64,000 bases of DNA, taken from positions 186,001 to 250,000 of the forward strand of contig JAMXBD010001436.1 of the NCBI GenBank assembly GCA_024138025.1, in the 5' to 3' direction. The notes beneath the pieces were generated by a model that was given only the letters and a program-made list of their open reading frames with translations, did not search any database and was not told the origin of the DNA. The stretch is from Combretum micranthum (lineage: Eukaryota; Streptophyta; Magnoliopsida; Myrtales; Combretaceae). Shown piece by piece: positions 1 to 64,000 of the stretch; the stretch's first letter is position 1, and each line of letters starts with the position of its first letter. A program made the position numbers and the translations under genes.

Positions 1-2096
1 GGTACTGTTCATGCTTCATCTTCTTCAGGACAGTTAGGTATCAGGTTCTTCAATCTGATCTTGGACAAATTCTATAATTTCTCGCACATGTCTTGTGATT
101 CCTTTGTGTTATATATATACTTCCTTTTTCTTTTTACAAACAAAATAAATCAGAGTATGCGATCCTTAGATTTAGTAACTCTTGGACTTTCATAAATAAA
201 AATTAAATTTGCAAATTGAAAAACCCTTTGGATGATTATCCAACTTTTGTGGAACAGATTGAATACATTTCCCAAATATATCCAATCATTGGAGCTAGGT
301 CTTCAATCAATTGTTTTATATGTTTTTCTTTCATAGACAGATGAATGTATTCACCTTCTGCCATACCTTCTGATATTCCTTCTGCCTTCATATGTGAATT
401 TGTATATGAACAAGATTCCCTCTGCCGATCCTTCTGAGTATGTAATCATGAAATTCTAATCTTCTTGTTAATTTTTCTGATAAACACAACTTAAGATAAT
501 TGTTATTTCATTAATTTTTGTTATCATCAAAATCTATAATTGAGAAAAACCAACAACTATTGAATCGGTCTGTCCATCATCCAACTTTTTGAAATATGAC
601 TCATAAACTAAAAAGAAACTTATCCTAGCCATCAATTGTTCACGCAATCTAACAGATGACATTGATGGTTAAACTCTATATATACCCAAATCCTTCTCAT
701 TTGGGTGACCTAAAAAATTGATAGAAATATTGATGTGCTATCGAGTTTATGTCTTGAGAGATCAAACACTTCTTCATCATCATTAGTGGAGTTCAATACT
801 TGATTGCTCATCCATTTATCACAAGTATATTTAAGACAATTGACAATGTCTACTACTCCTCATTGTTATACTACTCTCTTATCCATCTTTAAGTGTCATT
901 CCACATCACTCATCACAAGTCATGCATAAAGTAAGACTTATGCAGCACAGACGTGAACACTCTACTTAAACCCATGCATAAAATCAACTTTGCAACATTC
1001 CCTATTAATTATAGAATCTACTCAATCATATAAGGTACGGTAAATTTCAACATCCAACAACTTTTGTTTTTCACCTAGTATTGATAAAGCACAACTTGAG
1101 ATGGTTGAGTAGACTAGTGGAAATTAGACACTTATCATCATTGGTTCCTAGTAGAAAGTGCCAAAATCATTAATGCCCCATAAAATTGAGGAAGATTATT
1201 TCATATTTAGCTATCATTTAAAAAAAATACATGAAGACAGCATCAATAAAAATAATTATATAATTACTATCACTATATTGCATACTGAAAGTGCATTATG
1301 GGGAAATTTTTTTATGTATATCATATTTTGAACATATGATACATTGTAATTATGTAACATGTATCGCATAATCAATATACAATATGCTATCAGGCCTGTA
1401 TCACGTGTTGGTCATGCGATATATCTATCTTTAAAAGTTTGCCAACATCCAATATAATGATGGCAATTTTGTAATTTTTTTTCTTTATTTGTATTTTTAT
1501 AAGTGTTTTTATTTTTTTAATGATAAAAATGTTTTCCACCCAAAAATTGAAGTGATAAAATAATGCTATATTGGTAAATTGCGACACTATGCCCACATGA
1601 GCATCTGTTTTGCAGAGGTAAAAATTATAAAGCTTATTTGGAAAGGTAAACTAAAAGTTTATTGCGCGTTGAGAAGACGTGTGTTTATTGAGTAGTTGCA
1701 ATTCAAGAATATTTATGTACTCTCCGGGAAAGTATGGAGTTTGAATCTACTTCAGTTTTCCCAATATCTTTATAAAGATCAAATATTAATGAAATAGTAA
1801 ATGTAAACAGCCCGCTTATACCATCCTTTATTAATTATTAAAATATTAATTAAACAAAAATAACTACCAAAAACTATTATTGTGTTGGATTTACTACATA
1901 AGACATAAGTGTCCCAAATGCCATACTCATCTTCAATATGTGCTGCATGTATTAAATGTAATACAATATTTATAATACTTAATATTATTGAAAATTTAGT
2001 ATCATATATTAAATGTAAATATTTATTTAATTTTTTTATGCATTGGTAAATAAAGAATTATCTCACAAATAGGCATATTTGCTCTTGTGCACTTTG
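1..2096. other. Intergenic AT-rich DNA, no gene recognised
   Basis: I see no coding region with family resemblance. Open frames are short (the longest, about 68 codons near 1390-1596, is low-complexity and Ile/Lys-rich). The first ~60 bases are less AT-rich and could be the edge of something outside the window, but nothing identifies it. The stretch ends at GCACTTTG (2089-2096), the left target duplication of the hAT element that follows. Confidence 0.5.
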
Positions 2097-3145
2097 TAGA
2101 GGTGTAAACAAGTCGAGACTACTTATGAGCTATTCAAGTTTGACTCAATAAAAGCTCGAGTTAGACTTACTTGTAATTAAGTTCGAGTTACTCAAGTAGC
2201 TATCGAGTTAAGTTCAAACTTTAAAATACTCAATTTAGTAAGCCTGTGAGCTTAATTGAGCTTTTATATATTTTAAATGAAAAATTATAAAATTTATTCT
2301 TTTTATTGTTAAAGCCTAGTTTAAAAAATTAGAGATTTTTTTTAATTATATCCGTGACCCATTGGCTTTTATAATTTCTAAAGGTTAATCGAGCTTTTTA
2401 TATGTTTTAAATAAAAAGGATTCTTTCGCACTTTCTCAAAAGCGCGAGCATGGAGATGATATGCTCCATTAAGCAACAATGGCATTGAGAATCCCTTTAA
2501 GAAATTTACATTTACAACAAACGTGGATGTCTCTGTTAGAGAAGCAATAATTGATCCTGATTGTTGGTTAGCAAAAGCGGATTCTGGGCTTGTTGATGAT
2601 TTAGGTATGTTTCTTTATGTTTGTGTTGCCTTGGGAGTAATTGGAGAAGAGGAAGAAGAATTGGAATGAGCAACAAGTTTCCCAAAGCAATTTTTTGAAA
2701 TATACCTGATATGGATTCAGAACCTCAGACATTTTAGAATACTTCCAATCTCACAAGATTAGTAAATGCTCACAGTGGATCAAAGAATGGGGTTCTTTTC
2801 CTTCTATTGATTAGGATGATCTAAAAAAAATTTAGCGTGTATTACTTAAGTGAAAGGAACACAAATTTTGTGTACATTGGGTGTATAGATATTCTCGATT
2901 TACTGTTTTGGAATTTCAGTTATAATTTTGGTTCTATATTGATGAATTGCCACATTGAACTTAACATGTTACACTAGCATGTATTCATACATAAGATATT
3001 ATATTGAACACTTTTTGCAAAAATTAACTATAAGCTATTCATTTATTTTTTTTTTTTTTTTTGAAGGATTGCAATAACAACTTTCATACCAGATGCCAGT
3101 GGTACTTCCAATCTAGAAGAACAACATTAGTTAGTAATCGAGCAA

Positions 3146-4670
3146 ATGGACATGAATAATGAACCAGCTTGTGGGAGTGACAACTTAAATCCTAATGTAG
3201 AAACTGATGACAAGTGTGATGAGGAAACTTTGTTTCATAGAAAGAAAAGATCTAAAACTTCAAGAGTGTGGATGGAGTTTGAGGAATTGACTCTTCCTAA
3301 TGGCCAAAATAAGGCTCAATGCTTACATTGCAAGAACAAGTTCACCTTTCTGATAAGTAAGAGTACCACTCATCTTAAACATCATTTAAATACATGTGTG
3401 AAAAGATTGATTTTTCAAAATCAGCAAAGTAGGCTAAATTTTTTGCCAACTGATGTTGGCCAAGAGATAAAAGAAATGACCTCTAGTATTATGAATGATA
3501 AATTTGATATGGAGAAAATAAGCAAAGCAATGGCCCTTTGGATTTTGATACATGAACACTCATTTTCTATTATAGAAGTGGAGGGTTTCAATATGATGGA
3601 AAGGCAGGGAATGCCTAAATGGGAGAACATATCCCGTAATAATCTAAAAAAGGATTGCAGTTAGGTGCATGAAATAAAGAAGAAAAAGTTACATGCATTG
3701 CTTAAAGATGTTAAAAAAAAGTTTGACAACTGGTTTATGGAAGTCAAAGAATCAAAAGATTGAATATATGGTGTTGATTGGTCGTTTTGTTGATCATAAT
3801 TGGAAGTTACAAAAACTTGTGCTTAATTTTGTTCATATACCCCCTCATCATTGTGGAATTGACATTGCTAATTCAATTTATAAATGTTTGAAAGAGTAGG
3901 GAGTTGAAAAAAAAGGTGCAAATAGATATGGTTTACAATGCATCTAATAATGACATGGCAATAAAAATCATTGAAGGATTCATTCTCTAAACATATGAGA
4001 CTACTTTGTAGGGGGAAATTGTTTTATGTTAAATGTGCTCACATTTTAAATCTTATAGTTCAAGATGGTCTTTTGGAAATTAAGGATAAAATTGAGAATG
4101 TGCATGAGAGTGTTTCTTATATGAATCAATCTGAGGATCGACTTCGGGTTTATCTAAGATTGTGTAGTAATTGCAATTACTTGGAAGGAAACTTGTTCTG
4201 CATCGTAAATAGGTTGGAATTCAACATATGAGATGTTATCTATTGCATTGAAATTCAAAGAAGTGTTCCCTAGATTTGCAAATAAAGACCTACATTATTG
4301 GTCTTCTCTAAGTTTGGATAAATGGGAGAAAGTTGATAAAGTTTGTAGCGTGTTACATGTTTTCAATGCTTCTACAAATGGTTTTTCAAGTAGTGACTAT
4401 CCAACATCTAACTTATTCTTACCTAAAGTATATTGTGTGAAGTTAGTATTAGATAAAATGTCACTTGATGATGATGAGTTTGTTCGGGTGATGATTAAGA
4501 AATTGAAGAGCAAATTTGACAATTAGTAAGGGGATTGAAATTTATTGATGGCTATAGCTAATGTCTTAGATCCTCAATGCAAGATGAGAGGTATTGAGTT
4601 TTTCTATCTTAAAATTTATCCAGAATAAGAGGCATAAGAAAATATCATGAGAATTCAAAAAGCGTTGTGT
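3146..4670 (+). pseudogene. hAT transposase relic with BED zinc finger
   Basis: hAT transposases cut and paste their element after the N-terminal BED finger binds its ends. The first piece (3146-3664, 172 codons) holds a BED finger: Cys59-x2-Cys62, then His76, His80 and Cys84. The next pieces are broken by stops and frameshifts: 3693-3899 (resembles the LWKSKNQKIEYM region of plant hAT transposases), 3971-4231 (a CAHILNLIVQDGL-type motif just before the DUF4413 region) and 4233-4526 (DKWEKVDKVCSVLHVF-type). Reading continues with stops to about 4667 (VLDPQCKMRGIEF), where an LTR-like block starts. The hAT C-terminal dimerisation region was not found beyond the block. The family call is firm; the exact original start and introns are not known. 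Confidence 0.82.
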
Positions 4671-7605
4671 AACGCCCTAAAAGTTATTTAAGGCATTACT
4701 GTCACGTATAATACTTCATGTATTACACGCTCAAATTTCCTTGAATGATATGTTTATTGTGAACATTTGCTACTTACTTTTAAATTATGAAATCCTGTAA
4801 TTAGATTCTCTTTGTTTCTGGATTTAAACTTTCAAAATAAACTTTACAAAAATACTTTATAATCTACTCTCATGAGTAGATTAACATTTACAAAACAAAA
4901 TATACCATCAGGCATCTCATACACATACCTTTCAATAATAGTATACGAAGCTTTAAAAATTAGATTTACAAAACATGGGCGCGAACAACCCCCTTAAAAG
5001 AATATTACAACTTAAAATATAAATATAATACTTAAACAAAACAGATACAAAATAACAAATACAAATAAATCCACCGGCCCTACTTCACTCACTCCTTATC
5101 TCAATCTTCCCGAATCGCCCATACTCGAGACAAACATAACCATCATCATCATTAAACACACCATCATCATCAACAACATCATTCAACAATAATGACATCA
5201 TTATTGTCAACTTCTTCATCATCACCATCTACATCACATCATCATCATTAACATATCATCATCCTCAACACAATCCCTGTAAAAAGATAACAACAATAAC
5301 AATAAGCTGAAGCCCAGTTCACAATAACAAAGGCACACACGGAGTGGCACAAACCTAGCTAAATGCAATGCAACAAATAACAATTTATTATCTTTTGTTA
5401 TAATAAAACAAACAACACGAGAGTATTCAAATTCCAAAACAAGCCACTGGAAATCAATTTACCATCCCTAGCCTACCACTGTAGCAGTGGAGGAGCGTAC
5501 CGGTAGCCCCGTAGGCGACTACCCCAGGGCAAGAATCTAAGGGTTTTGAGTATCCACAATTGCCCAAAAGGTTTGATATAAGCAGCATGAATATTTTTAT
5601 CTTCGATATAACCGATAAAAAAATAATCTATCTAAGGTTTACAGCCGTTACTCAACTTTACTTAACTTTAATTCATAATATCACCTAGTTCAATCATCCC
5701 CATAAAATGTGAACTAAATCATATTACATCATTTTAAGAATAAGCAAATGTTACACCAATATGATACATCCTATCAATTACCCACTAAGCTACCTATGAA
5801 TGTCATTGCATCATGATGGTGGTGGCCTAAGCGCCTAAACTACCGTGTCCACTCGGACAAGGTTGCCACTCTTCGGACCAAATTTAACAGCACAAGCAAT
5901 ACTGGGTCATCTTTAAGTTTCAATTCATTTTAGTATGCCTATCCTAGCATCCAACATATAAGTTACTATGTACCTTTTTAATTCGAAATCCAAACAAAAA
6001 CAGAAGATAGGCTAAAATCCATTTCAGAAAATAAATCAGGTATCCATGTCTATAGATTTAAGAATTAAACTCATATAAGAATTTGTATTATCCATTTATA
6101 TCAAACTTGTTTTATAATCATATTTGATAAAACCTTAAATAAGAACCCCGCTATGTGAAGATCGCATCGCTAAAATACAGACAGTACTCCTTTGTCTGTT
6201 AAAGCATTTCTTTTACTTTGATTATAGTATTTTATTACAAAAGCATCAACAAGCATTCATATTAAAAAACATTCATTTCCCAAGCACTCATGCATTTGAA
6301 ACAACATATTCCCCATGTTATCTATGGTTTATCCTAGTATTATATCATTTTAACGTAATCCTAACCAATTTGATTAGAGTTAATCATTTAATCCATTACC
6401 AAGTCATTTTGATTAAACTTAGTCAATCTAACTCATTTTAACTTATCAAAGTCTATTTAGTCAAGTTGAACTAAGATTGATTAACTAAGTTCATTTTATA
6501 TCTAAGATTCATATTCACTTAAGTCTATATTACCTTAATCTTAACCAAGTTGATTAATCTTAATCAATCTAATTTGTTTTAGTTCATTCAAGTTCATTAA
6601 GTCAAGTTGAACTTAGATTATTAACTACGTTTGTTTTATATATAATTCTCTATTTAATCAAATTATTAATTAAACTTATAAATTTACTAAACTCACACTT
6701 TGATTATATCATTCAACAAACATAACGCATTAACTATCGTTTATCTATTTCATTTTAGCTCAAAAAGATTCATTTTATACTTAACTACAAACACTTAACT
6801 TAGTAAAACAAGTTTTCAACTTTTTTGGATAAAAAATAGTTGGAAACAAGTAAAATTTAGATCTTGATACTTTTCGAATTTGCAAAAACTTAAATATAGA
6901 TGTTGTAGATCTCTTTTTAAGTTTTCCAATGTAGTTTAGATCACCTCAATCCAAGTTTAGTTATAATTAAAATACAAGACAATATCGTAATAGGGAAAAC
7001 AAACGGGTCGTTTCAAGGGCCATTTGCTCCATACATCCCTCCATACGGGGTGTTTAGACCTTGGGAATACCCATGAAATTCTCCAAAGAGCACAATACAC
7101 TACAAATCCCATTTCTCCTCATCAAAACACATCTAACTACTTCATTAAACCCGATAACTACTATTCATCATATTCCTCAACAACCCAACATGTATCCACT
7201 ACTAAATCAACACATATAAACATAAACAACAACTAAAACAAAGTAAATAACGACTAAAACAAGGATAAATAAAGCTTATCTACACTCCTCCTTAATTTTC
7301 TTGTTCTTCTCTTGTTTTTTCAAGCTCTTAAAGTTGTTGTTTATACTAAATTTCCTTCTTTGATCTTGTTTTCCACTTCATTTTCCTCTTTAATCTTGTT
7401 TAGATTTGAGATTTGGTGAGGAAATTTGAAGGGAATGAAGAAAGAAAGAGAGGAAGAAGAAAGAAAGGAAGAAAACGAAAAAAAAAAAAAAAGAAGAGGA
7501 AAGAAAATGAGAGGGCAGCCAAGAAAAATCAAAAGGAAAAGGGGATAAAAAGATAAGATATAAGGATTTGTAGGAACCATTCATGAATTACTATATCTTG
7601 TAACA
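4668..7605 (+). mobile_element. LTR-retrotransposon-derived block (probable solo LTR) inside the hAT element
   Basis: It begins TGTAACGCCCTAAAAG directly after transposase-like reading, matching the TGTMACGCCC start of many plant Ty3/gypsy LTRs. No gag or pol reading is present. It contains a GC-richer part (5470-5560), simple CATCAT runs (5140-5250) and a purine-rich stretch (7430-7560), an arrangement also seen in the large solo LTRs at 40.8-55.7 kb. The right end is not resolved. ..TAACA at 7601-7605 is one candidate, but the 5-mers on either side (CGTTG and ACTGC) do not match. It could also be a truncated LTR. Confidence 0.42.
6355..6660. repeat. Diverged tandem duplication, about 180 bp apart
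   Basis: A segment starting near 6357 (CCTAACCAATTTGATTAGAG, later GTCAAGTTGAACTAAGATTG) recurs near 6538 (TCTTAACCAAGTTGATTAAT, later GTCAAGTTGAACTTAGATTA). Both are followed by TTAACTA(A/C)GTT(C/T)(A/G)TTTTATAT. Order and spacing are kept, with substitutions and a shortening of the second copy. It lies within the LTR-like block. Confidence 0.6.
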
Positions 7606-8654
7606 ACTGCATTACTATTGCTATTTTGATTAAGTCACTCTTTGCTATCTGATGACACGAATTCCTCTAGCACATATCCAATTATCCATCATCAAGATCA
7701 ATAATTTACTTTCTATGTTCTCAAGTGATATATAAGACCAATTTTGTTTAAAATAATTAAATTTCTTTATGTTTTGTTGAATAATTGATTTTGTCTATCT
7801 TCTAAAATCACTGAACATATTGGTTTTGATATTATTTTCTTTGTAGAATGATAAAAAGCCAATAGAGGTTGCCCTTCCCATTATATGAGTTTCTAAAGAG
7901 TTTTTCAAGTGGCACGTTATAATTTTGTGATTTCTATTTTAGTATAAATTGAATATTAATTACTTGGTTTGAACATTGAAACATAACTATTTTTCTTTTT
8001 GTCTTTTTATAGGTACTCATTTTCAAATGGGATTAGAAGTATGAAGTTTTTGGCATTTTAGTTGAAGAGCTTTTGAAAGAGGGATTTGAATGGATAATGC
8101 ATTGCATCTAATTCTAATACTGATTGAAGACTATATTTTCATAAAGGATCTTTTTTTCATTTTTATTTTTTGAGAATGGATGTTATTGTTTTTAGATTTC
8201 TATGTTAGGTGATTTAGTTGTTCATTCCCATACTTATGTTAATAGATCTTCCATGCTGAATGTTGATGATTATGGATATACTAATTAAACAGTGATTTTG
8301 AGTTACGCACTACTATTTAGGTTAGCAGCTTTTCTTGATGAAAATTAAGAGAAAATCACAAATGTTGTTCTTTATATTTTAGTTATGACAAGTAAAAATA
8401 ACCTAAGTAAATTGAGCTTCAAAAGGATCTTAAATTCGTACTAAAAACCAACTTTTTTGAATCAATTTTTATAAAATTAATCGAGCTTAATTAAGTAGAG
8501 TTTGAACTTATCGAGTATTAATTCGAGTTGAGTTTGAGCTTAAAAATTAAAACTCGATCAAATTCAAGTTCGAGCTTTGAGTTTTTTATTCAAGTGAGTT
8601 CAAATTTGATATTATATCAACTTAACTCTATTTGTTTATAGCCCTAGTTCTTTG

Positions 8655-9475
8655 CAGTGGTGTCACGATGAACTAAACTGAACTAGGTACTGTAATTCAG
8701 TTTTTCATTTAAATTTGAACCAACCATATAGTTTGGTTCATAATTTTATCGAACCTAAAAAAAAAAGTTATGTATGGTTCAGTTTGCGATTCGAATTATT
8801 TTTATTCTTTATATTAAAATATATTCTATCGAAAAGCTTTAATTACATATTTCATATCACCAATATAAATATAAACAATATCATTTTAAATTAATTATTT
8901 ATCTAAATAAATATGCAAAACTTATAGCGATGGATATATTTTATCTATCATAAAATCATAACCATACTAAACTATAATGATATACTAGACTCGATAAAAT
9001 GAAAATATGTTATCCGAATAAAAGATGCAAATTTTAATTCATCTTATACCTTTAATTAATACACTATCATTTATATAAATCAATAAATAACTAAGAAATA
9101 GAATTGGATTAATTAGTAAGATAGAGGAAAATAAAAGGATGTTTAATTAGAGACTAAAATCTAAAAATTTTCTTATTTAGAGACACACTACAACAATTAA
9201 AACATGATATGATCATTCCAATTTCATCTCATGAATGATACATACCTAAAGAAAAATAATTAATTTTAATAAAACAATTTTAAAAAGTGATACTTTTGAA
9301 TTTTTTTTTTTTAAATATGTAAAATGGTTTAGTTCCAATTTGAACTATAAGATTCGGGTCCTAGATCTCAAATCGAATCGTGACCTGTTTACTCATCATC
9401 AAAGCAAACAATTTCAAAAAAGAACAAAAATTTCAATGCTATTTGGTTCGATTCACGATTCAAAATCCAACCCTA
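8655..9475. mobile_element. Non-autonomous hAT element, abutting the larger hAT
   Basis: The left end starts CAGTGGTGTCACGATGAAC and the reverse-complemented right end starts TAGGGTTGGATTTTGAATCG. Both resemble the TAGTGGTGGCACGGTTCGG-type ends of plant hAT elements, but with several mismatches. Subterminal (G)AACC(A/T)AA and TTCGATT motifs occur in both orientations near the two ends, for example near 8700-8780 and 9340-9460. There is no coding potential. Flanks are GTTCTTTG on the left and GCACTTTT on the right, versions of the same 8-mer that flanks the 6.5 kb hAT to its left. Confidence 0.55.
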
Positions 9476-9483
9476 GCACTTTT

Positions 9484-10858
9484 TGCCCCTCTTGTTTATA
9501 TTGAGCATTGGGCATCCAAATCATTAGAGAAGTATCTTCAGGCCCCAACATGAGCATTTCACTTTTGACCAAATTAAGCATTAATAGTACTAATAAACAA
9601 ATACTCGTTAAAATATCAAAGTAAAACAAGAATAAGAAAGGTACAAAATTGAAAGGCAAAAGAAAAACAAAAACAAAATTTTATTTAGAAGTTGGGCGTT
9701 TTTATTTTTAGCCATCACAACGGTAACGAAGAATTCAAATCTGATAAATCCTTCAGAAAACAGGAGGAATACCACAACACCATTGGTTAAGAAGCTGGAA
9801 CTTAAGAAATTGAAGTTATATGCGTATGGGTAAAAATTCATACAATGAACCACCTCCTCACACATCAGGACAAATTTTATCTGAACTACCAAAATGTATC
9901 CAGTACAGAACAGAACGGGCTTTTAGTTATTTATTTACTTATTTTATTTTCTTGCCCAGGAACACTAAAGCCTTCTCTCCAACCGAATTACTCACCGCAG
10001 ATTCCACTTCACCATAATCCAGTTTGCCGAGGTCCATCTCTCCGGTAGTCCACATGCAGGCAGGCTTTTGTTTTGATCTACGTGTGTACAACACCGAGAT
10101 GATGTCACACGGTTTTCCACAGGGCTTTCATTGCCTTCGTTCTTTTCTTTTTCTTGTTTTTTTTTTTTCTTTCTTTTTCCATTAATGTCCTGATTGATAT
10201 TTTGTGCAAAATGATCTTAAAAAACAAAAGCCTACTTGGATCATTCCAATCCGCTAGTGAGCTTTCCCATGTTTAACAAGACCGGTCCCACTTAAATTGG
10301 ATGGCCGGCCCGCCTTAGCTTAGAAATGTTTCTCTACAAAAGCCACTCAACGCTAAGGTGCTAAACAGATTGTTGGAAGAGAGAGAAATAGAAACATATA
10401 GAAGGACGTTTCACTCTACCATCTCTTCCAAACATATACAATCTATTTTGATTTTTCCAAAAACAAAAAGGAAAAAAAAAAGAGAGAAAGAAAGAAAGTA
10501 AGAGAGAGAGAAAGGGAAAAAGAAATACTCTTCCACTGATCGCCGATAAATATGTAAATATAGATACAAGCCAAAGCTAAAGCATATCATCTTACTAAAA
10601 AAAAATGTTGCAGAGGGGAAAAACTCATTCCACTATATAAAAGGTAAAATGCTCGACCCACATGTACATATAATCTGGCCTGGGATCGTAGGTGTTTCGC
10701 CAAGCTTCACAAGATTTTGAAGACTGATTCTTCTCTTCTGATGTAGCCGATGGCCAGTAACTTGATCTTCTCAAACAGCAAACCCTGTTTCCTCCATGAT
10801 TATACACTGCTGTTTTGATGGCATGGTTGCAACACTTTATGCTGGTCAAACTCAGATT
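9484..10858 (-). other. 3' flank of the kinase gene, including its 3' UTR
   Basis: No coding region is supported here; the 60-95-codon open frames on both strands do not resemble known families. The part next to the stop codon (about 10600-10858) must include the 3' UTR of the minus-strand kinase gene. I could not fix the polyadenylation site: a TTTATT (AATAAA on the gene strand) occurs only far downstream, near 9927. A purine-rich GAGA/AAAG tract lies at 10370-10520. Confidence 0.5.
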
Positions 10859-13800
10859 TCAGGAATCCCCTTCTCTCTGATCACCATTTTGATCCTGGCT
10901 AGTCATAATATTAAGCTGCTGCTGCAACTGCAATAAATTAACATATGAATCATAAGGATATCTAAATGGTGTCTTCCATATAGAAAGAACAGCTACTAGC
11001 TACAAAACATTCCTGGCAAATCCAATTATCCCACTATAGGGCAGTTAAGCACATTGCATGATATATATAGCCATAAGATGAATAAGTAGGCAACGGGAGG
11101 AATATATGATGAGCCTGAGTCACTCACTTGTAAATATCTCAATTTTTCAGTTGTCAATTCTTCAGTCAAATAACTCATCCTGCAGTGAATATGAGAGAGA
11201 ACACCAGGGTGAGTGGGTATTTAAACACGAGACATATATATTCAAACTGGCGATGCCCTACCTAGCTTGAAGTTCTGAGATCTTGAATAGCAGTAACCGC
11301 TCTCTTTGGGCAACCGCTGATTCAACCTGTCAAACCAGAACCAAAAGAGCAAAGGATGTTTATTGAGGCAAGTAAAATATCATACCATATACGTAAGGGG
11401 TAGGGAATCTAATCATATAGAATACATGTTTACTTTCACCAGAGAAGCAATCAGAGCAAAAAAATATTAGGAAAGAGTGAAATTGTTAAATGAAATGTGT
11501 GTTGCAATAAGCGTAAAGATGAGCCATGGAAGTGTTAGCTGCTCAAAGCTATTATCAAGCAGCATAAATCCATCAGCTTAAATTGAATATAGGTGTGACA
11601 ATTATCCATGGAAGTCCTTTGCACTACAGGATAAAGTTTGGCATGTGCACAGTGTGTTTACTTCCAAGAATTACATTCTTGCAGGATCAGAAAAGAGGAG
11701 AGGGGGCAAGAACTATCCAAGCAAGCACAAGGGACATTAATCTACAGAGAAAGGCAATTCAAATGAAGAAGATCAAGGAAGAGTTCGAAAAATATATGTT
11801 ACATTTCCATTGTTATCTGAGCCACGTGGCAGAGGGGGCAACTTCCCATTCAGCGAACCTGAAATAAAATGAGACTTGAACAAATTTTTCATTGACAAGA
11901 GAATAGGAGATAATATGAGATAATGATTTGCTTACCATCCACATCAGCTCCTTGCAAGCAACTCAACAAACTCGTTATTAGCTCCTGTTTTGCACCCAAA
12001 AGAAAAAAAATATATATATACACATATATTAAGAAATAAAATAAAACAATCTATATCAATAAGGCTCCCTTGCTTGAAATTGTTTTATAAAAGAAAGAGA
12101 ACATTTCCATCCCACTCCAAACATACCTGTTGAATTGATGTCTGCTGGAAAAGATTCTGAAGGTGAGGCAAGAGAAGGGTTGCAGGAAAACAGCTGCCGT
12201 TAGGCTCTTTTGAAGGTTGATTAGGCTGTTAAAATGGACAAGAGTACTATGAATACTTTACCTCCTATACATCCTCACCATAGATTAATCAATTTTCTGA
12301 GCTCTTCTTTTTCAAAATTATAAAAGTTCTCTTTTGCAGATATATATATATATATATATATGTAAATTCACCTATTCAGCCACAAAACTACAATCTTTTT
12401 CTCAAGTACACAACTAAATTGACTAAACTAAACCTTGTTTCTTTTCAGAAAAATACAAATAAAGCAGAACTCTCATGCTGGATTATTGGGGTCAGTCCTG
12501 CTATTACTAAAAACCCATCCAATTTCAAAAAAGTTTCCCAAAAAAGGGGCTGCACCAAGCTGAAATTGGGTTAAATGAACTGGTCGATTAAGACGCACAG
12601 ATGATGCAATATTAAACTTAGTAACAGACGTTGAGGGTAGAACACAATTTCCATATTTTCTGTCTAATGGTCATTCCTTAAATTAATACAAGTGGCTGCA
12701 ATATAGGATAAGCTTCTTTACGGGGTTGTCTTAAAGCAAATTCTGTATTTTGAAGGTGCAAGAGCTAAAGTGAGAACACAGCAGATGAATTACTTGTCTT
12801 GCTTCATATATCCAATCCCCAACACTGGCAGATTTCCGCAAAGGTGATCCCTGAAGAAGTGCACACCAAAAAAAAAAAATAATAATAATAATAACAATAA
12901 TAATATAAAATAAAATAGATAAAAAGATACAAGCAGATGATCAGATATATCTTTAGATGTGCACAACTCGGGCGGAAGAAAACCTCCAGTAGTTAAATTT
13001 TTTACCTGCGATGACCGACGTGGAACTGAACTCAGAGGAATATCCTAAAGAGTGAGTTTACAATTAGTCAGGGTGGTTTATAAGAACAAATGCATTGCCT
13101 GAAAGATTGATACCTTTACAAGATCCAAGTTTTCAGACGTCACTGAGAATCTCCCTTTGATTTGTACTAAGTTAGCCTTTGATTTTTCATCCAGCGAGTC
13201 TCGAAATCCTACCATAGAAAGTGGTCATTATGGTGCTCAACTAAGAGGGCCCCCAGGAGATGATTATTGTCACTAGCAACCTTACCTCCAGAAGATTTTA
13301 TGGGAGCCGACAAACTATTAGCAGATGCTCGGTTTGGAAGCATCAAAGGACCACTGAAGCTTGGTGTTCTTCTTCCTTCACACTTATTCTTCTCGATGCT
13401 TGGTTGGATTTCACTATCACCCCTACTGAAGAAACATTTATTATTGGTGCACAGCAAATTACAAAATATGAAAGAGATAGCTAATATGACACGGTGGAAT
13501 TATTCTATAGCTCTAATTTTTCACTTTCAGCAATGGTCATGAGAAAAACAATTTTTCATGGACTGATTAATCAAATTATGAGCATGAAATTTTTATAAAT
13601 ATAGGAAGAATTGCTACCCTAACTAGTACATTAAGAAGTAGTTCTCTGCAGTTAAATCTTGCAAGGACTTGATAGTTTGAGTGATTCAGGAAAAGGTTCT
13701 ATTCCTTTGATACTCAAATATGTCCAACTACTCACATTCTACCATTAGAAAGATGTCACAGAATGGGTAATAATGGAACATAATTGGCACTCAGACCTCC

Positions 13801-15496
13801 ATTACAAAACATTTTATTACTTCATTGGAATTATGTACATATAATGTAAAAAGGAGATTGAAAGAAACCCAATCATAGAAATAAATTTCAAAATTAACCT
13901 TCAATAAATTAGCAAATTCAGAAAGGACAATTTAACAGAGTATAAGTCATCACCATTATTGTATTAGCAAAAAAGGGGATAGCATAGATCAACACAAACA
14001 CTAGAAGGTTGTAGAGACAGTGAATTGCAAACAGAGTTGATTTGTTTAATCATTAGAGTACCTTTAGGATGTGTCTAAATATACAACTTGCCATTCCTAA
14101 TTCAATCCATGAGGCCATACAATAAGGCAGAATTTTTACACCGGTAGGCAGTGGCATTGAAAGTGTAGAAGTACCTTTCAGAGGAACACCCCTTGTCTAA
14201 TGGGCATTGGCCAACCACAGCATTTGGCATAAGAGGCCCACTTTGAGTCTGACGAGATTTCACATGCTGGGCTTTAAATTTGGCCTGTATTTCCTTTTCT
14301 GATGATAATGCCATTAGTTCAGCACTTATTACCCCATTTTTCTTGCTGCCAATTTTATCTTGCTGAATAAATTGCGGCAAATGATCTATAGTTTTTCCCT
14401 TTTTACTCAAATAGTCAGTTTGTGCATACTCATCCTTGTTTATATTTCCTCGGCTTTCAGCTGATACTATTTCATTGCTGACATTTGGTTGACCCAAGCT
14501 TGATTGGGAATTGCTTGCTACCTGTCAAGATGAGCAGCTAATTATTATATAAACCGCTTCCACACGAAAGGAATTGAAAGAAATCACCTCCAACAAGATA
14601 TCTAAATTGATCATGGTATTTTAAATATCACATAACCTCGTCACTGGTAATCATTTTCATTGTGTAATCTTCCCCAGACTCAAAAAAACCATCATCATCA
14701 TCATCTCTCACCTTGCATATTTTCAAAATACAGAGTTAGTCCCAACTTGTGGTGCAATAAAAAGCATGTATCTTTTCAAAATTACCAGTGGTAATAGCAG
14801 CCATTGACAGCTAACTACACCAAAAGCAAAGGAAACAACATACCAGTGATGCTTGCGCTTTTAAATCTTCAATATCAAAATTCCAGGCACTTACCCCTCT
14901 CTGATACTCACTCTACAGATGAATACACACAAAACATTATGAATTTTCTAGGAAATTATAAATGAAATAATTTTCAATTATAATTATGTTATCTGCCCAT
15001 TTTATTTGTTTCCAATTCCATTAATGTCAAGCTTGTCTAGACATGGTACTAGAATCCACAGGAGAGAAAGCCAAAAGACATAAACCAAAATACCTCTTCA
15101 TTAGTCTATTAGTACTTTGTGTTTTTAATTTATGGAATTCGGGGGTCCTTTTCAATCATCACTTCAAAATTAGAGATCAAAAGTGTTCTCTTTGACACTT
15201 CCTCAAAAACCAAAAGATATGTACAAATTTTCATTTTATGCTTTCTCCTCTCCAAAAGCCAATGGAGAGACTGCATCCCTTTCCTTTGTAGCTCTTGGTT
15301 TTCCAAAGATAGATAGCAGTATCTAGGACAAACCTTAATCAAATAAATTGCCCAGGAGTAGATCCTATTCCTGAGTCCAATACAACTTGGTACGAGAAAC
15401 AAATGATTTCACCAAAACGCAAGAACTGCTGATGGAACCTTTTTGGCAATTTGCCAAAGAAAGAGCGGGGATGAAAGGACAATAGAGAGAAAAGAG

Positions 15497-15537
<41 letters not shown>

Positions 15538-16919
15538 CAGCTGATAGGAAGCTTCTTGCCCTAATTGGACTCTGGCGGTGCCAACGCCCCAACTATCCAA
15601 GCCTCAGGCCAGCTGCTCCAGTGAAGTTAACAGCATAGGAAAATATTTTCAACCCAAGTGTGTCGTGTGAAATGAAAACAACCAGAGGATAAGACATATC
15701 AGGCACCTCAACAACACATGGGGTTTCGAGCATACAGTAGGAAAAAATCATTGCACAATAGGTTACCTAGAGATCATGAATGGCAAGATGGACCTCCATC
15801 AATAACCCCAAGCTCCTACATGGTGTGGGAACACTACATTCATTGCCTTGTGCTTTTCAACAATTGTGCTCAACTTTACAAAGGCACTCACCAAGTACTC
15901 CATGAGGCACAAATGTACCCCTCACCTCACCTTGGCGCCTAGGTGCACAAGGTGAGTACCTTTAACTATGCTGATAAAAGCAAGTTGGTTCAAATGCATG
16001 AAAACAGCTTTGAACACTGGGCACTGTAATGCAGAATTCCCTTCCCCTTACTTCTTTGATGGGGGTCCCTGATACTATAGATGATGCTGCATATTGGGTT
16101 TCGGCTACAGATACATGGGTATTACCACTGTACTTTATGTTCTGCCAGAAAAAGTTTAAACTTTAGGGCCTCTCAATCCCTACTGCACTGTTTGTTCTTC
16201 GTATGAATAAAGATGATAGAGGGTGAGTCAATAAACCCATACAGACCTCATGGTCCACACACCTTCTTAGCTATACCAGCAGCATTGTTTCTCTGTGATA
16301 ACAGTAGCACATAAAATCTTCTGCATGTGGTAAGTCAGTAAGTCACCATTTCATTTTCTTGTTTGATGGAGAGACAGTTTCAGTGGTTAAATTAAAAGGT
16401 CCAGAAGTTGATGGAAAATTCACTTTATCAAGTATATAAGCTAATGAAGTTTGGCTCCTTATATTGCAGAAGCAGCCATCAGGACCTCTTAATCTTTCTA
16501 GAACAACTTGAGGACAAAGAAGCACCCAGTGCATTAGCAGAAATATAAGAATGGGATTTATTTTTCCCCCTCTCTCTGGTACTCCTAAAGCCAACAAAAA
16601 TATGAGTAGGATTGTGTAGGATCTCCAGTCAAAGTCCTACAAGTATCACTTGGGAGCTTTGAATTCAGGACTTGGAAGTACAGTGATGACTAAAATTGGA
16701 GAAAGAATTGCATTGCTAAATATTTCCAAATAATTATGCACCATGTGTAAGATAAAGAATAAATGCATGTTTGTAAATAAACTTGAACCAAACTGTCCAT
16801 CATTTCACTTTAATAACAGCCTATGCCACTTTTCATGAATAAATTGTACATACCTGTGATAGTTTCTCTTGTTCAGCTGAGGGCATTTTCTTCAAAGCTA
16901 ATTGTGCAGCATCTTTAAG
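10859..16919 (-). other. C-terminal regulatory exons 8-21 of the STE20-like gene
   Basis: After the kinase core come a helical Lys/Ala-rich stretch (exon 8), a motif that includes [18 protein letters not shown] (exon 9), and an acidic Asp run (exon 10). Exon 11 is long, polar and poorly conserved. Exons 12-13 carry a motif I know from this family: [14 protein letters not shown], then [15 protein letters not shown] and [13 protein letters not shown]. Exons 14-15 add the basic, serine-rich SVPRRSSQ and [11 protein letters not shown], likely phosphosites (inference). Exons 19-21 ([15 protein letters not shown] to LQQQLNIM) have leucines at heptad spacing and should form a coiled coil at about residues 676-718. 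The protein ends in a short acidic tail. No CCT domain of the animal OSR1 type is evident. Confidence 0.85.
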
Positions 16920-19900
16920 CTAAATGATTCCAATGATTCAAAATCAGATTTCATCTAGATGAAAAAAGCAACTGACATTACCTAAAAAGTGAGGCAGCTA
17001 ACCTGGAGGGCTTTCACACGGTTCCAAAGTGGTGGCAAGTCCGCAAATAATTTCTTAACAGAAAGTTCTGGAGGCTTAGCTTGCTTGAAAAAAGAGTGTT
17101 TTAACAACTTCTCAGCAGTAGGTCTCTTTGTTTGATCTTTTACTAGGCACATGGCCACCATTTCTTTAAAAAGCTGATGACAACTGGAAATGCTCCAATG
17201 AGAATATCACTCAATGAAAGTGATCAAACATAAGAAATAATAATGTTCAGAGGCCTCTGGCATGATAATAAGAATTTATGATGAGGAAGACCAACCAACA
17301 AACACCCCCACCCCCAAACCCACACACACAACCACCCCCCAGCCCACCCCACCCCACCCCAACAAGGGGAGAGAGGGAGAATGGACTGATATCATCACTA
17401 CAGAGCCTTGATAATCTAGGCAGAAAGAAGTACTGGTACCTTTGAAAATTTTTTGTCTCGATCATAATTAAGTCCTGGTGGGGCATTTTGTATGGTCATG
17501 AGAAGAACCTATGAACAGTGAACCAAATGAGTTCGTTAATAGAGACAGGGAAAATGTTTTCAAGATGTTGCATCCATATCTACATCATCAACTAATCCGG
17601 ATGATTAGATGTAAATACCTTCATTGGAGGATACTTCGAAAAAGGAGCATGACCATGGGCCAACTCTAAAGCAGTTATCCCAAATGACCAGATGTCAGCC
17701 CTGCATATGAACAAAACAAAAGCATCAGATTATCAACTCAAAGAGGAAACTGTTTTAACCATCAAGAATCAAGGGGGGGAAAAAGCAGACTATATCAGGA
17801 GGAACGACCCACTTAAAATCATATCCACCACCAGGCTGTAAAACCTCTGGTGCCATCCTGTCAAATCAAAAGCAGATTATTATACTTCTGCAACATAATA
17901 ATATTCCAATATTCAAATTGGTTAAGATAAACACAAGTTAATGGGCACCACAGGATTAGGTCATACCAGCAAGGAGTTCCAACAAAAGTATTCCTTGAAC
18001 GCCGTCTGTCTCCTGTATCAAACATGCATGCTGAAACACCGAAATCAGCTAGTTTCACATCCCCATTACTATCAAGCAATATGTTTCCAGCCTGTGACCA
18101 AACATTGTAAAGAACTTTTTAGTACAAGTCCACAAAAAGGCCTTCTTATTTTGATTCATATCTCTGCTAGGTTTCAATAAATATGAATGAAAGCACTGTT
18201 ACTGAGAAAGAGAAAGCCACTATATGAACCTGAACCATCATAAAAACCAAACAAGAAACCTACCTTGATATCCCGATGGATATGTCCCTGTTGATGAAGG
18301 TACTCAAGAGCCTTCAGGGTTTCTTTCAAGATAGAACATATTGCAGGCTCCTCAAATCCATCAGGATATGCAATCTTCATGAGGTGTAAACAGGAACCTT
18401 CTGCCATAAATGGCATAATCACCCATAGGTTGCTACTGACCACAAACGAACAATATGCTTTTATAACATTTGGATGGTCAATAAGAGACATAGTCTGGGC
18501 CTCTCTACGAATATCATCCTGCAAATATTCGCACTCAACAAATAAGAACATGTAAAACATGAAGCAGTATTCCAGAATATGCTGATAGCTTAATTAATAT
18601 AAAAATCTGATGACATAAGGTACATAAAAACAACATCATGTAACACAGAAGCCACGAAATCTAATTGAATGAAAACCACTCAGCAAGCATTAGTAATGTG
18701 AGCTTATATATGCTAAGATTTCAGCTAGGAAGCGAAAGTAGATTAAAAATGACATACCAGATTCATCATATTTAAAAAATGTTTTCTTGAAAAGGGATTT
18801 GCAGTTTTTTGTTCGGCATTTGGCATTTTTAAGAAAGGATAATATCATGAATGGTATCTGAATTTTGATAAAACTTTGCCAAAATATGCAACTAGGTACT
18901 TGAACTTTGAAATTGATAAATTTAATACCTGAAAAATTTTAAATTGATCAATTTAGTATCTGAAAGAACTTCACGGAAATACTATTGACATGCACAAGTA
19001 AAAAAAGTTCTTCCAGGTACTAAATTAATCAATTTTAAAGTTCAGGTACTAAATTAATTAATTTCAAAATTTAGGTATCTAATTATATATTTTATCAAAA
19101 ATCAATAACCATTCATAGCATTAACCCTTTTAAGAATGATTTATTCAGTCACTTTGCCATAATTGATAGTTCTAAAGCAGATTTTAAAAAGGGAAAAAAG
19201 ATATGGATTCTCTTTCATGCTAAAAAGGTAAATGTACTACAGCACATAGCTTTTTTTTCTTTTATATATATATATAAATGTTTTATCAGCAGAGGAGCAC
19301 AAGCCACAAACATAATGAAACCAACTACCTTTTAATCATAAACCACCCTATAAGATCCATGTAGTTTTTAAGTATTACACTATGTACGTATGCTAGCAAA
19401 TATCCTCAATGTAATTCAACTGCAGGACCTCACACGATTTGGTAATAGAAACCCTTGACCACTAGCGAACTCCTTCCACTCCACACAGCAATTCTTAATT
19501 CATCAAGAAGGCTTCATCTTTGAACCAAACTATCCATGAAGCTTCATTGAGTTGACATAAGAAAAGTTACCAACATAGTTATAGGGAAAGAGATGAATAA
19601 CATTATACTAGATTACATCATAACAAGAAAAACATAAGTAAAATGTTTCATAAGGACTGAACTCTAAATAACAATTATATCCTTTTCTTTTTATTTGACA
19701 TACATACAATATGCATGTCTAAGAAGTTGCTTGGACAAATACCAAGAAATTTATTAAAAGGGGTATCAGAAAATTATATTAATTCAATGGTAAAAGAACT
19801 ACTTATATTAATGAAACTGAAAATGTAATTCAATGACCCCAAAGAAGTGGAATGAAGTCAACTATTATAGTGGAAGGTCGTATTGTTAATATGGGAAGAT

Positions 19901-21062
19901 TACTTAAGGTAATTATATTTACTGGGTGTAGAGACCAATTACTTAAGCTAATTATATTTATTGGGTGTAGAGACCAATTGTATCCCTCACCCTTGATCTA
20001 ACCATATCATAAAACCTTTATAGTTAGTGTCTTCCAATAATAATGGCTTTATTGGCTTTTTTTAACCCCAGTTGGAAAATGGGAATTGGAATATATGGAT
20101 TTGATTTCATAACAAAAATGGAAAAACAAAACAGGAATATACCGATAATTCAGTTTTCTATTTTCAATCTGATTGGATGTATCTCAAGAGTTATTGCTTT
20201 CAACTGGAAAAGAACCTTGCTATTAAAGCATTTGATTGTGATTTCAAAGGTAATCTTGATATACTTAAGCAGCAATCTCCACTAATTCATCAATTACCGG
20301 AGCTTATTATCCACAATCAGATTATTAGTTACCTATATTTTGAGAAAATTATCAACAAAAAACCAAAGAAAATTTTAAAAAAACACTTGGACTAATGTAG
20401 TCTGCATTCCCTTGTATGTGGCCCATTGGTCCAACATCTCCAAAGTATGCACTTTCCATGGTCCAGAACAGTGCAGCCTTTTGAAAGGTGGCTGCTTTCA
20501 CAATGAATACAATCATTCAAGAAAAGGTAGTCGCCCTTACCATATAATTAGTTTAATTCAAATATCATTAAACAAATGAAACTAAAGATCAGTTTTAACG
20601 AACCAATCAGCATCAGTCAATCATCTATTACCGGCATATATGGAAGTCAATTCCACAAATCCCGTCGCCGCAACTTCAATTTCACTAACACAACTTCAAT
20701 CGTTAACAGCACAGTCAACACCGTAACTACATGCACGATCAAATCACAATCATTTAGCTAACGCGGTTCATAGTCGAAACTAATCAACCCAAATACCAAA
20801 CTCGATCTCAATCTAATCATCGTTCAACTCAAATTCAACTAATCAAATACCAGATAATCGAAGAAATGAAAAATCAACGAACCAGATTACTATTGCAGCG
20901 ATCAAGATCCAAACACTTGACAGCAATGACTTCATTGGATGGAAGATAGATCGCTCGATACACAGTAGCACTGGCACCATAACCTACCTCTTCCAGAAGC
21001 TTATAATCGCTAGGGTTTGCAGAGAAAGATTTGTTACCTCTGTTATTTCCCATTCTTCCCAT
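10859..21062 (-). CDS. STE20/SPS1-related Ser/Thr protein kinase (OSR1/Fray-like), 21 exons, 733 aa
   Basis: Predicted cytosolic Ser/Thr kinase of the plant STE20-like group that includes Arabidopsis At4g24100 and At4g10730 and the relative BLUS1. My spliced model, 5' to 3' on the minus strand: 21062-20883, 18518-18264, 18091-17967, 17857-17813, 17700-17619, 17508-17440, 17173-17003, 16919-16854, 14912-14844, 14711-14637, 14521-14175, 13422-13286, 13208-13114, 13044-13006, 12850-12794, 12225-12127, 11984-11936, 11858-11803, 11326-11262, 11179-11128, 10927-10859. All 20 introns are GT-AG. The total is 2202 nt, in frame with no stop, and length fits the ~700-residue family members. I start at MGRMGNN because the kinase domain follows at residue 20. 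An in-frame ATG at 21233 would add 57 low-complexity residues. The substrate cannot be read from the sequence. Confidence 0.93.
15502..15536. repeat. (GA)n microsatellite in the exon 8-9 intron
   Basis: About 17 uninterrupted GA units lie within the 1.94 kb intron at 14913-16853. On the gene strand it reads as (CT)n. The rest of that intron holds nothing else I recognise. Confidence 0.95.
17302..17362 (-). other. G-rich tract on the gene strand, potential G-quadruplex, in intron 6
   Basis: The plus strand is a run of CCCC/CCCCC blocks separated by A or CA. Read on the transcribed-sense (minus) strand it gives GGGG-T-GGGG-T-GGGG-T-GGG followed by further G runs. This exceeds the four closely spaced G tracts needed for a quadruplex. 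It lies in the 266-nt intron between exon 6 (ends 17440) and exon 7 (starts 17173). Confidence 0.7.
18834..19128. mobile_element. Foldback MITE in intron 1 of the kinase gene
   Basis: The left arm AAAGGATAATATCATGAATG continues to TTTTGATAAAA. The reverse complement of the right arm reads AAAGGGTTAATGCTATGAATG and ends in the same TTTTGATAAAA, so there are inverted repeats of about 40 bp. The middle contains further inverted TACTAAATTAAT-type segments. Both flanks show TTAAG, a possible short target duplication. No coding potential. Confidence 0.65.
19901..19979. repeat. Two tandem copies of a 39-bp unit in intron 1
   Basis: TACTTAAGGTAATTATATTT (from 19901) recurs as TACTTAAGCTAATTATATTT (from 19940). 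Each is followed by A(C/T)TGGGTGTAGAGACCAAT. The copies differ at about two positions, so the duplication is recent. Confidence 0.9.
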
Positions 21063-21396
21063 GCTAATATAATTAAACCCTAACTGATCACAAAATAGGG
21101 GGTAGAGAGAGAGGGAGGGAGGGACAGAGAGAGAGAGAGAGTGCGGTTTGGAGAGTTGAGTTGAGGAAAGAGCTTTTGGAGAGGAGTTTTTCGATCCGTT
21201 GACCACCACGAGAAGCGAAGCGATAGGGAACACGGAAGGGAAGAGAAGAGAAGAGAGAGAAAAGGAGAAAGAAAGTGAAGTGGCGAGAGAGAAAGTAAGA
21301 TGGTAAGGTCAGTCTCTCAGCTCAGTGAGTTGCCATGGAGATGACGTGGCAGGAGGTTGATGATCAACCATTAGATTCACCTGTACTTTACTGCAT
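21063..21396 (-). promoter_or_regulatory. Proximal promoter and 5' UTR of the kinase gene
   Basis: This is the only non-transposon sequence upstream of the start codon. It is GA-rich on the plus strand (pyrimidine-rich CTCTCT on the gene strand) from about 21100 to 21300, as in many plant 5' UTRs. TGACGTGGC at 21342-21350 (GCCACGTCA on the gene strand) has the ACGT core of a bZIP site and lies about 280 bp upstream of the ATG; its use is inference. I could not assign a TATA box or transcription start. The MULE begins at about 21397. Confidence 0.55.
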
Positions 21397-21526
21397 GGAA
21401 AAACTTAGGAAAAAAAGGCATTGAAAGTGCCATCAATTTGTATTTTAGGTTAAATGGTGTGTGATTTTTAATTTTTTATATTTTTTATACCTCCGATACT
21501 AATATGGGGAAAAGAATAAAATATTT

Positions 21527-21929
21527 GATTAATCACAAACACATGGTCTGTGTTTTTAGTATTTTGTAAATATATGATTTGTGTTATCTTTTTGGATAAT
21601 TAAGTGACTCAAGTTTTATAAAAAAAGTGTCAATGTTATTAATCACTATTAGAGAAAATGTGTTAGAGTCTTATTGGTCTAAAAAAATAATGTAATAAAA
21701 ATAATAATAAATAAAAATATTAAAATTTATTTTTGAAAATTAGAAAATTGAAAAATTTGTAAAATTAATTTTTGTGATTAATAAAATATTGACACGTGTC
21801 ATTCTAAAATTATTAAATAATATTAACACTTTTAGACAAAACTCGGATCACCTATTTGTCAAAAAAATAAAACGGGTCATGTATTTACAAATTAGTCAAA
21901 ACACATGTCATGTTTTTGTAATTAACCCT
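21527..21929. mobile_element. MITE inserted in the left terminal repeat of the MULE
   Basis: The left arm GATTAATCACAAACACATG and the reverse-complemented right arm GGTTAATTACAAAAACATG start inverted repeats that run over 100 bp (TTTTGTAAATATATGA versus TTTGTAAATACATGA). Flanks are AAAATATTT (21518-21526) and AAAATATTA (21930-21938), 8 of 9 identical, the duplication size of Mutator-type elements. The MULE arm is continuous across it when compared with the intact right arm. Confidence 0.8.
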
Positions 21930-21999
21930 AAAATATTATAGTTTTAAAAAAAATTACAAATTTATCATTAGGACGAAATTAATTTCGATTTTAAGTAAT

Positions 22000-22140
22000 A
22001 TGATCTCGTCTCTTCAAGAGACTAGGTTAGGTCAGGTCATATTACTTAACCTCGTCGCCGCCTCCTACCTCATCCTTTCAAGAGATGAGGTCATTAGTAG
22101 GTAACATCATCTCTTGAAGAGAGGAGGTTAGCGGACCTAA
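22000..22140. repeat. Left subterminal array of a short palindrome (3 copies)
   Basis: Copies of a near-perfect palindrome with core TCGTCTCTTCAAGAGACGA occur at about 22003, 22063 and 22105. Each is extended by (A/T)GACCT or AGGTCA on the outside, and they are degenerate to different degrees. The same unit recurs five times at the other end of the element. Confidence 0.8.
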
Positions 22141-22385
22141 AACCCCGTCGAGCCTCCTTCTTCCTCATTCCTCTCCACCACCGAATACGAAATACGAAAA
22201 TCCCCAAATCCCAAATTGTAAACCCTAACCCCAGATTCTCAAATTGGAATCGATTCAACAAAATTTGCTCCGTATATTAGTAATTTTGGATCACCCGATG
22301 TTGAGGAACAAGCAATTTCGTGGAGAAAAGAGGAGAAAAAGAAGCGCCGACAAATTGTGATATGATTCCGCAATTTTCAAAAAAA

Positions 22386-22800
22386 AAATTGAATTATTGA
22401 AGCTACATTGTTGAATATTAGTTGTATGTATTATGGGAATATTGGTTGTCGTATGATTCCAAAATTTTGCAATTTTTTTTTTATTTATTGATGTTACATT
22501 ATTGAATATTGTCTATGTACTATATGACTTATGAAATTTCGCAAAGTTCTTATAATTTTGCAATTTTTTTAATTTCATTGTTGAATATTATCTATGTGTT
22601 CTGTATGAATTTCACAAAATTTCAATTTTTTTTTCGTATGTCTATGTGTTTTATATGACTTATAGGAATTTCGCAAATTTCCTAAATTTTTTGCAATTTT
22701 GCAATTTTTTTTAATCTCATTGTTGAATATTGTCAATGTGTTCTATATGAATTTCGCAAATTTCAATTTTTTTATGTATGTCTATGTGTTCTATATGACT
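22386..22800. repeat. Degenerate tandem repeat of about 142 bp in the MULE leader
   Basis: CATTGTTGAATATTATCTAT (22576) and CATTGTTGAATATTGTCAAT (22718) start two copies. Each continues with GTGTTCT(G/A)TATGAATTTC, a T run, TATGTCTATGTGTT and ATATGACTTATAGGAA. A shorter, more diverged copy precedes them from about 22400. Confidence 0.8.
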
Positions 22801-23225
22801 TATAGGAAATTAATATGATACATAGGTTTGTTCAAAAATAGAAAAAATTTTACGTAATAGAAATGAACATTTAAAATTATAATTTATATAAAGTGATTTT
22901 AATTTTATATAAAGTAGATTATAAATTAGTGATAGAAATCAACATTCAAAATTGCACATAAAAGGAGAAATTAACTTTATATAAAGTGATACAAATAAAG
23001 TAGATTATAAATTAGTAATTTTAATTTTAACTTTGAAAATCTAGCCATATCATTCACTTTTACCGCTGATTTTGTTCATATACTATTACAAGACAAGGGT
23101 ATATATATAGTAGCATTAAAAGTTATGTTAAATATTACGGGAGTTCAATTCATAAGTGTGATGCAAATTTCATGCATTCAAGCTATTTTTTATGAGATAG
23201 CAGGGTCGGTAAGGAAATTGATAAG

Positions 23226-24720
23226 GTGAAGTTTATACTGTACGGTCATAGCAACATTGTGCAAGGGGATGATAGTTTTGGTTATAATAAGCAGTCGGTT
23301 GCTGTGGTCAGTGTTAGTAGGAACTCTACTTATAGGCAAATACTGGACATCATTTGGAATAAACTGAAGGTAAATAGGTATACACATCGGGAGAAGCTAT
23401 ATCATAAGGTAGCTATTAGATATAGAACGCTACATTATGATATTATTCCAGTAACTGATGATGATACTGCACAGGAGATGTTGGTGTACACAGAAGGGCC
23501 AGTGGATGTTTGTGTGCAGATATTGGAAAATGAATTATCACAGCCACCTACAGGGCAAATGGGCATTGATAGAAATATTGGGAGCGAAGGGTTGGTAGAC
23601 TCAAACTTCACTCCAGTTCAGACAATAAGTAGTGCACACGTGGAAATTAGTGCACCCAGCTCGTTAGGTGGTCATGATATAGATGCCATGCAAGACTTAT
23701 CGGTAAATGAATCAAGTAATGACTAATGATGATGGAAATCATAATGTCTAAGCTTTTCCCCAACAATATGCTTTTCCCGAGGTACAACCAAGGATAAATG
23801 ACTGGCACCACTTCATTGCTCCCACTGATGTTAATGCAGTAGGGAGCTCAGCGCCAGTACCCTTTTTCAATCCTGAAGTTGGTAGTGCTTATGCTACATC
23901 TGATGATGAGCAAGAAATGACTGTTGGGAATTGGAGCTTCAGTGATGAATTCAAAATAGGATGTGGTTTGAGATAAAAGATCATCTCATACAAGTAGTTA
24001 AAATGTGGTACATAACGAACCATTACAATTTCAAGGTGGTGGAATCGGACCTAAGATCATGGGCAGTTAAATATACTGATACCACAACAGAGATTGTAAG
24101 TGGAGACTCAGAGGCACTTATAAGAAACATGGTAGGTAGTTTCACATCACTAAGTATGAAGGACCCCACACCTACTTGGATGAAATCACTGGACAGGATC
24201 ACCTCACATCATGTTAAGGAGCATCATATTGGAGATCCATAATTCTCTAGATGTGAGGGCAAAGGACCTCCAACTGAATATCTTAAAATAGTTCGGGTAT
24301 CATGTTCATATAAAGAAGATTCGTGAGGCGAAGAGAAAAGCTATTGAGCAGGTGTATGGAAGTTGGGAAGATTCGTATGTGGAGCTCCTGCATTTACTTA
24401 ATACAGTAATAGAGTCAAATCCAGGAACAAAGGTTGAGTGGCGAACTGTTGTTTCAGATACCACAGGACACGTATTCCTAGACAAGCTTTTTTGGGCATT
24501 CGGATCTTGCATTGAAGCGTTCCAGCACTGCAAGTATGTTTTATAAACATGATTGAATTTATTTATATATGGTTGATATCCACTAACTAAGTTTTATCCA
24601 TTAATTCATTGCAGACCCGTGATTACAGTTGATCGCATCTTCCTATATGGTAAGTACAAGCACAAACTGCTTATTGTAGTGGCAGTAGATGAGGTAAATC
24701 ATATAGTCCCATTGGCGTGT
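23226..24720 (+). pseudogene. mudrA-type MULE transposase relic, truncated
   Basis: The first piece (23226-23726) resembles the N-terminal region of MuDRA proteins (VKFILYGHSNIVQGDD at the start), opening at GTG with no clear ATG. An acidic linker (23760-23950) leads to FKIG, then after a frameshift the Mutator DNA-binding domain: MWFEIKDHLIQVVKMW and VVESDLRSWAVKY (23961-24070). After a gap, 24352-24546 carries WEDSYVELLHLL-type sequence. An intron-like gap (24547-24614) leads to VITVDRIFLYGKYKHKLL and VAVDEVNHIVPLACALV, the start of the MULE DDE catalytic domain with its first Asp. Reading stops near 24720, so the rest of the DDE domain and the SWIM zinc finger are absent. Not functional. 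Confidence 0.82.
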
Positions 24721-24863
24721 GCTCTTGTCGTAGTGGTAATTCTTTGTTCTCATATGCTTTGTTCTACTATACTAATGTGACATGCTTTTATCTTATGTTT
24801 GCTCTGCTTGTTTTAATCCACATATGCCTTTACTAACAATATCCATTTCTTTCTCCGTTACAA

Positions 24864-27012
24864 ATGGATCCCGGATCAATAGATAGTTCATTACTTACAG
24901 AACAGCACATTCATAGGTCGAGACTAGGCTGAGAGGGGCAGGTAGGTTTATTTTTGCAATCCATTACTTATAACAAGTAATTAATGTTTCTTATAGATTC
25001 GTGGACTTCATTGTAGGAGCATGTGATTTTGCATTATCACCATAAAGAGGCGAAGTTGAGGCGACAGCATGGCGTACCTGTATAGATAGATGATCGATTA
25101 GTGCCACTTCTGTCCCAGGCGGGTTTCATCGGGGCGACCCATATGTCATTCTTCCAACTGGATTAGCACCTCATCATGACTTTGGTTGAGAGATGGCGGC
25201 CAGAGACCCATGCCTTCTACATGACCACGGGGAGAGTGGTCTGTGACATTGGAGGATGTTGTTGTCCTCACTGGTTTACCTATAAATGGCAACGCAGTTA
25301 CGGGCGTGGCACGAATAGATTGCCCTGCATTATGTAAGGAGCTGTTAGGGCTTCGACCTATGCCCAAGACGGATATGGATGGTGGTCATCTGAAGATGTC
25401 GTAGTTAGACACCCACTTCAGAGTATTACCAGATGTTGTAGATGATGTCATGATCAGACGCTACGCTAGGGCGTATATCTTGTTGTTGCTGGGTGGATTC
25501 ATATTTGTGGACAAGTCATCAAATTACGTCCACCTGATATATCTTCAGTTGCTCCAGGACTTGGAGAGGGTCGGGTAGTATGCGTGGGGAGTAACCTGTT
25601 AGGCATGGCTATACAGGCAGCTATGCTTGGCTTCCCACGTGGACACCAACGATATTGCAGGATTGTTGGTTGTCTTGCAAATATGGGCATGGGAGCACTT
25701 CTCCCACATTGTCTCGATTTGTCAACAGCTTACAACAGTTACTGCAGGACGCCTACTCATTAGCCATTGGAAGTCGCACCAGTATATCCACCCACTTGCT
25801 GATTGAGTATCGAGCATCTTTAGATCGACAGACCGAGCACCAGGTATGATTTTTATTACCTTATTTCCTTGAAATTGATTATCAATGCCTTGTTCCCTTC
25901 AAATTGCAACATTTTGATATTTTTGTTAATTGTTAGTGTATTTTTTTCCCTTCAATAGGTTGTATGGGGCCCTTACAATCCCATCCTGGACTCCCTGCCT
26001 CCATACTGCCAAGCGAGCAACGACATTTGGCGTACACGAGTCCCTCTCGTATGCTTCCACCTAGTTGAGCACTACTACCCAGACAGAGTACCGAGACAGT
26101 TCGATGGGTTCTAGGGGATCCCACACCCATTTGTCGACATGAGAGCCCTGCATGAGATTGATATGTGGGGGTGTTCCAAGTAGAATTGGCAAGCGGAGCA
26201 CGCTAAGTGGATAGCTGAGTAGGATGATTGGCGTGATCGCATCGTTGAGATGCCAGATATGCCTACCGGTACATCTGATGATTACTTTCAGTAGTATCAT
26301 ACAATCACCCGATGTTGGATTAGTCGCACGGGAGCTATCATATGCTATATGGTAAGCTTACAGACTCGATAAGCTGTGAAAGGAAATGTATTGTGTTTTC
26401 ATTATTCACTAATACACATTTTTGCTGTTGCTTGCAGGCAGATTTCATTTATAGAGTCCCACACATGCCTTCAGAGATTGCTTCTTCCACTGCACGAGAT
26501 GTCTATCGTGTAGTTGATGAGTTTATGGGACTTAATTTTAATGATCTACTACTACCAGCATCGGCAACAGTAGCAGCACCAGCACCAGCACCAGCACCAA
26601 CACCGGATGACCTACGGCCTCAAGTAGTTCAGAGACAAGGTCTACATAGAGAGAGGCATGGGCAAGGACCAGGTTAGTGCTCGAGGTATACAGATCAGAG
26701 ATGAGCCTGAGCCGTCCCATGTATCCTCATTTGATCAGCCTGACTCTTCGCAGTTCCTTCATCACGAGGCTGGCCCATCGTCATCATACATACTCATCTG
26801 GGGGACATCCCCATGCCAAACTCGTCATACACGTAGTTTCATACCCTCCTAGCTCCACATAAGAGGCAACCATCACCATCACATGATATGGGAGAGGGAC
26901 TCACACTACATAGATTGATCCATCTACACAGCATCCTCATCAGTGTACACTATTCGCTCGGACGTTTGTGAGAAGAGGACCAGGGAGGCGGGGCAAACAC
27001 CACCAGTAGTAG
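24864..27012 (+). pseudogene. Plant mobile domain (PMD, MAIN/MAIL1-like) gene carried by the MULE
   Basis: PMD proteins are plant factors (MAIN, MAIL1) or transposon-borne relatives; the domain's biochemistry is uncertain. Exons by GT-AG signals: 24864-24941 (MDPGSIDSSLLTEQHIHRSR, a start I know from many PMD proteins), 25017-25843, 25959-26351 and 26438 to about 27012. Recognisable in pieces: LVERWRPETHAFYM (near 25170), VTLEDVVVLTGLPINGN (25240-25290, other frame), ARAYILLLLGGFIFVDKSSNYVHL (25465-25540), IAGLLVVLQIWAWEHFSH (25650-25705) and VPLVCFHLVEHYYPDRVPRQFDGF (26040-26115). Exon 4 encodes an Ala-Pro repeat (about 26574-26604) in a Pro/Gln-rich tail. Stops (such as TGA at 24930) and frameshifts make it a pseudogene, although its introns look intact. 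Confidence 0.8.
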
Positions 27013-27379
27013 ATAATAGATTTTCTCATTTTTCTTATTGTTGGATATAGATTCTTAGTTTTTTTATGATTATTGTATTCCATTTCTCTTATTCGTTTGA
27101 TGAAAAGACACAATCGGCAATTGATTTCATATTATGTTTTTTTGAGTTTTATATTATCTTCGTGATGAAAAGTTTGACAATACATTTTATGGTTGAATGA
27201 TTTCGGATTGACATTGCGTTTGCTTAGATTGGGTTTGAGAATACTACTGAAACTTGGAAGTTGTTTAGCCATGGTGGAGGATGGCTAATTATATAACTGT
27301 TTATATCTGATTTGGACAGGTTTTATTATAAATGTAAAAGGATTTATTTTTCAAGGAATAAGTTAGAAGTGAGGAAATT

Positions 27380-27575
27380 TTGCCTGACCTCCTCTCTTCA
27401 AGAGTCGAGGTCATACCATGAACTAACTTCGTCTCTTGAAGAGAGGAGGTCAGGATATACTTGACCTCGTCTCTTTAAGAGAGAGGTTATGCCGATCCAC
27501 ATGACCTCATATCTTCAAGAGACGATATAAAGTAATATATCCTGACCTCGTCTCTTCAAGAGACGAGATCAAGCA
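27380..27575. repeat. Right subterminal array of the same palindrome (5 copies)
   Basis: Palindrome units start near 27383, 27425, 27460, 27505 and 27543, about 40 bp apart. The last is the most perfect (TCGTCTCTTCAAGAGACGA with GACC before it). They sit just inside the right terminal inverted repeat, mirroring the three copies at the left end. Confidence 0.85.
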
Positions 27576-27856
27576 CTAACAACCTCCTCGGGATTAATTT
27601 TGTCCCTATGGAAAATTTGTAATTTTTTTAAAAAATATAATATTTTATTCTTTTTCCCACTAATATGATCAGAAAAATAAAACTAAAGATATCATATATA
27701 TATAAATAAAATCTCAGACAATAATATCTCTAAATTACAAAATATAGCCACTTACAAGGCCATTTTTTCGAAAAACTTCCCACTACTCAATTTGGTCTCC
27801 ATCCCTTCAACTAAATGCTAGTTTTTATAATATATATATATATATATTTAATATTA

Positions 27857-28019
27857 CATTTGATGCTTGAAAATTATTCATTATAATTAATTATCTAAAT
27901 ATTGTAAATTTTAATTTACTTTGAGATTATTTATATAAAAAACAAGTAAAATTCATGTAATTACTATCTAATTAAATTTCAAATAATTAATTATAGAATA
28001 AATAAAATTCAAGCAACAA
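27857..28019. mobile_element. Small foldback MITE
   Basis: Left arm TTTGATGCTTGAAAATTATT and reverse-complemented right arm TTTGTTGCTTGAATTTTATT give a near-palindrome of about 165 bp with ATAATTAATTAT in both arms. It lies 75 bp outside the MULE right end, beside an (AT)n run at 27826-27847. No clear target duplication. Confidence 0.55.
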
Positions 28020-29494
28020 ATATGTTATTTACTTTTTTTTTTTTTAATCCAACCATCATTTATAAGTTGTAAAAGAAAAACCTAAGCCAATGACATTATA
28101 GTCTAATGGCAAATAAAAGTACCAAGTATAATGATTGAAAAAAAAAGTAAAAGTAAAAACTAAAATAGCTTTGAAAAGTTCTACGTACTATGTCCGCATG
28201 TAATTAAAAAAAGCTAAATACAAGACATGGATTAGATAATAGGGAAAGTTGATACATCTCAAAGGATGTCTCTTGTTATGGGTTTTTATGAATAATCAAG
28301 TATTCTACCTTGGTACTTGAAAAGCTCACTTTTCTATCATAATGGATTAATTTATTGAGTTTTTTATATTTTCCCCTTAATTGAAGTCATAAAATTAATA
28401 GTTTAATCTTGCCTTAATATAAGCCATGTACATGTACTAGACAAGTCGCCTTATTTATTATATTACATCAGAAATCCTTAAAAGATTGATCAAAGATGAA
28501 ATTTTATTAAGTTACTAGAAACCAATTCATGTTTGAAGTTCAGATGATTTATTTTCTTTTTTTTTTTATTAAGAACTGAAAGGGAGAAGAAGGAAATGGA
28601 AAACTTTCGTCAAAACACCTAACGTGGGTGTTCAATGTGGGACCTTTATCATTCAGACTTTAAAGACATACAGTCACACACTCACTACAGATGTGGAACT
28701 AAGAACCTTATAATCGCCATATTATATATTTTCACATAGTCTTTTTGCGGTCGAAATTGTTATTCTAATAAATGCTAAAAAAGAAATGCATATATTATTA
28801 GGCCTTTATTACCTTTTCAAGAAACTCCATGAGTGAAAATAAATTATGTATGTTCTTCTTTATAAATCATAGCTACAATCGTATCATCTAATGCGATTGC
28901 AATTGTGGTTCAAGCAACTATAGGACAGGAATCTTCCTTTATATCAAAGACCATAAAGTTTAAAGGAAATATGAACTTTGGAATTATACTAAGCTAATCT
29001 CAAATTGGGAGGTAATTGAGTTAAAGTTCAATTTTATCTAGGGAAAGACCAAAGCAGGGGCTCAAAGGGCTCTTGGCCTACACTTGCTTAGGAAAAACTT
29101 AATTATTATAATATATTTAAATAAGAAAAAAATGTGTTACGCTTATATTTATAATAAAGTAAATTTGACATGATTCTGCATTTGTCGCTAATTTTACCTA
29201 TTCTTCAATTTTAATTCCAAATTATTAACTTTAATGATATGAAAAACGTAAATAAATAACAAATTAAGTACTAAAAGGTAATAAAGAATGGAAAAAGAAA
29301 TCAAATCTAGATTAATTAATGTAAAGTTTATGCTATCCTTTACTCTCCATGAGTCTTATGTCTGCTCTAACCTCGGACTTCATACACATTCGAGTGCAAT
29401 GGTGGCCCCAACCCCTTATACCCATGAAAAATTAATTTTTAATTTTTTAAAAAATAAAAATATTATTATAAAGAGAAAATAATAATATAAAAAT
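28020..29494. other. Intergenic AT-rich DNA, no gene recognised
   Basis: I see no coding frame with family resemblance. A slightly GC-richer stretch at 29055-29100 (CAGGGGCTCAAAGGGCTC) and one at 30225-30240 (TTTTGGCCCCTTAG) face each other weakly as inverted motifs. They might be ends of a degraded DNA transposon, but I cannot support that further. Confidence 0.4.
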
Positions 29495-29575
29495 AAATAT
29501 GGCCTAATGGTTAAATATTTAGTTTTACATCCATTAAGTCATGAGTTCATATCTCATGACTACTTTTTCAACATG
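29495..29575 (+). mobile_element. tRNA-like pol III promoter, probable SINE relic
   Basis: TGGCCTAATGG (29500-29510) fits an A box and GAGTTCATATCTC (29543-29555) a degenerate B box. They are 43 bp apart, close to tRNA spacing, and followed by a T run (29564-29568). The sequence between does not fold as a real tRNA that I can see, so a tRNA-derived SINE head is more likely than a tRNA gene. Confidence 0.4.
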
Positions 29576-29579
29576 CATA

Positions 29580-32500
29580 TATTACAATAACTATGTCTTT
29601 TTCTATCATAGTAACTAATAGCATTAAATTCTTTTTATCATAAATTAATATCTAACCAAATATATTCTTATTGTGAATATATTTTTTATTCAAAATATAT
29701 CAAATAATAATTGTATTGTTTGTATTATTAATGAATTTTATTGCATACTAATTATATAATTTGTTTTAGTAACGTTTTTCTTAAACAATTAATGTTATTA
29801 AAATGAATATGAATTATTGAATAAATATCCTATTTAGATATATTTTATGATCTTTTATACTAAAAGCAATCATATTGTACACTAATTATATAATTTGATT
29901 TAGTAATATTTTTTCTCTACAATTAATGTTATAAAATGGACATGAACTATTAAATAGTTATCCAATCTTGACATATTTTATGATTTTTTTTTGTTAAAAG
30001 TAAAACATATCAATTTTTTTGTTAATAATTAATTTCAAGTAGCATATATGCAATTTCTTATGAAATGCATTAAATATTCTTAATTATTGTTTGAATGAAT
30101 TTTTTCATGAAGTTTTTAATAAAATCACGATGCAATCATTGATGAAATTCTTATAAATATATAAGTTGCAATATAATTGTATTGGCGAGAGGGTATAAAT
30201 AAATAATTCTAATATTAACCTAAAAGTTTTGGCCCCTTAGTTGTGTATTCCTGCGTCTATTCATACACACACTTTTATGAATCACCAAAAATACACAAGG
30301 AGCTATATAAGTTTCCTACAAATAAACACGATAAACAAAATAATAGTGCCTTATAATAATATATTATAATTAACTCACACAAAGGCCCTACTCAAGTCAT
30401 AAGAAGAAATTGTAAATAAAATCAACAAGAGAAAAATCAATCAAAAGAAGTGAAATGATTTTGTTTAATTGCACTAAATGTGCTTTCTTAACTTTTTGTT
30501 TTGTATAAAAAAAAATCTATTTATAAGTTACCATAGTAGGCAATTTTCTTAACCCATTTTAGAAAGCTTCACTTATCCAGCCTTTAGTCTTTGAGATTTC
30601 AAACTCTGACTTGTAAAGGGAAAACATAAAACCTTATATTGTCCGAATGCCTTACCTCTAGCATCTAGACTCTAAGCTTAGGCTAATATCTATATGCTAT
30701 TCTCTAGCATTCAGATCGTAGGCAAATGTAACATTATTAGTAACTTATTGATTGTGTTTGATCAAAATGGAGTCCAAACACTATACCCTAGCATCCGTAC
30801 ACTAGTTGCAATGCAATGAGGTTGAGCAAAAACAATGATAAAAAGTGAGTGTATTGCACAACCATTTACACATAATCCAATTGATTAAATAATAATGTAA
30901 GTTATGCGATCTGCATTATGTGAGTTAATTCTTAGGAGTTTGAGTTAAACCGGTTAAGTTGAAGTATCCATAATTAATTTGTCTCAATAATGCAATGTTT
31001 TATGCCATCAAAATGTAATGTGAACATTTTGGTTCAACAATCCTGTTCACCTTTAAAAGTATATCTTCAATCACCCATCAAGGTCTCTTAATAGAATGGT
31101 CAACCAATTAAATTGTCATCTTAGTTTTTTATATTACATCTCCCAAGTCATTAAATGCATTTTTAAGGCACTAATCTCCTTGTGCAATCTAAAGTGAACT
31201 TTCCTAAATTATTTAATTTTAAGTGAAGTACATCGTTTAACACTTCTAAGCATGACTAAGACAACATAATTGTCTATCACCCATTCATTCTCCTCTTTTT
31301 GCTCATGACTTCTTTTTAGATATCGCTTATAATGAGGTATGCCTTCATCTTCTATAACCTCCCTTTTTCCTAAACCAACATGAATTTAATTTTTTGAATG
31401 TTCCATTTTTTCTTAAAGATGTTGTAATTTACTTGGAACTGACTAATAAGTATCGATAGACCCTTATCTATAGTGCTTATTTGGACATATTTGATATGTA
31501 TTTCTTATATTTTTATTAAGTAAAGGATGCTTAATTACTTAATTTATTTATTTTAGGATTAAAAGAGGATATTTGGAGAAATTGAAGTCAATTTGAGTGA
31601 AATCAAGGCGAGATTAGCAAAATATGGACAAGAGCTAAATTTGCACATGTATTATCTTGTGCATGGCCATAATGAATGTAAGGGAACAAATCAATAGACT
31701 TTAAAATTTTAGCCCCTCCTTTAGCACAAGCGGGGAAGAAGCTAAGGGAACACTCTAGAGAGTAAATAGAGCAAGAAACTAAGGTTTTGATTCCTCCCCC
31801 CCTCCCCGTCCATACAGTAGTATAGCCTTTTTGTGCAAGTTATAAATTCCAATGTCCGCAAAGCTTCTGATTTTAGCCCTCCCGTGGGCACACTCGTGCA
31901 AACTAGCCCATGCAGGCATGTTTTACATCCTAAACTATAAATAGTTGCATTGTTTTCATATTTAAGAATCTTTAGACATTTTTCCAAGCCTTAGGCGAGA
32001 AAAGACAAACTTCAAGAGGAGAATTGCTTGAGCACCATTGGGGATCACAAGACCTAAAGGTTTTAACATTATATCATGTTTACTGATGACTTCTCTAGGT
32101 CTTATGTTTGTATTGTAAAATCCATAGAGGAGTATATCTTTATATCCTAAATCTTATGAAACTCTAAACTCTATGTGATTTGAATTGTCTTTTATTTAAT
32201 GAAAAGTTTATGCCTTTAAATCTATTCATGTGTTTTAATTATCTTGTGATTAATTTATGCGCAAAATTAATTGCATGTATGATTCTTGTTAAATACAAAG
32301 AGGTTTCATCTAATAAGATAGATCTTCATGAATAGAGAGATTAGATGTTTCACCTAGAGGTAGAAATACTTTGATTTTCTATACAAAGATTTAAACTTTA
32401 CCATAGGAATTTCGAATGTTAATGCGATCTTATTTGACATTAGTGAGGGAGAGGTCTCCACTATCTCATGTAGCGTTAGGAATGAATTAACTTAAGGGAG

Positions 32501-32865
32501 TAATTGATTTACTTGAGAGATTCTGCAGTGCAAAGCATAAACAATTCATTAATCGATATTTTATTATAAGAAACTAGGGTTTATGGTGAATCAAGATCAA
32601 AGGTATATCTTGTGATAGATTACATATCATTAAAGCATACATAAGATCTTATGGTTTGCTAGAGTAATTAATTAGTAGTTAATAATAGATATCACTTCAA
32701 AATAAGGCTAAATAGTAGAAAAGGTGTAATGCTTGTACTTGTTCCTTAGATTCCTGAGGATAACACACGTTTTTAATCATATACTATTTTAGTAGGTATA
32801 TTTGCTTAGCTCGATCATCGGATTTACTTGGGTTTATAAATTCTATAATTTAATACAATATGTGA
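29580..32865. other. AT-rich DNA, possibly old LTR or leader sequence from 31.4 kb
   Basis: 29580-31400 holds nothing I recognise. From about 31420 to 32870 the text is less AT-rich in patches and resembles the long untranslated parts of plant LTR retrotransposons, with no open frame over 81 codons. I found neither LTR ends nor a second copy in the window, so this is only a suspicion. Confidence 0.3.
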
Positions 32866-32869
32866 GAGT

Positions 32870-33370
32870 GCATCACTAACTAAACTTAAAAGGAAGTGAG
32901 TTAATGATAAACTAAATCAAGAAATATCCACTCACATCCATATCCATCGATTTCAGCTTTGCTACTAAATTTGTTATATCCATCACGTGATCATGAATAG
33001 GCTGTAACCAATCAAATTTCTTGGTCAGCTCACTCATTAAACTCCTTAAAACGGATTTGTCAACAATATCTTATCGAGAATACTCTCAAATTTTCATCAT
33101 AAACTCCCTTGCATTGTCCATTTTAAACATCGATGCTATGACATTTTCAGTTGTTGTCATTTGTTTCAAGTTCAAACTCAGCTTATTAGACTGCTTTTGA
33201 GCCCCATGAAGGGACTTATCAACTTTATACCAATCTTAATAATGCTTGTAGGCTTTTCATAAAAAATTATTTTTTAAGTTCAAATCCATAACACCCAATT
33301 AAAACAAGAATTACTTGGACTAATCTACATTGTTTAGCCCATTGAATTTGACCATCCCATTATCTAAAGC
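32870..33370 (-). pseudogene. Ty1/copia gag relic
   Basis: Read on the minus strand from about 33370 downwards, the pieces follow the order of plant copia gag proteins (UBN2-type). They are: an FNGLNNVDWSK-like start with stops, LGVMDLNL, YKVDKSLHGAQKQSNKLSLNLK, then MFKMDNAREFMMKI. Last come LMSELTKKFDWLQPIHDHVMDITNLVAKLKSMDMDV (33050-32943, shown in part) and FIINSLPFKF (near 32900). Several stops and a frameshift break it. No matching pol or LTR pair was found next to it. Confidence 0.65.
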
Positions 33371-35820
33371 GAATAAATTGATAGATTTTGCAACATTATA
33401 CAAGCTTGCACATTATTGCTTTAATTAAACAAAAAATAAAATTTGATTATGTATTTAAGTTTTCCATAGGGTAATACCATTTTTTTCCCTTCCAAACGTT
33501 AGGGTGATAGTTGAATACTTATCTGCAACCTGTAATGATATTGTTATAAACATACTTTAAAAGATGATCAATCATACTCAAGTCGATATGCATATTATCT
33601 TTAACATAAAATAACCGGTTGGTTCAGTTGGTTCATTTTACAAAACATGAAATTGAAGTTCCTAAAAATTTATATAAATGATAATAATTTCTATTCAAAT
33701 TCGGTTGCAATCACCAACATAGATAGGCATATCTACCAAATTAGCATTAAAAATATTAAGTCGTATTTCTTGGGGATCGTTAGCATCTACTATACTCATT
33801 TTCATCTGTATCTAGCTAAACAAAAATTTAGCAAAATGTATGCACAGGAAAAACACTAAGCTAAGGTTAATGCTAAAAGTATATACATGTTTTTAAGGTA
33901 AAATTAAGAACATAAGTTTGTAAATGTAAGAAAGAACTTAGGATTTGCTTCACCAATTTCTTATCATGTGATTTCTTAACAAACTTAGAGACTTATTCGT
34001 TAGGTATATATGCACTATCGGATTCATGAATGTAAGCTAGAGCTTTTCTTAAGGTCAGAAACCCTAGATATGGATCAGATTACCAGAATCTCTTCATAAG
34101 CTATCAACAATCTAGATCCGCATAAAGATAAAAAATCATTTGATTAAAAACCTATTTTAAGGAATTTTAAAACCAAGTGACTGAAAGTTTCACCATGTCT
34201 CTCTCAAGGTGATTATGAGTAACTTCATTAGTAGCAATGATCTCTCAATCTATTCAAAAGAATGATCTCTCAATCTATTCAATGGAAATCAGACATTGAT
34301 ATAAAAGTTGCACCACACATTTAGACCTATGATGTTAAGTTTAAGCTACTAAATACAAATACCCAGTCAAAATTCAATTAAAACACATTTGAAATCATAT
34401 GAATCAAGTCTTGGATTCATAAACCCTAAATTAAGATGATTATTTCCTCGTACATGTAAATATTAAGCACAGATTCAAGAGAAACAATATGAAAATATGA
34501 ATGAATATTATAAATTAAGTATAAATGGGTTCTGCAAAAACAAACTTCGGGTTTAAAATAAAATTACCTAGAAAACTTGGAATTCTTTGCAAAAGAAAAA
34601 GATTTTCTCTCATTAAGAATTTGCTCCCTACTCTATTCTAGGTTAGCAGAATTTGTTACCCATGGTACGCTCCTTATTAGACGTCTATGCTCGTTTATTT
34701 ATATGCAACAAGCATAGAAATCATGAAGATTTTATTTGCTAACATGCCAGATTCCTTATAATGGAATTCTTCTTTATCTTCACACAAGCGTCCGAGCTAG
34801 TTCATTTGTGACAAGGTCACTTTCTGCGGGTATGATTGCAGGCTAAATGGTTGGCCACGGTCTAAGTTGTGATTTCTTCGTAAAATCATGATTCTGGGCT
34901 CATCGTCAATTGTGAGTAGGATCACGAACTCGACTATGGGCACGGTTGATCTTGTACTTTACATTGTAGGTGCAAACTTGTTAGACTGAATCATAGGCAT
35001 CATCAAGGGCACGGTTTTAGGCGCAATTGGGAATTTTTACTTTGTCTTTTGCCCTCAATTAGAGCCTTTGGTAGCGGCAATTGAGCTTGGCCTTGCTCAT
35101 TGATGTTGTTTTGCTTTAAATCTAATCTTAAATACTTTGTTTCTTCTTTTCTTGATCCTAGGAGCTGAAAAACAACATTTAAACAATAAAAACACAAAAT
35201 TCATAGAAATTTATCTAGAATTGGATCAAATAAGGCCTAAATCCCTATGAATTGAATAGAGTATAAAAAACTTATGAATCATACTTACCAAATATGTTGC
35301 CAACTATCTTTAATGTTATTAATTATAAGTAATGATCTACCTTTAGGTGACCTCATAATGTTATAACTAATTTTGTTAATCTCAATTCAGGTTAACCTTT
35401 GATGTCGTTTAATAGCATTACATAAATATGAACAAATTAAAAATGCTCAACTTATATGTCTAGTTATATTTTGAAGAGCTAGACCACCTTTGTGACTAAC
35501 TAGCTTTTCATGAAATAAACATTTAATTAGGTAAGCTTTTCTCATATAAATTTCATACACATAAAGCAATGTCTAAATTGCGAAAAAATCTTAAGTTAGA
35601 ATTTATTATCAGGACATAATTTTATGGTTAAAAAGCATTATACATGATACAAACCTTAATATTCTTATCATTCTATGTGTATTCTTTATTGACCAAACAA
35701 TTATACAGCTTAAAGCCATAACACATTTCCATAAAGGATAATTATCAATTCTTGCACCCTTTCCCAACAATACACATGAATAAGATCTCAAAGAAACATC
35801 AAACAATTCAATTATTAGGA
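33371..35820. other. Intergenic AT-rich DNA with a 24-bp tandem duplication
   Basis: No gene recognised. AGAATGATCTCTCAATCTAT is nearly repeated in tandem at 34236-34283 (two 24-bp copies). A GC-richer stretch at 34660-35160, with GGGCACGG twice, may be old LTR sequence, but no ends are visible. Confidence 0.4.
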
Positions 35821-35821
35821 A

Positions 35822-36232
35822 TAAAGGCAAGCCAAGTATATGTATTTTCAATTTTTGGCAATTTTGCCTCATCTTTAGATTTTAATAAATTAGTGTTTGT
35901 ATTTTCAAAATTTGTATGATTTGGTATCTTAGTTAAATAATATATGACAAACATTTATTTTAATGATAGGATAATAACATGAATTCAGCAAAAAAGTTGC
36001 CAAACTCTAAAGATGTCATATTAAACTGCCAAAAATTGTCAAAAATTAAAGTACAAGAACTTGGCCTGTCATTATCATATCATCAAAATAAAATATCCGC
36101 CAAATATTATTTAATAAAAACACCGAATTACACACATTTTAAAAGTAAATGTGTTAATTTGTTAAAATTTAAAGGTGAGACACTAAATTACTAAAAATTA
36201 AAAGTACATGCATTTGACATGGCATTATCCCC
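35822..36232. mobile_element. Foldback MITE of about 410 bp
   Basis: The left arm (GTATATGTATTTTCAATTTTTGG, then TTTTGCCTCATCTTTAGATTTTAA) pairs with the reverse complement of the right arm (GCATGTACTTTTAATTTTTAG, then GTGTCTCACCTTTAAATTTTAA). Further in, TAAATAATAT and TTTATTTTAATGATAGGATAATAAC pair with the other half. There is no coding potential, and the ends are accurate to about 10 bp. Confidence 0.55.
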
Positions 36233-38630
36233 AATTATTGAGACCAACCATGATTTGTCTAAATCAATTGCTATGTATTTTCTACAATGTTGAATTGGCT
36301 AAAAAAAAATATTATTGAATTTGTATGTCGTCCTCTTTTTATATTCAATGTTACTGTTCACTTCATTTTTTATACTTCCTCTTCATATTTCGTTGCTACT
36401 TTTCACTTTATTTTTTATACTTTAGTTATCATAATAGTAAAAATCCAAAAGAATTTGAATCAATTTTAAATAACTATTACTAAATCTTGATATTTGACAA
36501 TTGATTTCTTAAATAGTTGTTTTTAAACAATCATTCATAACTATAAAATTAAAAGAAAAACATTATCATGATATTCAATGTGGTGAACCTCTATAACTAA
36601 AATTTTTCAATAGCATTGTTCTTGAAGACTATAATATCTACAAAAGCAACTCTAAACAATTACAAGTTACGAGATTAACATGTTATTAATCAAAAGAAAT
36701 TGAAAATCATGCGTTATCAAATCTTATTCCGATACTGATTCTTACACTTTAATTTAATAACATGATCTTTACAACAAGCTTAAAACATGCAATTTTTTGT
36801 TTTTTCACATATGAGAATGATATTAAAACTTGAGTTAAAGGTTAGTCTAATCCATTTATGAAAAAATAATTACTGAGTAGGATTTAAAGAAACTTAATTA
36901 CCAAAATATACTTCTAAAATCACATATTGAAAATGGGATACACAATGTGCAAATAAATTGCACATATGAAGTGCAAGTTGTGAAGGAATTTGGGCAAAAA
37001 GCTGCGCATATGAAAGCTGCAAGAAATGAACAAAGGATTCTTGCATACTTGATACGCGAAAAACAAATGCATAAGTCTCCCATTTTCCAAATGCGAGCCT
37101 TGCTCCATGACTTAAAATGCATGTGAAATATGCAATTTTTGGTGGATTATTTTGGTAATTAATTTTAATTATAGTCTATTTTAGTTAATCATTTTAAAAG
37201 AGATTCTAAATTGACAAAAAAATTTCAATAAAACTTACCTTGATCCATGCTCTTTTGATTAATCCATCAAATGAAGAAAATCCAAAGTCCTTTATTCTTG
37301 GGATTTCTTCTCCACTCTGCCTTTTCTCTTTTCCTATTATGTGATGATAAAGAATATGATGAACAAAATGTTGTTGTTTATTTTTTTTCTAGTTTATGTC
37401 ACTTTTTCAAAAAGGAAAAAGAAGAGATTTTAAAATCCCTTGTGATCATAATTACCTTAAGTTAATGATCGTCGCATTGGCCTTTCTTATATTAAGATTA
37501 ATTCAATAAGCTACACAAGCCACTTTATATTAAACTAATCTAACACTTGCTCCAATACATATTTTAATGAGAAATTAATCTCTAACTTTTTAGATTCATA
37601 CACCCCATCATTTTTCCTTTTCCTTAATCTTCTTAGGAAAGGGATTGTAAATATATATGGCATCATAACACGTTTTGGTCTTAGCAAAATTAGAAATTAC
37701 TCTTATTATACCACTTCCCTCTTTTAACTTGATGTAGAAGCTAAAATATTCCTCAACAACATTCTTACTTGACCTTGATTTGACCTTACTTAGTAACTTA
37801 ACTAAGATGGAAGCTCTCAAGCACAAGCTGGCAAGCTTTTTAATTTCATCTTCCTACGTTAGCTTCTTTTCCTTCACTAACACCTCACCTACCTCCAAAA
37901 AAGTGCACTTATGTTTTTCTCACCAAATACAAACACTTCTTCTTTCTCTTCTTCCTTTTCTTCACATATTATCCTATGATTTATTTGACTTATCACCATG
38001 TGGTATAATCACCAAAAATCCTAATCTCTCAATGGTTGATTACCATCTCTTAAACTTTTCTTCACACTTCTACTCTAACCCCTCTAGTAACTTATTGATA
38101 TCTTTTTGTTTTTTTAAAGTTGGGGTTGCTAAAATTGTAAGTGGGTAAGCAACACTTTTCTGCTTTAAATCTTCTTGCTGGTGGTACTACTTTTAGCTTA
38201 ATGAAACAAAACCATTCAATTGATTATTTCTTTGACATTTATCACTTCCATATGACTCACCACATCTAATGTACCTTACAAGTTAAGAGATATTAAGTCC
38301 AATGTATATATAACATGCTAAAATAGTAATTGTTAAAATTGTGTGGACTAATGACATACTTATTAAGGGCTTTCTAGGATCAACTTTAATCCCCTTTTTA
38401 TCATGAAATCTCAACTCATTATAATATATCATCACTTGAGGCTAAATATGATAGTTCATGAGATGACATCTACTTAATAGACCCTAATATTGTGACCATG
38501 CTTTTAAATTCCTTGCCTTTGTATTGCATGGATCGTTATGTAGTAATTCGAAACTTTCTAGTACAACAAATGGAAATGACTGCACTTGATCATTACCTAA
38601 ACTAAACAATGAAGCTCTTACAATCCTGAA
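36233..38630. other. Intergenic AT-rich DNA; one unsupported 122-codon open frame
   Basis: The only long open frame, 37780-38148 plus, would give a Ser/Leu/Phe-rich protein with no domain I recognise and no visible gene context. I do not call it. Nothing else stands out. Confidence 0.4.
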
Positions 38631-38635
38631 AAAAA

Positions 38636-39229
38636 AAGGGTCAATGTCACCCAAACTTTGCTAATTCTTACAATTAACTACATAAAGTAAAATCTGTCAA
38701 TTTACTATCTATAAACTTTTTGAGTTTGTTTATATTACCTTGATGAGGTAGTTAATTGCAAAAATAGATATAGCTTAGGTAACTAATTGCAAATTTGGCA
38801 AAGCTCAACTAATATATTGCAAAAATAGGAAAGGTATAGGTACCAAATGATACTTCTAATTTTTAGGTAGTTAACCATAAAGATTGGTAAAGTTCAATTA
38901 TGAAATGTAACAATTACCAAAAAATAAAATAGTAAACTACATCAAAAGGTATCAATAGTTAAAAGTCGGCTCATTTAAGGTATTAACGTTTTGAGTAGTT
39001 AAAAAGAGGAGCCAACATTTTGTAAAGTGAGTCAAATGAGATATTCATTGAGAAAAATTAATAAAAAAAATCTAAATTATAAAATCTTAAATGAAATTTA
39101 TGAAATGTTGATATCTCATTTGATTCACTTTACAAACCGTTAATTCGTTTTTTTAACCACTTGAAATATTGCTATTTTTAACGAACTTCCCCCCAAACAT
39201 TTGCACCTTTTTTATATAGCTTACCTAAA
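38636..39229. mobile_element. Two adjacent foldback elements; the second belongs to the 62.4 kb MITE family
   Basis: The second element, 38932-39229, starts GTAAACTACATCAAAAGGTA and ends near CCTTTTTTATATAGCTTACC, with inverted GTAAAGTGAGTCAAATGAGAT arms inside. Its ends and internal TATCAATA and GTTAAAA motifs match the MITE at 62415-62790. The first part, 38636-38925, has weaker inverted motifs (TTTGCTAATTCTTACAATTAAC against GATTGGTAAAGTTCAATTAT, reversed) and may be a separate element. Confidence 0.5.
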
Positions 39230-40785
39230 AATAAAATGAAAAGGAAGTAGAATTCCATACTATACAAGAAACTAAAAAGGAATAAACAAGCAACATGGAA
39301 GAAACGTAATAAATGCAAAACAAGTTCAAGTATAAGAAATAAAAGAAACAAAATATTTTGGGGATCTTTTCAAATAAATAGTCTATAAATGGTCCTATAA
39401 ACTGAAATTACATTGATTATTCCTTAATAGGGACACTACATTTTGATTAATGTGTTTTTGCTTTGGCTATTTTATGTTTATCAAACAACTATAGATGCAT
39501 GTTTTTCGTAAAATTGAATTTAGGCACAATAGTCATAGATAAGTTGAATAGTAATGCAAGTGTAGATTAGCACCGAGTACTCAAGGTTGTGATCTATAAG
39601 GCATGGTGCACTAACTCTTAGCTATATTTGTCCCATTTATGACTCGACAAAACCTAAAGGATTTGATTTTTAATTCCAAAAATTACTCTAATTGAATTGG
39701 GATATCAAATATCCTTAAAAAATATGATCATGACTATATGAGCAAAAATTATTGAGGCTGTGTTCATGTTATCATGCTAAGCATCCATTTGTGTGTGTCA
39801 GATCATTAATTAACTTAGCTTTAGATCAATTAAGTATCTCGGTAAAAACTTTTTATTTTTTTTTCCTAAAGCAAATGAGTATCGGAGATGGAGAATAATT
39901 GACTAATTTGTTTTATAATCCCAAACTACTAGTCGAATTAATGCAAACATCGCTATGTCTACATTCGATTTGAGTTAGCCAATCATAGAAGTGATTAGAA
40001 AAAGTTTGCCCAAATACATTCATAACCTACATGCATTTCTAATTAATTAAAATATATGCTTAGTGAAATGAAATTGGCAACACCATGTGTAGATTCATGG
40101 TCTTAAATAAAACATAACACAAATAAGTAAAACATAATACATTCCGTAAGATAAATAAAGAGGAAATAAGAGAACTAGCCATTGTTGGCATATTCAAAAC
40201 TCCCCTGCTCAATCTGTTTGACAAAATGTACATCCACTTACTCTCGAATTGGATTCCACCAAAAGAAAAGAAATGAAAAAAAAAAAATAGTGCTAAAGCT
40301 ATTGTAAAATATGAAAAATTATAGGATATAAAAATGTAAAAAGTTTAACTCAAAGAAGCTACATGTCATATTTATAGTGCTAGTGGATGTCATTTTATCT
40401 CGTTAAGAAACTCCTTTTGCTTGTTAGTCCTTGAAAAATAAGTGGGCCTTACTTATGTTAGCTACTTTATTCTACTAAAATGGAACTAATAAAATATATA
40501 TTTATCTAAGATTGAAAATTCTTCTATTTCTCAAGTTTTGGACTGCTCTTCCACTTTGTTTTTTATAGACAATTATTGTTGTTAGTCTAGTGATTCTATG
40601 TGGATTTACCAGGGATAACGTTGAATTGAATCATTAAATTGTAAGGTTTATAACATGTATAAGATAGCTTTCGAGTACTACTGATTTAATTATATTAGTA
40701 AAAAAAAAAGAAAAAGAAAAATTGAAATAGATAATAGGAACATGGAAAATCAACATATTTATCAATTATTACATGTAATTAGAGC
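39230..40785. other. Intergenic AT-rich DNA, no gene recognised
   Basis: No coding frame or repeat end was recognised. The stretch stops at ACAAG (40786-40790), the left target duplication of the solo LTR. Confidence 0.45.
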
Positions 40786-40790
40786 ACAAG

Positions 40791-43700
40791 TGTCACGCCC
40801 CAAGGAGTACTCTAAACGCGACAGTCCGCCACACTCGATATCTAAACTTAAGTATAAAAGCCTTAGTCATTCCATAAGTTCAAACGCTGGGTATAAGACT
40901 CACGTTCAACATATAGGGAACCATACTTTGAATTGAAATAGCTTAAGGAGACATACATAGCAATAAGAATATAAATCATAATAGTTATAACTAGATAAAT
41001 CTATTACATGATCGAATGGGGCATACCGCCATCAAAATATTAAGAGTCCTTAGGTCCACAAAAGTCTCTTACATCAACATATATATATATATATATATAT
41101 GATTAAGGAGATTCAACTAGAAGTCTATGCCTAACATCTAGGTCCCGACTTCTTCAAAAAACTCCTTAAATTCCAAAAGTTGTACCTAAGAAAAGTGGCC
41201 TCTCAGGGATAGCCATAAATAATCATACTGCAACAGAAAACTATAGAGGTATAAGCTTTCAAGCTTAGTGAGTTTCACTTCCAAAATTAAATACTCAAAA
41301 AGCAATATATATCATGCAAGTTATATTAATAATCATATAAAATGCACAAGCATGTGAGTATACAATACATAAGACTTTCTAGGAGTCTTATGTTGAATAG
41401 ATTTACGCCCTCCATTCAGGGTTAGGTTTTTCAGGCCTATATGACCATAGATTTCAACTTTTCTCATTTATATTGTGGTTGATATAGGTGCCCACCCACA
41501 CATAATTTTGTAGTTGATGCAAGTGCCTACACCACTACCATTTCAATTCCGGCCATTATGCCAACATTCGAGTTAACAGGCCCCTCGTTGCCCAGCTATT
41601 ATGCTTTCTTCCCACAAAGATATAATAACCTATGTAATGTAACACAACATATGGTAAGCATTTCAATTTGATTATAAGATCATGGCATATTAATTAGCGA
41701 ATTATGGGTGATCACAAATATTACAAACACTTCAATTCTATACTAAATCATATAATATTTACAAAAATTCCATTCCGATATTCTTATCATCGATTCAATC
41801 AATTTGAATTCACATGCACATTCCAATTTTATCTTGCCCTAAAGCTAATACCACTATCGTTACAAGCACATTCATAAGCATATAATTTAAAGATAGTGAA
41901 CTCACTTTACCATGGCATGAAAATCCACTTAATCGTAATAGTCTTCGGGAAGGTCTAGTCCATCTCCCAAGTCTCCTAATCAAAAGAAATAACTCCAATG
42001 ATTATTTCTATGAAGTTTGAATGAACTTAAGAATTATATTCTAACAAATTCGTCAAAGTTCGCCTAAGAGGAAATTTCAACTTAAAACAGCCATAACTTG
42101 GTCATTTTAACTCAGAATTTCGCATATTATATACCGATTCCTACCTATTCGACGAGAGCTATCTATTTCTAAAGTTATTTCCAACAAACAAGGTCGTTTG
42201 GTCCATGAACAGTAGGGTACAGAATGCTATACGAAAATCTCATCCCACAATTCAACTCTTAATTTCAAGCCAAGCATCAATCCAACGCTTTGATAGATAC
42301 TTAGCTATCATTATATCTTGTAAGACTTTATTATGTACATATATAACTCATTATCATGCATGATTCATGGGTGTTGGTAAATCTAATTCCTCATGTACTT
42401 AGATAATGCCTAATAGGATACATAAGACGATATTTTCCTAACTTTGTTTCTACCAAGTGCATTATATGTACATGTATTACCTACAAGTCATTATCATGAA
42501 TGTCATAAGATGAGCTATCCATATGTATATCCTCAATGATATGATATCACAACTTCTTTTTGGAAAACTTTTGCTTTGCAAAACTTTTGAAATTACTAGA
42601 CTTAAGGAAAATTAGTTTTTCTTCTTGCAAAATCACACTTGCTTTTATCAAAACTCAACCTTGATGGCCTACATACCCAACACCTTCGTTCTTTTAATAA
42701 AAAGCTTCATTTTGGGGTTAGAAAATAGAAGTTTAAATAGGTAGTCTTCCTAATTACGAATTTTACAAAATTTTTAAGAAATAAAAACATTGTTTAATCT
42801 ACTCTTTGAAACCATTCCTTGTTTTAGGATTATACTTTGATAAACTTCTTTTATTCTTATCAAAATTAGGTCTTTATTACATGTATCCTCTAGGACTTCT
42901 ATTTTTATATAAAAATAATCATTTTAGCATTTGGAAATAGATGTTTAAATAGTAGTCATTTTCAAATCCGAATTTTGAAATTTTCATTTGAGATTGTTTC
43001 TTTTGTAAAACTCATTTAATCTTTCAAAAACTATTTCGTAATCAAACCTGCTCCTTAAGGCTTCTATTTCTTTAATAAAAATCTTGTTTTTGGGTTGAAA
43101 AATAGGTGTTTGCACTTAAAGCTTTTCTTATTATGAATTTAAAACTTGTTATTGGGATTGAAACATAACTTTTGTAAACTTTTCCTTGTTTTGAAAATAT
43201 TCCTTAGTAGATCTAAGCTTTACTCATCAAGATCACTCATTCATGATATCTATTCCCTAAGTCTTTCATTTTTAATGTAAAATACACATTTTGAAGTTGA
43301 AAAATGGCTTTTCTAAATATGGTTTCTTTTTTATCCGAATTTTCAAAAAATTTTTTTTTATTGAAACTAAAGTAGATCTTAAGCTTTCTAACATTTCCTA
43401 CTATTATCATACTATTACAAGTTATTTATGCGCATAAAACAAAAGTCTAATACATTTATGAACTCAAAACAACTAGATCGAGTTTATTATACTAGTCATA
43501 AATGCATGAACACTATGATCATCATGTGGATATGGTTAGATGGTGAATATATGCACAAAACATTAATAATAACAACATAACTTAGTAATAAAATTAAGTA
43601 ATAGCAAAATAACTCAAATAACAAGATCTATAACATTGTGATGGCAAGGACCTCATGTTCAAGTGTTTTCACATCCCTAACTTAAAGCTCATGGGAATTT

Positions 43701-44635
43701 TTGAGTAAAATCATACATGAATGATCTTGCCATTATATGTTTTTAAGAAGATGAAGTGTAGATCTATTACTTATTTAGTGTTTGGAACAAGAAATTTGAA
43801 GAAAATGTGGAGTGTGTGTGTATGGGGGGAGGTTACGGTTTGCAAGAGAGGAGAGGAAGAGAGAGTTTTGCAAAAAAATTTTCTAAAGAGAAAATGAAGA
43901 AAGAAGAAAAATGAAATGGTGAAGGCATAAAGGGGTTCATATAGGGTTTGAGATTAAGGTTTGCTTTAATTAAACAAAAGAAAAATAAAACAAAATTGGA
44001 GAGGGGATAGAGGGAGGGGCGCCGATGCTAGATAGTGTGGGAGAGAGGGAGATGTGTATTATGTAGTTTCAAAATTAAATAAGTAATTTAAGTAATAAAA
44101 TTGTATTGGAAAAATAAATGGTAAGAAATAGGATATAAGGATGTAAGATCTAGATTGTAAGGATGTAAGAAGTAGAGTATGGGTGGTTGTACTTGATGAA
44201 TAGTATAAAAGAAATCAAAAGTAGATTAGATAATTAAAGTACCGGTAGTAATGAAAATACGATAAAAAGGTTATAACCGTAACTTTTATAATCCGAAAAA
44301 TTTTATAACCGATATATTTGGAAATCTTATGAAATTACGAGTCTAACGATACTAATATCATATTTTTAATATCTCGAGCCCCGAAACATGCTTTTCAAAT
44401 TCAGTATCCGATCGGGTTCGAATAGGTTGAAAATTCGCTAATATGATCTTTTTAAGTACCATAATATTATTACTAATCAAACTACACTCTTCACTCGTGT
44501 TTCGACTTCTTGGCTTAGGAACGCGGGGTTGTTGGATCTAAACTGCTGGGTATCCTGGGAATTTATTAATTTTTCCTATCGACTTTCCAATTTGGGGTTT
44601 GAATTTGATATTACCCTAAAAATTAGAGGTTTACA
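40791..44635 (+). mobile_element. Solo LTR A, 3845 bp, with perfect 5-bp target duplication
   Basis: It starts TGTCACGCCCCAAGGAGTAC and ends ..AATTAGAGGTTTACA. Both flanks are ACAAG (40786-40790 and 44636-44640). There is no gag or pol reading, so this is an LTR left after recombination. The TG..CA ends, the 5-bp duplication, the length and the TGTCACGCCCC head fit large plant Ty3/gypsy LTRs (lineage not certain). Its head is closely similar to those of solo LTRs B and C. Inside are an (AT)n run (41079-41101) and a purine-rich stretch near 43800-43920. Confidence 0.85.
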
Positions 44636-44640
44636 ACAAG

Positions 44641-44936
44641 TCCTTATTTTAATCCATAAAACTATATTACAATAAATAGTAATACCAATAAAAAGTACAT
44701 TAGAACATAAACTGTTATAACAAAATAATGAACTAGAATAAATCACCAGTTACCCTAATATCATCAAAATTGTCATCATCTTCATCATCAATGCTAACAT
44801 CACTATTGATGCCACTACTAATGATATCTATGTCTTCTAATTCAAAATCTTTTGAAGTACTCTTTCTTGTTTAAGTTTCTACAACATTAATATCATGAAT
44901 CTTTGAACCATCTTGCCTTTTCCTTCTATCCCTCTT
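44641..44936 (-). pseudogene. C-terminal tail fragment of a hAT transposase
   Basis: Minus-strand reading gives KRQDGSKIHDINVVE, then an acidic serine-rich tail (LEDIDIISSGINSDVSIDDEDDD) and a stop. This resembles the acidic C-termini of plant DUF659-type hAT transposases. It abuts the left LTR of the gypsy element and continues in sense with the fragment on the far side of that element (58572-59050). Weak on its own; supported by the context. Confidence 0.42.
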
Positions 44937-45883
44937 TAATAGGAATCATGGGTTGATTGATCTTATTAAACGAGTTAAAGCTAAGGGGAAACAAAACTTG
45001 GTTCAATGAGTGTTATTTGGAGAATCATATGAAGATGTATGTGATTTATTTCATAATTACTCAATTCAATTTGCAAGAGCATATAACTTAGATTGTATTA
45101 GAGTGGATGATAAGATGGAGATAAGAAAGCAACTCGATCAAAGAATTCATCGGGGGTCACCATAGGCCATGCTTAAGACCATGGAATGCACTTTGGAAGA
45201 GTAGGTAGAAGTCATTAATGGCCACGGTCCATGTCTAAGACCGTGTCATCAAACAACGACTCGTATCAAAGGCCATATCAACCCAGTAGAACAAATGGTG
45301 AAATGCCTAGAGAAGACCATAGCTTGGCCCACAACCCGTGGCTAAGGTTATGTGAGCCTAGAAATCCATTAAAGATGGAAGCTGAGAGGGACATGCCTTT
45401 ATCATAGCTTGTGCTCAAGGTCGTGCTTACCAGAATTTCACTTTGATAAAGACTTGAGGAGTCTATACTCTATACCATAGCCTATGGTTGGACCACGGAG
45501 TAGTTTGACTAGATTTTTAGTTGTTTTATTAGATTAGCTATTAAATAGACTGTTTTACTCCTTGCTCTGACTGTGCAATATAAAAAGGGTTCAGTAGATA
45601 TTGTTTAAGAATCTTTTAACACTTTGAATATTGAATAAACTTAAGAATCGTCTCCCCATTTTATTCTTTCGATCTTATTAAGTGATTGAAACCCATATCA
45701 ACTAATTAAAATAACTAGTTCAAAATTTTCTTGGTTCTTAATATCTTAGAAATGAATTGTTTATATCCTTTACATTTAGTTTTCTTTAAACCCTAAATTC
45801 CAAAATATATAATATATTATTACTAGAGCCTAGTTGAGATATTTTCTATGCATGTATTGTATACAAAATTTCTTCTTGTATCA
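44937..45883 (+). repeat. 5' LTR of the Ty3/gypsy element
   Basis: 947 bp, starting TAATAGGAATCATGGG (first G of the usual TG changed to A) and ending ..CTTGTATCA. It matches the 3' LTR along its length, for example GTGATTTATTTCATAATTAC and GATGGAGATAAGAAAG in both. Inside, the motif (G/T)CTAAGACC(A/G)(T/C)G-like recurs loosely. Confidence 0.9.
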
Positions 45884-45885
45884 TC

Positions 45886-45898
45886 TTAGTATTAGAGC
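45886..45898 (+). promoter_or_regulatory. Primer-binding site, initiator tRNA-Met type
   Basis: TTAGTATTAGAGC, two bases after the 5' LTR, differs at two positions from TTGGTATCAGAGC, the usual site complementary to the 3' end of plant initiator tRNA-Met. Confidence 0.75.
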
Positions 45899-46189
45899 TT
45901 GATGTTGTGACAGAAATTTAAGGCTTTGATAGGGATTACTTGAGGAAGAAAGTAAATTAAAGTTATTTCTTAAACAGCAAGTTATTTTTTATATTGACTG
46001 TGTTAAATTGTATGCCGACCTAGGAGTTCAGTTACCATTAAGGCGACAAGGTGCTATAGCTTTCATGATAGGTTTAGATGTAATGTTTGGGGATTTGAGC
46101 ATCCTGTTGTGCTAGGTGGGCACTTTGATAAGTATGAGGATGAGGATGATAATAATCATAAAGAACAACGACCTAAATCATTGAGGGGT

Positions 46190-46960
46190 ATTGAGACCAT
46201 GAAACTAAAGGTTCCTTCTTTTGACGGCAGTGGTTATATTGATAAATATTGTGATTAGGAGGATCAAATTGAAAGGCTTTTCTATTACCATGATTGTAAA
46301 TACACATAGAGGTCAAAGTTGCAGCGATTGAGTTCAAAGAGCATGTCGCTTCATAGTAGAAGAATGTATTGGCTAGTTAATGAAGAATGATTAGCATGAT
46401 GCCACTAATTGGGAGAGACGAAAAAATTGTTGCAACGGCAATTCATGCCAAAATATTATAATCAAGAATTGTTGAATCGTCGGCATACTTTGTGTCAAAG
46501 CAATAATAGCGTGACAAAATACATTCAAGAGTTTGAGATCCTCACGGTGCGTAGTCAAATTACTGACACTCTTGAGGAATATATTACCAAGTTCATTGCA
46601 GGGTTAAAGTACGATATTGCCAACGTAGTAAAGCTATAAAGGAGGCTATGCTAATGGCTAAGAAGGCATAAAGGTAGCATAAGTGGGATCTGCATAAATC
46701 TTTTAATAATGCTTCCAAAGATGAAATGGAGAGCAATCTTATGGGGTCAGTAATAAAACAACCCATAAGGCTAGTAGTAGCTACAAAGGTGACAGAAGTA
46801 GCAAATATAAGGGCTCAAATAAATCCGTTAATGACAAAAGTAAGTCAATTGTAAAATTTTTATATTCTAGTAGTATAGGGAAGGTGAACAGGGATATCAA
46901 ATGTTTTAAATGTTTAGAGTTTTGTCACATGGCGGCATAGTGTCCAAATAGATATGTGAT
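46190..46960 (+). pseudogene. gag relic of the Ty3/gypsy element
   Basis: Gag forms the particle that packages the element RNA. MKLKVPSFDGSGYIDKY (near 46200) and WxDQIERLFYYHD open the usual capsid region. 46409-46639 gives a clear Retrotrans_gag piece (LLQRQFMPKYYNQELLNRR, YIQEFEILTVRS, FIAGLKYDIANVV). A CCHC zinc knuckle, C-FK-C-LEFC-H-MAA*-C (about 46900-46940), has a stop inside it. Several further stops and a frameshift occur. Confidence 0.8.
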
Positions 46961-47149
46961 GTTAACACATGAAGGATATTTGGAGAGTGAAGATGAGAAT
47001 GAGTGTAATGATATAAAGGATTCCAAAGACGATACGGAAGAGAAGGAGCCAATTGAGCAAGTTATTGGGGCAACCACGACAACTAATGGAGTTATGAGGA
47101 AAAAACTCAGTATGATACCGACAGTTGATCAGGAACAGTGAGAAAATAT

Positions 47150-48311
47150 ATTCCATATAAAATTCTTAGTTAATGGTGTAGTATATATGGCTATCATCGA
47201 TTCTAACAGTTACACTAATGTAGAAGTAATTGCACTAAAGGGGTCCATATATGTAACTAAATAGGTATCCATTCCTATATCCCTTCTTAACCTATATTAA
47301 TGAGGTGATATTCGATGTAGTTCCTATGAGTGTATCTCACATTTTGTTGGGTTATCTTTGCTTTATTGATCGAAATGTGGATCACAATAGTTGGGATAGT
47401 ACTTGTTCAGTTTTATATAATGGAAAACAGTTTAAATTGTTTCCCATGAGTATGAGGCTATTAGGCAAACTCATTGGGAGTTGAACCCTCCTGAGAATAA
47501 GTCCTTATTGTTGAGACATGGAGTTGTGTAAACGGAAATTTCTAGTAGGCAACGGTTGTATTTATTGCATGTCAGATAGGTTTTAGGAATAGAGAGTGAG
47601 TTGTTTGTTCTAGTTGTTGTGCAACAATTGCTAGTGAAGTTTACTAACTTTTTCTTGAAGAACTTCCAAAAGGGATATATCATTTACGATAAAAAGAACA
47701 TCGAATTAATGTAATGCTTGTAGCAACTCTACCTAATAGGCCAACTTACCAAAGGAATCCTGAAGAGGCTAAAGAGTTGAAGTAATAAGTGGATGAGTTG
47801 TTAGAGAAATGGTTTGTGCATGAAAGTATGAGTCCTTATTTTATTTTAGCTTTGTTAGTGTCAAAGAAAGATGAGAATTGGCAAATGTGTGTAGATGCCG
47901 AGCTATAAATTGAATCATATTTAAGAATAGATGTCATATCCCTCATCTTGGTGACATGCTTGATGAATTACATGGTGCTCAATTATTTTCTAAGATAGAT
48001 TTAAAGAGTAGTTACCATCATACTAAAATGAAGGCTAGTGGTGAGTTGGAGACAGTTTTCAAGATAAAACATGTCATGTATGAGTGGACAATTATTCCTT
48101 TTGTCTTGTGCAATGCTCTTGGTACCTTCATGCGACTAATGAATTATGTGCTAAGGGAGTTCTTAGGAAAGTTTGTTGTTGTCTATTTTGGTGACATCTT
48201 AGTTTACAATCCTTACCTAAAGAGTCATGTTAATCATCTAAGTTTGGTCTTCATCGTATTGAGGAAGGAAAAACTTTATGCTAACAATAATAAATGTATT
48301 TTTTGTTAGAA
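47150..48311 (+). pseudogene. Protease and 5' part of reverse transcriptase (pol relic, first half)
   Basis: The protease part FLVNGVVYMAIIDSNSYTNV (near 47165-47220) has DSN where the aspartic protease motif is DSG or DTG. The reverse transcriptase follows from about 47750. In 47956-48309, LHGAQLFSKIDLKSSYHHTKMK, FVLCNALGTFMRLMNYVLR and VVVYFGDILVYN are clear. The YxDD-type catalytic pair (normally FDD) reads FGD, so one essential Asp is lost. The gene is cut at KCIFC/FLGY by solo LTR B and resumes at 55700. Dead by stops and by the lost Asp. Confidence 0.88.
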
Positions 48312-48335
48312 AGAAAAATTTTTTTCCTAGGTTAT

Positions 48336-51300
48336 TGTCAAGCCTCAAAAGGTACCATAAACGTGGTAGTCCGCTATACTCTATATCAAAGCTTAGGAAT
48401 GACTACATTAGTCATACAAAAGTTTCGATACCGGGTGTAAGGCATACTTCACAATAATAGAGGACCTTTCTTTGAAGCAAGTAGCTTAATTAGATATAAT
48501 AACTGCATTCAAGAATATAATTCACAACATAAATAACTTAAAAGTCCTTACATATCAAAGGGGCATACCCTCATCAAAACCATTACATACGTCCTTCTTA
48601 TGAAAAAGAATCACATAGGAGATTTCTATGGAAGTCTATGTCTAGAACTACTCCATGGCCTTCTCTAAAAGCTCCTTAGTCAAAAGATTAGTACCTAAGA
48701 GAAGTAACCTCTTGGCTTCAACCAAGGGAAAGGAAACTACAACAAATATCTAAGAGAGTATAAGCTTAACTTCCTTAGTGAGAGTTATTCCCAAAACAAT
48801 ATATCCATAAAAGGAAATATCAAACAAGTTATTTAAACAAGCATATGGTATGCAATAAGCACGTGAACAAACAATACATATGATTATCCAGAAACCATAT
48901 GTTTGAATGAATTTACGCCCTTCATTCGAGATTAGGTGTTCCCAGTCAATTACGATCAAATTTTTGCAAATGAGTTTTGAAGATCATACGGGCTACTACT
49001 CACCACTAAAACATGTAGATGATACCAGCTACTACTAGCCACTTGTAGATCATACCAGCTACTACTTGCCACATGCAGTACTACCGGTTTTGTCGATAAC
49101 CACTATTATGTCATTGTCTTACCAAGTGTATAATAGCGAATGCAATATGACTCACTACATGTCACGCCCCAACGGGTACCCTAAACGTGACAGTCCGCCG
49201 TACTCAATATTAAAACTTAAGAATGACTACCTCAGTCACTCAAAAGCTTTCATATTAGTACAAGGCGTATATTCACAACGAAAGAAGACCGATGGAGTTA
49301 TGCATTTTAAGATAATGGCAGCAGAACATACAAAATATTACTTAATATAATTCATTAAAATATAAAGTTCTATAACTTCTATGGGGCATTCCCCTGATAA
49401 GTTTTCATAATAATAAAGTCTTAATATGACAAGTAACTAAAACTAAAAGATTTTAAAGGAAATCTAATCTAAGTCTTCAAATAGAATTCCTTCAAAAGCT
49501 TCCCAAAATATAAGTTTTACCCGAGTAGTTAAGGTAGTCTCGGGAACAAAACAACGATCCTGTAACATCAACAATCTATTAGGGAGTAAGCATAACTAGT
49601 TTAGTGAGATAATCCTTACGTAAAAGTACTCATAATAAACATCGAAACAAGTCCATTAAGCAAGCATATGAAGTGCAAACAACCATATGATCAAACAATA
49701 CATATAATTATCCAGTTTCGTATGTAGAATGGATTTACCCCTCCATTCGGTGGTTAAGGATGATTTGAAATGGGCCCCAATCAACCTTCTTCAAATTTTG
49801 TGCGCAACTTGGGGTTCTAATGAACTGTAGTACTAGTCATCGGGCTTTCTTTACTCAAAGCGATCGATTTGGCTCAGCTACACCTTGAGGCCATATTCCT
49901 TGAACGTCCTAATTCCTCAAGATGTAGTTAGGTAGCTTACATTTCTGGTCCTACGGTGAGGAATAGTAGCAAAAATGCAAAATGATATTCAAAGTAATAT
50001 GCATGAGCAATTTAGTTTAAGAGAATTTTCAATCTGACATTAATTTATTTAAGGTGATCAATCAATATTTACACATATAACAATATACATATAGTCAATT
50101 CATATCAATCAACCAATTGAGCTCTGATATACTTATCGTTTATTCATCACACATAAGGAATCATATACATAGCTCCCATGATAACCCACATGCATATCAA
50201 TTTTTATCTTTTCCTAACATCTAGTACTCTATTCTACAAGTACATGCGCGAATACATAAAATGTAAATGGAACTCACTCGGCTATGGCGATCTTCTATTA
50301 GTCGAAGTAATCCTCAAAAAAGAGAAGATCTTGTTCCTCGTCACCTAAACAAAGAAAATACCCAAATAAGTATTTCATCCAATATCTACTTCAACCAACT
50401 AAATTTATTTTATCATTTTCGTCAAATTTCGGATGAAAAGAAATTCCAATTTAAAATGGCTATAACTTGCTTATTTTAACTCAGAATTTCGCATATTATA
50501 TGTTGTTTTCTACTAACTCAAAAAAATCTATCTATTTATAAGGTTATTTTTATGATAAAAAGTCATTTAGGTCTCGAAATAGTGAGGTATAGAACTATTA
50601 CGAAAATCCCAGCTTTCAAAACATAATTTTTTAAGCTTTTCTCCATCAAAAAATTCTTGTACAAAAATATAGGTATTTGTATAGTTGAAAAATCCTTTGA
50701 TTATATATATAGACTCATATTGTATGCATGAATTTAGTGGTATTGTCTCAACAATAATTTTTGTAAAACAATGCGTCTTAAAAGTTGGAAAAAGCTAAGA
50801 CATAAAAATTCACTTTGGAAAAATTTCTTGAATTATTATAAGTGAGTGTTTCCTTCTTTTAACTTCATTTCTTGACCTTTGAGAATAATTTAATTTTCTA
50901 GAAATAATTTTAGTCTCTTTTAAGATTCCTACAACTTTATTATAATGATTGAAAAATGTAGTTTTCTAAGCATTTCTTAGTGGTGACTAAAATTCCTTAA
51001 AGTAGTCATGTTTATGTGTTCTTAATTTTTCCTAAAGTTAGTTTTCATTTAAATAAATAATAATAATGTTCTTCTAAGTTATTTACTAATTTTATTTCCT
51101 AAGTGAGACTTTTCCCTAAAAGGTTATTCTTTAATGATTTTGTAAAACTTGTCTAGACCTTAGTATTTTAGAGTATTGATGGAAAACTTCAATAAATGAG
51201 TTTAAGAAAAACCTTTGTTAAACAATGATTTACCAATATCAAGTTTTAAAGAAACTTTCTTATTTCGTTGCTCATTAACTTTACTTTATGTATTCCTTGA

Positions 51301-54300
51301 TGAAATCCCATTTAGTATTATTACTAAAAACTTGTGATGAACTTATCTAAATTTTGGAAAAGATTTGTTAAGATAAAACTTTAAGTTTTTATGGAAAACT
51401 CATTTTCTAGATGACAAAAATATATTTTTAAAGAGAGTTCCTATTTTTCTTTATTTAAGAAAACTTCTTTTATTTTTGTTAAGACAATATCAACAATATC
51501 AACATGTTCATGCATGGTTATGAATACGTAGATATGAGAAATATAACAATATCACATAATAAGATAAGATATATATAAGAATAAATATGAACATAATAAT
51601 AAGGTCAAATATTGGAGCCTTAGCTTCATCAAGGCTTTTTGGAACTAAGAATAGACTAGTTCCAAAAAAAAAAATAAAAAGAAAGAAAAGAAAAGCATAA
51701 TAATAAGATGTTAGATTAGTGAGCACTTAGACTCTAAGAAATATATAGATATACATATATATAAAATAAAATATAGAAGTTAGATTAGAGCAAATAATAA
51801 TAACAATAATAACATAATGGAAATTTAGACATGAACAAGAATAAAACATGATCATATTGTTGCTTCCTTAACACTATGGTCTTAGGAAACACACATTATG
51901 GTCATGTAATGTTGTATGACATGAATAAAAATATGGTTTAGAACTTTTAGCTAAGGTAGGTGATGGTGTGTATAGAAATTCTCTTAAAGAGAAATGAGTG
52001 GTTTATGGAGATGGAAAGGAAAGAAGTATTTGAGAGGAAAATTGTAAAAAGAGGGTTTGAGAAATAATTTTGCGAGAGTTTTGTTAAGGTAAGAAAGTGT
52101 AGGAAGAGAATGAAGGAGGGAAGGGGTATTTATAGAGTTTTGGAGTGCAATATTAGTGTGATTAAAATTAAATAAAATGAAGATGGAAAGGACAAGAGGG
52201 GGCACCGGTTTTGCATAAATGAAGGGGATAAATTGATTTATATTGCTGTTTTATAATAAAAAGAAATAATGTGTAAGGTATGATGTGAATAAAGTTGTTT
52301 GGGGAAGGTAAATTGTAAGGTATAGGTATAGTAGTGTATAAGAATAGATTATAAGAAAAAGTAGAGATAGTGAAATAGTAATAAATAGTAGAAATAGTAT
52401 TATGAATAGTAGAGTAGACAAGTTAATTACCGGTAATAAAGAAAAAATTCGTAGACGGCCTATAGCTGATATTTTTAGTTACCGAAAAATTCTAAAACTG
52501 ATATTTTTAAAAACCTTATATTTTTAAAAACCTTATATTTTTATGAGTTTAATAGTATTGTTAGAATATTTTCACCATCCGGTATACTAGGGCACGATTT
52601 TTGAAAACTAATCCCATTCGGATCCGAAACATATTAGAAATTAACGAATATGATATCATTAAGCTTTCCTCTATTATTACGAACTATTATCCATAATTAT
52701 CTTAATTTCGTTATTTAGGGGTTAAGAACGCAATATTGCCGGATCTAGATTTACTAGACTTAACATAAAACTAGGTTGACTTTAGGGTTCCAGTTTGACT
52801 TCCGGTTATTAGGATTTACTTATATTTACCGAAAAATCTAGGGGCTTACACCACATGATATGCACGAATCAATTAATTTATTTCTTGACATGTGGTTAAG
52901 GCATCTTAAAAGAGATCATAGAATTTGTAGACACTCCATCTTGATAATAAAACACGAATTTAATTAACAACAATTTGAGTCTTGATATGCTTAGTATGCT
53001 TTCAACCAACATTATGATGCACATTCCATTTTTATCTTTTTCCTACTTCTAGTGTATTTAGCTACAAGCATAAACGAGTACAAAAATTAAGGAAGTAAAC
53101 TCACTCAACCATATCTTGGGACAAATCTACTAGTCAAAATAGTCAATGGGGTAATGGACTTCTCCTTCCTCAACATCTAAATAAAAAAAAAATCTAAAAT
53201 GATTAGTTAATAGAAGTTTTATTTAAACTTTCTAATTCTATCTTACTATTTTCATCATAATTCAGATTAGGGGAAATTTCAACTTAAAATGATCATATCT
53301 TGCTCATTTTAACTCGGAATTTCGCGTATCAGTAGTCGTTTTCTACCTACTTAGAAAGATATATCAATTTCTAAGGTTATTTTTAACATTTAAAGCCATT
53401 TATGTTTCGAAATGGGTTGGCATAGATCCGACCTAAAAGTTCCAGCCCTTAAGTTTACATTTTTCCAAGTTCTATTTCACCTAAAAACCTCATAATTAGC
53501 ACAGAGATACTTATATATTTGAAAATCATTTAATATCAATATAAAATCATATCATATGCATGATTCTAGTGATGTTACCCAAAAAGTGATTTTACATAAA
53601 ACAATTTATTTTATAAGTTCGAAAAGTTAAGTTTACAAAAATTCTCTTTTTGAGTTGTTGGAAGAAAGTTAAAATTTTTAGTTTGTTGTAGGTGAGTGTC
53701 TAATTATTATAAATATTATTTCTATATTTTCTTACTTTACAAAGAGGAATTCATTTCTTAAAACTTGGTTCTCTAAGTTGTATACCAATTTTATTCCTAA
53801 GTGGATTTCATCTAGTGAGTGGATTTTATGTTTGTCTTAGAAAAATTATTTTGTTCATGGCTTTTATTCATATATGCCATATAAATAAGTTTTTTTAAGG
53901 AAATATTGCATAAAAAAGAATTATCAACATTAAGAAATTATGATAAGTTTATTTTAATATTCGTAAAGAGTGTAGTTGAATATTTATCCTAAATCTTAAT
54001 GAAAATTCCTCCTAAGTGTTGAAAATTATTGCTCTTGATAGTCTAGTTTCGTTTTTAAGTAAAAGAAAACATTCCATATTTTTATTTTGAAAACTTTACT
54101 AAGATAAAAATATCACTTAATGTCCATGCATGAATATGAGTTTAATAATTATGTTACGAGATAAATATAGATTCATGTAGAAAATAAGGGAATAGAAAAT
54201 CAAACGAGCAATTATAAGAACAAAAGTATGGAAATCTTAACTTGTTATAAAGACTTCCTGAAACTTAGAAATGGACAAGCTCCATAAAAATAAGAAAAAC

Positions 54301-55694
54301 ATAAGAAAAACTTAAAGAAAAGAAAAAGAAAGAAAACTATGGAAGTCTTAGATTTTATTCAAGTCTTTCCGGGACTTAGAAATGGACAAAACCTATAATG
54401 AAAAGCAACAAAATAATAAGAAAACATGGGAGTCTTAAATTCATATCAGGGCTCCCCAGGACTTAGATTATGGACAAGTCCTCTTTTGTTTTGACTTGAT
54501 TAAGGAGAAGTGTAAGGTTAGAAATTGACTAGTCTTATTTATTTAGCATGAAATAAGAGATGAGCAAGGAATAAAAGCAATAATAAGAAGTTAGATTAGT
54601 GAGCTTTAGGCTCTAAAAATATATATACATATTTTTACATAATAACATATAGAAAGTGATGTTAGGAGCATGAATATGACATAACATAAATTTAACATAG
54701 ATTTACACAAGACATGAACATGATGTTGTTTCTATGATTTCATTCCTTAACATAAGCTCATGGCGATGTGTTGAAATCATAACATACATGATGTTCATGT
54801 TATGTTTTCATAAACTAAGGAGATGGTTTAAGTGTTTACCTAATATAAATGAAGATGGATGATAGATGGGTAAAAGAAAAATTTGTGAAAATCACTTTTG
54901 AAGAGGGAGAGGAGACCCAAGGTTTGAAAGAAAAAGAGAGAGAGTTTTATTATGAAATGAAAGTGTGTGTAAAGAATGAAGGAGGGAGAAAGTATTTATA
55001 GAGTTTTTGAGTGAAAATTTGTATGAATTAAATTAAATGAAAATGAAATAAAATTAGATAGATAGATGGAGGGGGTATCAACCATGAGAGAAGAGAGGGA
55101 GAGAAATTGATTAAAAAATAATTTTTATAATGAAAAGTAAGTAATATGTAAGATAAGTTATGTATAAAATAGTATTGAAAAAGAAAATGTAAGAAATAAG
55201 TATGTAGGTTATAAGAATAGGTAGAGATAGAGAAATAATAATGAATAGTAGTAAATAATAAAGTGAATAGGAAACAAGACAAATAAATTACTGATAGTAA
55301 GGAAATACGTGTAAACGACCTATATATGATGTTTTTAGAAGCTAAAAAATTTTATAACTTATATTTTATGATTCCTCTCCTTATTATCAATCTAAGTATA
55401 TTGTCAGAATATTTTCACCATTTTGCATGCCAGGACCTTGTTTTAAGAAACTGCTCTCGTTTGGATGCGAAACCATAGAATTTTTTACGAATATGATCTT
55501 TTTAGTTATAAGAAATTATTTCGAACTATAATCCAAGGTTATCTCGTTTTTACTATTTTAGTGTTTTATGTACGGATTACCGGATCTAACTTCACTAAGA
55601 CTTGTTATTGACCTAGGTTGGCTTTAGGGTTCCACTTTGACTTTTGGTTCTAAGGTTTGTGCATAAAACTTAATCATAAATCCATGGATCTACT
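48336..55694 (+). mobile_element. Solo LTR B, split by solo LTR C, inside the reverse transcriptase
   Basis: The head TGTCAAGCCTCAAAAGGTAC lines up with those of LTRs A and C (ACGTGGTAGTCCGC versus ACGTGACAGTCCGCC). The tail (GGTTGGCTTTAGGGTTCCA.., ..CCATGGATCTACT) lines up with the tail of C. Flanks GTTAT (48331-48335) and ATTAT (55695-55699) agree at 4 of 5. Leaving out LTR C and its duplication gives about 3663 bp, close to A (3845) and C (3691). The reverse-transcriptase reading is interrupted at 48335 and resumes at 55700 after a one-base frameshift, which confirms the insertion limits independently. Confidence 0.85.
49160..52850 (+). mobile_element. Solo LTR C nested in solo LTR B
   Basis: Starts TGTCACGCCCCAACGGGTAC, ends ..CGAAAAATCTAGGGGCTTACA, 3691 bp. 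Flanks CTACA (49155-49159) and CCACA (52851-52855) agree at 4 of 5. No coding region. It is the same family as A and B. Confidence 0.85.
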
Positions 55695-55699
55695 ATTAT

Positions 55700-56340
55700 G
55701 TTGTTTTTTGATAGGTATCCGTGATGATGAGAAGAAGATTAAAGTCATCATTGAATGGCTTAATCTTGCTAACGTTTCTAAGGTTTGTAGTTTTCACGGA
55801 CTTGCTTCCTTTTATGGGAAATTTATTAAGAATTTCAGTATTATTCAAAGCCTTTCACAGGATTAACCAAGAAAGGGTTCCATTTTGGTGGAATCAAGTA
55901 GCTTAGCAAAGTTTTGATTTGATTACGTAAAAGTTAACTTCAGTGCGTATTCTAATACTTCTAGATTTTAATGAGGTTTTTGAACCGGAGTATGATGCTT
56001 CAAATGTTGGTGTTGGTGTTGTAATGATGCAAGAGGAGGATCTTATATCTTGTTTTAGTGAGAAACTTCATGGAGTGGTAGTGAATTATCCTATCTATGA
56101 TAAGGAGTTATATTATTTGGTTTGAGCTGTTAAGGTATGGCAACATTATCTCTTACCAAAAGAGTTTATTATTTTACTAACCATGAGTTTCTTAATTATC
56201 TTAAAGGCTAAAACAATTTGTTTAAGAGGCATGCTCAATGGGTAGAATTTTTGGAGACATTTGCATATACTAATAAATATAAGAAAGGTAACACTAATGT
56301 TGTAGTTGATGGTCCATCTAGAAGACATGTTTTGTTGAAT
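55700..56340 (+). pseudogene. 3' part of reverse transcriptase and RNase H (pol relic)
   Basis: 55712-55860 completes the reverse transcriptase (GIRDDEKKIKVIIEWL, VCSFHGLASFYGKFIKNFS). The RNase H follows: FEPEYDASNVGVGVVMMQ (55980-56032, the catalytic-Asp region), CFSEKLHGVVVNYPIYDKELYYLV, WQHYLLPKEF and [11 protein letters not shown]. It is broken by a frameshift near 55866 and by stops. Confidence 0.85.
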
Positions 56341-56499
56341 TATATGTAAGCTAAATTATTGGGATTTGACCAAATTGTGGGATACTGCCAACAAGTTGTT
56401 TGCACAGATTGTAGTAATGGGAAATCCATGTGTGGTTATCACATGATGGATGGTTACTTGCTTAGATATTAAAAGTTGTATATTCCATAAGGTTCTATG

Positions 56500-57640
56500 C
56501 ATGAGATGTTAGTTCATGAAGCTCATGCTTGAGGTCTTTTTGGAAATTTTGGTAAGCATTAAAATCTAGATGCATTCTTTGGTAATTTTTATTGGCTTGG
56601 TATGGCTAGGAATGTTTATGAGGTTGTCGAGAGTTGTTTTATGTGCAAAAAGGCTGAGAGTAGAAGTAAACCACAAGGTTTGTATGTGCTACTGCCTATT
56701 CCTACCAGACCTTAAGTAGAGTTGAGAATGGATTTTGTTGTGGGACTTCTTAGAACTCAATGGAATATTATTCTATTTTTGGTATTGGTCAATAGATTTA
56801 GTAAAATGGCATGTTTTATTCCTTGCCACAAGACTAATGATGTTATGTATATTGCAAATTTATTTATGCAAGAGGCAATTCCATTATTTTCAAATCAAGA
56901 CGTTAAGCTCTTCTGTTAGTTTTGGGAGACTTTGTAGACATGTATGGGAATAAAGTTGTTGAGTAGTACCACTTGTCATCTACACACTAATGGGCAGACT
57001 AAAGTGGTTAATAGAACTTTAGATGCATTGTTGAGAGGGACAGTTGGGAAGAATTTGAATGATTGAGATTATTGCTTACCTATTGTAGAGTTTGCTTATA
57101 ATCATTTGGTTCACCCATGCTATAGGAAAGATACCTTTTGAAGTAGATTATGGTTTCAATCCTAACTTACAGTTAGATTTATTACCTAAACCCTCTATAA
57201 TGAGGATGATAAAAGTAGTATAGAAAAAGTGAGCAGATACAACAGGTACACCAAAGGGTTTATGATCATCTAAAAAAAACCAAACTAATAAAATTAAGCA
57301 GAGTAAGGACAGGGAAAGACAAAGAATTATATTTTAGCCTTGAGATTTGGTATGGGTTCATCTCAAGAAGGATGGATTTCCTAGGAAGAGGGGATAGAAG
57401 TTAGCTCCTGAATTAAAGGCTCTTTCAAAATAGTGGAGCGTGTTAATAATAATGCATATAAAGTCAACTTACCAAATGATTTTAGTAGAGTTTCAACAAC
57501 TTTAAATGTTGTAGATTTGTCACCTTATGTATCTAATGAGTTTGATTTAAATTTAAGGGAAAATCTCCAAGAGATTAGGGGAGATGATTGGAATCATGGG
57601 TCTATTGGTCCTATTACACGAGCTCGAGATATGGGAATGT
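56500..57640 (+). pseudogene. Integrase and C-terminal end of pol
   Basis: The HHCC zinc-binding part (LHEAHA near 56510 and CFMCKKAES near 56640) precedes the integrase core. MDFVVGLLRTQWN (56730) keeps the first catalytic Asp. The second motif, usually SDRD, reads SNQD (56890), and GQTEVVNR reads [10 protein letters not shown] (56992-57018), losing the catalytic Glu. The end piece (57433-57642: NNAYKVNLPND, STTLNVVDLSPY, IGPITRAR) runs into the 3' LTR. Stops occur throughout, so no active integrase is possible. Confidence 0.87.
57571..57584 (+). promoter_or_regulatory. Polypurine tract of the Ty3/gypsy element
   Basis: GAGATTAGGGGAGA directly precedes the TG of the 3' LTR at 57585, where the plus-strand primer of reverse transcription is expected. 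It overlaps the pol reading. Confidence 0.65.
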
Positions 57641-58566
57641 AAAACTTAGTTCAGCGAGTCTTATTTGAAGTACCATCCAAAGATAAATGTGATTTATTTC
57701 ATAATTACTTAATTAATTTTGTAGGAACATATGGCTTGGTATGTATTAGAGAAGATAAAATGGAGATAAGAAAGGAACATGACAAAAAAATTCCATAGGG
57801 GTCACCACATGACGTGCTTAAGACCGCATAATGCATTTTGCAAGAGCTAGTAAGAGCCATTGATAGCCATGTTGATAGTTAAGCCTCGTGCTTAGGACCA
57901 TGCATCGAACCATGACCCGTGTTAAAGGTCGTATTAACCTACAAAAATATGTGGTGGAAAACCCAATGAAAACTATGGCTTGGCCTACGATTTGTGGCTA
58001 AGGCTATGTGAGCCTAGAAATCTATTAAAGATGGGAGTTGAGAGGGACGCGTCCTCATCTACAGCCCATGCTTGAGGTTGTGCCATTCTAGAATTTTTGC
58101 CTTGATAAAGACTCGATAAGTCCACACCCTATGCCATGTCCTGTTGCTTGGATTGTAAGTAGTCTGACAATTTTAGTTATTTTTTTAGATTAATTATTAA
58201 ATCGACTAATTTTCCCTTTGCCCTAATTGTTAGATATGAAAGGGATTTATTAAGCGTTGCTTAAGCATCCTTTGACACTTTTGAATATTGAATAAACTTC
58301 AGAGCTTTATGACCCTTTTTTGTCATTCGATCTTATTGAGTGGTAGAAACCATTTGTTGTTTTGTTCATCATATGTCATATCAACCAATTTAAACAACTA
58401 GTTTAATCCATTCTTGGTGCGTAATATCTTGGAAACTAATTGTTCACATCCTTTATGTTTAGTTTTCTTTGAATGTTAAACAAAATATATAATAATATAT
58501 TATTACTGGAGCATGGTTGAGAGATTTTCTATGAATGTATTGTATATAGAATTTCTTCTCGTATCA
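57585..58566 (+). repeat. 3' LTR of the Ty3/gypsy element
   Basis: 982 bp, starting TGATTGGAATCATGGG and ending ..TTCTCGTATCA. It pairs with the 5' LTR over its length with many substitutions and small indels. Its first ~60 bases encode the last residues of pol. Confidence 0.9.
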
Positions 58567-58571
58567 CTCTT

Positions 58572-59050
58572 TGATTCACACATGCACCAATTTCTTCCAC
58601 AACATCATCTTCACCTATCCCTTACCCCTTGTATTTGAAAGGATATTCAACACATGAACTAATATCTTCTTCGTAGACTATCTATTCATCATCTAATGAT
58701 ATATCTTTAATAGTGAAACCATTAATGCTATCAATTTTCTTTTAAGTGTATTTATTAATTTCAAGTTATACATTAAAAACACTAAGTCATTCTTTTTTTT
58801 TTTTTTTTTTTGCGTAACTTATTCTTCTTTTTTGTATGATCTTAAAAATTAAAAGAATTATTTATAAGATTGATAACACCACTAACATAAAATAGATAAT
58901 ACAATTGCACCATACCTTTCAAATGCACTCTAGTTATGCTTCTCTTTCTAAAGCTTTTTTGTCTTTTGCTAACTTTGTAGCTTCAATACCAAACATTCCT
59001 CTAGCATCCTTAATTTTTCTAAGTTTGTTGCTTATCACTAAATTGGATTT
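58572..59050 (-). pseudogene. hAT (DUF659-type) transposase C-terminal fragment
   Basis: On the minus strand, 59020-58930 gives KLRKIKDARGMFGIEATKLAKDKKALE, resembling the segment before the hAT dimerisation region in DUF659-type transposases (..AEGLFG..). 58790-58575 gives an FNVxLEINKYT / INGFTIKDISLDDExIVYEED series like the region after it. Stops are frequent, the central dimerisation motif is missing, and a T18 run (58795-58812) lies between. The gypsy element sits directly against it. Moderate support. Confidence 0.45.
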
Positions 59051-60490
59051 GTGGGCTTATTAGGCTTGCAAAATAGAACACGGTTACTAGCATATCAGGA
59101 TTAGGCCTAACATGGATACTCTAATGCTCAAGTTAGTAAGAGGTCGATGTAGGTGTAGATAATGAGTATGAGAGAGAGTCTATGCATCATTACTATTCTT
59201 ATGGAGTGGAAGGAGATATTTATTGTAGGCGAATCCTAGCAGTCGAGTGCTTCTTGATGTAAGATGGAGTAATTGACATCCTATCAAGGCTTTAGGCCAT
59301 GTCTACATGAGTTGGGCCTATGCCCAATGGGTTGGACTATGCAGTCATCGGGTTAGACTATACTTGAGAGCCTTGTAATCTATATTAGACCATTAACAAA
59401 GCTGTATATTAAGTATGGTCCTTGAAAACACATTAGAAACACTTAAGAGAAGAGAGAGAAGAAGGGAGGGGAGGGGGGGGAGGGGGGGGGGGGGGGGAGG
59501 GGTTGGGGGGGCACTGAATTGATTATTTGACCTAAAATATTCAAATATATAATTTTTATGCAAAGGAATAATTTAAACTTTGATGACAGTAGATATAGCA
59601 ATAACAAAGTACAATAAGAAATATGAAAGAGATAGGGAAAGAAGATTTATGCCTAGATTTAACATGAAGTTTGATTTACTTCTTACTCTCCACAATCACC
59701 TAAATCACCTCCAACAGAGGACTTCACACACTTCATTAATTTCAAAAACACACAAGCTCAAGTAGAGCAGTACATAAGTTTATGACACTCAGGAAATAGA
59801 ATATTTCCTTCTCTTTATAGTGCTCTCTTATAGATAACAAAGAAAGAACAGAGCATTGATTTCATTTTTCTCTCTTTTCAGATTTTGCAAAATAATGAAC
59901 AAGGATGAATTTTTTTTTATTTGTTTGTTTGCAAATGAAAGCTCTTAATTAGGAATCTCCCAAAGATGTGTATTTATAGATTTCAAGAGATTTAAATGTT
60001 TGTTAAAGATAATGTCTTAAAAACATCAAGTATTAAATGTGCGTAACGGCTCTTTCATCAAACCCCATTGGCTCATATTTTGAACCCATCGCACCTTGGT
60101 TCTTGTCACACCTTATTCATGCCTTAGTTCTTTATTGCGCCTTAGATTTGAACCTATCGAGCCTTAAATTTGCCGTGCCTTGAATTGAACTTGTTGAGCC
60201 TGGAAATTAACCTTGTTGTGCCATAGGAAGTGGTCCTATCGATCCCTCAATGAAAGCCATGTTCAAGGCTATGCTTAGAGATTTGTTCTTGGTTGTTAGT
60301 TCATTTTTTCCTACATAAACTCGAGAGAACAACATATACACAAAACGCACACACAAATATATTATTATTTATCCAAATTGTTTGACTATTAAGTGTAGTT
60401 TAATACAATTGAGTAGTTGATTGTGGAGCTAATTATCTCATCAAAATTCACATTAAACACATAAGTTCAATAGTTCTTTCATCTAGATGA
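59051..60490. other. AT-rich DNA with a long G run, no gene recognised
   Basis: No coding family seen. 59461-59511 is almost pure G on the plus strand. 60080-60250 has loose repeats of (G/C)CCTTG.ATT motifs about 25-35 bp apart. Some of this probably also separates pieces of the minus-strand hAT relic, but I could not define ends. Confidence 0.4.
59461..59511 (+). repeat. Poly-G / GGGA low-complexity run
   Basis: About 40 of 51 bases are G, in runs up to about 17 interrupted by single A's, after a GA-rich lead-in (59450-59470). It can form quadruplexes, and base calls and lengths in such runs are often unreliable. Confidence 0.9.
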
Positions 60491-60499
60491 GGGATCAAA

Positions 60500-60720
60500 C
60501 ATTTGGGCATTTATCTAGCTCAATATTAACATCAATATCAATTTTAGATATAAGACTATAATGGTAATACAAATTTAAATAGTGAGCTACAACATGGCCT
60601 ATGAAGTTGAAGCTCATATCTCTTGTTAATAATCTTAAATACTGGCTCATAACTACATTAAATGAATATGATAATATACATTTTAGCAAATTAAACTTTA
60701 AAAGGGACATTGGAAAGAAA
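60500..60720 (-). pseudogene. hAT transposase middle fragment
   Basis: The minus-strand frame 60710-60495 includes HVVAHYLNLYYHYSLISK, resembling the ..HAAAYYLNPQFHY.. motif in the middle of DUF659-type hAT transposases. Reading continues to a stop near 60495. It is in the same orientation, and the expected order, relative to the fragments at 62.8-63.2 kb and 58.6-59.0 kb. Confidence 0.5.
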
Positions 60721-60787
60721 AAAACTCATATGGCTAATGAGTTAGGATATTATCTTTTTTTTTTTACATTATTAAAATCTATTTTAT

Positions 60788-61971
60788 AGGGAATTTGCAA
60801 ATTACTCCATCGATTTTTTACCAAGATGCAGATTCACTCCTTCAACTTTGAAAGCGAGCTTATTTAACCCCTTAAACTTTTAATAATTGGCATAATTAAG
60901 GATAATTAACATTTCTTAATAAATTTGTAGATCCGCACCTAAATGAAAGTTTGTGGGTGAATCCGCACATAGGTGAAAGTTCGAGGTGGTATTTTGTTTT
61001 ATGCTGAATTTTGAAAGTTTAAGTGGTTAAAAACTCACTTTGTGATATGCTCTCAATGACAACAATGAAGTAATTTAAATAGTTTAGAGATATTTAAGGA
61101 TTGTAATTGATTTACACATAAATGAATTGATATGGACAACACTATTAACAGAGATGACACATCGATAACAACTTGAACTACACTTTTACTCTCTTGAGAT
61201 TATACATAAGATTGATCGAGTGGTTGTTTGTCATAATTAATGATTGATAAGAACAAGGGTTTTGTTCCTTAAGAGAAAAATAATCACAAGGTCATAATAG
61301 TATTCATTAGCTAAGGTTTCTTACATAAGAGGACTATTTATATACACCCCTAATAAGGGTGAAAAAAGGTAAACAATGCAAAATAACAAAGAAGAAGTAC
61401 ACACTAGAATAATGGAGATCGCACCCTTAGATGTAGCTGTGGTACTGGCCCCGATTTTCTCTGTAGGAAACTTAAGTTTTCCCTTATCAATGGGCACGGC
61501 CACGGTTGTGGTCGCAGTTGTGGATCGCAGCATAAGCCACAGGCGCGATTGTGGCAACAATCTCCATTGTAGTGAAACTTAATTTCCCCTTGTTGGTAGT
61601 TTTGGCGGTGATTATGGCTTCATGCCATCCATGGTCTCAAGCACGCCTGTGCTTCTAGCCATGGCTCCTTCCACGCTTGAAATTGCTTCATTTTGTCCTC
61701 GAATGCGCAATCTTTGTCTGTCTTGTCACCTTTAAGAGTCCAAATCATGTTCATGTTTAAACCCCTAGTGTGATCCTAATAATTTTCAATGAGTTGCATC
61801 TCCTCTTTTGTATTTGTTTTGTTACAGACTTGTTGGACTAGCCTTTATATTCCTTTTGTTCTTACTCTAGTAATGGGGTCTCCTTGAAATTAATTCCTAT
61901 CATTTTGAAAGTTTAGGAGGTGACTCATACTTCGATAAATGTTTAGGGAGGTGATTTGCAATTTCCCTTTA
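60788..61971. mobile_element. Foldback element with a non-palindromic insert
   Basis: Left arm AGGGAATTTGCAAATTACTC and reverse-complemented right arm AGGGAAATTGCAAATCACCTC start the inverted ends. The flanks CTATTTTAT and TTATTTTAA (7 of 9) may be a degraded 9-bp duplication. The palindromic arms extend about 230 bp on the left but only about 90 bp on the right. The centre (about 61040-61890) is unrelated, with GC-richer text at 61430-61730, and is bordered by a direct repeat of TTTTGAAAGTTTA. It looks like a small MITE that later received an insertion. Confidence 0.5.
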
Positions 61972-62408
61972 TTTTAATCTTCCCCTTAGCAAGTTTTATT
62001 TCTAGATAAGTAAAGCTTATAGTTGGTCAGTCATCTAAATCACCATTTTTTTTTTCAAAAAAAAAGACAAAAACCTAATAAAAGGAAATGCAATTTTGAA
62101 GCAAGTAATAGCATTTTTTTTTTAAATCTACTCTCCATACTAGTTTATAAATCTAATTTTCATCTCCTTTGCCTAAATATTTTAAATGATTTCCAGCGAA
62201 TGGAAGTGAACATGGTCATTGGTTGGCCCTTTAACCCACTAAGGCATCCTACAATAAATAAGAAGTAGCAAACCAAGTTATACCGAGCTTAATTAAGTCT
62301 TTCTTTTTTGTATTATGCCTTCATGAGTAGATAATTATAGCTTAGGAGTAAATACATGTACTAGTTTTCCTTTCTTTTCAATTGTTCCATTATGGATCCT
62401 TAATTGCT
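61972..62408. other. AT-rich DNA, nothing recognised
   Basis: No coding frame or repeat end recognised. It lies between the foldback element and the MITE at 62415. Confidence 0.4.
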
Positions 62409-62414
62409 TATTAA

Positions 62415-62790
62415 AGAGGTAAATTACACAGTATCAACGTTTATGACTAAGTTCATTTAAAGTATCAATGTTTCAAGTGGTCAAAGGGAGGTATCAATGT
62501 TTCACAAAGTGAATCAAATAAGCTATCAATGTTTTGCAAAGTTCATTTAAGATATCAATATTTCAATCATTTTACAATTAAGTTTACTAAATTTTTATCA
62601 ATGGTCAATTATTAATAGCTTATTTGACTCACTTTACAAAACGTTGATTCCTCTTTTAACCATTTGAAGTGTTGATACCTTAAATGAATTTATTTCTAAA
62701 CGTTAATTTTTCTTTTGAACAACTTAAAGTGTTGATACATTAAATGAACTTGCCCTCAAATATTGATACCTTTTGATGTAATTTACCCCT
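62415..62790. mobile_element. Foldback MITE with TATTAA target duplication
   Basis: The left end AGAGGTAAATTACACAGTAT and reverse-complemented right end AGGGGTAAATTACATCAAAA match closely. Inner arms (AAGTGAATCAAATAAGCTAT and its inverted partner TAGCTTATTTGACTCACTTT) complete a near-palindrome of 376 bp. TATTAA flanks both sides (62409-62414 and 62791-62796). The same family occurs at 38932-39229. Confidence 0.75.
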
Positions 62791-62792
62791 TA

Positions 62793-63190
62793 TTAAAGCC
62801 CTTTAAAATCGAATGAATGCATTGTATTGCACAAGACGTTCAATATAAACCTTTTCTTTATCAATTCTTCTCTTGCTACTTTATAATTTGTAGCGTTAGT
62901 TGTAATCACTTGTCTAACATTTTCTTCTCTAACCTTCTCCACAACATCATCTAACATAGGAAAAACTTTATGAGTTGTCATGGAGATATTGAAAGCATCA
63001 ATGGACTATAAAAAGATCATTCCTTTATGGATATTCACTAAGAAATTGGATGCAGAAAACTTCTTTCTACCAATCCATGCATTTGACATAATAAAGCAAC
63101 TTGATTTTTTTTTTTTATTATACTTGACAGTCCTCAAGCAATTCCATTGTCCAAACTACTTCTTTCTTCAAATATGTCTCCCTTAACTCA
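62793..63190 (-). pseudogene. hAT (DUF659) transposase fragment
   Basis: Reading on the minus strand: HELRETYLKKEV (63190-63150), an A-rich interruption, then MSNAWIGRKKFSASNFLVN and IHKGMIFL*SIDAFNIS (63085-62985), and after that MLDDVVEKVREENVRQVITTN (62955-62895) and ATNYKVAREELIKKR. This matches the DUF659 core of plant hAT transposases, where SDGWTD..FLVNSP..GT.FL.SID and DNA.N(Y/F)K are usual. The D of SDGWTD is replaced and there is an in-frame stop, so it is dead. It ends at the MITE and is the N-terminal part of the relic whose other pieces lie at 60.5, 58.6 and 44.6 kb. Confidence 0.8.
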
Positions 63191-64000
63191 TGACATGAAG
63201 GAGGCTTAAGCCTACGACCTTATTAGTCAACCACCTTAAGCATCTTAGTGAAATATATTTTAGATGGCCTTTATTTGTGGAAACATTGTTAACTACGTAA
63301 TTACTAAAACACTCAAAGTGATTTGTTTAGCGCTCAAAAAGATAAAATTAAAGGTGATGCAAAATACTATATGAGATGACCCTTATTTGTGGAAACATTG
63401 TTCTAACATACTATTCGAGGGTGCATTTCTTAAGAGGAAAATACTTTAATTGCAATTTTGTCATCCATATGCATGCATAGTTGTCAAAATCACAAGTCAA
63501 ATATATGATTTCATGAGTTTATCATTTTGTATGTTTTTTTCTTAATTAAAATGAATATAAAATTGTTTAAGTGTAGACTTTAAGCAAAATTGTGAATTTA
63601 GTTGTATGATTCCACACGTTTACAATTAAAATTGGTTTTTGCATGATTTAACAACCATGGTGCATCTGGATGACACTTTAATGCAAAGAGGATGACTCGT
63701 AGGGTTTTGGAGGGTGGATTGTTTTAGCTTACTTTATTTCATGATTTATATGAGTAGAGGGTTAAATATAAAATTAGCTCTATAGGCTAAGTAATAGGGC
63801 CCAGAGAGTCAAGACTATAAAATTGGGATGACTAAGAGAGATTTGGCATGGTAGGCTTGGAGTATGGATCATTAGATTAGATCGAACCGTCCGCTTTCAA
63901 GCTTTCTCAAGGAGCTCATACACTTAAAGAGGCTTTACGTGGACCAAAGAGTCAATGGAGAAATCCATCATTAGGAGGACTTATCATGCCTATTGATGGT
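63191..64000. other. Intergenic AT-rich DNA, nothing recognised
   Basis: No coding frame of note. GACC(C/T)TTATTTGTGGAAACATTGTT occurs near 63270 (as GGCCTTTATTTGTGGAAACA) and near 63379 (as GACCCTTATTTGTGGAAACA), a short direct repeat about 110 bp apart. Confidence 0.45.

Follow-up and report, generated by a model that had tools for sequence, protein, structure and literature searches.

Plant mobile domains (PMDs) on MULEs were first found in rice (Babu et al. 2006, as cited in PMC5418596), and the available sections of Ikeda et al. (2017; PMC5418596) describe MULE-PMD fusion proteins in grasses and Amborella, guess at an anti-silencing role for them and call the function of the PMD undetermined. 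The original prediction for the locus studied here, that it was a candidate for a little-described system, is not supported, in view of that report of a MULE-borne PMD. Among the VANDAL elements, the motifs targeted by VANC proteins change between families, as stated in the accessible part of Hosaka et al. (2017; PMC5735166). VANC and PMD are both named, as separate topics, in the text at hand of two further papers (PMC8616336, PMC6419827), the first of which in 2021 described how the MAIN/MAIL1 complex acts as largely unknown. Among the papers listed in our literature searches, none dealt with a structural link between PMD and VANC, with arrays of palindromes in MULE-PMD elements or with a PB1-PMD architecture, a result that is not proof of novelty. 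A recent preprint reportedly deals with modules of PMD proteins and DNA motifs; if so, the reading of motifs by host PMDs has already been proposed.

Organization of the element in the window

The window, by which we mean the whole 64-kb stretch of Combretum micranthum DNA that was analysed, contains the MULE whose features are collected in Table 1. Its mudrA-type transposase, target site duplication (TSD) of about 9 bp and TIRs place it in the MULE superfamily. The ends had originally been set at 21397 and 27781; these positions belong to a 225-bp MITE that was split by the MULE insertion, and the true ends are flanked by a 9-mer that occurs in the window twice on the + strand and once on the other strand. 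When the split MITE is aligned to its reverse complement, 156 of 241 columns match. The outer inverted repeat was ruled out as the ends of the MULE by the inner TSD and by the TIRs of host copies, which begin with GGGAAAAGGAA. When the nested 403-bp MITE is removed, the left TIR continues into the match to the right TIR, and 96 of the 113 aligned bases of the two arms are identical, which suggests that the insertion is old. Other copies in the host genome have the same kind of ends; a TSD matching at 9 of 9 positions was found in 7 of 12 copies with arrays on both sides (offsets of up to 8 bp per side were scanned).

Table 1. Coordinates of the MULE, its genes and the flanking repeats in the window
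Feature	Position	Strand	Details
Left part of 225-bp palindromic MITE	21396-21497		Target of the MULE insertion
Left TSD	21498-21506		ACTAATATG; 9 bp, perfect
MULE, corrected ends	21507-27658	+	6152 bp including nested 403-bp MITE; GGGAAAAGAATAAAATATT at left end, inverted match at right end
Nested 403-bp MITE	21526-21928		Inside left TIR; own 9-bp TSD TAAAATATT at 21517-21525 and 21929-21937
Left array	22001-22130		Motif 1, TGACCTCGTCTCTTSAAGAGACGAGGTCA; 3 copies
mudrA fragment	23208-24730	+	Broken and truncated; covers the PB1-like domain, the DBD region and one third of DDE (its start)
mudrA N-terminal PB1-like domain	23208-23549	+	
DDE (MULE) domain, first third	24615-24729	+	PF10551 positions 1-37 of 99 matched at 24619-24729, E 1.6e-4, under Pfam cut-off
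Deletion junction	24727-24730		About 1.08-1.09 kb of mudrA missing; overlap of at most 4 bp between flanks
PMD exon 1	24864-24941	+	Starts with ATG, MDPGS
PMD exon 2	25017-25843	+	
PMD exon 3	25959-26351	+	
PMD exon 4, first open part	26438-26674	+	Original reading may have reached about 27010
Right array	27385-27571		Motif 1; 5 copies
Right TSD	27659-27667		ACTAATATG; 9 bp, perfect
Right part of 225-bp palindromic MITE	27668-27781		Same MITE hosting the MULE

The mudrA fragment shifts frame several times. From the DBD onward it has 48% identity to residues 1-248 of P0030, a mudrA-type protein with the Pfam domains DBD, MULE and SWIM. Its N-terminus alone matches the PMD-linked N-termini with an hhalign probability of only 47; the mudrA protein that matches these N-termini strongly is P0032. 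The prediction that the mudrA reading ends inside the DDE domain held, since the match to PF10551 covers only the positions given in Table 1 and the rest has no counterpart in the 64 kb. A tblastn search across the window for the missing C-terminus gave no match (best E 0.45), and a location elsewhere in the window was rejected. In other copies the blocks that meet at the window junction stand about 1.08-1.09 kb apart, with an overlap of at most 4 bp, which argues for one deletion with short homology and bears out the earlier view of the window copy as a deletion derivative.

Downstream, the predicted ATG with MDPGS was located at 24864. The stitched translation belongs to the PMD family, with 253.8 bits against PF10536 (curated cut-off 34.9; E 3.4e-75). 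The four exons with GT-AG borders were recovered as predicted; the gene itself is not intact. It is a pseudogene with 10 in-frame stops up to 26674 (9 TAG and 1 TGA) and 2 frameshifts in exon 2. Taken alone, the window copy is an ordinary dead, old element. Among the short repeats of the region, no target duplication at 24860 and 27010 stood out. A separate insertion of the PMD into mudrA was rejected for lack of this duplication and for the same gene order in 20 host loci.

The mudrA-PMD pair in the host genome

We searched the host genome (1.86 Gb) and obtained at least 139 PMD matches, a lower bound for which 117 of 7649 candidates were scored. The 20 host loci discussed below are the best 20 by PMD score among the matches listed, so that copies without a PMD lie outside the sample. 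The original prediction had asked whether other copies carry mudrA followed by the PMD, and mudrA was found just upstream of the PMD and on the same strand in all 20 loci, 13 of which have a near-whole mudrA (P0030 residue 20 or lower to residue 599 or higher by tblastn); these are spans and not intact frames, and many host copies have stops or frameshifts within them. The distance from the mudrA stop to the PMD start is 25-164 bp in 16 of 16 readable loci, as measured on genomic DNA of partly decayed copies. The start is an ATG in 14 of these 16, and 15 have an AG directly before it, which looks like a splice acceptor; no splice donor was returned upstream of the PMD when 5 loci were checked. 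Two further loci (L030 and L031) also carry the pair; one of the two comes from a set of nearly identical matches. Another locus, L032, has a PMD with neither mudrA nor arrays, as a host gene should.

A DNA search with the two genes of the window gave at least 55 matches (40 of 3879 candidates scored). Among the matches listed, the PMD side was matched at 39 other places, in 34 of which the match starts at query positions 1516-1521 (window 24723-24728), and mudrA-side pieces were found at 6 of the 39. This low count, together with the window copy and the 7 of 20 loci that lack part of mudrA and keep the PMD (L013 lacks only the last 100 residues of mudrA), speaks for the earlier proposal that the PMD outlived the transposase and that PMD genes were spread by deletion derivatives mobilised in trans. 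We judge this highly improbable, although some PMD-only copies may have been moved in trans. Retention of the PMD is built into the sample because the loci were chosen by PMD score, the PMD of the window copy is as dead as its transposase, and near-whole mudrA spans occur in the majority of the loci, including L027, for which the DNA matches listed hold no mudrA piece and yet tblastn gives mudrA residues 1-601. The dN/dS ratios of the family are also below 1 for both genes, which is the pattern of purifying selection on each of them.

For the core of PMD exon 2, the median dN/dS among 21 copies is 0.15 (115 usable pairs of 210), and two mudrA regions gave 0.23 (12 copies, 59 pairs) and 0.25 (9 copies, 22 pairs). 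The table of ratios omits pairs with dS of 0.05 or less, pairs that could not be computed and pairs of fewer than 60 codons, and the window PMD, with its frameshifts, was left out. Many pairs are near saturation, the median dS being 1.06. Among close pairs (dS below 0.3) the ratios are higher, 0.38 for the PMD (25 pairs) and 0.47 for mudrA (11 pairs), as expected with decay of copies after insertion; the exon-2 core is free of stops in 7 of the 21 copies. As judged from these codon comparisons, the PMD is under purifying selection between copies, about as strict as that on the transposase.

MULEs capture genes, and the PMD could be a passive capture of a host gene, a passenger of the Pack-MULE kind. 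The available text of Ikeda et al. argues for capture of genic PMD-C (PMC5418596), in line with such an origin. We find a mere passenger hardly credible, the least so of the explanations considered: the gene order is the same in all 20 loci, the median ratio between copies is that of a constrained gene, and the PMD and mudrA trees share the same deep split. The order of mudrA and PMD, their close spacing and the purifying selection make the PMD a working part of the MULE family.

Palindrome arrays and the predicted fold of a PMD relative

Motif 1 is a 29-bp palindrome that was not found in the window outside the two arrays at up to 10 mismatches of 29. We counted 122 instances of its 13-bp core (up to 2 mismatches), spread over 17 of 22 stretches; as a background, the 57.6 kb of the window that lie beyond the element contain 2. 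In all, 73 of the 84 core spacings under 120 bp measure 36-42 bp. An exact 22-mer of motif 1 has 2921 forward occurrences genome-wide and the reversed control has 0. On one contig (C1) the listed 22-mer matches form 23 clusters, 12 of which make up six pairs 4.5-6.6 kb apart; the 11 unpaired clusters may be short derivatives or diverged ends. Motif 1 is present at 14 of the 20 host loci, on both sides at 12. Three loci (L010, L013 and L022) have a different motif, motif 2 (AGGCGCCGTTNNNAACGGCGCCT), on both sides in its place, with two loose matches to the motif-1 core in L013. Neither array was recognised at L019, L020 and L027, which have both PMD and mudrA.

Of the 22 rows of the PMD tree, those with motif 2 form one clade (100/99), and the 16 motif-1 rows together with L027 form another (100/99). 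The window PMD falls among the MULE copies of the host, joining four of them with a value of 100, and apart from MAIN-like genes, which answers in favor of a MULE-borne PMD the question raised in the original prediction. A grouping of the window PMD with the annotated eudicot MULE-PMD proteins P0122, P0051 and P0086 was not recovered in the trees. A search of viral_contigs returned no plant relatives by exact motif or by PMD alignment.

We consider it rather probable that in living copies the PMD works like the VANC of VANDAL elements, by binding the palindrome arrays of its own family and preventing silencing, and that the window copy is a dead member. mudrA followed by a separate PMD gene is the two-gene layout of a large MULE family. 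In this reading the PMD would bind the candidate arrays beside both ends of its own family's elements, and bound PMD would keep the element from being silenced, as VANC does for VANDAL elements; a single deletion took about 1.1 kb of mudrA from the window copy, which has decayed. The starting points are the anatomy of the element, the structure of its copies, the selection on the PMD, the palindromes specific to each subfamily and the match of a predicted model of a PMD relative (not the PMD of the window) to the DNA-binding fold of VANC21, at 9% identity; from these we infer the binding of the palindromes and the lifting of silencing by that binding.

Several observations weigh against the VANC-like role. 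The fold match is to a predicted model of a relative's protein, at the low identity just given. The PMD profile had five matches among PDB sequences, none of them VANC21, and a PMD sequence search of the PDB had no match. Compensatory changes in the palindrome are weak: of 2000 shuffles, 29 reached the value of arm position 10, 17 that of position 13 and 59 that of position 7, with higher counts for all other positions. The loci with no recognised array, the loose motif-1 matches in L013 and the nearly saturated dN/dS values count on the same side, as does the known role of MAIN and MAIL1 in silencing, which has the opposite sign.

The mudrA tree (18 rows) splits by motif just like the PMD tree, so that MURA may be what reads the motif. 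The arrays in the window begin about 90 bp from the ends, a region where binding by MULE transposases is expected. Both points favor the palindromes being transposase binding sites or structural signals, with the PMD having its effect elsewhere, for instance through interference with the MAIL/PP7L complex of the host. We regard this as unlikely, though deserving of attention: the PMD relative has the predicted fold of a protein, encoded by another MULE, that binds DNA sequence-specifically, and regularly spaced repeated units resemble VANC targets more than a single transposase site.

A wider and more tentative proposal, to which we give not quite even chances, is that the PMD and VANC folds are distantly related, the PMD being an offshoot of the latter. 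It would be a sequence-specific reader of DNA whose gene arose on MULEs, or was spread by them, to counter silencing, paired by subfamily with its own palindrome array, MAIN, MAIL1 and MAIL2 being relatives turned to host use. If true, it would explain the DOWN promoter motif of genes needing MAIN, MAIL1 or MAIL2, and also why 17 of the 136 PMD proteins we examined (host-type genes in many cases) have a mudrA-type PB1-like N-terminus with no transposase core. It would suggest that MULEs escape silencing through a single type of DNA reader that goes by two Pfam names and that plants adopted such a reader into their own silencing machinery. With a predicted VANC21-like fold and subfamily-specific arrays, the question of PMD function becomes a direct binding experiment, and the MULE family offers a concrete and testable function for the PMD.

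Comparison with described systems

MUSTANG MUGB elements resemble the host family in being mudrA-derived with a PB1 domain before the transposase, and differ in being domesticated; the plant mobile domain is not named in the available part of that paper (PMC3435246). MAIN, MAIL1 and MAIL2 share the PF10536 domain, and they are described in the accessible sections as host genes that act in silencing and gene expression (PMC7156037, PMC5418596). The one host PMD locus without mudrA that was examined, L032, is also arrayless.

The MULE-PMD of rice, grasses and Amborella has in common with the host family a MULE transposase and a PMD-type domain, and is reported by Ikeda et al. as a fusion protein, whereas in the genomic DNA of the host family a stop and the short spacer described above separate the two genes; palindrome arrays and a VANC-like fold have no mention for it in the sections at hand (PMC5418596). 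Predicted proteins with mudrA followed by PMD were also found by protein search in the eudicots Heliosperma and Actinidia. The proteins compared were 29 listed in one search and the best 120 of 893 in another.

As regards VANDAL21, VANC21 is a DUF1985 protein and the host family has a PMD (PF10536), in which DUF1985 did not reach the Pfam cut-off (best 19.8 bits among the matches listed against 35.1), so that the PMD is not classed as VANC; DUF1985 was seen at E of 1 or less in 16 of 49 PMD proteins, and DUF287 was not among the 25 families shown, of 26, for PMD proteins. The VANC21 motifs are arrayed in one orientation whereas those of the host family are palindromic, and the host-family arrays adjoin the element ends, unlike those of VANDAL21. 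Both systems are MULEs with a second gene and a short repeated non-coding motif that differs between families (PMC5735166), and the predicted fold of the PMD relative matches that of VANC21.

Sequence surroundings of the element

The MULE carrying the PMD (plant mobile domain) gene is nested in a MITE, and this MITE lies a few hundred bases upstream of the beginning of a reading frame that resembles a protein kinase by eye; the MITE and its nested MULE occupy the probable promoter of the kinase-like frame. The table collects this frame, a second MITE and other apparent transposon remains in the window.

Features in the window outside the mudrA and PMD reading frames
Feature	Window positions	Strand	Ends	TSD
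Kinase-like reading frame, beginning (by eye)	20874-21308	minus
403-bp MITE inside the left TIR of the MULE	21526-21928		GGGTTAATTACAAAAACATG-like	9 bp, TAAAATATT
Disrupted reading frames, hAT transposase-like (by eye)	3131-4523
Broken polyprotein pieces, Gypsy-type (resemblance by eye)	46007-48306 and 55654-57639

Copies in the host and in Fagus sylvatica

At the host-genome PMD locus L026, a single 9.7-kb stretch holds four clusters of motif 1, the 29-bp palindrome arrayed near both MULE ends, with 18 copies of its core, which suggests nested or neighbouring family members. Eleven near-identical PMD proteins of Fagus sylvatica (P0066, P0069, P0070, P0073, P0075, P0077, P0088, P0113, P0114, P0121 and P0123) belong with the window PMD copy to one large PMD set, and these eleven look like a recent amplification.

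Domain combinations in PMD proteins

The predicted protein P0024 of Rhodiola kirilowii has its domains in the order PMD, MULE and SWIM, opposite to the usual one, and this may be an artefact of the gene model. A mudrA-type PB1-like N-terminal domain is present, and the transposase core absent, in the PMD proteins P0008, P0010, P0047-P0049, P0052-P0054, P0057, P0058, P0061, P0063, P0065, P0067, P0068, P0071 and P0110; many of the proteins with this combination are host-type.
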